A program made the position numbers and the translations under genes. Of a stretch of 36,595 nucleotides of DNA, positions 1 through 36,595 are shown in pieces. Where the stretch lies: positions 1-36,595 of IMG/VR virus record IMGVR_UViG_3300042477_000074; one strand, given 5' to 3'. Positions within the stretch are counted from its first letter, which is position 1; the number at the start of each line of letters is the position of its first letter. A model generated the notes under the pieces. It saw nothing but the letters and a program-made list of their open reading frames with translations. It did no database searches and was not told where the DNA came from. Source of the stretch: a virus.

Positions 1-154
1 CACGCAAAAATGCACATCTTCGCCAATTAGACCACCCGCCCCCCATACTACATCAAACCAGGGTTGGGGCATAGCGTCAAACACAGACTTATGGGTTAAG
101 ACAACCCCAAAACCTACAGCAGTCACAGCCTCGATACCCTTCTTACCGCGACTC
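1..154. repeat. Terminal direct repeat, left copy (circular overlap)
   Basis: Bases 1-154 match bases 36442-36595 except at position 28 (t here, c at 36469). The coding frame of a glycosyltransferase continues through the repeat from one end to the other, so this is most simply the overlap of a circular assembly. A true terminal redundancy is less likely, because it would break that gene at each end. The difference is in the third base of a Leu codon (CTA/CTG) and is silent, which suggests a population variant or a read error. Confidence 0.93.
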
Positions 155-522
155 TCGATCTTCTCAAAGATCTCCTTGTCTTGATGGAAGTTTATGGCCG
201 TGGGCAATACAGGCTTTCGCCGCGTAACCGCATTGACCCCGACGATTTGTTTGCCGTGTGCTAACAGTCGTTCTAACGTGTTCTTTGGGAACCTCATATC
301 CGAGTCCACCCAAAGAATGTACTCAGCACCATCGGCTAAGGCTTCTTTGGCTAGCGACTCTCTCTGACTGAATATGAGAGTGCCTGGTGCGGTGTACAAG
401 AGGAACGATCCTCCTGTTAACGCGCATCTATTGGCCCCATCGTATGCCGCCAAACGAGCCATATCAAAAGACGTTCCCGTCATCATCGTGTCCCGACATG
501 GGACGCAAAAAGCGACTTTCAT
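1..522 (-). CDS. GT-A type glycosyltransferase, N-terminal 174 residues (continues at 36298-36441)
   Basis: Likely cytoplasmic sugar transferase; the acceptor is unknown. The start ATG at 520-522 overlaps the stop of the preceding gene (ATGA). The N-terminus MKVAFCVPCRD and a WVDSDM motif (DSD at residues 73-75) fit a GT-A fold with a metal-binding DxD. GLIGEDVHF follows at about 164-172, where such enzymes carry a late acidic motif. The frame runs off the window at base 1 and resumes at 36441 for 47 more codons, giving 221 residues in all, a usual size for compact phage glycosyltransferases. The family and DxD are visible; modification of a capsid, tail or host surface sugar is inference. 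Confidence 0.8.
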   Translation of the reverse strand, partial: MKVAFCVPCRDTMMTGTSFDMARLAAYDGANRCALTGGSFLLYTAPGTLIFSQRESLAKEALADGAEYILWVDSDMRFPKNTLERLLAHGKQIVGVNAVTRRKPVLPTAINFHQDKEIFEKIESRGKKGIEAVTAVGFGVVLTHKSVFDAMPQPWFDVVWGAGGLIGEDVHFCV

Positions 523-806
523 ACTTTACCTGGCCTCGTCCTGAAGTGTCTGTTCTCTGGGTCGTTCATCCACGCCCTGAATCTTTTTTCGTCGATCACC
601 GCAAACCCTCGCATGATGCCCTTGGCGTTGAGGTCATCAACAACAACGAAGGGAAGCTGTGCGTAGCGTGTCCACTCTCCCCATCGCTCACGCTCGTCTG
701 TGGCGTTATACAGGGCTTTGTTCTGCTCGACGATGTCAGTTATCTCTTGCGTTCTCTGGAACACAAACTGATCGTCGGTAGCGTGAAATGTTGTCTTTGT
801 GCTCAT
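519..806 (-). CDS. Small hypothetical protein (95 aa)
   Basis: Not recognised. It is a mixed-charge soluble protein with no membrane segment and a central strand-like stretch (LPFVVVDDL). It lies between the major capsid gene and the glycosyltransferase and is coupled to the latter by ATGA. Its ATG at 804-806 comes immediately after the T-run of an intrinsic terminator, and no Shine-Dalgarno sits at a normal distance. The nearest GGGAGG lies in the hairpin arm about 21 bases upstream. It probably depends on read-through from the capsid unit. The position suggests a minor virion or glycosylation-related role, but nothing in the sequence proves it. Confidence 0.7.
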   Translation of the reverse strand: MSTKTTFHATDDQFVFQRTQEITDIVEQNKALYNATDERERWGEWTRYAQLPFVVVDDLNAKGIMRGFAVIDEKRFRAWMNDPENRHFRTRPGKV

Positions 807-840
807 AAAAAAAGGGAGGTTGTTACGCCTCCCTTCTTTT
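807..840 (-). terminator. Intrinsic terminator after the capsid gene
   Basis: On the minus strand AAGGGAGG pairs with CCTCCCTT (bases 835-828 with 819-812) around an 8-base loop, followed by a T-run at 813-807. The other strand also has a T-rich tail, so it may act both ways. It begins 17 bases after the capsid stop codon and ends directly at the ATG of the next gene. A strong stop after the capsid gene would limit expression of the downstream glycosyltransferase and tail unit. Confidence 0.85.
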
Positions 841-856
841 TACCACAGTTTATAAC

Positions 857-1813
857 TTAAGCAGTCTTCAGATCCGCGAGGATACCGTGGGCTGCTTCGT
901 TACGCATTTCCATCGTGAACTCAGCAAGAATCTGGGTCTTCTCAGAGTCACCAGTTTTTGCAAGCTCGTTCGTCTGGAACGGACGCAGATAACCAATCGC
1001 TGCGTACTCAGGGTCAAGGATGAACGCATCACGGCTACGGACGAAACGATCAGGTACAACAGAGATCGAGCCGAAGTCGCTCAGATAAACGTCAGCCGCG
1101 CCAATGATGGTCGTGGGAGCGTTATCGGGAGCCATGTAGCGCTGTGCTGCGATACCAGCAAAGGCAGACACCGTCTGCTTGAGAGCAGGACCAACCACGA
1201 GGATCTTAGGACTGCCGCCAGAGGTATAAACCTGCTGAACGCCATCCTTGAGGATTGCCTCGGTGAAGGTACGGGTCGTACCATCGCTACGGGTCGAAAC
1301 ACCGATGGTGGTGGGGTTAGCACCGTCCGTGGTGTTGTAGTTCGAGTTAGTCTTGAGCCAAGACAAAAGCGAACCCAACTTGCGAGCCGTGGACGAGTTG
1401 CCAGCACTGCGACCCTGGTTAGCAGCAAGGATCGTCTCTTGGTCACGCTTGAGTTCTTGCGAAGCCTTCGAGAGCTGATAAGCCTTCTCTGCGCGACGAC
1501 CTGCAAGGTCAACGGCCATCATGGTTCCTGACACCTGGATCGTTTTAGCAACGATCTGCGTGTAGTTACCGAGACGAGTCGTCGGGCTGATGGTTGCTGC
1601 TGTAGCGTCGTCACCTTCAACCTGTGCGTTGTTGGTTGTTGCTGCTGCCAACGTGTCGGTCTGCCACTCGTGGTAGACAGCCGTTGCTTTGGTGCGAGCA
1701 AGCGACGAAAGGATAGGTGTCTCGGTCGGGCTGATGTTGTAAATAACATCGGTTAGATCTTCACGCTGACCGATAGCTGTGAAGGTCTGGAATGTACCTG
1801 AAGGAACAGTCAT
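857..1813 (-). CDS. Major capsid protein, DUF5309/SU10 type
   Basis: Forms the icosahedral head shell. The N-terminal part (residues 14-50) has the family pattern: QREDLTDVIYNISPTETPIL, then a short basic segment and the YHEWQTDTL motif. The acidic-aromatic C-terminal region (RDAFILDPEYAAIGYLRPF) resembles the P-domain end of HK97-fold capsids of this family. At 318 residues it has normal length. It lies directly downstream of the scaffold gene and is followed by a terminator, the usual arrangement for a highly expressed shell gene. The start ATG at 1811-1813 follows an AGGAGT Shine-Dalgarno. The family assignment is from recognised motifs; the HK97 fold is known for the family. Confidence 0.9.
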   Translation of the reverse strand: MTVPSGTFQTFTAIGQREDLTDVIYNISPTETPILSSLARTKATAVYHEWQTDTLAAATTNNAQVEGDDATAATISPTTRLGNYTQIVAKTIQVSGTMMAVDLAGRRAEKAYQLSKASQELKRDQETILAANQGRSAGNSSTARKLGSLLSWLKTNSNYNTTDGANPTTIGVSTRSDGTTRTFTEAILKDGVQQVYTSGGSPKILVVGPALKQTVSAFAGIAAQRYMAPDNAPTTIIGAADVYLSDFGSISVVPDRFVRSRDAFILDPEYAAIGYLRPFQTNELAKTGDSEKTQILAEFTMEMRNEAAHGILADLKTA

Positions 1814-1826
1814 TTTTAACTCCTAA

Positions 1827-2762
1827 TTACAAGAATCTTTCAAAAACCCTTGCAGCGTCTTGTCGACTACCTGTCTTTTTGAGACGCGCAAAGTCCTGTT
1901 TTGCTGCTTCTGACTGAATGGTCTTACCTGTGGCAGTCCCAGGCTTTAGCAACTTCGGAGCCTCCGTAACCTTTTTGGTTACCCCAGGCTTACTTTGCTG
2001 CAATTTCTGATACTGCGCGGCCATCCATAACGTCACCACGGCACGAGAGTCAGTCGCACTTGCAAGTTCCGCATCAGAGTAACCAATGCTCTTTGCAAAC
2101 GCTCTTAAATCACTACGGACTTTCTCACCCTTCTTCGGATCGGCGTAGTCTGGGATTGCACTTGCAACCTTCTGCGCCTCTTCCGCGATACGCCTCTCCA
2201 TCTGAACCTCTTGCTCGGCTTGTTGCTCTCTGGCAATGCGTTGCTGCTCGGCTCTTAACTGCTGGAGTTGCTTCTCTTGGCGAGTCATTTCCGCGACCTT
2301 CACCGCATAAGCTATCGGGTCGGTCTCTTTCAAACTCTCAATATCCTCACCTTGCATTTGTTGGCTCAGGAATTGATCCATTACCTTCAGTCGCTCGGCG
2401 TAGGCATCTCGTGCCTGCTTTGCTTGCTCGACAGCGGCTTTCTCTGCCTCGACTGCTTTACGCTGTTCTGCAAGCGCGTTAGTTTTCTTATGGTAATCAG
2501 TGCCCTTTTGGTAGCCTTCGATCAACTCTTGGAGGGTCACCTCGCGTTCTTCACCTGCGGCTTTCACCACAAAACGCTGTTCCTCCTCTTGAGCCTCCTC
2601 TTGGACTTCCTCAGACTCAGATTCACTGACAGCAAGTTCCTGTTCTTCTGACTGGGGTTCTGGTTGCTCCGCTGGAGTCCCGCCACCATCCATCATCCCA
2701 AGAAACGCATTTGCTGCCTGTCCCACTGTCAAGCTAGTCCCTTGCGGGTTGCTGCTTTCCAT
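1827..2762 (-). CDS. Capsid assembly scaffolding protein
   Basis: The 311-residue product is very acidic near the N-terminus (a Glu-rich tract at about residues 35-62). It has a long Gln/Glu/Arg/Lys/Ala-rich coiled-coil region at about residues 95-205 and a basic C-terminal segment (about 250-311, with KPGVTKKVTEAPKLLKPG). This architecture, and the place between portal and major capsid genes, are typical of phage scaffolding proteins, whose basic C-terminus binds the capsid protein. No protease domain is visible. The 13-base gap to the capsid gene suggests co-transcription. Function is inferred from position and composition. Confidence 0.8.
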   Translation of the reverse strand: MESSNPQGTSLTVGQAANAFLGMMDGGGTPAEQPEPQSEEQELAVSESESEEVQEEAQEEEQRFVVKAAGEEREVTLQELIEGYQKGTDYHKKTNALAEQRKAVEAEKAAVEQAKQARDAYAERLKVMDQFLSQQMQGEDIESLKETDPIAYAVKVAEMTRQEKQLQQLRAEQQRIAREQQAEQEVQMERRIAEEAQKVASAIPDYADPKKGEKVRSDLRAFAKSIGYSDAELASATDSRAVVTLWMAAQYQKLQQSKPGVTKKVTEAPKLLKPGTATGKTIQSEAAKQDFARLKKTGSRQDAARVFERFL

Positions 2763-2772
2763 AAACTAACCT

Positions 2773-3009
2773 CTACTTAAAAAGTTTGAATCGTCTCTTG
2801 TTCATCTCGCCTTCGGCGGCAACGGACTCAAGACGCGCTTTCACACGACGCACTGCGCTAATCATAAGATACGAGTCCTCACGAAGCTCAATGTCGTCCT
2901 GATGACTATTGATAATACGCTCGATGTTGTCTTTTTCCAACTCAGCGAAGATTTCGTTCAGAAACTCATCGCCAAGTAAAGCCTTTGCTCGCTCCCAACG
3001 TTGGGTCAT
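2773..3009 (-). CDS. Small helical hypothetical protein (78 aa)
   Basis: Not recognised. A charged, mostly helical protein (FLNEIFAELEKDNIERII and RRVKARLESVAAEGE), without cysteines or a membrane segment. Its start overlaps the stop of the upstream 534-residue structural gene by 4 bases, and 10 bases separate it from the scaffold gene, so it is part of the head operon. A head-completion or scaffold-accessory role is possible, but only from context. Confidence 0.65.
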   Translation of the reverse strand: MTQRWERAKALLGDEFLNEIFAELEKDNIERIINSHQDDIELREDSYLMISAVRRVKARLESVAAEGEMNKRRFKLFK

Positions 3010-4610
3010 AAGAGTCCTTTAGCCTTCTTTTTAGGGATTCGTGACTCGTTGAGAGCCTCTAAGAAATCCTCTCCGTATTTGTTGACAGCCTTCTTACGAA
3101 TGACGTACTCACCAACCTGTAGGCTTGCATAACCATCGTCAGGGCTATCAGGCTTGGGCCCAAGCAAACCTTTGACTTTCCCGCCTTTCTCATAAGCAAT
3201 CTTGTCTGGCGTGATCTTCCCGCCCATGTAGCTTGCTTGGCTGATGTCATTAGCAGGAATTACTTCGCCGCCATAGCTTTCACCCGTTTGGCTTTCGTAA
3301 GCCTTTTGCAATGCTGTCTTATCAAAGACCCCAGGTTTGAATTCTGGCTTAGTTCCGGTGACAGCAGGAACACCAAACTCTAGAGACTGAGGTAACAAAC
3401 GGGTATAACCTGCTGCCCCAGACTTGAACATGAACGGGGCTTGCTGCGTCGGGCCTGCGCCGTAAAAGAAGTCAGTTGTAGGTGCCTTTAGTGAAGTTGT
3501 ACCGCCGCCAACAGTAAACGGCACAAAGTTAGCGGTCGGTATTTGCACACCACTCAAAGCCGCGTCAATCACGCTCGCAGGGACGTTCTGTGACATGGCG
3601 TATTGCCTAACCATCTGCGCGGATACGTTGGGATTGTCTTTGAATAGATTCTGTATATACGGAATCATCTCTGCGCTTGTGTACGCAGATAGTGGTTTTG
3701 CGTTATTTACAGGCTGATTGACGACGGATTGTTGTGCGACGGGAGCCTTTGGAAAGTTAAGGCTTGCAACCAATGCAGCCATTTGGCTATCAGGAACACC
3801 TTGTTGTCCTGCAAACACTCTGAACTCATCAGGTGTAATGTACTTTCCAGCCGCTTGTTGTTGCGCGATAAGGTTCTGAGCAAACGGAACCATCTCGGTA
3901 AACGTATAGTCGGCCATCGTCTTAGGAACGATGTTCCCAGAAGCATCTAGCTTCTGCCATGACTGTAGAGTTGGTGATGTCACGGTAGACCCCTGGTTAA
4001 CTGTTTGGTTTACGGTCTGATTTACTGTCTGATCGTTTGCGCCCTGATTGACTGGCTGTGAGATCGTATTAACGACATCCGTTACAGTCAATGGCTTGAT
4101 TGCGTCATCTACAGCCTTCAGCAGATTTGCATCAGTTACGCCCAAAGCCTTTAGTTTGTCGCTTCCAAACTTGTTGGAAACGTACCAGTCAAACTGTTGC
4201 TGAGGTGTCATCACAAACCACGATGAAGGCAAGTTGATGCCTATGGCTTGCGCGTCGGTGCGTAGCTTTTGCTGCGCGTTTATTGCTGTTTGATAATTAT
4301 TTCTATCGGACTCGCTGTTGAACGTAGTGCCATCTGTTGCCGTGTATACCGGAGGAGGTTGGTAAACAGGTTGTTCAACTTGACCGCCTGAGTCTTGTCC
4401 ACCTTGAGGCTGTTCGTTTGCAGGCTGCTCCATGCCAGGAGCAACGAGCCCTGCGTTTTGAAAATATTGAACGAGATTGCTTACTGGGTAGCCGATAGCA
4501 TCCGCAAGTTGATTTATATCAACCCCAAAGTAGCCCATTGAATCCATAATAGTCTTTGGGTCATTGATATTCTTTAGAACAAAATTGTAAACGTCTTGAT
4601 TGAATGCCAT
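3006..4610 (-). CDS. Virion-associated protein with internal repeats and C-terminal GEYVIR domain
   Basis: A 534-residue protein between portal and scaffold. Two related helical segments are visible, about residues 233-286 (YTFTEMVPFAQNL...) and 310-356 (YTSAEMIPYIQNL...). A Q-T-V-N tetrapeptide run lies at 194-206. The C-terminus (about 488-534) contains SPDDGYASLQVGEYVIRKKA followed by a KYG, a motif shared by many proteins of marine podophages and often placed at the C-terminus of internal or head proteins. The Gln/Pro-rich linker at 60-95 separates an N-terminal helical domain from the rest. It is likely packaged in, or needed for assembly of, the head. The precise role is unknown. Confidence 0.6.
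   Translation of the reverse strand: MAFNQDVYNFVLKNINDPKTIMDSMGYFGVDINQLADAIGYPVSNLVQYFQNAGLVAPGMEQPANEQPQGGQDSGGQVEQPVYQPPPVYTATDGTTFNSESDRNNYQTAINAQQKLRTDAQAIGINLPSSWFVMTPQQQFDWYVSNKFGSDKLKALGVTDANLLKAVDDAIKPLTVTDVVNTISQPVNQGANDQTVNQTVNQTVNQGSTVTSPTLQSWQKLDASGNIVPKTMADYTFTEMVPFAQNLIAQQQAAGKYITPDEFRVFAGQQGVPDSQMAALVASLNFPKAPVAQQSVVNQPVNNAKPLSAYTSAEMIPYIQNLFKDNPNVSAQMVRQYAMSQNVPASVIDAALSGVQIPTANFVPFTVGGGTTSLKAPTTDFFYGAGPTQQAPFMFKSGAAGYTRLLPQSLEFGVPAVTGTKPEFKPGVFDKTALQKAYESQTGESYGGEVIPANDISQASYMGGKITPDKIAYEKGGKVKGLLGPKPDSPDDGYASLQVGEYVIRKKAVNKYGEDFLEALNESRIPKKKAKGLL
3998..4032 (-). repeat. Short in-frame tandem repeat (TVNQ codons)
   Basis: Three 12-base units encode the tetrapeptide TVNQ inside the 534-residue virion gene. 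The period is a multiple of three and the bases differ only at wobble-like positions, so this looks like a protein linker repeat and not a DNA site. Confidence 0.7.
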
Positions 4611-4613
4611 GAT

Positions 4614-6584
4614 TTACCCTGGTATCTCAACGTTGCCAGTTATACCTGCCCCGACCTTCATCGCCTTCATCTGCGCTTCTGCCTCAAACTCCATACGCTT
4701 GAGTTCTAGCTCGGCCAAAGCCTTTTCCCTTGCAAGCTGAATATCGGCCATAGCTTTCTGACGTTTTATCTCGATGTCTGCTTGGGCCTGCGCCATCATC
4801 ATTTGAATGGCAGGATCTGGGCCTTGTTGTTGTTGAGGTTGTGCAAGTGCAGCATCAATCTCTGGGCCGACAGGCTTGAAGAACTCTGCTGAATCTGGGA
4901 ACCCTGCTGCCTCAATCAACTTTCCTAATACTGATCTGTACTGCGAGACACTCACTAAAGGATTGTTCGGGCCGTACGCTTGAATGATCTGCTCTTGCTT
5001 TGACAGAACCATACTGAGCATTGCCATCTTTTGCTCCATGCTCCCCGTACCAAGTCCGACATTCACTGATACATCGTACTGGTTCGACCACTCTCGCGGG
5101 TCGTACTGAACGTACTGCCCACGCATCCGAATCAAAACTGCTTTGTCCTGGTATTTGCATAAAAGATGTAATAACCCTTTGAATAAGTCTTTTACGCCTG
5201 TTTCTGCAAAGATCCTAGCGATGAGTTCTATCTTGCCTTGTGAGGCTTGCGTAAGGGCTGCTATGGCCGCGGCAGTGACGTTCTGTAGGATGTTAGGGTC
5301 AAGACCTTGAGAGGCTTCTGTAACGCCTGTGCGTTTAGCCTGAACCTGATCGAGGTACTCTAAAAGAGGGAAGGCTTGCTGACCAACAGGAGGTGTCGTG
5401 ATTGGAACCAGTGCGGCAGGATTCTTCATTCGCACCACACCGCCAGGAGTAACGCTCAAGAGATCATCGAGGTTGACCTGACCTTCGACAGCACCCATAC
5501 GGGTATTGTTTTGCAGGTACAGGTTATCAAGCATCTGCCTCGTTACAGTCGTCTTGATAAGCTGGAGATCAACTGTACGATCAGCAGGACAATCCCCAAA
5601 AAACCTGTGAGGAATCGGAATAGGACAGATGGTGTAAAACGGCACATAGTCGGTTTCCTCGTTGCTTAGGATTTCGTTGCCCGAAAAATGCACCCGTCTT
5701 AGTTCTGCGATCCCATCCCCGTCGTAGTCAGTCTTTAGGTAGCACTCAAACACTTCAACCGTCTGCATGGACTTATCGAGACTTGGCTCCATGTAGGGCT
5801 GTTCGTCACGGTTGTATCTTGCAATGTACTCGGCACTAAACTCAAGGTCGTTGTAAACCGGAAGGTTCATCACGATCTCAGGATCAAACCCCATTGAAAC
5901 AAGATCAGACCTTGTAATGAGTTTCCTGTGCGCGACAAACGGTGTATCTCGAACGGTCTTTCCTGCTTTAGAGATCAAGAACTCTTCGGGAGGCACGTTC
6001 TCGACCTTAATCTTTCCGGCTTTAGTTTTCTTCATCAGCGCAACGTTATGGACACGCATGACTTGACCGTCCATGTCTTGCTCAATCGTCTCTTGCGCTG
6101 CGATCTCCATCGTCCCGTCAGACATAAGCATGGCTAGCTCATCGTCTGTCAGATTTGCGTACTGCTCCTTAGTGACTGAAATCGAATCGTCCCAGTAGGC
6201 TTTAATGACACCGACCTTCTGAAGGATTGCGTCCTTGAACCAGTCGTGCATGATCGAGATGCCAGGGTTCTGCTTCATCAGCACCCAGTTGCAATATTCA
6301 GTGGCCTGCATTGCCATAGGCTCATCACCTGGACCTACAGGCTCGAACACGCCGATCTCATCAGCAGACGTAAACAAACGCATGAGAGGCGGAAGCATCC
6401 CGTCGATAGCTTCTGCGACTTCTCCGGTTACGATTTGGCTGCGACCCTCTACTTCATTACCGTAGGGATCGCGCATATAGGCAGTGAGCGCGTTCTTACG
6501 CTGCTCGACCGTCTCGGTCTCCAAGAAACCTATCGCGTTATCAATCTCACCTTGGAGAATCGCCTTTAATCGTCCGTCATCCAT
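4614..6584 (-). CDS. Portal protein, P22-like podovirus type
   Basis: Forms the dodecameric ring at the unique head vertex through which DNA enters and leaves. The 656-residue length, an N-terminal helix rich in Glu/Asp, the segment SQIVTGEVAEAIDGMLPPLM and a later region with DCPADRTVDLQ and NLYLQNNTRMG are characteristic of the P22-like portal family. The C-terminus, from about 590, is a long Ala/Glu/Lys/Gln/Met coiled coil, as in the barrel of P22-type portals. Terminase large subunit lies directly upstream: its stop codon abuts the portal ATG at 6582-6584 with no gap. The family is recognised by sequence; no structure was computed. Confidence 0.92.
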   Translation of the reverse strand: MDDGRLKAILQGEIDNAIGFLETETVEQRKNALTAYMRDPYGNEVEGRSQIVTGEVAEAIDGMLPPLMRLFTSADEIGVFEPVGPGDEPMAMQATEYCNWVLMKQNPGISIMHDWFKDAILQKVGVIKAYWDDSISVTKEQYANLTDDELAMLMSDGTMEIAAQETIEQDMDGQVMRVHNVALMKKTKAGKIKVENVPPEEFLISKAGKTVRDTPFVAHRKLITRSDLVSMGFDPEIVMNLPVYNDLEFSAEYIARYNRDEQPYMEPSLDKSMQTVEVFECYLKTDYDGDGIAELRRVHFSGNEILSNEETDYVPFYTICPIPIPHRFFGDCPADRTVDLQLIKTTVTRQMLDNLYLQNNTRMGAVEGQVNLDDLLSVTPGGVVRMKNPAALVPITTPPVGQQAFPLLEYLDQVQAKRTGVTEASQGLDPNILQNVTAAAIAALTQASQGKIELIARIFAETGVKDLFKGLLHLLCKYQDKAVLIRMRGQYVQYDPREWSNQYDVSVNVGLGTGSMEQKMAMLSMVLSKQEQIIQAYGPNNPLVSVSQYRSVLGKLIEAAGFPDSAEFFKPVGPEIDAALAQPQQQQGPDPAIQMMMAQAQADIEIKRQKAMADIQLAREKALAELELKRMEFEAEAQMKAMKVGAGITGNVEIPG

Positions 6585-7841
6585 TTAGACCACCCAAGAT
6601 ACGTTAGGTTTCAGCGGCTTAGACCAACTCGTTGTTTCTGACATGCCAACCGCAAGATACCGAAATGCGTCAGAAGCATGAGATGCCCAATCGTGAAGAG
6701 GCTTATCCCAGTAAACTTGACGCTTATCGTCGTATTGTCTCCGATAATTGCGTAGTGCGTCCACTCCGCGCTTAGTCTTGGAGTCGAACCAACAAAAGGG
6801 AATCAGCCTTCTCACGGCTTGTATCCCATCGTCAACACCCATTCTCGGAACAATCGTGATGTTTAGCCCTGCTTCTTGCAGGAGTTCTAACCTAGACCTT
6901 CCTGATCCCAACTCCCGCACTTGTACATCGTGAGGCAGTAATTGCTCGGCCAGTTCGTAGTGATTTGTTCTCAGCCAGTTCACATACCAATCGAGCCCTT
7001 GACCGTGGTTCTCCACAAAGTCAATGAGTCGTGTTTCTAGGCCAACTCTCTGACAAACCCAGATCGCAGTGGAATCGCCTATCCCTAAGTCCCAAGCTGC
7101 GTAAGTCTTAGCTAATCCGTCTACAGGGATGTCGTGGAATCGCTCAGACGGTAGCTCATTGAGAAGCTGTCCGTAGTAACTTCCCTCGATCGCTGAGTCA
7201 AAGGAACACTCAAACTCTTGCAGGTACTTGTCATCTCCCATTTCGGACTTAGCTGCATCGAGTTCAGTCTGAGGGATAAGACCAGTTTCGGATGCTCGGA
7301 ACTCAAGCAGTGCCCAATCGTTATGCTGCTCTGCATGGTCTCTTAGGGTCTTGAAGTGGTTGTTTCCCTTTGGGGTCCCAAGGAATAGGGCCCATCCCAT
7401 TCTGTCCGACAGGGCCGGACGAACCACTTCCGACCAAATTTTAGGGTTCTGGTCGCCGAATTCGTCGAATACAACCCCGTCAAAATACTGTCCTCTAAGA
7501 GAGTCTGGGTTATCAGACCCCGCAAGTTGGATGCGTCTGCCCCAGAAATCAACCCTAAGTTCTGCAATATTGGCGGTGGCGTTAAGGGGCTCGGTAAACT
7601 TGAGCAGGTAATCCCAGATAACTCGTTTGGTCTGAGAGTAGGTAGGCCCAATAAACGCATATCTTGGAGCCTCCTTGTTGTTTTCTATCGCTGCTCTGAT
7701 GAGATGGTTGATCGCAGATACCGACTTTCCACATCTTCTGTGCGCGACAACAACGGCAAAACGCTTATCTGATAGCGCATTGTGGATCTGAAGTTGCTGC
7801 TCCCTAGGCGCATAAGGGATGACTATTCGGGTTGCGCCCAT
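6585..7841 (-). CDS. terL: Terminase large subunit
   Basis: ATP-driven DNA packaging motor and headful or site-specific nuclease. Visible motifs: Walker A VVAHRRCGKS (residues 31-40), Walker B DGVVFDEF (121-128, catalytic Glu next to Asp), a coupling motif LGTPKGN (about 154-160), and nuclease carboxylates Asp251 (AWDLGIGDS), Asp274/Glu277 and Asp391 (ASHASDAFRY). All ATPase and RuvC-like nuclease elements appear intact. The length of 418 is on the short side but usual for podophages. The ATG overlaps the end of the small subunit by 19 bases, indicating coupled translation. Confidence 0.95.
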   Translation of the reverse strand: MGATRIVIPYAPREQQLQIHNALSDKRFAVVVAHRRCGKSVSAINHLIRAAIENNKEAPRYAFIGPTYSQTKRVIWDYLLKFTEPLNATANIAELRVDFWGRRIQLAGSDNPDSLRGQYFDGVVFDEFGDQNPKIWSEVVRPALSDRMGWALFLGTPKGNNHFKTLRDHAEQHNDWALLEFRASETGLIPQTELDAAKSEMGDDKYLQEFECSFDSAIEGSYYGQLLNELPSERFHDIPVDGLAKTYAAWDLGIGDSTAIWVCQRVGLETRLIDFVENHGQGLDWYVNWLRTNHYELAEQLLPHDVQVRELGSGRSRLELLQEAGLNITIVPRMGVDDGIQAVRRLIPFCWFDSKTKRGVDALRNYRRQYDDKRQVYWDKPLHDWASHASDAFRYLAVGMSETTSWSKPLKPNVSWVV

Positions 7842-8128
7842 GAGATCTGCATCGCAACTGGTTGACCGTCAGTTCCCGTTACCTCTGTTCGCGCTAATTT
7901 AGGTATGTGGTACTCGATTGCTCTCAGGTAAATGTCGCAAGCCTTCTCTGGGCTCTTCTGAGCCACTTCATCTAGCCACATTGCGAACCTCGGAGCGTTC
8001 ATCTCAGCCATTTTTGCAATGGCTTCCCTCACCGCGGCAGTGGACTTATTAGGCGAACCCTTTGGTCTCCCATTGCCAGCAGCCGGTGGAATCTTTTTCT
8101 CAGTATCTTCAGATTGTTTAGTGTCCAT
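7823..8128 (-). CDS. Probable terminase small subunit
   Basis: A 101-residue protein immediately upstream of the large terminase, overlapping it by 19 bases. The N-terminal segment GNGRPKGSPNKSTAAVREAI (residues 19-38) is the basic motif seen in many small terminases and packaging-associated DNA-binding proteins, and a helical part follows (EVAQKSPEKACDIYLRAIEY). It would recognise the pac/cos site and load the large subunit. No obvious Shine-Dalgarno precedes the ATG; the 21-base gap upstream is A-rich. The call rests on the motif and gene order. Confidence 0.72.
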   Translation of the reverse strand: MDTKQSEDTEKKIPPAAGNGRPKGSPNKSTAAVREAIAKMAEMNAPRFAMWLDEVAQKSPEKACDIYLRAIEYHIPKLARTEVTGTDGQPVAMQISWAQPE

Positions 8129-8149
8129 TCGTTGTTTGTTTGCAACAGA

Positions 8150-9577
8150 TTAGTCTAGTAAACCAAGTTGTTTGAAAACTATCAATTGTTCTTCTGGGAT
8201 GTCGTATGACGACATAGGAAAAACCTCGCGCCTTTGTGCAGGAGTCATTGATTCTCTTGCTTGCACCGCCCTTGACTCAGCCTCTCCAGCAAGTTTACGG
8301 TAAGACTCAAACGGTCTAGCCACAAGATTTTTTTGCTCGTCAATAAGTTGCTGCTGTTTTTTGTAGCTCGGCCCGTATTCTTCTATTTTTTTCTTGGTTT
8401 TCCGCAAGATTGACTTAGCCTCCTCTGGAGGAGTAGAGGATGCAATATTTTCGAGTTGAGGATACCTTTCAATATTTTTTTCTTTAATAATGCTTGCAGC
8501 ACTTCTCAGCCACTCATCTCTACTCGAACCTTTTTTGCTTGGCATCTTCCCTAACTTGCTTGTGATTTCGCCGCTATATTGATACCAATCAGATAGGTTG
8601 AAGATTGAACTTGGCTTTATGTTTTGCTTTTTCTCCATTGACTCAAGCCAGTGAAAATAATCGGCTTGTTGGGCAGCACTTCTTTCTCTAATTGCGCGTT
8701 CAAAACGCATTACATCATCTTCAAGCAAAGACATTTTTGGTTGAAAAACCGAGGCAATTATTTGAGGTATGGCCTCTGGGTTTCCACCGCCAGCAAAATT
8801 CTCTCGATATTGAATACCATGCTGAATTTCATGCAACAAAGTAGATCTCGCTTTGGCAAGTTGCTCATCGCCTTCATATCGAGATGCTGACCCGCCGGTT
8901 TTGAACACATCTTCTTTGGTTAACTGCCAAGGTCTGTAATAAGACCCGCTATACGCGGGATTTTCTTCAAGCCTTAATTTTGCCTGAGCAAGATCTGGAT
9001 AAGCCTTAAAAAGTTCTGGATGTTCAAGATAGCTACCAAGTCTTGCTCTAAGCACTTTTTCTGGCTCTCCGCTTTTTGCGGTAGAAAGAAATTCTTGCCA
9101 ATTTAATTGGGCTAAGTCATCGCTTATTTCTTGCCTTAATTGTTTGTCAGAACCCCTAAAAGTTCCTGTTTGTCTCCAAATTTCTTCTTTTGGCAAGCCT
9201 TGGGCCTCAAGTTTGTTAAAAGCAATCTCTGCTTGCGCGTTCCACGCTGGAGATTTTTTGCCAATAAAAATTTGTGCGCCAGCACCAGGAATCCTAGCTG
9301 CATTTGCCATCGCAGAAGCAACCGCAAATGGAGCCACAGACCCGTAAAGCTGACTAGCGACACTTGCTTGCTCGCCTAGTCTGTAAGCCTCAGACATCTT
9401 CTGAGCCTCTGGGTCCATCACCGAGTAAGTGGGTTGCCTGCCCGTAAACCCTAGTAATCCCTGCGCGATAGGACTTGTCTGACCGTAACCTGGCAGCGAA
9501 CTTACGCCCCTCGGTAGTTGCTCAGGCAGCGGAGGAAGAAACTTCTCCTCGTCTAACAGTCCTTTTCTACGCTTCAC
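8150..9577 (-). CDS. Stand-alone zinc metallopeptidase-like protein of the polyvalent (LPD23-like) type
   Basis: A 475-residue protein. It has a segment resembling the large polyvalent protein-associated domains: EEIWRQTGTFRGSDKQLRQE (132-151 region), LGSYLEHPELFKAYPDLA (about 180-197), then STLLHEIQHGIQ with HEIQH at 249-253 as the zinc-binding HExxH. A C-terminal RKLAGEAESRAVQAR segment (427-441) supplies Glu432 or Glu434 as a possible third ligand. In known polyvalent proteins this module sits within giant multidomain proteins injected with DNA. Here it is a single gene beside the terminase, with a Lys-rich middle part. It could act on host proteins early, or be packaged in the head. The protease activity is inferred from the motif. 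Confidence 0.7.
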   Translation of the reverse strand: MKRRKGLLDEEKFLPPLPEQLPRGVSSLPGYGQTSPIAQGLLGFTGRQPTYSVMDPEAQKMSEAYRLGEQASVASQLYGSVAPFAVASAMANAARIPGAGAQIFIGKKSPAWNAQAEIAFNKLEAQGLPKEEIWRQTGTFRGSDKQLRQEISDDLAQLNWQEFLSTAKSGEPEKVLRARLGSYLEHPELFKAYPDLAQAKLRLEENPAYSGSYYRPWQLTKEDVFKTGGSASRYEGDEQLAKARSTLLHEIQHGIQYRENFAGGGNPEAIPQIIASVFQPKMSLLEDDVMRFERAIRERSAAQQADYFHWLESMEKKQNIKPSSIFNLSDWYQYSGEITSKLGKMPSKKGSSRDEWLRSAASIIKEKNIERYPQLENIASSTPPEEAKSILRKTKKKIEEYGPSYKKQQQLIDEQKNLVARPFESYRKLAGEAESRAVQARESMTPAQRREVFPMSSYDIPEEQLIVFKQLGLLD

Positions 9578-9870
9578 TTTTTGTTCCTCGCCGAGATAGC
9601 CTTAGCCTTTGCCTTTGCATCAGCCTTAGAACTTGCACCCCACGCTTTTAGGCTCAAGAGCAGCCTGGTAGGGCTTCCATCAGGTTTTCTCTCTGGGCCT
9701 GGCATATTCCCCATTCGCGCAAGAAAAGACGCTCTACGCGGGTTATCGCCGCTTTTGACAGGAGCTTTTAAGTCAGACCCAGGATTCTCACGCTCGTAAG
9801 ACTTCCGGCCCTTTTCGTTGAGGCCACCTTTGGCGTTCTTGCCTTCCTTACGAGTCCAAGCGGCGGTCAT
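9574..9870 (-). CDS. Small basic DUF6321-like protein
   Basis: A 98-residue, very basic protein. The pattern AWTRKEGKNAKGGLNEKGR, then SYERENPGSDLKAP and ARMGNMPGP with a later DGSPTRLLLSLKAW, corresponds to the family I know as DUF6321, found in many aquatic phages. It has a Lys/Ala-rich tail. It is coupled by 4-base overlaps to its neighbours on both sides (9577/9574 and 9870/9867), so it belongs to the same translational chain. Function is unknown; the charge suggests nucleic acid binding, possibly with packaged DNA. Confidence 0.7.
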   Translation of the reverse strand: MTAAWTRKEGKNAKGGLNEKGRKSYERENPGSDLKAPVKSGDNPRRASFLARMGNMPGPERKPDGSPTRLLLSLKAWGASSKADAKAKAKAISARNKK

Positions 9871-10022
9871 TTCTTAGCCGTTTTAGCTGATTCTTTGAAA
9901 GCCTTAGCCGTTGGCGCACCAGGACTCCCAGGCTTACGCATCTTCTCTGGAGTCTTGCCAGCAGCCTTTTGCTTAGCTATGCGTTCACGCTTGGCGTGAA
10001 TATTTGCGTATAAGCCTTTCAT
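9867..10022 (-). CDS. Tiny basic protein of the KGLYANIHAKR type (51 aa)
   Basis: A 51-codon gene read directly from the sequence. The N-terminus MKGLYANIHAKRERI and the later MRKPGSPGAPTAKAF form a pattern I recognise in short proteins of many podophages; no function is known to me. It has 17 Lys/Arg residues. It starts at 10020-10022, overlapping the upstream stop (ATGA), and ends at 9867 overlapping the downstream start (ATGA), which makes a real gene very likely. Co-occurrence with the DUF6321-like and DUF6496-like genes suggests a joint role. Confidence 0.72.
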   Translation of the reverse strand: MKGLYANIHAKRERIAKQKAAGKTPEKMRKPGSPGAPTAKAFKESAKTAKK

Positions 10023-10177
10023 TTCTTTTTCTTCACACCAGCTTCTGCCAATGCTATCGCGGTCGCCTGGGATCGGCTCTTAACTACCGGACCAGATTTG
10101 CTTCCAGAGTGCAACTTACCCTTGTTGTACTCAGTCATCACCTTGGAGATCTTCTTCTCCGCTTTCGTTTTCTTCAC
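10019..10177 (-). CDS. Tiny DUF6496-like basic protein (52 aa, GTG start)
   Basis: The core KLHSGSKSGPVVKSRSQATA followed by a short Ala-rich helix matches a family I know as DUF6496. I chose the GTG at 10175-10177 because the conserved Lys-rich lead (KKTKAEKKISKV) begins there and a GGAG lies about seven bases upstream. An ATG further in, 10136-10138, would remove that lead. A longer open frame upstream to 10339 is only the +1 shadow of the Cys-rich gene. The gene overlaps the end of that gene by 47 bases and the next start by 4. Function is unknown. Confidence 0.7.
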   Translation of the reverse strand: MKKTKAEKKISKVMTEYNKGKLHSGSKSGPVVKSRSQATAIALAEAGVKKKK

Positions 10178-10520
10178 TTTTCCACTCCATACAAGATTTC
10201 TCAGGCGCACACATGAAGTTCCACTCGTGGCAGTACCCGACACCTTCAGGTAGACAATCCTGCATCTCCATGTCGAAATATCCACAATTCTCGCAACGCC
10301 TCTCTTGAGCCTGGCTTGCAGAGATACGCCACTTTGCACCTAGATCGCGCCAGAATTGAGTATCGCCCTCTCGTTCAGGACCGTACATACCCTCTTCCCT
10401 AGCGATCTGCTTGTTTTCCTCGTTGAGCTTCTCGTCTTGGGTCGGCAGCGGACACTCGTTTTCTTCGTCTTCTTTTTGCTTGATGACGATCATGACTTTA
10501 GGTGAGAGCAAGCCCTTCAT
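10131..10520 (-). CDS. Cys-rich protein, putative metal-binding (129 aa)
   Basis: Not assigned to a named family. The acidic product has six cysteines in the pattern C76-x2-C79, C89, C97, C104, C110, around the words CENCGYF, GYCHEWNFMC and SCMEW. This fits a zinc- or iron-sulfur-binding fold and is a pattern met in phage small proteins. N- and C-terminal regions are highly acidic and probably flexible. It starts in ATGA overlap with a 25-codon reading frame and ends overlapping the DUF6496-like gene. Confidence 0.65.
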   Translation of the reverse strand: MKGLLSPKVMIVIKQKEDEENECPLPTQDEKLNEENKQIAREEGMYGPEREGDTQFWRDLGAKWRISASQAQERRCENCGYFDMEMQDCLPEGVGYCHEWNFMCAPEKSCMEWKSEENESGEEDLQGDD

Positions 10521-10594
10521 TTTTTACCTTTCGGAGGTTGCATAGGGATACCCACCTTCCTGTCGTACCTGATCGGAACCGGAGGAACCTTCAT
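10517..10594 (-). CDS. Very small Pro/Lys-rich reading frame (25 aa)
   Basis: A 25-codon frame beginning MKVPPVPIRYDRKVGIPM and ending in Lys residues. Its ATG (10592-10594) overlaps the TGA of the upstream glycosyltransferase and its TGA overlaps the ATG of the Cys-rich gene. A frame this exactly linked at both ends is unlikely by chance. It either encodes a functional micropeptide or serves to carry ribosomes to the next gene. The upstream sequence gives no independent Shine-Dalgarno. Confidence 0.55.
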   Translation of the reverse strand: MKVPPVPIRYDRKVGIPMQPPKGKK

Positions 10595-11283
10595 TCGGTA
10601 GGGATTCTGTAGTGCCTTGCTATCCCTGGCTCGTTTTTCCACATCCATTTTGAAGCCTCCATGAGGTTTTTACGGTCATCCTTGCCGACTGTCTGAGATC
10701 CGGCGTGATGAACGTAAGCCCTTGATACGAAATGCCTAAAGTCTAATACCGTTAGTGTATGACAAAACACATTATCTGAGAACCAATTTATAGGAGGAAA
10801 CCTGACCTGACTAAAAGCCTCCTTTGAGACGTAGGCAAAGATAGGCGCAATCACAGACACTTCCTTGATCGTCTGTTCTTCAGCCCATCTAATCCCATCT
10901 CTTGGGCCAGACTCATATCGAATATTCTGGTCCGCAAGGATGAAGTCAGACCTGCACCCAACAACACCGACCTTATGCCCTGCTTCCTTCAGATACTGGA
11001 CATCCTCACAAAGAAGCCTGTAGGAATCAGGAGTCAGACATATATCGTCGTTGGCTATGATGACTTCATCGTAATGCTGGAAGGCATCGTCCATGATCCT
11101 GTTGTAAGCGTCACCGAAGTTACTCTGCGAGTTGAGTAGCCATTTGTAAACTCGTGGGTCCATTGTCTCGGACCTGCTCGACAGATAAACAGGCGCTTCT
11201 TTGGCGTATAAGCTAATGCTCGACAGCGTGATTTCAAGGCTTGGCGATCCTGTCGTGCATATCAAAATTGGTAATTTTTTCAT
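10591..11283 (-). CDS. Glycosyltransferase-like protein (230 aa)
   Basis: Cytoplasmic sugar transferase by appearance. The N-terminus MKKLPILICTTGSPSLE resembles GT2-type enzymes, and an acidic motif VIIANDDICLTP lies at about residues 68-79, at the position of the DxD metal site. SDNVFCHTL and a late HHAGSQT follow. I take the ATG at 11281-11283, after GGAGGGG, and not the in-frame start at 11361, because family-like sequence begins there. It overlaps the preceding gene by 50 bases. It differs in family from both other glycosyltransferases here. The acceptor is unknown. Confidence 0.72.
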   Translation of the reverse strand: MKKLPILICTTGSPSLEITLSSISLYAKEAPVYLSSRSETMDPRVYKWLLNSQSNFGDAYNRIMDDAFQHYDEVIIANDDICLTPDSYRLLCEDVQYLKEAGHKVGVVGCRSDFILADQNIRYESGPRDGIRWAEEQTIKEVSVIAPIFAYVSKEAFSQVRFPPINWFSDNVFCHTLTVLDFRHFVSRAYVHHAGSQTVGKDDRKNLMEASKWMWKNEPGIARHYRIPTE

Positions 11284-11944
11284 ACCCCTCCATTCTGTGG
11301 CCTGCAACCACCTGGAAATATTCGTTATCCATGAGATGTTTGTCGCAACCGTTGACAACAATCCCGTGAGTCTGAGCTAGAACAGGAAACGCAATCTGAT
11401 CGTGTAGTGACCATTCCTTGATTTCTGTCCACCAGGCATCCAGAAACGTAGCAACGTGATCTGACCGTAGATAACCACCATGCCAGCACATAATGCCTGT
11501 CGCAACCTGTCCGGCCTTCTCCGGCCACCCCATTTGCCTGTAATGCTCAACTTGCTGTCTTACCGGCTGATCGACGTACTTTCTCATATTCCATGACTCC
11601 TCGGCCTCCTCGTAAATGCAATCTCTCCAAGGGTGCTGGAACATTGCAACCGTATCGCCAGCCTGGGAAATCATGTACTCGACAAATTTAGGACTTGTGA
11701 TCCTGATGGAACCGTCAATCCAAATGACGTAATCCTCAACAGGAAAAAACTGGTTGATGTGTGTTTTGTAGTACCGAGCTTCTAGTCTTGCCTCTCTTTT
11801 AGGATGGATGACCAACTGCTTCCATCCCTGCGTCTCAGGCATAGTGTCCAGAAGGACGTAGAAGTCCGTAGGAACGCTTTGTTTGACGGCGTAGTGTAGT
11901 GGGTCATGCGATCCGAAAATCGCGCTAAAAACGGCTGCTTTCAT
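11234..11944 (-). CDS. DUF616-type glycosyltransferase (236 aa)
   Basis: Recognised as DUF616 (TOD1/MUCI70-type glycosyltransferase). The N-terminus is AAVFSAIFGSHDPL, then come YVIWIDGSIRI (residues about 72-82, with Asp as the likely metal ligand), AMFQHPWRDCIYEEAE (about 99-114), and a later HDQIAFP. These are the main conserved words of the family. The ATG at 11942-11944 immediately follows the T-run of an intrinsic terminator and also overlaps the stop of a 19-codon frame. It begins the transcription unit that contains the packaging and capsid genes. The acceptor is unknown; a virion or host glycan is plausible. Confidence 0.8.
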   Translation of the reverse strand: MKAAVFSAIFGSHDPLHYAVKQSVPTDFYVLLDTMPETQGWKQLVIHPKREARLEARYYKTHINQFFPVEDYVIWIDGSIRITSPKFVEYMISQAGDTVAMFQHPWRDCIYEEAEESWNMRKYVDQPVRQQVEHYRQMGWPEKAGQVATGIMCWHGGYLRSDHVATFLDAWWTEIKEWSLHDQIAFPVLAQTHGIVVNGCDKHLMDNEYFQVVAGHRMEGYEKITNFDMHDRIAKP

Positions 11945-12000
11945 ACAAAAAAACGCCCAACGTCGCGTCGGGCAAAGGAGGGGAAGGAGCCAACTTTCAT
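11941..12000 (-). CDS. Possible 19-codon leader frame across a terminator
   Basis: The ATG at 11998-12000 overlaps the TGA of the upstream 62-residue gene. The frame (MKVGSFPSFARRDVGRF and two more residues) passes through the terminator hairpin and T-run, and its TGA at 11941-11943 overlaps the ATG of the glycosyltransferase. It has no clear start signal of its own and no recognised product. If translated, ribosomes would occupy the hairpin and could affect termination and re-initiate at the next gene. Confidence 0.28.
   Translation of the reverse strand: MKVGSFPSFARRDVGRFFV
11947..11973 (-). terminator. Intrinsic terminator before the glycosyltransferase/packaging unit
   Basis: On the minus strand GCCCGAC pairs with GTTGGGC (7 pairs including one G-T) around a 5-base loop, followed by G and seven T. 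It lies 24 bases after the stop of the 62-residue gene and 2 bases before the next ATG. It separates the early accessory genes (16557-11997) from the glycosyltransferase, packaging and head genes. Confidence 0.8.
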
Positions 12001-12185
12001 TTTAACCCATACCTTATTTCTTTGAGAATCTCCTCTGCTTGCAATCTCAGGTCTATGGCTTTCCTGTGTAGCTCTACAGAAAGATTGACAATTGCTAGTG
12101 CTCGTTGTTCAAGAGCACTTGTTGACTGTGCCTGCTCGATGATGTCTTGTGCTGCACTCATGGCTGCTGCTTCGTGTAAGTTCAT
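11997..12185 (-). CDS. Small helical hypothetical protein (62 aa)
   Basis: Not recognised. Almost the whole product is predicted helix by composition (AAAMSAAQDIIEQAQSTSAL and later ELHRKAIDLRLQAEEIL), without Cys or Trp. It starts in ATGA overlap with the winged-helix gene and is the last gene before a strong terminator. A coiled-coil partner protein is possible. Confidence 0.62.
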   Translation of the reverse strand: MNLHEAAAMSAAQDIIEQAQSTSALEQRALAIVNLSVELHRKAIDLRLQAEEILKEIRYGLK

Positions 12186-12505
12186 GCGACCCTCAAATTA
12201 AACGGGTTGTTGAAAAAACTAATGTTTACACCTTCTTCCTGCTTGGACAGAACAGGCTTGAACTTCTTCTTCGGCCTGGACACTTTCTTAGCCTCGTACT
12301 CGTCCTTGACCCACTCCCAAACACGTTCCTTCACAAACGGGTCTATCCTAAACGATGTTTTGATGCAGCCTTTTTTTAGCAAAGCGTTTAGAGAATTCAC
12401 AGTCGCCTGCTTGTCGATCTTTGTCTGTAGCCTCACCGACTTTAAGTCAGCAGGTGTCTTACGCTTTTTCAGGTAAGCAAGAATCTTCTTTTGCTCGTCA
12501 GTCAT
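12182..12505 (-). CDS. Winged-helix-like DNA-binding protein (107 aa)
   Basis: The N-terminal half (DEQKKILAYLKKRKTPADLK, then VNSLNALLKKGCIKTSF) has the spacing of a winged helix-turn-helix: a first helix, a recognition-like helix with Q-A-T-V-N-S-L, and a wing after GCIK. The C-terminal half is basic (KKVSRPKKKFKP). The start is the ATG at 12503-12505, in ATGA overlap with the DUF3310 gene; an upstream extension to 12538 would overlap that gene further without support. Candidate regulator of phage transcription; no partner site was identified. Confidence 0.62.
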   Translation of the reverse strand: MTDEQKKILAYLKKRKTPADLKSVRLQTKIDKQATVNSLNALLKKGCIKTSFRIDPFVKERVWEWVKDEYEAKKVSRPKKKFKPVLSKQEEGVNISFFNNPFNLRVA

Positions 12506-12774
12506 CCTATCCTCGCTATCTCTCTTTCTAAGTACCAAATAGCCTTCTTGAGATCTTCAACATTTTTACCCTTTAAGCTACTTCTCCAAACGTATTTAGT
12601 AGCATTACCGAGGTTGAAGTTCATATGCTCCGTAATCTCTATGCACTCTACGCCAGACGGGTGTGATGTGTAGTGCTTAGGATGGTTTACGTTGTCTTGA
12701 CCTTCCCATTCAGCGCAGCAATGTCCGCATCTTGGGCATTCAAAAGAATCTTTCATGTTGTGATCGCCACTCAT
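12502..12774 (-). CDS. DUF3310 protein with N-terminal Cys cluster
   Basis: The core NVNHPKHYTSHPSGVECIEI, the later NFNLGNATKYVWRSSLKG and DLKKAIWYLEREI are the signature of DUF3310, found in many phages and sometimes annotated as a nucleotide kinase without clear proof. Before it stands a small Cys motif (C13-P-R-C16-G-H-C19-C20) that may bind zinc. The ATG at 12772-12774 in ATGA overlap with the upstream gene was preferred to the in-frame start at 12825. Confidence 0.8.
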   Translation of the reverse strand: MSGDHNMKDSFECPRCGHCCAEWEGQDNVNHPKHYTSHPSGVECIEITEHMNFNLGNATKYVWRSSLKGKNVEDLKKAIWYLEREIARIG

Positions 12775-13538
12775 TTGTTCTTCTCCTTTAGCTTTGCCTC
12801 GATGGCACGGTAAAAACCCAAACAATCAAACCAAGGTGAATTACTGGCATCAATTTTTTGAGATACATAAATCAAGTCATGTATCTCCTCATCAGTCAGC
12901 CCAACCCATTCACGCTTTGGTGGTGCGGTGTACAGTGGTATGTCATCTGGATTGGGGCCGATCAGGTTGCCTTCTTCATCGAACTTTGATGAGCGATGCC
13001 ACCAAAGCTCCCCCTTGCCCCCATTGGTAATCCACGCCACAGGCTCCTCCTCAGGCTTCGGCGCGTACACCAACAAGTGCTGCCAAACACGCGGATCAAC
13101 AGTGTCAGCCTCAGACCCCAACCGATCAACGCAGTCCATCAATTCATCGGTCAACGAACGTGCTTGGCTCAGGGCGTCAATCTCCTCATCCGTCAGACCA
13201 ACCCATTCACGCGCTTGAGGGCGATTTCCTTCATACAACACCATCGTGAATCCAAACTCCGCCAGCATTTTTTGCAGATCGTAAAGTTTATAATTCGGAA
13301 TGAAGCCGATTAAATCTTTCCACATGGATTCAAGACGGACTGCAAAATCATCTGGCCAATATCGAATGATGTCGAGTTGAACTTCGTTTGCCACCGGCTC
13401 TTGCTTTTCTGTCTCTAGTGCTTGGCGTAAAACGGCGATGGCTTCGACGTAGTAATTTTTATCGCCTGTTTCCGTCAACATCTCTGCGCTTGCATCCTCC
13501 AGCACCTCTATCGCTTCTTCAATAGCTTCTTTATCCAT
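12771..13538 (-). CDS. REWVGLT-repeat protein (255 aa), unknown function
   Basis: Not in a named family known to me, but of a kind frequent in phages of proteobacteria. The segment REWVGLTDEEI occurs twice (residues 109-119 and 209-219); the second follows PLYTAPPK. The C-terminus ends in AIEAKLKEKN, as in the next upstream gene. The N-terminus is helical (EAIEEAIEVLEDASAE). The ATG at 13536-13538 overlaps the upstream stop by 8 bases, with the stop inside the ATGGATAA sequence; a longer frame to 13685 overlaps that gene and is not convincing. Function unknown. Confidence 0.68.
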   Translation of the reverse strand: MDKEAIEEAIEVLEDASAEMLTETGDKNYYVEAIAVLRQALETEKQEPVANEVQLDIIRYWPDDFAVRLESMWKDLIGFIPNYKLYDLQKMLAEFGFTMVLYEGNRPQAREWVGLTDEEIDALSQARSLTDELMDCVDRLGSEADTVDPRVWQHLLVYAPKPEEEPVAWITNGGKGELWWHRSSKFDEEGNLIGPNPDDIPLYTAPPKREWVGLTDEEIHDLIYVSQKIDASNSPWFDCLGFYRAIEAKLKEKNK

Positions 13539-13806
13539 GATTCTTCTCCCGCAGCTTGGCTTCGATGGCGCAAGCAAAATTACCCCAGTGCTGATTTCCT
13601 GAATGGATCTCTTGTATTTCATACGCAGTAAGCCCAACCCATTCACGCTTTTGTGGTGCGGTGTAAAGATGTGTCCAGTTTTCATTAATGTTTGTGTACC
13701 CGCAACCCGTACCTTTACCGGACGATAATACGGTCACAGGCCCAGCATGACTTATTGGATCACTCTCCAGCGCCTCAAGCGCCACCTGCATAGCTTTTCT
13801 GCTCAT
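13531..13806 (-). CDS. REWVGLT-repeat protein, short paralogue (91 aa)
   Basis: Related to the next gene downstream. It shares LYTAP-KREWVGLT (residues 47-60) and the ending AIEAKLREKN, with the same Ala/Leu-rich start (MQVALEALES). The middle differs and it has one REWVGLT unit in place of two, so the two genes are probably products of duplication and domain loss or gain. ATGA overlap with the upstream gene. Function unknown. Confidence 0.68.
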   Translation of the reverse strand: MSRKAMQVALEALESDPISHAGPVTVLSSGKGTGCGYTNINENWTHLYTAPQKREWVGLTAYEIQEIHSGNQHWGNFACAIEAKLREKNHG

Positions 13807-14015
13807 CGATCCCTCGCTTTCAGCATCGCGTCTGCAATCATGTAAGCCTGCTTCGCGGTTGCATCAAAATAATTCCCAGGCTGCGCCAGTGCTTGCATCG
13901 CCTTCCCTGCAAAGTAATCACGCAGGGACATACCTGGTTGGATTAGGTACGAGTGTGCAACGGGAAATGCTCCCCCGCCATCTGTTGGTGTTTTTGCTGT
14001 TTTGTTCTCGCTCAT
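13803..14015 (-). CDS. Small phage protein with GMSLRDYFAGKA motif (70 aa)
   Basis: The segment GMSLRDYFAGKAMQAL (about residues 28-43) followed by a tyrosine-containing Ala-rich helix (YMIADAMLKAR) is a pattern common in small phage proteins of unknown role. The N-terminal part is Gly/Thr-rich and probably disordered. ATGA overlaps with both neighbours show that it belongs to the translational chain. Confidence 0.68.
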   Translation of the reverse strand: MSENKTAKTPTDGGGAFPVAHSYLIQPGMSLRDYFAGKAMQALAQPGNYFDATAKQAYMIADAMLKARDR

Positions 14016-14197
14016 GCCATATCCCCTCTATAAAGTTGCCAAGCATCGCTAAGTTCTTCTCTAGCGATCCTTACCCTAAGCCTCATATAGTCAAGATCGT
14101 CAAGAAGAATTCTTAACTCGTTAGGATGCACCATCACATACGTTGTTTCGTCTGCTAGCTTTCTCAGCAGTGCGTAGGCTTTTTCTTTATCTGTCAT
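14012..14197 (-). CDS. Small helical hypothetical protein (61 aa)
   Basis: Not recognised. Charged helices (KEKAYALLRKLADET and later LRVRIAREELSDAW) with a central motif VHPNELRILLDDLDY. The ATG at 14195-14197 overlaps the upstream stop (ATGA), which I prefer to the in-frame start at 14284 lying inside the upstream gene. Confidence 0.6.
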   Translation of the reverse strand: MTDKEKAYALLRKLADETTYVMVHPNELRILLDDLDYMRLRVRIAREELSDAWQLYRGDMA

Positions 14198-14469
14198 GCC
14201 TGTCCCCTTGCTCGTATGGCGGTGGCGCACTGTCTTGCACCGCTTGCCATTCCTTGATCTTCTGGATATGCAAACTTGTCCCAAAGTTCTTCGGCTCGTG
14301 ATTCAACTTCTTCACACGCCTCCGCACACGCCTCACGCTCAGCAGCAGCAACGCGGCTGTAGAAGTCTGTTATTTCGCTGATCCCCCAACGTGCTGGCTC
14401 GGTATAGTTTTCACCTGCTCTTATTAGTCCGGCTTCTTGTGCCAGTTTGATAATTTCTTCTTTGTTCAT
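14194..14469 (-). CDS. Small protein of the NREEII-AREAG type (91 aa)
   Basis: Starts MNKEEIIKLAQEAGLI and carries VAAAEREACAEACEEVESR with the ending ATAIRARG. This pattern is frequent in phages of Burkholderiales-like hosts; function unknown. A clear AGAGGTG Shine-Dalgarno stands four bases before the ATG. It is paralogous to the gene at 14712-15002, with the same first and last words but a different middle. Confidence 0.68.
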   Translation of the reverse strand: MNKEEIIKLAQEAGLIRAGENYTEPARWGISEITDFYSRVAAAEREACAEACEEVESRAEELWDKFAYPEDQGMASGARQCATAIRARGQA

Positions 14470-14472
14470 ATG

Positions 14473-14715
14473 TCACCTCTGCGGATTAAAGCCAAGCCGA
14501 CGCATTCCTAACTCGATGAGCATTGCGGCATCTTCAAGGCGGTTCTGACTACTGCTCATGCCGGTCTGCCATTCGCCACCTACGCGTTTGCCGACAATAG
14601 CCACCGTGACAATCTCTCCAGATTTGGCGTCTTCCAGCCACTGCTCAAGCATGGTTACGGCCTCAGAGTTGTCATGGGTTGTAACTTTGATAAACGGTTT
14701 GATGTTGTTTGTCAT
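14473..14715 (-). CDS. Small hypothetical protein (80 aa)
   Basis: Not recognised. A compact alpha/beta protein (KPFIKVTTHDNSEAVTMLEQ; GEIVTVAIVGKRVGGEW; a later MLIELGMRRLGF). No Cys, no membrane segment. ATGA overlap with the downstream paralogue-type gene; 3 bases to the next one. It lies between two paralogous genes, which suggests it was there before, or inserted after, a duplication. Confidence 0.6.
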   Translation of the reverse strand: MTNNIKPFIKVTTHDNSEAVTMLEQWLEDAKSGEIVTVAIVGKRVGGEWQTGMSSSQNRLEDAAMLIELGMRRLGFNPQR

Positions 14716-15002
14716 GTGTTTCCCCTTGCTCGTATGGCTGCGTCTACTTCTGCTTCAGACAAAATGTCCCATCGTTTCTTTTGGTGATTCTGGCAAATTC
14801 GGCGATACAGTTTGTCGTCAGACTTCGCTATATCGTCTGCTGTATCGATGTCGTCCAATAACATCCAAAGTCGCAATGATTTCTCACGTTCAGCAGCGGC
14901 AACAAGTGCGGCGAAGCGTGTTACAGAACCTAATGGTTTTTCGTCAGATCCGTAAGCCAATCCAGCCTCCCGCGCCATGCGGATGATTTCTTCTCTGTTC
15001 AT
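14712..15002 (-). CDS. Small protein of the NREEII-AREAG type, paralogue (96 aa)
   Basis: Shares the start MNREEIIRMAREAGLA, the block FAALVAAAEREK and the ending AAIRARG with the 91-residue gene at 14194-14469; the middle contains many Asp and Lys. I use the ATG at 15000-15002, which overlaps the TGA of the P-like gene by one base (TGATG). Function unknown. Confidence 0.66.
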   Translation of the reverse strand: MNREEIIRMAREAGLAYGSDEKPLGSVTRFAALVAAAEREKSLRLWMLLDDIDTADDIAKSDDKLYRRICQNHQKKRWDILSEAEVDAAIRARGNT

Positions 15003-15343
15003 CAAAATTCTCCTTCTAAATTGCGAGGTCTAATTATTTGCTTAAGTTTTGCAACCTGCTCTAGTCCTTTAGTCTTATCTATTGTCATTTCTAGTCGCTG
15101 ATAAAACGGAGGAGGAGCCTGCCTGCACAAAGACCGAAACTGCAGCACGTTGGGAGGTTTATCTGATGGCAAGCACTCCATCGCGTAGGCCACGGCATGA
15201 GGGCTTGTAGAGAATCCAGACAATTCGTGCGCCCAGTTCTCCATAACCTCTTGGATGTTCATGTCTCGATACTGGTCGAGAAAAGCCTTTCCGTAGGTCA
15301 TGGAAAGTTTCTTGAAGATTTCCTCAATAACTTGTATGTCCAT
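15002..15343 (-). CDS. Putative helicase loader, lambda P-like (113 aa)
   Basis: The product begins MDIQVIEEIFKKLSMTYGK. The middle has an HELSGFSTSPHAVAYAMECL block and the words SDKPPNVLQFRSLCRQAPPP, resembling the short P-like replication proteins of phages that load host DnaB. It lies 3 bases downstream of the DUF1376 initiator-like gene, as lambda P follows O. The length is about half that of lambda P, so only part of the family's usual fold is present, or it is a smaller subgroup. No ATPase motif is visible. The assignment is from pattern and gene order. Confidence 0.55.
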   Translation of the reverse strand: MDIQVIEEIFKKLSMTYGKAFLDQYRDMNIQEVMENWAHELSGFSTSPHAVAYAMECLPSDKPPNVLQFRSLCRQAPPPFYQRLEMTIDKTKGLEQVAKLKQIIRPRNLEGEF

Positions 15344-15346
15344 GCC

Positions 15347-16093
15347 TTAGCCCTCCAGTAGATTGTTAGGCGTGATGTCCTTTTCATGCCTGTTTCTGCC
15401 AAAGATAATGTCTAAGGATTGCTTGTAGTGATCTTCCTTCTTAAGATCGTCTGTAACCCAATCAGCCTTGAACCCTTGCCAACCCCTAGCGCAGCACATT
15501 TGCAAAGCCTTCTCAAGTGTTAGGTTTGCAAGTCCAGCCTCTCGCCTAATACCTTTCAGCGCAGTTTCGGTAAGCGGTGACTTCTTAGCCTTTCTGATAG
15601 CAAGAAAGTCATCCCAAACAGATTCGCTAACGTCACTAGGACGAAGCGAGCTTGCCGAGCGTTGCTTTATATTTGGTTGTTGGTTGTTGGTTATTGGTTG
15701 TTGGTTATTGGTTGGTTGCACGGTCGTTGAACGGTCGTTGAACGGCTGTTGAACGTCCGTTGAACGCTTGTTCAACGCTCGTTTAGCGGCTGATGCTTTA
15801 CCAGCCTTGGAAGCGGCTTCCAATTGCTGGTGATAGTGGGCTATCTCCCTATCGCATCGTTTGTGATGCCAGCTTCCTTCCTCTAGCGTGAAGAACATGC
15901 CAAGCAGCCCCGATATGGCTTGTTCCTTATCGCGGCCATTGACCTTCATTGAAAGTTCGTGCAGTGAGTTTGGAAGCGGCTTTTCTGTGTCGTAGTAAAG
16001 CCAAAGTAACTTCATGTAGATGCCAACTTCTTCGTTGGTTAAGAACGAGGTGTCCTTAATGAAGTCACCAATATGGTGTTGGTAGTAGTGCAT
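15347..16093 (-). CDS. DUF1376 protein, likely replication initiator (O-like, 248 aa)
   Basis: N-terminal DUF1376 domain (YYQHHIGDFIKDTSFLTNEE, then IYMKLLWLYYDTEKPLPN), residues about 3-90. A variable Gln/Asn-rich linker (about 113-145) is encoded by two arrays of direct repeats, and a C-terminal domain follows (SESVWDDFLAIRKAKKSPL). This is the layout of phage O-type initiators, with DNA repeats inside the gene. I take ATG 16091-16093, five bases after AAAGG; the GTG at 16097-16099 would use no good Shine-Dalgarno. Coupled to the P-like gene downstream. A role in replication is inferred from family and context. Confidence 0.72.
   Translation of the reverse strand: MHYYQHHIGDFIKDTSFLTNEEVGIYMKLLWLYYDTEKPLPNSLHELSMKVNGRDKEQAISGLLGMFFTLEEGSWHHKRCDREIAHYHQQLEAASKAGKASAAKRALNKRSTDVQQPFNDRSTTVQPTNNQQPITNNQQPNIKQRSASSLRPSDVSESVWDDFLAIRKAKKSPLTETALKGIRREAGLANLTLEKALQMCCARGWQGFKADWVTDDLKKEDHYKQSLDIIFGRNRHEKDITPNNLLEG
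15673..15714. repeat. Six tandem 7-bp repeats (TTGGTTG/TTGGTTA)
   Basis: Six contiguous copies of TTGGTTR with the A/G changing in the last position. They lie inside the initiator-like gene and code for an Asn/Gln/Pro linker (three units give seven codons). The array ends 5 bases before an 11-bp array. It may be part of the replication origin, or only a coding repeat. Confidence 0.85.
15720..15785. repeat. Six tandem 11-bp iteron-like repeats
   Basis: Copies at 15720, 15731, 15742, 15753, 15764 and 15775: ACGGTCGTTGA twice, then ACGGCTGTTGA, ACGTCCGTTGA, ACGCTTGTTCA and ACGCTCGTTTA. The ACG start and GTT core are kept in all six. The period, 11, is close to a helical turn and not a multiple of three, so selection on the protein alone would not maintain it. 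Best candidate for initiator binding sites. Confidence 0.88.
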
Positions 16094-16112
16094 TGTCACC
16101 TTTCATCAAAGG
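16093..16112 (-). promoter_or_regulatory. Hairpin that can mask the initiator ribosome binding site
   Basis: In the minus-strand transcript CCTTT pairs with AAAGG around GATG, and AAAGG is the Shine-Dalgarno lying five bases before the ATG of the initiator-like gene. The stem is only five pairs, so its effect is uncertain. Confidence 0.3.
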
Positions 16113-16206
16113 TTGCCATCACTGAAGAAGCATTTGGCAGGCAGGTGATGAGGCTGCTTTTCGGGAGCTACCCTAGCCAATGCGGTGAAACAAATAAGAG
16201 TCTAAA

Positions 16207-16557
16207 TCAAATTTCAATAACCTTGCAAGTCCAACCCTCTTTTAACTTGCCCCACCCGTGAACCTCTATCTTCCAGCCTGCTCGCAAGATAGCTGGAAGC
16301 TGCTCACACTCTGCAATCTTCTTTACCCTGGCTGATACGTTACCTCTGCTCGTTGTCTGTACCAGGAGCGTCTCTTCGTCCTTGAGACAAAGGATGTCGC
16401 CTATCCCAAACAAATCCTGGCGTATACGAGCCCAAGGGTTCCAGTGCTCGACGATCTGGCATAAATAACCTCGTTCTCTTAGTAAAGCTAAAGACCTCTG
16501 AGTAGGGCTAACCGACGAACGGCGTGTTTTCTTGGTGTCAGTGGCAGAGATTGTCAT
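16207..16557 (-). CDS. Putative PD-(D/E)XK-like nuclease (116 aa)
   Basis: Of a family I know from phage genomes, with unproven function. The block begins SLALLRERGYLCQIVEHWNP. FGIGDILCL (Asp in the middle) and LLVQTTSRGNVSARVKKI (a strand with Q-T-T where PD-(D/E)XK enzymes have E-x-K) then resemble the nuclease core, and VHGWGKL follows near the end. The divergent catalytic position leaves it open whether it is active. It is the first gene of the leftward unit and faces the rightward recombination genes across about 70 bases. No obvious Shine-Dalgarno precedes the ATG at 16555-16557. Confidence 0.5.
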   Translation of the reverse strand: MTISATDTKKTRRSSVSPTQRSLALLRERGYLCQIVEHWNPWARIRQDLFGIGDILCLKDEETLLVQTTSRGNVSARVKKIAECEQLPAILRAGWKIEVHGWGKLKEGWTCKVIEI

Positions 16558-16629
16558 TACGGCGACAGTCTTATGGGGTTGATAAGCCTAAGATTACTCC
16601 ATCGACACAAACAAACAGGGGCTAGCGAA
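16558..16629. promoter_or_regulatory. Divergent control region between leftward and rightward genes
   Basis: The 72 bases between the start codons of two oppositely oriented genes are expected to hold the promoters for both early units. I could not see a convincing -35/-10 pair on either strand; only AGGGG (16617-16621), the Shine-Dalgarno of the rightward gene, is clear. Promoters may be of an unusual type or lie partly in the coding regions. Confidence 0.4.
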
Positions 16630-16905
16630 ATGGCAACAGCAAGAGAAGAACTAGAAGCAAGGCGCAATGTAGCAATGGACGCAATGGTCATCACAAAGTG
16701 TAACTTGCAGCGCAACGTCAGATATGTCCGCAGCCAAAACAACTGGATGAAAATCACTAGAGATAAAAATTCGTTTTGTTTTGCAAGAGGGTATGCAGGA
16801 CATCCTAAAGCCAAGGACATTGATACTTTTTCTTTTACTTGGGTAGCCAATTGGAATGAGGCAATAGAAAAAGCAAAAAGCACACTTGCCTGGATTGAAA
16901 TTTAA
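16630..16905 (+). CDS. Small hypothetical protein (91 aa), first rightward gene
   Basis: Not recognised. The start ATG at 16630 has AGGGG eight bases upstream; an in-frame ATG at 16573 lies without such a signal. It begins MATAREELEARRNVAMDAM and includes aromatic and basic stretches (QNNWMKITRDKNSFCFARGY and a later WVANWNEAIEKA). The composition suggests a small soluble protein. A hairpin with a UUCG loop follows directly. Confidence 0.62.
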   Translation: MATAREELEARRNVAMDAMVITKCNLQRNVRYVRSQNNWMKITRDKNSFCFARGYAGHPKAKDIDTFSFTWVANWNEAIEKAKSTLAWIEI

Positions 16906-16910
16906 TAACT

Positions 16911-16924
16911 GGGGCTTCGGCCCC
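16911..16924 (+). other. GGGGC-UUCG-GCCCC hairpin
   Basis: Perfect five-pair stem closed by the very stable UUCG tetraloop, located between two rightward genes, six bases after the stop codon. No T-run follows, so it is not a standard intrinsic terminator. It may be a stability or processing element, or reduce transcription to downstream genes. Confidence 0.6.
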
Positions 16925-16937
16925 TACAGGAGCCAAC

Positions 16938-17108
16938 ATGGACGTACAGATCGCAACAACAGATTACGAAAAGTTATGTATCAGTGACTACGAGCAAGAC
17001 ATTTGGATTTCTATCTGGCATATGAAAGCGCACGCATCTATACATCTCAACAAAGAACAAGCAACGCAACTTAGAGACGAACTTAACAAATACCTGGAGG
17101 CTGTATGA
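16938..17108 (+). CDS. Small hypothetical protein (56 aa)
   Basis: Read directly from the sequence, with AGGAGCC seven bases before the ATG. The product starts MDVQIATTDYEKLCISDYE, contains DIWISIWHMKAHASIHL, and ends with a helical QLRDELNKYLEA. Strand-strand-helix pattern, unknown family. The stop overlaps the next ATG (ATGA), which supports both genes. Confidence 0.65.
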   Translation: MDVQIATTDYEKLCISDYEQDIWISIWHMKAHASIHLNKEQATQLRDELNKYLEAV

Positions 17109-17239
17109 GCGTTGACTACGATGCGTGGCTAGACAGAAAACTTTACGAATACGACCGCGAGAGGGAACAGAATGACTACCAACAACAATTGGAACAACAG
17201 GAATTTGAACTTGACGAAGTACAAGCCGACGAGGAGTGA
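17105..17239 (+). CDS. Very acidic small protein (44 aa)
   Basis: A 44-codon gene starting MSVDYDAWLDRKLYEYDRER and rich in Glu, Gln and Asp (about half of its residues), with a helical Gln/Glu segment in the middle. The start overlaps the upstream stop by four bases. Very acidic short proteins in phages can be DNA mimics, but that is speculation here. About 75 noncoding bases follow before the annealing protein. Confidence 0.6.
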   Translation: MSVDYDAWLDRKLYEYDREREQNDYQQQLEQQEFELDEVQADEE

Positions 17240-17314
17240 CTGGGCACTATGCGCTCTATTGGGGATTTGCTACGGAACACTGCTCTTCCTGTTCATCAAA
17301 TAAAGGAGCCGATT

Positions 17315-17845
17315 ATGAAATTTGCAGAACTCAGAAAGATCAACGTAACCGAGAAGGTCGAGAAGAAGAACGGCCTTTCGTATCTGTCCTGGGCATGGGC
17401 TGTCGATACATTGTTACAACACGATCCTAACGCTACATGGGAGTACAAACCTCACCAGACGTGGAATGACACGGTGATGGTGTTCTGCGAGGTCAAAGCA
17501 TTCGGTGTCTCTCGCACTGCACAACTGCCTGTCATGGATCACCGTAACAAAGCGATCTCTGAGCCAGATGCTTTCCAGGTCAATACAGCTATGCAAAGAT
17601 GTCTAGCTAAAGCTATCAGCCTCCACGGTATCGGGCTTTATATCTACGCTGGAGAGGATCTTCCAGATGAAGATAAGCCTTCCGTAGACGACCACATTAA
17701 AACGATCTTAGAGGCCAAAACAGTTGACGACTTGAAGGCAGCATTCACGAGTGCCTACAAGGTCTTTAAGAACGATCCTGAGTCCATCAAGCAAATAGAC
17801 GCAGCCAAGGAACAACGCAAGAAAGAACTGACGGAGATTAAATGA
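17315..17845 (+). CDS. Single-strand annealing protein, DUF1071 / Sak3-like (176 aa)
   Basis: Recognised by the N-terminal pattern ELRKINVTEKVEKKNGLSYL with SWAWAVD right after, DTVMVFCEVKAFG, and RCLAKAISLHGIGLYIYAG (about residues 105-123) with an acidic GEDLP following. This is the DUF1071/Sak3 group of phage annealing proteins, which pair complementary single strands for recombination and replication. A C-terminal helical tail (about 140-176) is charged. AAGGAG lies six bases before the ATG at 17315; an in-frame ATG at 17249 has no such signal. It works with the YqaJ-type exonuclease further on. Confidence 0.82.
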   Translation: MKFAELRKINVTEKVEKKNGLSYLSWAWAVDTLLQHDPNATWEYKPHQTWNDTVMVFCEVKAFGVSRTAQLPVMDHRNKAISEPDAFQVNTAMQRCLAKAISLHGIGLYIYAGEDLPDEDKPSVDDHIKTILEAKTVDDLKAAFTSAYKVFKNDPESIKQIDAAKEQRKKELTEIK

Positions 17846-18144
17846 GTCAGATTCTTTCTATTGCCAAGCAATCAGGGGTTCTCATCTCTCACCGAGATGA
17901 GTTCCTGAAGTCGGTGGAAAAGTTTGGCCGGTTGATGCTTAACAAGTCTAAACCGCTAACGCCAACACAAACAGCTTACTTGGCAGCACTCGATGACTGG
18001 ATGTCGCTGAACAATCTTGCTAGCAAGTTTGGCTGCACACCACAAAACGCCTTAAAAATGATCCGCGCCCTGGAGGCTCGTAAGTTGGTAACGAAAGAAA
18101 AACTCTACAGGCAAGCCTGGGCCTTTTACTACAAAAGAAAATGA
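17842..18144 (+). CDS. Helix-turn-helix protein (100 aa)
   Basis: The segment PLTPTQTAYLAALDDWMSL is followed by NNLASKFGCTPQNALKMIRA and LEARKLV, which fits a winged helix-turn-helix. The C-terminus is basic and aromatic (YRQAWAFYYKRK). Four-base overlaps couple it to the annealing gene and the next gene. It could regulate the rightward unit, or bind DNA as part of recombination. Family not named. Confidence 0.6.
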   Translation: MSQILSIAKQSGVLISHRDEFLKSVEKFGRLMLNKSKPLTPTQTAYLAALDDWMSLNNLASKFGCTPQNALKMIRALEARKLVTKEKLYRQAWAFYYKRK

Positions 18145-18494
18145 ACCTGAACACATTTGAAGAAGGACTGCTGGACTCGATCCAGACAGAGCGTTGCAAG
18201 AAACTGCTTTGGTCTGTCATCCAACTGGCGGTCGACGATGCCTGCAAAGCACCCTACAAAACTAGACCAACAGACGACACGATAACCGCACTTAGGTTTC
18301 TATTCGGAGACCTCCAAGAGTCAGGGCTCGACAATTATCTGATGTGGCTTGACGTTGACAGTAAAGAGTTCAAGAGACGCATGGTTAACGCCATGTACTC
18401 AGAGCGTCACGATAAGTTCACTGACTTCGAAAGACGAGCCTTCCGAGCAAACTACAACTGGTATCTGAGAAATGAGATCAATACTGACAACTGA
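18141..18494 (+). CDS. Hypothetical protein adjacent to NinB (117 aa)
   Basis: The family is not named to me, though similar small proteins are common next to ninB. Helical, with ALRFLFGDLQESGLDNYLMW and LDVDSKEFKRRMVNAM as distinct blocks; aromatic-rich C-terminus. The start overlaps the upstream stop by four bases, and the end overlaps ninB by 23 bases. Likely a recombination-accessory protein from context only. Confidence 0.65.
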   Translation: MNLNTFEEGLLDSIQTERCKKLLWSVIQLAVDDACKAPYKTRPTDDTITALRFLFGDLQESGLDNYLMWLDVDSKEFKRRMVNAMYSERHDKFTDFERRAFRANYNWYLRNEINTDN

Positions 18495-18900
18495 GACTGA
18501 CCGCAGAAGGGTCATAGAGGCCATAGAAGCCACTGAACTAGGCTACATGGTAACTATCTCCAAACCACCTCGCACAGCGGCTCAGAATCGGTTTTATTGG
18601 TCGATCCTGACAGCTTGTGCGGAACAGTTAACGGATCAGCTGGGACAGCAGTACACCCAAGATATATGGCACGAGTGGTCAAAGATGAGGTTTCTGCCTT
18701 CTCGTGTCGTTGAACTCCCTGGAGGTCAGGTCAAAGAGATTGAGCCTTCGACTGCTTCGCTTACCGTCTCTGAGTTCTCAGACTTAGTAGAGCAACTTCT
18801 ACAGTACGCAATCGAGAAAGGATTAGTCTGGACAGACGAGATGAAGGACGCCGAACTTGATTTAAGGAAGATCAATGTACACCAACAAAAAGTTGCTTGA
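18472..18900 (+). CDS. ninB: NinB-like recombination protein (142 aa)
   Basis: The pattern PPRTAAQNRFYWSILTACAE in residues about 32-51, with the following WHEWSKMRFLPSR and LTVSEFSDLVEQLLQYA, is typical of the NinB/Orf family, which binds single-stranded DNA and acts as a recombination mediator in lambdoid phages. Length matches lambda NinB (146 residues). Its start overlaps the upstream gene by 23 bases and its end overlaps the YbcO-like gene by 26, so translation is tightly linked. Confidence 0.85.
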   Translation: MRSILTTETDRRRVIEAIEATELGYMVTISKPPRTAAQNRFYWSILTACAEQLTDQLGQQYTQDIWHEWSKMRFLPSRVVELPGGQVKEIEPSTASLTVSEFSDLVEQLLQYAIEKGLVWTDEMKDAELDLRKINVHQQKVA

Positions 18901-19168
18901 AGCTTGTAGAAATATGCCTTGCGGGTCATGTTTTTGTGAGGACGGGACTGTAGTCGCTGCTCACAGGAATCAAGGAAAAGGCATGGGCATAAAAGTGTCT
19001 GATGCTTTAGTAGCATCCCTGTGCTTTCGTTGTCACACATACTTAGATCAGGGGAAGGATATGTCTCGTGAAGAACGGAGGGATTTCTGGAACCAAGCGT
19101 ATATCAACACGATGCAGGCAATGATCGAACGAGGATTTCTAAAGGTGCAAAATGGAACAAAGAACTGA
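18875..19168 (+). CDS. YbcO-like nuclease, DUF1364 (97 aa)
   Basis: The elements MPCGSCF (two Cys), TVVAAHRNQGKGMGIK (His as probable catalytic or metal ligand), LCFRCHTYLD (two Cys and His) and YINTMQAMIERG define DUF1364, whose member YbcO of E. coli has an HNH-type fold. The cysteine pairs would hold a zinc ion. Such genes lie next to ninB in lambdoid phages, as here. It probably cleaves DNA intermediates. The length of 97 residues is usual. Confidence 0.8.
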   Translation: MYTNKKLLEACRNMPCGSCFCEDGTVVAAHRNQGKGMGIKVSDALVASLCFRCHTYLDQGKDMSREERRDFWNQAYINTMQAMIERGFLKVQNGTKN

Positions 19169-19748
19169 GGATTGGTTTAAGGCAAGACTAGGCCATGTAA
19201 CGGCTTCTAGGGCTTCAGACGCGATTGCCAAGCAAGGTACGGCTACACGCAGGAACTACGCAATACAGCTCGTCACAGAGCGTTTAACGGGCTTACAGAG
19301 CGATTCCTTCACGAACGCTGCTATGCAGTGGGGTACAGAGCAAGAACCTATCGCTAGAGTCGCGTATGAGCAGGCTACAGGCTCGATTGTGGAGCAGACA
19401 GGCTTTCACAAGCACAAGAGCATAGAATGGCTTGGAGCGAGTCCTGATGGGTTTGTAGGCTCAGGGCTGATCGAGATCAAGTGTCCCAACTCAAACACTC
19501 ACGTTGATTATTTATTAGCAAAGGAGGTTCCCACTAAGTACAAGTCTCAAATGCTTACTCAAATGCTTGTGACAGGCAAGACATGGTGCGACTTTGTTAG
19601 CTTCGACCCAAGGCTTCCAGATCACTTGCAGTTATTCATTGTTAGATACGAACCAAAGCCAGAGGAGTTCAAGATCATCGAGCTACAACTCACGAACTTT
19701 CTAGCCGAGGTGAACGAAATGGAGAAATCGCTATGCCAAAAGAACTAA
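19152..19748 (+). CDS. YqaJ-type viral exonuclease (198 aa)
   Basis: 5'-3' exonuclease partner of an annealing protein. It starts MEQRTEDWFKARLGHVTASR, the family's entry motif. Catalytic residues of the PD-(D/E)XK core are visible: Glu in GTEQEPIA (residues 61-68), Asp99 in GASPDGFV, Glu108 and Lys110 in LIEIKCP, and Gln in the KSQMLTQMLV helix (131-140). Length is slightly below lambda Exo (226). The combination with a Sak3-like protein makes a complete recombination pair. Confidence 0.9.
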   Translation: MEQRTEDWFKARLGHVTASRASDAIAKQGTATRRNYAIQLVTERLTGLQSDSFTNAAMQWGTEQEPIARVAYEQATGSIVEQTGFHKHKSIEWLGASPDGFVGSGLIEIKCPNSNTHVDYLLAKEVPTKYKSQMLTQMLVTGKTWCDFVSFDPRLPDHLQLFIVRYEPKPEEFKIIELQLTNFLAEVNEMEKSLCQKN

Positions 19749-19954
19749 CCGGAAGTATCAGCAAGAACAAGAAAAAAGAAAAAGACGCTCACCCTGATTA
19801 CAGAGGGTCAGCGACTATAGGAGGGATTGACTACTGGATTTCAGCCTGGGTCAACGAGGGATCGGATGGCAAGTATCTGGGGTTGAAGTTCCAGCAGAAA
19901 GATGGAGAAACAAAACCCTCAAAACAAGACGATGACGATTCCGTACCGTTCTGA
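19733..19954 (+). CDS. Small protein with SSB-like acidic tail (73 aa)
   Basis: A Lys-rich N-terminus (ISKNKKKEKDAHPDYRG) precedes a beta-rich core (IGGIDYWISAWV, YLGLKFQQK). The last residues, DDDDSVPF, closely match the acidic, aromatic-ending tip by which bacterial SSB (DDDIPF) recruits exonucleases and helicases. The protein is too short for a full OB fold of standard SSB. It may be a small single-stranded DNA-binding protein or a decoy of the tip. GGAGA lies eight bases before the ATG, and the gene overlaps the exonuclease by 16 bases. Confidence 0.65.
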   Translation: MPKELTGSISKNKKKEKDAHPDYRGSATIGGIDYWISAWVNEGSDGKYLGLKFQQKDGETKPSKQDDDDSVPF

Positions 19955-19964
19955 GGAGACAAAC

Positions 19965-20195
19965 ATGCACCTAAGCAAACACCAAAGCCTGTTGAGGCAG
20001 GCTTATATTGTCAGACCTAAGCTCATAACCGATGATTCTCCAGCTTTAGATAAAGCGATCAAGACCATCGAGAGTGAGAATCCCAGTGCCTTCTGGAAAG
20101 AGAAGGACTTTGAAAAGAGGAGGTTCTATCATGCACCACGGCCAGGCACTCCTTACGCGGCTGCTACTCATGCGTGGCCGAAGGAATTACTATGA
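19965..20195 (+). CDS. Small hypothetical protein (76 aa)
   Basis: Not recognised. The ATG at 19965 has GAGGAG seven bases upstream; the longer frame from 19902 lies within the preceding gene. Contains MHLSKHQSLLRQAY and a PSAFWKEKDFEKRRFYHAPR block with several aromatics. Its stop overlaps the next ATG (ATGA). Context suggests early recombination or takeover. Confidence 0.6.
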   Translation: MHLSKHQSLLRQAYIVRPKLITDDSPALDKAIKTIESENPSAFWKEKDFEKRRFYHAPRPGTPYAAATHAWPKELL

Positions 20196-20380
20196 GCAAC
20201 TGGAAAGAGTTAATCGAGAATCAGACGAGGAAAGAGCGGTTCAGACCCGTCGAAGAAATCTGGAGGGAGTACGGGTGGATTCCTCCAAGCACCGAGTGCG
20301 AGGAAACGATGGCTAAACACAGAGCGTTTAAGGAATGGTCGATCCGTGGCATCGTGGATCAACCTCATCAAGCAGGTTAA
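20192..20380 (+). CDS. Small hypothetical protein (62 aa)
   Basis: Not recognised. The ATG at 20192 is in ATGA overlap and has AAGGAA six bases upstream. The segment RPVEEIWREYGWIPPSTE is a motif that I have seen in other phage proteins of unknown role. The protein is soluble and mixed in charge. It overlaps the last rightward gene by 35 bases. Confidence 0.6.
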   Translation: MSNWKELIENQTRKERFRPVEEIWREYGWIPPSTECEETMAKHRAFKEWSIRGIVDQPHQAG

Positions 20381-20582
20381 GTCTTCGGACGTAGAGGAGA
20401 TAGCGGCAGCGTATGAGAAAGCGCTGCCGTTTGTCGTTCAAGATTGGGCGAAGATGATCTTAAAGTTAGCTAAAAGCAAACGGCTTCCGATCATTGAGAA
20501 GATCGACAAGGTACACGGGGATAAGATCGGCCAGATGGTGCGAGATGAAGTTACCGCGCAACACAAAAGACCTAAGACTTAG
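20346..20582 (+). CDS. Small basic helical protein (78 aa, GTG start)
   Basis: Not recognised. Predominantly helical, with EIAAAYEKALPFVVQDWAK and a Lys-rich MILKLAKSKRLPIIEKIDK. The frame has GTG at 20346 as its only early start, with no good Shine-Dalgarno, so the start is unsure. It overlaps the upstream gene by 35 bases, and its 3' end overlaps the oppositely oriented holin gene by 11 bases. Last gene of the rightward unit. Confidence 0.55.
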   Translation: MASWINLIKQVKSSDVEEIAAAYEKALPFVVQDWAKMILKLAKSKRLPIIEKIDKVHGDKIGQMVRDEVTAQHKRPKT

Positions 20583-20997
20583 CTGGAGGAACAACACCCT
20601 TAACGCGTTCAAAACTTCTCATGCCAGCAATCCCAAGCATCCCGCTTAAAATAACCCATAGAGCCTCGGTGTCTAGCATGGGAGGAGGCTTTACATCTTG
20701 CGGAACGATTTGTTCTGCTTGCATCCAAGTCCACGCCCATACTAAAAGCGGATAAGCAAGAAACTGATAGAACATCGCACCCGCACCAACCCAACCGATA
20801 GCAGGTCTCCAGCCAGCAACAAACATATTCTGGTTGGCAGCTTCGACCTTATTGACTTCCATTTGACCGAGGTCTATTGCTTGGTCGATACGCTTGGCCT
20901 CTAGCTCAAGCTCCATGCGTTCTTTGTCGGAGGTGTGTAGGTCTCCGATAACCTTACCGACCGAATCAACGATGGAAGAGATTCCGAGCAGGTTCAT
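20572..20997 (-). CDS. Holin of the 3TM (gene-transfer-release) type (141 aa)
   Basis: Membrane protein. After a charged N-terminal helix (DKERMELELEAKRIDQAIDL), hydrophobic segments occur at about residues 58-88 (MFVAGWRPAIGWVGAGAMFY and FLAYPLLVWAWTWM) and about 110-126 (EALWVILSGMLGIAGM). The RPAIGW and GMLGIAGMRSFERVKG elements fit the Pfam 3TM holin family. The start overlaps the endolysin stop (ATGA). It would permeabilise the inner membrane at the time of lysis. Confidence 0.8.
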   Translation of the reverse strand: MNLLGISSIVDSVGKVIGDLHTSDKERMELELEAKRIDQAIDLGQMEVNKVEAANQNMFVAGWRPAIGWVGAGAMFYQFLAYPLLVWAWTWMQAEQIVPQDVKPPPMLDTEALWVILSGMLGIAGMRSFERVKGVVPPAKS

Positions 20998-21503
20998 AGC
21001 TTGAGCGTCCTAGAAACCCAACCAAGAAGAAACTTAAGTTGGCTGCGATCACGCAAAACAATATCCCGATACCTAGCAATCTTTGCCAGCGCGTAATAAG
21101 CCACAAATAGCTCAGGATTAGCTTGGTTGAGTGCTGATATGGTCTTGGGCCCGATAACGCCATCTGGGGCTGTTTTAACGCATATCTGGGCAAGTTTGAT
21201 AGATACGGGTACGCCAGCATTGACAGCAAAGTTAAAGAGAGACGAGGCTATAACGTCTGACTCGATCTCATCGCCCTTAATCTTGTCCCAGAAGTTTGTT
21301 TTATAAAAGTCTCGGACCATTTGAGTAGGAGGTGTCTCTGTGTAGTCAATGTGCTGCCAGCCCTCCCACTGTGGATTCATCTTGCGAGCAATACCCGCAT
21401 AAGTCATGCCACCTCGATCACCAGGAACCTCGTGGAGGACGTAGCCTCCTTCGTCCTCGATCATCTTGTTGAAAGCTGACTCAAAATTAGCCAATTGCCT
21501 CAC
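20994..21503 (-). CDS. Endolysin, GH108-type N-acetylmuramidase (169 aa)
   Basis: The N-terminal part has the GH108 signature: EDEGGY with Glu18 as the probable acid, followed by DRGGMTYAGIA. The C-terminal part (CVKTAPDGVIGPKTISALNQ and onward) is the peptidoglycan-binding type 3 domain that usually accompanies it. Length is typical. No signal peptide is seen, so it needs a holin. A GTG at 21501-21503 is used here; a TTG at 21492-21494 has a better spaced AGAGGTG, so the start is unsure. The 5' end overlaps the phosphoesterase by 17 bases. Confidence 0.85.
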   Translation of the reverse strand: MRQLANFESAFNKMIEDEGGYVLHEVPGDRGGMTYAGIARKMNPQWEGWQHIDYTETPPTQMVRDFYKTNFWDKIKGDEIESDVIASSLFNFAVNAGVPVSIKLAQICVKTAPDGVIGPKTISALNQANPELFVAYYALAKIARYRDIVLRDRSQLKFLLGWVSRTLKL

Positions 21504-22425
21504 CTCTAAAGTAAGCGGTTCCTTCTATGACCTCACATAATTCTGGAGGAAGCAGCCTGCCGTTTTGGAACTTTAGGACCGCAAAGCCCTGACACCAAGG
21601 AACAGGATTATCTTCCATATAAGCAAACTGATCGCCGCCAGGATCTGCGAGCATACCCGTCGAGATGCCGTATCTACGCCCAGTGTAGTCGCCCCAACCT
21701 TTGACTTCTAAGAGGTGGGTATGACCGCTGCACGAACTCAGTCCAGATTTAAGAACGTTGTTGTATCCAGAGTGTATACCTCCATGCTGAAAACGATGCT
21801 TAACCATGCAGACCTCGTTGACCATCACCGACCAAGAGACCGTCCATTCTGGAATATGGTCTTTAAGACATGTTCCACCGATACCCTTGAACTCAGGAAC
21901 CTGGCCTGCCAAACGCCTATCGAAGCGTATATCGTGGTTTCCGGTTGTTCTATGCAAGAATGTTCCCAGACCCTTACAAGCCTTGACGATCTTATCCATG
22001 TGCCACTGGACCGCCTCAAGTTCATCTCTAAGGCTTACAACAGGAGTCCAGTCCATAGGACCGAATCGGCTAATCGACCCTCCGTCCAAGATGTCGCCGT
22101 TAGCAATAATTGCCTTAGGCTTGAGCATCTTGATGACTTTAAGAAGCGCGTTAAACCCTACAGAAGGCTCGCCAGGCATAAAGTGCGCGTCACTAAAGAC
22201 CAAGACGTAACCATCAACGGTTAGGATAGATCGTTTAGCGTTTTGAGGAATAGTAAGAGAGTGATCTGAGTCTAGAAATAAACCATAACGTGATTCTATG
22301 GCTCTCCTGCGAGCGTAGACGCTTCTCTGTGTGGTGTTAAGAGCTTCTGCGACCTTGGTAGGACTTTTTAGCTCTCGGAATAGCGCGATGAACTCATCGT
22401 CGCTGCATTTTGCGTTGTGAACCAT
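21487..22425 (-). CDS. Calcineurin-like metallophosphoesterase with N-terminal HTH (312 aa)
   Basis: All metal-binding motifs are present: SDAHFM (Asp79/His81), NGDILDG (Asp111), GNHD (162-165), KHRFQHGG (His210, His214) and GHTH (234-237). Residues about 8-45 (DEFIALFRELKSPTKVAEAL and RSVYARRRAIE) form a helix-turn-helix. The enzyme could hydrolyse phosphodiesters of nucleic acids or cyclic nucleotides; the substrate is not visible. It lies inside the lysis region, between endolysin and holin genes. GGGGG stands five bases before the ATG. No residue known to be essential is missing. Confidence 0.83.
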   Translation of the reverse strand: MVHNAKCSDDEFIALFRELKSPTKVAEALNTTQRSVYARRRAIESRYGLFLDSDHSLTIPQNAKRSILTVDGYVLVFSDAHFMPGEPSVGFNALLKVIKMLKPKAIIANGDILDGGSISRFGPMDWTPVVSLRDELEAVQWHMDKIVKACKGLGTFLHRTTGNHDIRFDRRLAGQVPEFKGIGGTCLKDHIPEWTVSWSVMVNEVCMVKHRFQHGGIHSGYNNVLKSGLSSCSGHTHLLEVKGWGDYTGRRYGISTGMLADPGGDQFAYMEDNPVPWCQGFAVLKFQNGRLLPPELCEVIEGTAYFRGEAIG

Positions 22426-22669
22426 GAAGCCCCCAGTGCTCGACGCTTTGGATCATCTTTCGCGGGATCACTAGCGATTGAGCTATTGCGTCATCCGTAA
22501 CGGACTGACAAATCTTCAGGCCACGCTCATTATCTGCAACTAAAAAGCCAATTGAAGTTACAAGCGGAACCTGAAACTCGGCGGCTTTTTCGAGGCTCTC
22601 ACCCCATCCCAAAGTGTCATGCGCTGCATCTTCCCAAACTACTTTAACTATCTGAGGGAGATTTTTCAT
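22394..22669 (-). CDS. Small hypothetical protein (91 aa)
   Basis: Not recognised. It contains VKVVWEDAAHDTLGWGESL and LVTSIGFLVADNERGLKIC, followed by IPRKMIQSVEHWG. It resembles small conserved phage proteins of unknown role with a beta-rich core. It overlaps both neighbours (26 bases with the small holin gene, 32 with the phosphoesterase). Confidence 0.6.
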   Translation of the reverse strand: MKNLPQIVKVVWEDAAHDTLGWGESLEKAAEFQVPLVTSIGFLVADNERGLKICQSVTDDAIAQSLVIPRKMIQSVEHWGLHGSQRKMQRR

Positions 22670-22862
22670 TTTTCTTGTCTTTTATCGCGTGAAACCACTT
22701 CCAGACAAGCCAGCCGGACTGTAACACAATGTAGAGCAAGGTAGCAACTGCCACCCATTCATTCAGAGTCAGACCACCAACAGTCACGGCTGTTGTGATT
22801 GCTACAGGAGGAGCAGCCTTTGCTGCTTCTACGAGTACGTCTGACTTCTGTTCAGGTGTCAT
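22644..22862 (-). CDS. Single-TM holin candidate (72 aa)
   Basis: The N-terminus MTPEQKSDVLVEAAKAAPPV is followed by a weakly hydrophobic Ala/Thr/Val stretch and one strong transmembrane segment (LNEWVAVATLLYIVLQSGWL, about residues 32-51), and then a basic-charged tail (KDKKNEK). This resembles small holins common in podophages. The presence of a second holin-like gene (20572-20997) suggests a holin/antiholin pair or two different membrane roles. ATGA overlap with the upstream gene. Confidence 0.68.
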   Translation of the reverse strand: MTPEQKSDVLVEAAKAAPPVAITTAVTVGGLTLNEWVAVATLLYIVLQSGWLVWKWFHAIKDKKNEKSPSDS

Positions 22863-23218
22863 CTCTCAATCCAACTTACAGTATCTTCATCCCATGAATA
22901 CATTTTACCGTCAGTTGGCATTGCTATGGGAGCCTCCCACTGCGCGTCTGCGTTGAGAATCCAACTAGCAAAAGGCTTTGGCGCAACAAACGCGTCAATG
23001 TCTGCTCGGTAGGTGTAGCCGATCCCTGCGTAGTTTTTTCGGATGTTGCCGTTGTAGGAAGTCTGCTTCCAGTGCGGATAACCACCTGACCAGTTTTGAA
23101 GAAACCAAACACCTTTCCATTCCTGCTCAATACCGTTTTGGTCAAGCAGTTCGTTGTTGTGAACGACATGTACTTCAAGCACCACGTTGTTCTGATCTAG
23201 CTTTGCGAAATGAGCCAT
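22859..23218 (-). CDS. Phage protein near tail appendage (119 aa)
   Basis: A type frequent in marine and freshwater phages. It begins MAHFAKLDQNNVVLEVHVV; the WKQTSYNGNIRKNYAGIGYT block (about residues 50-69) and the following DAFVAPKPFASWIL are the conserved part. Many copies of this family lie next to tail fibres, so a chaperone or minor tail role is plausible. No catalytic motif. It ends overlapping the small holin gene. Confidence 0.72.
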   Translation of the reverse strand: MAHFAKLDQNNVVLEVHVVHNNELLDQNGIEQEWKGVWFLQNWSGGYPHWKQTSYNGNIRKNYAGIGYTYRADIDAFVAPKPFASWILNADAQWEAPIAMPTDGKMYSWDEDTVSWIER

Positions 23219-23226
23219 GTATTACC

Positions 23227-24504
23227 TCAGAATGTAATCGTGCCGTTTCCGTTGAATGTGTATCGTCTGTAGCCACCACTAACAGTAACTGTTGGGCTTC
23301 CTGTTGTTGATGCCGCCGCGTAAGTGTCTGGATAAGCAATGATAACAATGCCAGATCCACCATTACCGCCTGGGCCATCTGTTGGAGGAGTATACCCACC
23401 ACCACCCCCACCACCGCCAGTGTTTGCACCACCAGAGCCAGCAGTAGTTGAAGTTGCCGAACCATTACCGCCGCCGCCAGACCCGCCTGTTCCAGCCGTT
23501 CCTGCTGCACCACCACCAGCACCGCCTCCACCGCCACCAGCATAAGTTCCTCCACCTAATGATGCGCTTACGGTAGTTCCAGCACCACCGTTACCACCAT
23601 TAGTTGTTGAACCATTGCCACCGGTTCCAGTGCTTGAATTTGAACCACCGCCACCACCGGCCCCTAAAGTTCCTGGTAACGCACCGCTTCCAGTTCCCCC
23701 ACCGTTTCCTTGTGATGGCGAAGTATTTGGAGTATTCCCCGTTCCACCACTTCCAGAAAAAGCATTTGGCGAAACAAAGGAATATGACCCACCACCACCA
23801 GACCCGCCATTTTGCCCCGTTCTAAGTGTAGTCCCAGAATCACCTCCGCTTCCGCCACCACCACCGCCATAGGCTTTATATGTGTTGGCCCCAGCTCCTG
23901 ATGGGTTTTCACTTATTAACGATCCAGCAATAGATGAATCACCGCCGTTTGAACCACGCGATGTCCTAACTGTTGCTCCGGCCCCCGAACTTCCAACCGT
24001 GATTGTGTAAGTTGCACCAACAACTACAGACAGACCAGACGAACCAGTACCAGTTCTAAGCCCTCCAGCACCTCCTCCGCCACCTGAAGGCGTACCGCCG
24101 CCACCACCACCACCAACAAGTAAATAATCAATAGTAAAAATTTGTGAAAGTGACGTAGCAGCAAATCCAGAGTAAACAATCCAACCTTGAGTTGCATCAA
24201 CATAAACAAGTTGAACTGAACCTCTGTTGGTGCTTAATGACGCATCAGAAGCAAATCCGTTGATTTTGCTCCCATTCCCTGCAATCGTAAGGCCATTCGC
24301 GCCCCAAGTACCCGCATAATCTGTCAACGTAATGACATCCCCAGCCGATGGATTAACAGGTAGCCTGACGGTAAACGCCGTTGAAGTTGTATTACAAGGA
24401 TAAGAATTTCCAGCTACTGCTGTAAAATTTGCTATCTGTACCGGCTGCCATTGCAGCGTCGGCGGTGGCGCAAGTTTGAACGCCGAAGGCTGCAATGAGT
24501 TCAT
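23227..24504 (-). CDS. Glycine-rich tail appendage protein (425 aa)
   Basis: After an N-terminal domain (about residues 1-120), a glycine-rich region stretches from about 131 to 380, with many GGGGG blocks alternating with short Ser/Thr/Asn pieces. A conserved-looking C-terminus follows (SGIVIIAYPDTYAA, then VTVSGGYRRYTFNGNGTITF). Poly-glycine segments of this kind form packed PG-II helices in phage receptor-binding adhesins (for example gp38 of T-even-like phages), so this is a likely receptor-binding or tip protein. Its ATG overlaps the upstream stop (TAATG). Fold is inference. Confidence 0.75.
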   Translation of the reverse strand: MNSLQPSAFKLAPPPTLQWQPVQIANFTAVAGNSYPCNTTSTAFTVRLPVNPSAGDVITLTDYAGTWGANGLTIAGNGSKINGFASDASLSTNRGSVQLVYVDATQGWIVYSGFAATSLSQIFTIDYLLVGGGGGGGTPSGGGGGAGGLRTGTGSSGLSVVVGATYTITVGSSGAGATVRTSRGSNGGDSSIAGSLISENPSGAGANTYKAYGGGGGGSGGDSGTTLRTGQNGGSGGGGSYSFVSPNAFSGSGGTGNTPNTSPSQGNGGGTGSGALPGTLGAGGGGGSNSSTGTGGNGSTTNGGNGGAGTTVSASLGGGTYAGGGGGGAGGGAAGTAGTGGSGGGGNGSATSTTAGSGGANTGGGGGGGGYTPPTDGPGGNGGSGIVIIAYPDTYAAASTTGSPTVTVSGGYRRYTFNGNGTITF

Positions 24505-24986
24505 TAGTAATTTCCTCCGAGAGCCGATACCGCAATACCAATATTAGTTCCTCCTGCGGCTACCGTAAGACCTGCGTAAACACGATAAGTTGCTGGAATG
24601 TTTAATCCACCCGTTGATATGGAGAACGGATAAACGCTTAACGCTGATGTTCCCAAAGCAGTAACCGCTGTAGCAGGAATCGCAACCTCGCCAATGAAGA
24701 TATTGTTTGCAGCCGTTGTATTTGCGGAGCCATTATTAAGCCAAAACCGAACTACGGTCGCGTTGCTTGTTCCCGATGCGGTTGCTCCATTTGTGGAAGC
24801 GAGCCTGCAATTGATTTGATCAATCCTTGCGCCATCCGCACCTGCCGTAAAACATAAGACCATCGCTGTTCCAGCGGCCTCAGTTCCATCAAATGCTTTG
24901 GTATTTGTCATTGCTGTTGAAAGAACAGCATTTAAAGCGCCAACATTTGGCGTTTGTACAAAAATTGGGGTTGCTGTAACAGCCAT
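24504..24986 (-). CDS. Small tail/virion protein (160 aa)
   Basis: Not in a named family known to me. Ala/Thr/Asn-rich, beta-type composition (FTAGADGARIDQINCRLAST and later RVYAGLTVAAGGTNIGIAV), with no charged tail. It sits between the long fibre and the glycine-rich appendage, so it is probably a connector or decoration at the fibre tip. The next gene starts within its stop codon. Confidence 0.6.
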   Translation of the reverse strand: MAVTATPIFVQTPNVGALNAVLSTAMTNTKAFDGTEAAGTAMVLCFTAGADGARIDQINCRLASTNGATASGTSNATVVRFWLNNGSANTTAANNIFIGEVAIPATAVTALGTSALSVYPFSISTGGLNIPATYRVYAGLTVAAGGTNIGIAVSALGGNY

Positions 24987-24988
24987 GA

Positions 24989-27900
24989 TTAAAAAGCTCC
25001 GTAAGTGTTAGCCATGTAAATATTGCCACCAGTGCTTGACCCGCCGCCTCCGCTAGCCGTTGCCCATGAGAGCGTACCAGAACCGTTTGTTTGCAAGATC
25101 TGGCCGTTAGTGCCATCAGCACTCGGAAGTGTCCACGTTACGTTTGCAGAAACCGTCCCTGGAGCCTTGAAAGCTACATAGTTGGATGAGTCTGTGTCCG
25201 CAAACCGTAAGGCTCCTGTAGCCCCGATCTGGACGTTTGTGCCATCCCAAGTAAGGTTTGCAGAACCACCAAACGAACTTGAGTTGTTGAATTGAATTTG
25301 GGTATTGGAACCACCAGGACTTGCAGAAACCGTACCCCACTCCAAAGCAGTAGCACCAGAGTTAACACGGAGAACTTGTAAAGCAGTTCCGATGGTCGTT
25401 AGACCCGTACCGCCGTTCGTTGTTCCTAGCGTCCCTGTGATGCCTGTGGACAACGAGACGTTTGTGATCGTGTTGCTAGAACCGTTGATGGTCTTGTTGG
25501 TGAGTGCCTCTGAGCCTGCAAGCGTTGCTAACGTTCCTGTGGTCGGAACCGTAACGTTTGTCGCCCCTGTGCTTGTGATCGTGACGCTGTTAGCACCCGA
25601 TGTTGCAAGCGTAGAACCGTTAGCAAGCGTCAACGTACCTGTAGTCGTCGAAACTGTAAGACCGTTGAACTTGCCTGCTGTTATGTCGCCCGTCGTGTCT
25701 GCAATCGTGACAGCAGAGTTTTGGACAAGTTTTCCGGTTGTTCCGTCGAATCTTGCAACGGCGTTATCTGTGGAAGAGGCTGGGCCTACAACGTCACCAG
25801 AACCTGATACTGTTGTCCATGTGAAAGCTGTTCCGTCCCACTGGAGATAGGTTGATCCTGACGTTGGGGCAGCAATAAAGCCTGTCGCGCCTGATCCACT
25901 CTGCACAGCAATCCTGTTGGCAGCACCACCTGCAATGTTTGTTGCCGTAGTCGCAGTCGTTGCAGACGTTGCAGACGTTGCCGAAGTCGCCGTCGCAGCG
26001 TTACCTGAAATCGAGATGCCCCAGGTTCCTGTCGCGCCCGTTCCTGATGGTGGGACAAAGTCAGTCCCCGATGTGGCCTGCGTGAACCCACCAGAACCGT
26101 TACCCTTTAGGATATTGGTTCCCGATGTTGCAGGTGCGTAGTCAATCCCAGAAGCAGCCGCAGCAACAACACCAGAACCCGATGCTTTTACAAGCCCCGT
26201 GACGTTAATGACTTGCTGATAGTCGACATTGGCTTGAGCAGCTTGAAAGCCGCCTAAGTTATTACCCTTGAGGATTGATGTGCCAGAAGTAGCAGGCGCG
26301 TAATCCGTTCCTGACGACGCGGTAGAAAACCCGCCCGACCCGTTGCCCTTAAGAATCCCGCTGCCAGAAGTAGCGGGTGCGTAATCCGTACCTGAGACCG
26401 CAGCAGCAATTACACCCGATGAGGCTTTCAATAGACCCGTCGTTGTTGCTGCCTTGATTAACTTACCCGTCGTGCTATCAAAAAGTGCTATCTGGTTGTT
26501 GGTCGCACCTACAGGCCCGTAGACATCACCTGTCCCTGATGCCGTACCCCAGAAGAGATTCCCCGCTCCGTCTGTATTGAGCGTCTGACCGTTTGTTCCA
26601 TAAGAGGTCGGGAACACATAAGTTTGGGTTGAAGTTGACGCAGCGTTAGAGGGCTGAATCCGAAGCGTTTTCGTTCCCGATCCCGCGTCGTTCGACTGAA
26701 GCTCAAGGTAACCAGAAGTCCCTGCGCCTGTGTTGGCCGTAACCTGCATGTAGCCAACAAAAGAACCCTGTCCAGTGTCTGTAATGCTTGCAGACGAACT
26801 CTGGATGATCTTGCCCGTCGTTCCGTCAAACCTAACAATTCTGTTATCTGTTGAACTTGCTGGCCCCGTTACATCACCGCTAGACCCACTTGCAAACTCT
26901 AACCCCGTAGCACCAGCATTAACCCTTAAGACTTGCAGAGCAGAACCTAAAGCCGTTAGGCCCGTACCACCATTAGAGACAGGAAGCGTTCCTGTGACAC
27001 CTGACGAGAGAGGTAACCCAGTCGCGTTTGTGAGCGTTGCAGAAGAAGGTGTGCCTAGCGCACCGTTCCTCGTCACAATCGCCCCTGTGGAGCCCGTATT
27101 GACCGCTAGGGCCGTTGCTACGCCCGTACCTAAGCCTGATACCCCTGTGGAAATCGGAAGCCCTGTGGCGTTCGTAAGGGTTCCAGAAGAGGGTGTTCCT
27201 AATGCACCGCCGTTTGTGATGATTGCACCCGACGAACCAACATTGACCGCAAGCGCAGTTGCAACGTTTGTGCCGAGACCGCTAACACCTGTGGAGATCG
27301 GCAAGCCAGTGGCGTTTGTGAGCGTACCCGATGAAGGGGTTCCTAACGCACCACCAGGAGCAACGTAATCGGTTCCTGCTGTAGCGGCAGCCACCACACC
27401 AGAAGCAGCCTTTAGGACACCTGTCACCGATGATCCGGTGAGGATCTTTCCTGTAACCCCGTTGTAGATCGCTAACTGACCGTTAGTTGCACTTGCTGGG
27501 CCTGTTACGTCGCCACCTGTGGCTAGTGTTGCAAACTCTAAGGCTGTACCTGCCGAGTTGACCCTTAAGACATCGAGTGCAGCACCAAGACTCGTGAGAC
27601 CCGTTCCTCCAGAAGTCACAGGAATCGCTGTACCCGAATAGGTAAGCGTAATGTTTCCAGACGAGGTAACAGGAGAACCCGCTGTCAAGAAAGCAGGAGG
27701 TGTAATCCCTACACTTACAACCGTTCCAACACCGGAAACCGTGCTCCACTTGACCCCGCCTGTCTCGGCAGAGTCAGCAACCAAAACTTGTCCGTTTGAG
27801 CCTACAGGAACCCTTACATTGTCTGTACCTGAGTGAGCAATAATGTCGCCCTTGGTAGACAAAGGAGACAAAGCGTTAAATGCAGCAGTCTTACTTCCTT

Positions 27901-28780
27901 GTCCTGTACCGCCTGTTTCAATCGGGATCGTTCCCGTGAGTTTGGAAGATGCAAGCGATGTGATCCAAGCAGGGTTTGCATAAGACCCCGAAGTAACCAC
28001 ACCGTCTGTGACCGTTGCGGCATTACCTGAGATTGAAATCCCCCAGGTTCCAGCAGCACCAGAACCCGAAGTCGTGACAAATGCGCCTGTAGATCCTACG
28101 TTTACACCCAGCGCAGTCGCTACGTTCGTACCTAGCCCCGTAACGCCCGATAGAGGCATCCCAGAGGCATTGGTGAGGGTAATGCTCGATGGTGTTCCCA
28201 TCGCGCCGTTAAAGGTCGTAAAGGCTCCAGAAGAACCTACGTTGACCGCTAAGGCTGTAGCTACATTAGTCCCCAACCCAGACACACCTGTTGAGATTGG
28301 AAGTCCTGTCGCGTTCGTTAACGTCGCGGCAGAAGGAGTACCAAGGTTTGGAGTTGTAAGCGTTGGAGATGTTGCCCTTACAACGTTTCCTGTGCCCGTC
28401 GCACTCGAAAACGAGAGGTTGCCTGCACCGTCTGTCCCTAAGACTGCGTTAGCAGAACCGTCTGCGTCTGGCAACGTAAACGTAACGTTACTTGCCATCG
28501 CTGAGGCTGCACGAAGCTCGATGTAATTAGACCCGTTGTCTGAGTCCTCACCAATCCTTACTCGTCCTGCATTTGCAGCTACACCTTGCACCGCTAAAAC
28601 ATCCGAGACTGTGAAGGTGTCGCCATCGAGTCCAGCTTGTTGGTTCTTAAGCTGACTCATCAACTCCCGTATAGCGTTGTTGATGTTACTAGGCGCACAA
28701 CCCTCGGCAATGTCGATACCGTCGATGTCGGTGTTATTGCCTGGAGTTGAGGAAAACTCAGAGATCTTTGTCTTTGCCAT
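24989..28780 (-). CDS. Long tail fibre protein (1263 aa)
   Basis: The N-terminus (MAKTKISEFSSTPGNNTDID, then AEGCAPSNINNAIRELMSQL) is the attachment domain common to fibres of such podophages. The rest is a low-charge Gly/Thr/Ser/Ala beta-repeat region. Repeats of the types GTPSSGTLTNATGLPIS, NVATALAVNVGSSGA, and ILKGNGSGG with SGTDYAPATSG recur many times. It ends in GGNIYMANTYGAF without a C-terminal autocleavage domain. It is the largest gene of the genome and forms the host-contacting fibre. Low charge and repeats fit a trimeric beta-structured shaft. Confidence 0.85.
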   Translation of the reverse strand: MAKTKISEFSSTPGNNTDIDGIDIAEGCAPSNINNAIRELMSQLKNQQAGLDGDTFTVSDVLAVQGVAANAGRVRIGEDSDNGSNYIELRAASAMASNVTFTLPDADGSANAVLGTDGAGNLSFSSATGTGNVVRATSPTLTTPNLGTPSAATLTNATGLPISTGVSGLGTNVATALAVNVGSSGAFTTFNGAMGTPSSITLTNASGMPLSGVTGLGTNVATALGVNVGSTGAFVTTSGSGAAGTWGISISGNAATVTDGVVTSGSYANPAWITSLASSKLTGTIPIETGGTGQGSKTAAFNALSPLSTKGDIIAHSGTDNVRVPVGSNGQVLVADSAETGGVKWSTVSGVGTVVSVGITPPAFLTAGSPVTSSGNITLTYSGTAIPVTSGGTGLTSLGAALDVLRVNSAGTALEFATLATGGDVTGPASATNGQLAIYNGVTGKILTGSSVTGVLKAASGVVAAATAGTDYVAPGGALGTPSSGTLTNATGLPISTGVSGLGTNVATALAVNVGSSGAIITNGGALGTPSSGTLTNATGLPISTGVSGLGTGVATALAVNTGSTGAIVTRNGALGTPSSATLTNATGLPLSSGVTGTLPVSNGGTGLTALGSALQVLRVNAGATGLEFASGSSGDVTGPASSTDNRIVRFDGTTGKIIQSSSASITDTGQGSFVGYMQVTANTGAGTSGYLELQSNDAGSGTKTLRIQPSNAASTSTQTYVFPTSYGTNGQTLNTDGAGNLFWGTASGTGDVYGPVGATNNQIALFDSTTGKLIKAATTTGLLKASSGVIAAAVSGTDYAPATSGSGILKGNGSGGFSTASSGTDYAPATSGTSILKGNNLGGFQAAQANVDYQQVINVTGLVKASGSGVVAAAASGIDYAPATSGTNILKGNGSGGFTQATSGTDFVPPSGTGATGTWGISISGNAATATSATSATSATTATTATNIAGGAANRIAVQSGSGATGFIAAPTSGSTYLQWDGTAFTWTTVSGSGDVVGPASSTDNAVARFDGTTGKLVQNSAVTIADTTGDITAGKFNGLTVSTTTGTLTLANGSTLATSGANSVTITSTGATNVTVPTTGTLATLAGSEALTNKTINGSSNTITNVSLSTGITGTLGTTNGGTGLTTIGTALQVLRVNSGATALEWGTVSASPGGSNTQIQFNNSSSFGGSANLTWDGTNVQIGATGALRFADTDSSNYVAFKAPGTVSANVTWTLPSADGTNGQILQTNGSGTLSWATASGGGGSSTGGNIYMANTYGAF
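26985..27355. repeat. Tandem fibre repeats, group B (about 3 units)
   Basis: Three consecutive units of roughly 135-140 bases code for LGTPSSxTLTNATGLPxS and the following NVATALAVN-like segment. They are related to group A units (28067-28342) and in the same frame. Such long similar units can recombine, so the number may vary between relatives. Confidence 0.7.
28067..28342. repeat. Tandem fibre repeats, group A (about 2 units)
   Basis: Two units of about 135 bases that encode GTPSxxTLTNAxGxP with NVATALxVNVGSxGA. They resemble group B units (26985-27355) and are separated from them by about 700 bases of other fibre sequence. Confidence 0.68.
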
Positions 28781-28782
28781 GT

Positions 28783-30687
28783 TTACTCCGCTAAGAGCGA
28801 CGGTGTTGCATACGCGCCTGCTGTGTACGCCCCAGCACTTCTCGCACCTACTGCTGCGCCCCCCGTGATCTGATTAACCCTACGTTGTAACTCTGCCATC
28901 ATGCTATCGTCTTGCAACGCCCTTCTAACAAGGTTCGGATCTGTTTGCACAAGAATCTTGGCGACCTGCTCACGCTCTGTTTCTGAAAGATTCTGTGTTT
29001 TGCTACTTAGGATTTTACGGGTTACGTTCAACAAAGCGAAGGGATCAAGCCTTGCAGCGTTAAATAACTCTTGAGCAGATACGTCAGAACCTATTTTTTG
29101 GGCTTGCAACATACTTGGCGCGGTTTGAGAACCGCCCAAAACATTCGTAGCAGTTTTCTGAGACTGCGCCGCTAAACCTACTTTTCGCTCTATTTCGGCA
29201 AGAGAGTCTTGCGGATATATAGCTTTCAAGATTCTTGCCTCTTTGCTCTCAGGATCGGCAAGCGTTGACATCAAACTTTTACGTTGGCCTGTAGTGAACT
29301 TGTTACGGAGGGCATCCATAACGCCAGACCTATAAGCCTGTAATTGCTGAGGATTGTAATTTTGAATATCAAGTTCAACTTGGTCAGAGCTTTTTGTAAA
29401 AGACTTCCTACCTTCTGCAAAAGCGTCTCTTGTTTGACGCAATGCCTGCGCTCCGGCCCTAGCCCTTGCTAATGGCTGCGAAGCTACGTCCAACTCTTGT
29501 TTGATCGCACCCTCTAGGTCAGCGAGGATGCCACCGTAATTACCTTGCCCAGCCCTGTATGCTTCGGCAGCAGCATCTCTAAGCGAACGTCTTGCAATCT
29601 CAAAGTCTTGGAGCGTTGCGCCTTTATCAAACCTAACATCACCGTCTACAACCTCAAAAAACGCCTTCTTGCCTGTTTGAGCCTGATAGTCTCGGTTGAT
29701 ATTTTTAACTACATCAGGAACCCGTTTAATAGCCTCACCAAAGGCCAAAGTGAGTTCTGGGGATATAACACCACCTTGCTGGAACGCGGTTTCATAAGCC
29801 TGCCTTTCGGCTGCTCGTGCTGCGTCATCGCTCATCTTCATTTGGCGTAAAACACTTCTGTTAACGCCAGGGGTCAAGTCTGACTGCAATTGTTTCTGCG
29901 CTGTCCTACGAAGTTGTTCTGGCCTCGTGGTTAACGCCTCTCGAATCACATTCCCCGCCTCTCCACCTTGGGAGTACAGAGCGCGTACAGCAGTTCTTAA
30001 CGTCTCGTTCTCGGCCATAATTTCGCCGCGAGCAATCCTGTCTACAATCTCGTCGTTGGTTAAACCGCTTGTCTTGGCAAGACGCTGGATCTCTGTTTCT
30101 ACCGCCTTACTACCGCGCCCGCCTATATTGCGTCTAGCCCAATCTGTAACTTTGTCAGCAGTAAAACCAACCCCCTCAACAGCTTTCTGGAATACAGGCC
30201 CAAGAACCGCACCTGTTGCAGCACCAGTAAGACCACCGGCAGCGCGTTGAGAAAGATCACCTTCTGCTGATAGAAAACCAGAAGCTAAACCTTGCGCTCC
30301 GCTAGTAGCCATTGCTCTGCCAAGCGTTGCTGGAACAGACGCGCCTCCAGTAAAAGGTGCAAAAGCCAAACCCGTTCCGGCAGCACCTAATAACTCGGTT
30401 GCTGTTGATTCAATGGGGTTTGCTTGTTGATAGGCTTTGATCTTGGTTCTGATCTCGGCCAAAACTTCGTCATACGGCCTACCAGTCCACTTAGAGACTA
30501 TGCCAGCCTCCATTTCATCAGAACCACCCATCGTAAGACCCTGAGCAAACGAACGGATTCTTTGTGTCGCGGGTTCTTTTTTCGTTTGAGCTAGCGCAGC
30601 CTGATAAGCCTGTTCGTCTGTAAGCTCTTGCTCAGATTCGACTCTAAACCTACCCTGACCAGGAATCTCTACGCTGTAGGTGTTCAT
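28783..30687 (-). CDS. Internal virion (ejection) protein 1 (634 aa)
   Basis: An N-terminal strand-type domain (MNTYSVEIPGQGRFRVESEQ, followed by ELTDEQAYQAAL) is common in podophage ejection proteins. A Gly/Ala-rich region at about residues 100-160 (TGLAFAPFTGGASVPATLG, GGLTGAATGAVLGPVF) may be membrane-active. The remainder is long, helical and charged. The position before the fibre and after two other such genes is usual for the inner-core/ejection set. It probably enters the host envelope with the DNA. Function inferred. Confidence 0.72.
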   Translation of the reverse strand: MNTYSVEIPGQGRFRVESEQELTDEQAYQAALAQTKKEPATQRIRSFAQGLTMGGSDEMEAGIVSKWTGRPYDEVLAEIRTKIKAYQQANPIESTATELLGAAGTGLAFAPFTGGASVPATLGRAMATSGAQGLASGFLSAEGDLSQRAAGGLTGAATGAVLGPVFQKAVEGVGFTADKVTDWARRNIGGRGSKAVETEIQRLAKTSGLTNDEIVDRIARGEIMAENETLRTAVRALYSQGGEAGNVIREALTTRPEQLRRTAQKQLQSDLTPGVNRSVLRQMKMSDDAARAAERQAYETAFQQGGVISPELTLAFGEAIKRVPDVVKNINRDYQAQTGKKAFFEVVDGDVRFDKGATLQDFEIARRSLRDAAAEAYRAGQGNYGGILADLEGAIKQELDVASQPLARARAGAQALRQTRDAFAEGRKSFTKSSDQVELDIQNYNPQQLQAYRSGVMDALRNKFTTGQRKSLMSTLADPESKEARILKAIYPQDSLAEIERKVGLAAQSQKTATNVLGGSQTAPSMLQAQKIGSDVSAQELFNAARLDPFALLNVTRKILSSKTQNLSETEREQVAKILVQTDPNLVRRALQDDSMMAELQRRVNQITGGAAVGARSAGAYTAGAYATPSLLAE

Positions 30688-32147
30688 TAGGGCATCCTTG
30701 AAACTTTAACGCCTGGAGGTAAACCAGCACCACCACCAGATTTTAGAGACTGAAACTTACGGCGCAATTCATCGCCGGTGTTTGCATATAAGGGTGATGT
30801 TTGTCTAAAGTTTTCTAATGCCCGATCTTGTTCAGCCTTAGCAGCAACCGGATTGGTTTCAATCATCTTTGAGTTCTGCTGCACCCACTTAGACGCAAAT
30901 TCAGCATCAGCAAGTTGACGCTCAGATTTAGCGCGAAGAGCATCAAGAATAAGCCTATTACCTTCCACAGACTTAGACAGTTCTGGGGAAGATTTGGCAA
31001 TAAATGCCAAGTCTTTATCAGTTGGGTTCGCGCCAAGAGATTTGACTTGCGGAAGAACAAGCTGTGCCGTCGCCGATTGTATTGCTTCAATACCAGCAGT
31101 TTCGGCAACCTTGAAGTTGGGATCTATGGCCTGCCCTATTCTATTGAGCGCAGCCCTTGACTCAGCACCGAATCCAGTTTTTACACCGGCATCCAAGAAT
31201 CCTGTAAGCTGATTAACAACACCAATCGTCTGCCTTGCGTTGTTAGCAGCATTTTGAGTGGATTCGTAACTAGAGAATACGCCTTTGCCAAACTCGCTTT
31301 GCGTTGGAACATTGACCCCAACATTTGTTGCGCCAGCCCGTTTAGCAGCAATAACACCATTCTCCCAAACTTTTTTCCTCTGCTCTTCCGTCATCTTGCT
31401 TACTTGGTCAGTTCCAAATTGCGACATTGCATAATCTGCCGCAACTCCTGTGAACTTAGAACCAGTTCCGTCCATTATCTTTTGCAGTTGAGGGGTTGCT
31501 GCGTTTTTGTTGTAAGCAAAAACACCGCCTTCAGTCTGCAAAATCCCTGTTTCAGTTTTCTCAGGAACGGTGTAAACCACTTCATTAGTGGTCGCGTCCA
31601 TAACAACATCCCCAGGCTTGTAAACCTTGGTTTGTCGCTGCGTGAACTCTTGGATGCTTTTCCCAATAGGTATCGCTGTCATTGGCGATATGCCAGCAGC
31701 AGTAGCCCTTTGTAAGAATTGGCGCGGATCAAATTGCGCTGGGCCTGTAGCTACAGACGGAGTTCTCATCTCCATGCGCTCAAGGTCTGTAAATTCTCGC
31801 TGAGGAGCAACCATTGCTCCTTCAATTAATCCAGGCAACGCTTGTTCTGCTCTTTGCTTCTTAACCATCTCAGCAAGTTGCAATCCCATCATCTTGTCCT
31901 GCACTGCTTGCTGCACCGCACCGCGATAGGCTTGCTGTCCTGCCTGTAATCCTTGCGCTACAAGTTCGCCTGTAGACCTACGAACGGGACTTCTTCCTGA
32001 TCCTGCAAGTAGCGTAAGACCAAGGTTTAGCAATCCCTGATCTTGTGCCTGTTGCCTAAGTTTTTCCTGATCTTCTGCGCCTAACAAGCCTCCCATGTAG
32101 GAAGGCATTTGACCAAACACACCGCCAAGGAAGTTGCTAGTTGACAC
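30687..32147 (-). CDS. Internal virion (ejection) protein 2 (486 aa)
   Basis: Contains MGGLLGAEDQEKLRQQAQDQ near the N-terminus, a QGLLNLGLTLLAGSGRSPV motif (about residues 37-55), long Gln-rich helices, and a C-terminal half with helical repeats. It shares a one-base overlap with the next gene (stop and start share base 30687). Composition and gene order suit an internal protein ejected with the genome. No enzymatic motif. Confidence 0.7.
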   Translation of the reverse strand: MSTSNFLGGVFGQMPSYMGGLLGAEDQEKLRQQAQDQGLLNLGLTLLAGSGRSPVRRSTGELVAQGLQAGQQAYRGAVQQAVQDKMMGLQLAEMVKKQRAEQALPGLIEGAMVAPQREFTDLERMEMRTPSVATGPAQFDPRQFLQRATAAGISPMTAIPIGKSIQEFTQRQTKVYKPGDVVMDATTNEVVYTVPEKTETGILQTEGGVFAYNKNAATPQLQKIMDGTGSKFTGVAADYAMSQFGTDQVSKMTEEQRKKVWENGVIAAKRAGATNVGVNVPTQSEFGKGVFSSYESTQNAANNARQTIGVVNQLTGFLDAGVKTGFGAESRAALNRIGQAIDPNFKVAETAGIEAIQSATAQLVLPQVKSLGANPTDKDLAFIAKSSPELSKSVEGNRLILDALRAKSERQLADAEFASKWVQQNSKMIETNPVAAKAEQDRALENFRQTSPLYANTGDELRRKFQSLKSGGGAGLPPGVKVSRMP

Positions 32148-32149
32148 GA

Positions 32150-33109
32150 TTACCTCCCAAGCAAACCAACGAGACCACCCAATGCCGCGCCAGCAGTTGT
32201 TCCGAGCACCGGAACCGTGCTTCCAAGTTTAGATCCTGCTAAAGCACCGCCGAGCATCCCCGCAAGTGGATTGGAGTAAGTCGGCTGAATTGTTTGTTGG
32301 CCCATTGGCGCACCGTAAGCACCAGACAAGAACGACTGAAGTGCCGTGTAAGGTGCTTGCTGCTGGAAGTTAAAGCGTTGTATTGCATCCTGAAGTGCTG
32401 CCTGTTGGTAGCCTTCTGTCGCCTGTCCAACCTGCGCTAGCTGTCCTATGTCCGTGTAGTCCTGTGCGGCCAAACCTGGGGCAGCACCGATTGCCGCTTG
32501 TTGTCTGGCCCTCTCTGCTTCGTAGAGATCCAGTCCCATACCTAGTGCTTGTTGTTGCCTACCTCTCTCAGCCTCGTAACCAGAGTAACCTAACTGTGCA
32601 GCCTGCCCTGCAAGAGCGTTAGCAAGTGCACCTTGTGCGCGTTGCTCTTGGCTCATTAAGGCTTCGTTAGTCCCGTATCGACCCGCTTGAGAAGCGCGAG
32701 ACCGCATTTGGTTGATTGCGTCTTGGTACTGAGTTGTTGCTGCTTGGAACCCAGGCTGTAAAGCCGCCGTGTAGTACGGATTCTGTCCGAGATAACCACC
32801 TGCAACCGTATTAGCTAAGACAGGACTTGTTGCCCCTGCTAATGTTTCAGCACGAGAACCACCGAGCGTCGTTGCTAACTGCTGTTGCGCTAAAGGCACA
32901 AGCGGATTGCCTTGCATAGCCCTTGTTTGCGCCGCAGAGAGCGCAGCCTGCGTTTGTTGAGACGGGCCTACATAGGTCTGGCCTGTGAAAAACTCAGGCG
33001 CACCCTGTTGATAGAGTCTTTGCGCCTCGCTTAGTCCGTACTGGACATAAGGACGCATTGTCGGGTCAAGTTCGGTTCTCGTAACCGTGTTTGTCGATCC
33101 ACCAGCCAT
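32150..33109 (-). CDS. Internal virion (ejection) protein 3 with glycine-zipper tail (319 aa)
   Basis: Ala/Gln-rich helical protein. It starts MAGGSTNTVTRTELDPTMRP; the middle holds SQAGRYGTNEALMSQEQRAQ and YSGYEAERGRQQQALGMGLD, and the C-terminus is a Gly/Ala-rich, membrane-compatible segment (MLGGALAGSKLGSTVPVLG with GAALGGLVGLLG). Such endings are frequent in podophage ejection proteins that form an envelope channel. The three genes 28783-33109 form the set. Inference from composition. Confidence 0.72.
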   Translation of the reverse strand: MAGGSTNTVTRTELDPTMRPYVQYGLSEAQRLYQQGAPEFFTGQTYVGPSQQTQAALSAAQTRAMQGNPLVPLAQQQLATTLGGSRAETLAGATSPVLANTVAGGYLGQNPYYTAALQPGFQAATTQYQDAINQMRSRASQAGRYGTNEALMSQEQRAQGALANALAGQAAQLGYSGYEAERGRQQQALGMGLDLYEAERARQQAAIGAAPGLAAQDYTDIGQLAQVGQATEGYQQAALQDAIQRFNFQQQAPYTALQSFLSGAYGAPMGQQTIQPTYSNPLAGMLGGALAGSKLGSTVPVLGTTAGAALGGLVGLLGR

Positions 33110-33110
33110 G

Positions 33111-33497
33111 TTAAACCTCTCTCACCCACTTACGGGGTCTAAAACCTAACGCCTTAGCCTTGCGATCCCAGCCTTTACGCCACGAATCAAAGCTGATAGT
33201 TTTCGCGCCACCACTTCTCGCAATGCCGAGAACATGATCCAAGCCTGCACGACTATCTCCCTTGCCATAAGCGCACCAAATATGCAAATTATCGCCGATA
33301 GGCTGCAAAACAACAAAGCCCACAACAGAGTTATCCTCAACAAACACCCAAAGAAGTGATCTTCCCGTAAAGCAGTCCGAGTAAATGTCTTCAGGTATCC
33401 ACGATTCTGGGCTTTTCTTAAGGATGACTTCCAATCCTGGTTTGATGTACTGCCAGACACCCCTAAGCTCGTCTTGTTTGATGTATTGAACATTCAT
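33111..33497 (-). CDS. GNAT-fold-like protein (128 aa)
   Basis: The succession of LLWVFVEDNSVVGFVVLQPI, GDNLHIWCAYGKGD and FDSWRKGWDRKAKALGFRPR follows the strand-helix order of N-acetyltransferases (strands 2-4, then the late GF motif). A typical acetyl-CoA loop (QxxGxG/A) is not evident, so it may be an inactive or divergent member. Similar small GNAT-like genes lie at this place in several podophages. Four-base overlap with the upstream tail gene. Confidence 0.6.
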   Translation of the reverse strand: MNVQYIKQDELRGVWQYIKPGLEVILKKSPESWIPEDIYSDCFTGRSLLWVFVEDNSVVGFVVLQPIGDNLHIWCAYGKGDSRAGLDHVLGIARSGGAKTISFDSWRKGWDRKAKALGFRPRKWVREV

Positions 33498-34276
33498 CCG
33501 ACCACCACATAACCGTATGTTTTGTCAGAGGTTGCATTTGGGAAATGCGTAATCACAGCAGAACCGTTCGTCACGCTCGAAACATACACACCACCGTTAG
33601 AAAACCCACCCACAAACTGCATCGTGGCAATCACAGAAGGAGTCGCAGGACGCGTAGGGCTCGACTGAGTGGGGATATGCTCGATGATGACAAGCGTTGA
33701 CGTTGTAGCCCACATCAACTCGATGTAGTCGTTAGCCGCAAGGTCTACAAAGAGATTAAGCGCAGCAATGACATGACCCTTTACCGACCCATGCTTAGAG
33801 TCAATCGAGAATCTTGAGTTTGAGTCGGCAATATCGGTTCCGTTCTTTCTTACCCACACATCTACATCTTGGATCTGCGAGTCATCGTTAGCGAACTGAA
33901 TCGAGAATTGGAAGTTGTACTTACCTGCCGCCCTCACGTTAATCCGACTTGAGTTAGAGAGGTAAACGTTGTTCGTCAGGTCGGTATTAGAAAACGTAAT
34001 CGCATACGCTGTCGTCGTGCTTGCAGCAGATTGATCGTTAACGTCGTAAAACGAGCCATACGGGATCGAATCAGCATAGGCATTAGCAGAGTAGGGAACA
34101 AGGATGATCTTGCTTTCTACCCCTATCCTTGCGTCTGTAATCGTGGTCGTAGTGGCGTTTCCTGTGGCAAGCGTCACCGTTCCGGTGTTGTTCGTCTTAC
34201 CGTCCATGATATTGCGGACAATCTCAGCAACGGCTCGCTGATCGCCACCAAACGGAGGTAGCGTCCTAAAGATCAT
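33494..34276 (-). CDS. Tail/virion structural protein (260 aa)
   Basis: N-terminal part MIFRTLPPFGGDQRAVAEIV with RNIMDGKTNNTGTVTL is the start of a family frequent in marine podophages; the rest is beta-type (DVNDQSAASTTTAYAITFSN; AAGKYNFQFSIQF) and ends SDKTYGYVVVG. The ATG at 34274-34276 overlaps the stop of the gp10-like gene (ATGA); an in-frame start at 34327 would only add sequence inside that gene. Probably a needle, knob or head-tail connector component. Confidence 0.65.
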   Translation of the reverse strand: MIFRTLPPFGGDQRAVAEIVRNIMDGKTNNTGTVTLATGNATTTTITDARIGVESKIILVPYSANAYADSIPYGSFYDVNDQSAASTTTAYAITFSNTDLTNNVYLSNSSRINVRAAGKYNFQFSIQFANDDSQIQDVDVWVRKNGTDIADSNSRFSIDSKHGSVKGHVIAALNLFVDLAANDYIELMWATTSTLVIIEHIPTQSSPTRPATPSVIATMQFVGGFSNGGVYVSSVTNGSAVITHFPNATSDKTYGYVVVG

Positions 34277-35724
34277 CGCATACCCTGTGGCACGACCGTC
34301 ACATCCAAACCAACCGCGGAAGTCCAAACACCAGAAGGAATGACGTTTAACCGATGGTAAGTTCCTGCCGAGCGTAGACCTATCCTGTTATCAGAGTTCG
34401 ACGAGTAAGTAGAACCCGTAAAGTCTGTTTGTTGGTTCAAACGCTTTCTGGAGTTGATCTGTACGGAACAAGAACCGCTGTCAATAACAGGTCTTACCAA
34501 GGTGACAACCGAAGGCATGTCATTCATGGAAAGATCTGGCGTAATAATACTGGCCGTTAAGTTTGACCCTGAGAAAGCTGCGATCTTTGTTCCTATAGTT
34601 CCTGTAAGAAGGTTAGACGTAACCGTGTACCCAAAAGAGTCTAGGCTTGCAGGCAGCGTATCAATGCTTCCGTATGCGTCTAGTTGCTCTAACGTTAAAC
34701 CTGACGAAGAAGATGTCGTTATTGCTGTTGAAGATGCAATCGAATCTAACGTAACCTCAGCATGAGACCACTTAGAAAGGTTGAAGTTGTAAATGAGCAG
34801 AGCAGTCGTTTGATCTACCGTCTTGAACGCCCATATCACAAGGTTTTTAAGAGGGTCTACAGCAGCAGACATCGTAGACAGTTGTGAGATGTCTACCGTA
34901 TTGAAGAACCAACGGTCGATCTTCTCAACGGAAATAGACTGCACAGTCTGCCCATTACAGACATAAAACCCATCATCAGACAAAAAGAAGCTCGATCCTG
35001 CGTACTGAACGACAGACCCAGCTTCCATGCACCCCAATCCACGCGAGATCGTGTCAAACTGAAACACAAGAGGGCTTCCAACGTAGGACATACGGACAAC
35101 CGCACGATCCATAAACACAAGCCCAAACTCACCGCCCGTCAAACCCTTAACATGCCCACCGTCAGGGATGTCCTGATAATCTGCTTGTGTCGTTGCTGAA
35201 GGTGTCCAGCTAGTCTCATCACCCAACGCACACCACTCAACGCGATTAGGATAGACCGTTGTTCCGTTGTTGAACCCTGCGACAACAAAGTCCCTGACCG
35301 TCGTTACATACCTTGACTTAGGCGCAGCAGCACCAAGGTCTGCAAAGGCTGTGGATGTGCCTAATAACCATCCCTGAAGCCTGTCACCGCCATTAGCGGC
35401 AATCAGCCGATTGCCAAACTGAGCAAAACGCCACTTTTGATCTGAGGGTGTTGTGTAACCTCCAGACTTAGATACGTCCGTGAGGTTCCTGTTTGTGCCT
35501 AGCTTAAAGAGTTTCGTCTCCCCACCCGCAAAGACCGTGTTCGACTCATCCGTAGAAGTCGCAGACACAACTTGATTAAGCGACTCTGAAGCCGCATTGC
35601 TCCATTCACTAGGCGCAGATAAAGGGCCATAACCCACCTGTTGAGGAATAACGTTCAACGCCTCAACCAGCGCACCCGCTACCCCTGGTTGATCCGGCAA
35701 CCACTCACCAAAGTTGACTCTCAT
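34273..35724 (-). CDS. Tail stabilisation protein, P22 gp10-like (483 aa)
   Basis: Starts MRVNFGEWLPDQPGVAG and has a beta-propeller-type sequence with repeated strand blocks (KWRFAQFGNRLIAANGGDRL, then YVTTVRDFVVAGFNNGTTV, then GGEFGLVFMDRAVVRMSYVG, then SSFFLSDDGFYVCNG). These are the recurrent parts of the phage stabilisation (gp10/hub) family that closes the portal-tail interface. Directly downstream of the adaptor gene, ATGA overlap, as expected. Length similar to P22 gp10 (472). Confidence 0.8.
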   Translation of the reverse strand: MRVNFGEWLPDQPGVAGALVEALNVIPQQVGYGPLSAPSEWSNAASESLNQVVSATSTDESNTVFAGGETKLFKLGTNRNLTDVSKSGGYTTPSDQKWRFAQFGNRLIAANGGDRLQGWLLGTSTAFADLGAAAPKSRYVTTVRDFVVAGFNNGTTVYPNRVEWCALGDETSWTPSATTQADYQDIPDGGHVKGLTGGEFGLVFMDRAVVRMSYVGSPLVFQFDTISRGLGCMEAGSVVQYAGSSFFLSDDGFYVCNGQTVQSISVEKIDRWFFNTVDISQLSTMSAAVDPLKNLVIWAFKTVDQTTALLIYNFNLSKWSHAEVTLDSIASSTAITTSSSSGLTLEQLDAYGSIDTLPASLDSFGYTVTSNLLTGTIGTKIAAFSGSNLTASIITPDLSMNDMPSVVTLVRPVIDSGSCSVQINSRKRLNQQTDFTGSTYSSNSDNRIGLRSAGTYHRLNVIPSGVWTSAVGLDVTVVPQGMR

Positions 35725-36350
35725 CGTTTAGCCAACGTCATCGTTAAAGGCACACCCGAATACTGACCTTCCTCGTCTGAACGCGTAAGTGCAGCAATAG
35801 CGCGATCATAAAGCGCACCCCAGGTCTGTAGCCTGGGATCGTTCATAAGATAAGGCTCAGCCTCGCCTAACGCCCCGTAGAGGAGTGCATCCGGACAGGT
35901 CGTAAGCCAGAGATTTGACGTGTTTGACGTAGATAAAAACGCAGGGGCCGCGTAATAGAGGATCTTGATGTCGTGATTGCTGTCAGGAATTGGGGCAAAT
36001 TGAATCGTAGACCCAAGGATGGTGTAGAAAGCTGGTACACCACTTTGGTTCGTCCGACCGTTCCGAATAAAGATGCTCGGCGTTGCGAACGTAATAGGGA
36101 AGTCGGGGTCAGAGTCAACGTACACATCCCTTGCTTGCAGGAAGTCACTAGGGAGGTTAATTGTCGAGACTCCACCGGTCGCCGTAACCGATGTTTGCGT
36201 AAGCATTTGCCGCAGGCGTAGATCTCTACGGAGTCGAATCTCTGCGAGTTGGATGAAGTCTGGGATCGCGGCAGTAAGATCATCTCGTGAGAGATAATTA
36301 GCTATCGTCGTTTGCAGTGCGCTGTAAGTGTTTAGGGCCATATTCGACAT
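35721..36350 (-). CDS. Head-tail adaptor, SU10-like / tail tubular A type (209 aa)
   Basis: The N-terminal part (TYSALQTTIANYLSRDDLTA, then PDFIQLAEIRLRRDLRLRQM) is the helical core of podophage adaptor proteins, followed by a beta part (INLPSDFLQARDVYVDSDPD and PAFYTILGSTIQFAP). It would form the ring under the portal. The ATG at 36348-36350 has GGAG only two bases upstream; an in-frame ATG at 36339-36341 is an alternative with a longer distance. The 5' end overlaps the glycosyltransferase by 53 bases. Confidence 0.82.
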   Translation of the reverse strand: MSNMALNTYSALQTTIANYLSRDDLTAAIPDFIQLAEIRLRRDLRLRQMLTQTSVTATGGVSTINLPSDFLQARDVYVDSDPDFPITFATPSIFIRNGRTNQSGVPAFYTILGSTIQFAPIPDSNHDIKILYYAAPAFLSTSNTSNLWLTTCPDALLYGALGEAEPYLMNDPRLQTWGALYDRAIAALTRSDEEGQYSGVPLTMTLAKR

Positions 36351-36595
36351 CGCTCCATCGATATTCGTGCGTCCCTATGTGTCCTATCTCAAGACTCAAT
36401 TCGTGATCCACGAACGTCTGAATACCGTGATCTAAGGCTTTCACGCAAAAATGCACATCTTCGCCAATCAGACCACCCGCCCCCCATACTACATCAAACC
36501 AGGGTTGGGGCATAGCGTCAAACACAGACTTATGGGTTAAGACAACCCCAAAACCTACAGCAGTCACAGCCTCGATACCCTTCTTACCGCGACTC
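36298..36595 (-). CDS. GT-A type glycosyltransferase, C-terminal part (continues from 1-522)
   Basis: The C-terminal continuation of the gene whose first 174 codons lie at 522-1. Bases 36442-36595 repeat the sequence of 1-154; the new part is 36298-36441, 47 codons and a stop. It includes SLEIGHIGTHEYRW, which supplies a late His, as in many GT-A enzymes. An in-frame ATG at 36565-36567 is internal and not a start. The end overlaps the adaptor start by 53 bases. Confidence 0.8.
   Translation of the reverse strand, partial: SRGKKGIEAVTAVGFGVVLTHKSVFDAMPQPWFDVVWGAGGLIGEDVHFCVKALDHGIQTFVDHELSLEIGHIGTHEYRWSDVEYGPKHLQRTANDDS
36442..36595. repeat. Terminal direct repeat, right copy
   Basis: Second copy of bases 1-154, identical except base 36469 (c, while base 28 is t). 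Supports a circular map; see the left copy. Confidence 0.93.

Follow-up and report, generated by a model that had tools for sequence, protein, structure and literature searches.

A single late operon has to provide a phage with far more copies of the capsid subunit than of neck or tail parts, and stop signals placed after the capsid gene are a known route to making far more shell protein than neighbouring products. The DNA analysed here (the window, a 36,595-base record of an uncultivated virus of bacteria) raises the question of what such a signal does when its T-run ends directly at the start codon of the next gene. An initial annotation had reported an intrinsic terminator of this kind at 807-840, together with a second one elsewhere, each near a glycosyltransferase, and had read the pair as a design based either on read-through at a fixed fraction or on an antiterminator acting late. 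Our analyses lead us to regard the capsid-end hairpin as likely to be the intrinsic terminator of the capsid unit and its 3' hairpin, a step-down device within the late operon, which probably also protects the capsid mRNA.

Anatomy of the capsid-end junction

Reading the sequence directly confirmed the reported terminator exactly, including the contact between its T-run and the ATG of the gene after the capsid gene. The features of the junction are as follows.

857 to 1813, minus strand: major capsid gene (SU10_MCP, PF17236; phrog_1328), from profile matches and relatives
859-857, minus strand: capsid stop codon TAA, read directly
834 to 840, minus strand: A-rich tract 5' of the stem, able to pair with the T-run, from sequence and folding
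814 to 833, minus strand: GC hairpin core GGGAGG-loop-CCTCCC, the putative intrinsic-terminator stem, from sequence, folding and conservation
833-828 and 819-814, minus strand: the two stem arms, GGGAGG and CCTCCC, with the loop between them, read directly
807 to 813, minus strand: seven-T tract adjoining the start codon, read directly
519 to 806, minus strand: phrog_3982 gene, 95 aa, with its ATG (806-804) directly 3' of the T-run and without a Shine-Dalgarno (SD) sequence
1 to 522, minus strand: glycosyltransferase-like gene (phrog_1574; Anp1 match below the curated cut-off), sharing an ATGA overlap with the phrog_3982 gene and cut by the window end

The capsid gene is identified by a match to PF17236 at 1.5e-101, and the gene 3' of the hairpin by a match to phrog_3982 (1.2e-17). 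Between them lie the GC-rich hairpin and U-tract that characterize intrinsic terminators, here a six-pair core (five GC pairs and one AT pair), an extension and a T7 tract. Pairing of the A-tract with the T-run gives an extended stem of 13 pairs (-17.1 kcal/mol), and the capsid stop is 23 nt from the GC core and 16 nt from this extended stem. In the terminator scan, the capsid-end terminator appears only on the plus strand, since on the minus strand the stem search absorbs the T-run into the stem; owing to the A-tract, the terminator is potentially bidirectional.

Consistent with the claim that no promoter separates the terminator from the ATG, a simple consensus scan listed no promoter-like site from 860 to 806 of the minus strand, nor did it list one anywhere in the capsid gene, whose 3' end had been named as a possible source of downstream transcripts. 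That candidate was rejected on this ground and because the window's TTATAA-like stretch is missing in the sister group, in which the capsid is mostly 97-99% identical to that of the window and the next protein 83-90%. No RNA polymerase was named among the 27 window proteins scanned, several large ones of which matched nothing. A scan against Rfam at gathering scores returned one RNA, int-alpA (RF02996; 16116-16183, minus strand; 42.8 bits, the gathering score being 35.8), which lies 15 kb from the capsid-end site. For the phrog_3982 protein, the predicted structure (pLDDT 76.7) had no significant match among solved structures and seven significant matches in BFVD, all to uncharacterised or unnamed proteins; since these matches give no function, they yield no argument from the copy number of the product.

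To gauge chance expectation, an arrangement was counted as fused where a stem of at least 6 pairs and a T-run are followed by a start within 5-12 nt of the stem. Two of the 34 chosen minus-strand starts (806 and 11944) have this arrangement, compared with 0.01 expected per window under a first-order Markov null (3 of 10,200 upstream regions). The report of two occurrences is thus upheld, except that at the second site the bases GT separate the T-run from the ATG.

Conservation of the hairpin and selection on RNA

Relatives were sampled as the best 80 of at least 600 matches in each of four capsid scans. The resulting 368 sequences (367 loci and the window, many loci being different cuts of one contig) contained 363 capsid matches and 362 stops, and the 347 capsids of at least 285 aa were grouped at 95% identity into 60 lineages, which represent a sample. 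A hairpin of -10 kcal/mol or better within 75 nt of the capsid stop was found in 56 of the 60 lineages, compared with 2.8% of 1,200 control windows drawn from these loci. The remaining four (L162, L163, L169 and L174) are all GenBank genomes; folding of the whole junction found longer or bulged hairpins in L162, L163 and L174, and L169 has an 11-nt gap with no hairpin.

Stem sequences turn over widely, with 67 distinct stems among 114 of the 116 distinct junctions. Non-Watson-Crick pairs inside these stems comprise 80 G-U, 5 A-C and 17 others; the stems are related, which would overstate a computed p-value, so that none is claimed, but the direction of the G-U excess is clear. The 80:5 ratio of G-U over A-C indicates that selection acts on the transcribed sense-strand RNA of the hairpin and disfavours a palindrome maintained at the DNA level. 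The idea of a design thus stands as far as a conserved and selected arrangement is concerned.

The T-run behaves differently from the hairpin. A T-rich tail (at least 5 of 8 T) is present in 29 of 60 lineages, and a terminator score was positive in 29 of 59 (the window scores 33, T7 Tphi 32 and M13 60). Of the 56 lineages with a good hairpin, half (28) have no T-run and resemble in this respect the stable hairpins without a U-tract known from programmed mRNA decay; termination therefore cannot be the whole of the conserved function. On the capsid tree, the T-run character must have changed at least 10 times, 6 of these changes being forced by starred branches; this gain and loss of the T-run while the hairpin, and in one clade a spacing of 6-7 nt, persist is new here.

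Two further candidates were discarded. No conserved minigene between the capsid stop and the hairpin was found by eye. Readthrough of the capsid stop was dropped as not conserved, since the frame is open in the window as far as a TGA overlapping the ATG and closed in the sister group; in the L044 group, the readthrough frame is in phase with the next gene.

The start of the next gene

As had been claimed, no normal SD precedes the phrog_3982 gene: its best anti-SD pairing (+0.9 kcal/mol) is the second worst among the 52 listed ORFs. An SD-less start is by itself not rare in the window, since 23 of these 52 ORFs (for example 7823-8128) have no SD word within 20 nt. Across the lineages, an SD word precedes the capsid start in 59 of 60 and the start of the next gene in 27 of 60, or 21 of 60 if the SD must lie free of the hairpin. 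Median anti-SD energies differ little (-5.95 kcal/mol for capsid genes, -4.7 for the next gene), perhaps because G-rich stems are counted as SD-like. Opening the start region of the phrog_3982 gene would cost 15.0 kcal/mol, the third highest value of 30 window genes, and the median is 16.0 kcal/mol over the 34 lineages with tails of up to 12 nt (a set that includes L169), compared with 6.2 for 60 capsid starts. Starts were assigned to the first in-frame ATG 3' of the stem, a choice biased towards short tails; as a check, the next 25 codons of the 24 fused lineages were searched, and none of these lineages has a downstream in-frame start with an SD word.

The distance from stem to start proved to be bimodal in lineages with a T-run, which is also new here: among the 28 with a good hairpin it is 6-8 nt in 17 and at least 17 nt in 11, with none between. 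Among the 28 lineages without a T-run, it is 4-8 nt in 7, 9-12 nt in 9 and at least 15 nt in 12. (Short tails number 26 in the raw count, or 24 once L169 and L174, which have no good hairpin, are excluded.) The longer-tail class is roomy enough for an SD, as in LUZ24, T7 and M13. One clade of five lineages (L072, L212, L244, L252 and L313; 99% SH-aLRT in a quick tree) retains a tail of 6-7 nt in all five members and a T-run in two, the T-run-less tails being CCCTAAT, TGCTTAC and TTCCAT. In a neighbouring clade of 11 lineages without T-runs, tails range from 7 to 12 nt and two contain an SD word, which counts against a general spacing rule.

The gene 3' of the hairpin is usually phrog_3982. In three lineages a glycosyltransferase stands between the hairpin and the later genes (L306, a GT11 of PF01531; L315 and L321, by likeness), and in two an HNH-type gene stands at the hairpin (L207, PF13392; L344, by likeness). 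These inserted genes start 4-7 nt past the stem, and in L306 and L207 phrog_3982 is the gene that follows the insertion. That the hairpin is constant whatever gene follows implies that it belongs to the capsid unit. The edge of the hairpin in these five lineages is a possible insertion hot spot.

Additional variation was observed around the stem. Six loci (L004, L036, L092, L096, L098 and L103) carry tandem 10-base repeats (GCTCGYTAAG-like) between the T-run and the ATG; in some near relatives, within the window's own clade, these repeats or a single unit provide an SD-like TAAGG, and copy number varies. Among the 56 lineages with a good hairpin, tails of up to 12 nt occur with 28 of 39 stems that have a G-rich 5' arm and with 5 of 17 that have a C-rich 5' arm.

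The second site

The second occurrence of a terminator next to a start codon comprises three features.

11234 to 11944, minus strand: glycosyltransferase-like gene (TOD1_MUCI70), whose start adjoins the terminator
11947 to 11974, minus strand: hairpin (11974-11954) and T-run, from the terminator scan and the sequence
11941 to 12000, minus strand: 19-codon ORF that spans the terminator and whose TGA overlaps the ATG at 11944

The ATG of the 19-codon ORF itself overlaps the TGA of an ORF at 11997-12185. From 48 second-site loci (L369-L416), L372 and L414 were left out as having no start, and all 47 usable sequences have the hairpin, T-run and ATGA. In 45 of these 47, the T-run is crossed by an ORF whose TGA overlaps the ATG. 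This ORF is the 18-19-codon frame in 42 sequences, another short frame in L384 and a long upstream ORF itself in L397 and L402; it is missing in L371, where the upstream sequence is cut off, and in L391. This arrangement suggests translational coupling, in which translation through the terminator would block the hairpin and bring ribosomes to the start of the glycosyltransferase gene. The 19-aa peptide is not clearly under selection, and no regulatory codon run or peptide was seen by eye in MKVGSFPSFARRDVGRFFV and its variants. In leader-ORF attenuators, a short ORF covers a terminator, so that translation should prevent formation of the hairpin. The second site resembles these attenuators in its short ORF over the terminator, but differs from them in having no regulatory codon run and in that its ORF ends on the next start codon.

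To judge from their sequences, the second site and the capsid end are different solutions, and the notion of one device used twice is not borne out: the capsid hairpin goes with the capsid gene, whereas the second hairpin and its glycosyltransferase stay together as a cassette behind varying upstream sequence. A glycosyltransferase is indeed present near both units, but at the capsid end it is the second gene after the hairpin, where it reflects ordinary gene order (phrog_1574 follows phrog_3982 in 5 of 5 relatives scanned with PHROGs).

A proposed step-down device and its alternatives

We propose that RNA polymerase, presumably that of the host, makes the hairpin and U7 just past the capsid gene and usually releases there, which would yield abundant capsid mRNA protected at its 3' end. 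Polymerases reading through, a minority, would then supply the phrog_3982 gene, the glycosyltransferase-like gene, the adaptor and later genes. The suggested read-through at a fixed fraction thereby survives in the form of a partial read-through step-down, the best reading of the site, with counterparts in LUZ24 and tf and in a prediction for UFV-P2. In the window's lineage, the start codon would have moved up against the U-tract, as close as it can come without damage to the terminator. With no room for an SD and a stem beside the AUG, the next gene should be weakly translated, which would act as a second brake.

Other readings share part of this evidence. It is quite conceivable, if on balance doubtful, that the contact between T-run and ATG is mere genome compaction, so that the terminator matters and the abutment does not; the gap in tail lengths among the 28 T-run lineages (6-8 nt in 17, at least 17 nt in 11) fits this reading, as would be expected of starts placed either directly behind the U-tract or at a distance that leaves room for an SD. 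Against it, a spacing of 6-7 nt persists in the clade where three of five members have no T-run, and the inserted GT11-like and HNH-like genes also begin 4-7 nt past the stem. These same observations would be explained if the spacing itself were selected, with a hairpin and an AUG 6-8 nt on forming an SD-free start module, which we consider improbable. RNA cut or ended past the stem would then leave a capsid mRNA protected at its 3' end and an mRNA of the next gene with no leader or almost none, or else the hairpin would place the 30S subunit; if true, this would account for a spacing that outlived the T-run in one clade without an SD replacing it, as well as for the starts of the inserted genes. 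Rather unlikely, in our judgement, is that the hairpin serves mainly as a barrier to 3'-5' exonucleases after cleavage downstream, termination being optional in T-run clades. The 28 of 56 lineages with a hairpin and no T-run, and the at least 10 changes of T-run state, favour such a barrier, as does the finding in E. coli, in the available portion of PMC5927463, that 26 of 34 stabilised upstream segments end just past a stable hairpin without a U-tract. The protective hairpins described there, however, lie inside the downstream gene, at 107 nt on average, and do not stand before its start; moreover, the T7 tract of the window is perfect, and distant relatives, LUZ24-like phages among them, again show a hairpin with a T-rich tail.

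An attenuator gated by the ribosome is unlikely as well. Here the ribosome terminating on the capsid gene would cover the first arm of the hairpin, so that heavy capsid translation would bring more read-through. The stop lies 6-12 nt from the first GC pair in 15 of 28 T-run lineages (median 12), and the accessible part of PMC4824070 describes the tR2 terminator as almost fully repressed at short distances between stop and terminator, with a plateau beyond 30 bp. Nevertheless, the distance from stop to stem is not conserved (6-25 nt), and in the same part of that source 17-18 bp gave about 0.12 and 0.8 in its two series; with such discordant series, the distances in the window yield no prediction. 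Gating by the capsid stop is plausible in lineages where stop and stem are 6-8 nt apart and uncertain in the window. Finally, a late antiterminator protein letting polymerase past both the capsid-end and the second site, as the initial annotation had envisaged, is very improbable, and no evidence for it was found. Two terminator-fused starts in one genome would accord with it, and the int-alpA match hints at AlpA-type regulation, with no link found to either site; by eye, however, the two sites share only a hairpin and a T-run, and the second has its own ORF through the terminator.

The relatives provide a natural series in which one junction is represented by dozens of hairpins, with or without a T-run or an SD and with different genes attached. 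With it, the way in which transcription stop, RNA protection and start-site strength are balanced can be tested directly.

Comparison with known systems

A pattern scan for GGGGG, 4-10 bases, CCCCC, T7 and ATG returned at least 80 loci in which the same string could be examined in unrelated phages. The ATG opens an ORF (at least 60 aa, or at least 30 aa if running off the contig) in 18 of the 80 listed loci, 16 of these after a same-strand ORF, and opens none in the other 62, which implies that the string alone means little. We classified 10 proteins from 6 of the 18 fused loci: the upstream genes belong to major head families in L430 and L480 and to SSB families in L436 and L475, and are a phosphate transporter in L484 and a weak HNH match in L486. 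That the string stands behind head and SSB genes in unrelated phages suggests that this solution recurs where a gene is highly expressed. L430 and the like-sized L440, L448, L466 and L491, of which only L430 was classified, form an unrelated group in which a major head gene is followed by the hairpin and T7, with the ATG of a tail gene (phrog_446) in direct contact.

Among the titles and abstracts listed in searches for start-fused and for post-capsid terminators, which left subscription journals mostly uncovered and so do not imply absence, none describes a terminator fused to a start codon, and a term search of the PaP3 transcriptome paper (PMC4707531) gave nothing on the capsid-end junction. 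Programmed-decay hairpins (malEFG, puf), as presented in the available text of PMC5927463, are stable hairpins that raise the level of upstream mRNA, a description that fits the lineages without a T-run; the window differs in its full U-tract, and the E. coli hairpins are described as embedded in the downstream gene.

Closer counterparts are found at the capsid junctions of other phages. In T7, the annotated terminator Tphi after gene 10 lies between the capsid gene and a tail gene, as the window's terminator follows its capsid gene, although in T7 the T-run is followed by AAAGGAGG and then by the ATG, unlike the direct contact in the window. Tphi is a partial terminator, and T7 transcribes with its own RNA polymerase. 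At the gene VIII / gene III junction of M13, a virus unrelated to that of the window, a hairpin and T-run stand between the major coat gene and another coat gene, with a GGAG 3' of the T-run placed as an SD; this hairpin acts as a terminator, and is not annotated as such in the record.

The nearest counterparts are Pseudomonas phage LUZ24, with an annotated rho-independent terminator between gp62 (major head) and gp61, and phage tf, with one 3' of its head gene. In both, as in the window, the terminator follows the scaffold-capsid pair and precedes a small gene. LUZ24-like capsids are homologous to that of the window (38.5% identity by tblastn for PaP4, of LUZ24's genus), and phrog_3982 homologues occur in the relatives NV1 (7e-4) and Lyrsu01 (1e-4), so that the window's terminator occupies the position of a LUZ24-like post-capsid terminator, between a homologous capsid gene and a phrog_3982-like gene. 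Similarly, according to the portion of PMC3890496 available, the last terminator of UFV-P2 lies where the major head gene ends, and two late modules are described on the basis of predicted terminators. The gene orders are not identical, as the 534-aa gene that the window carries between the portal gene and the small gene preceding the scaffold gene is not at that place in LUZ24. The main difference concerns the start of the next gene, which in LUZ24 and tf has its own SD (AGGAGG or AAGGA) after the terminator and an ATG 24-25 nt from the stem, whereas in the window the tail is 7 nt long and holds no SD. The capsid-end site is thus probably of a known kind, the post-capsid step-down terminator, and represents a conserved variant of it, with the start codon placed at the stem and without an SD.
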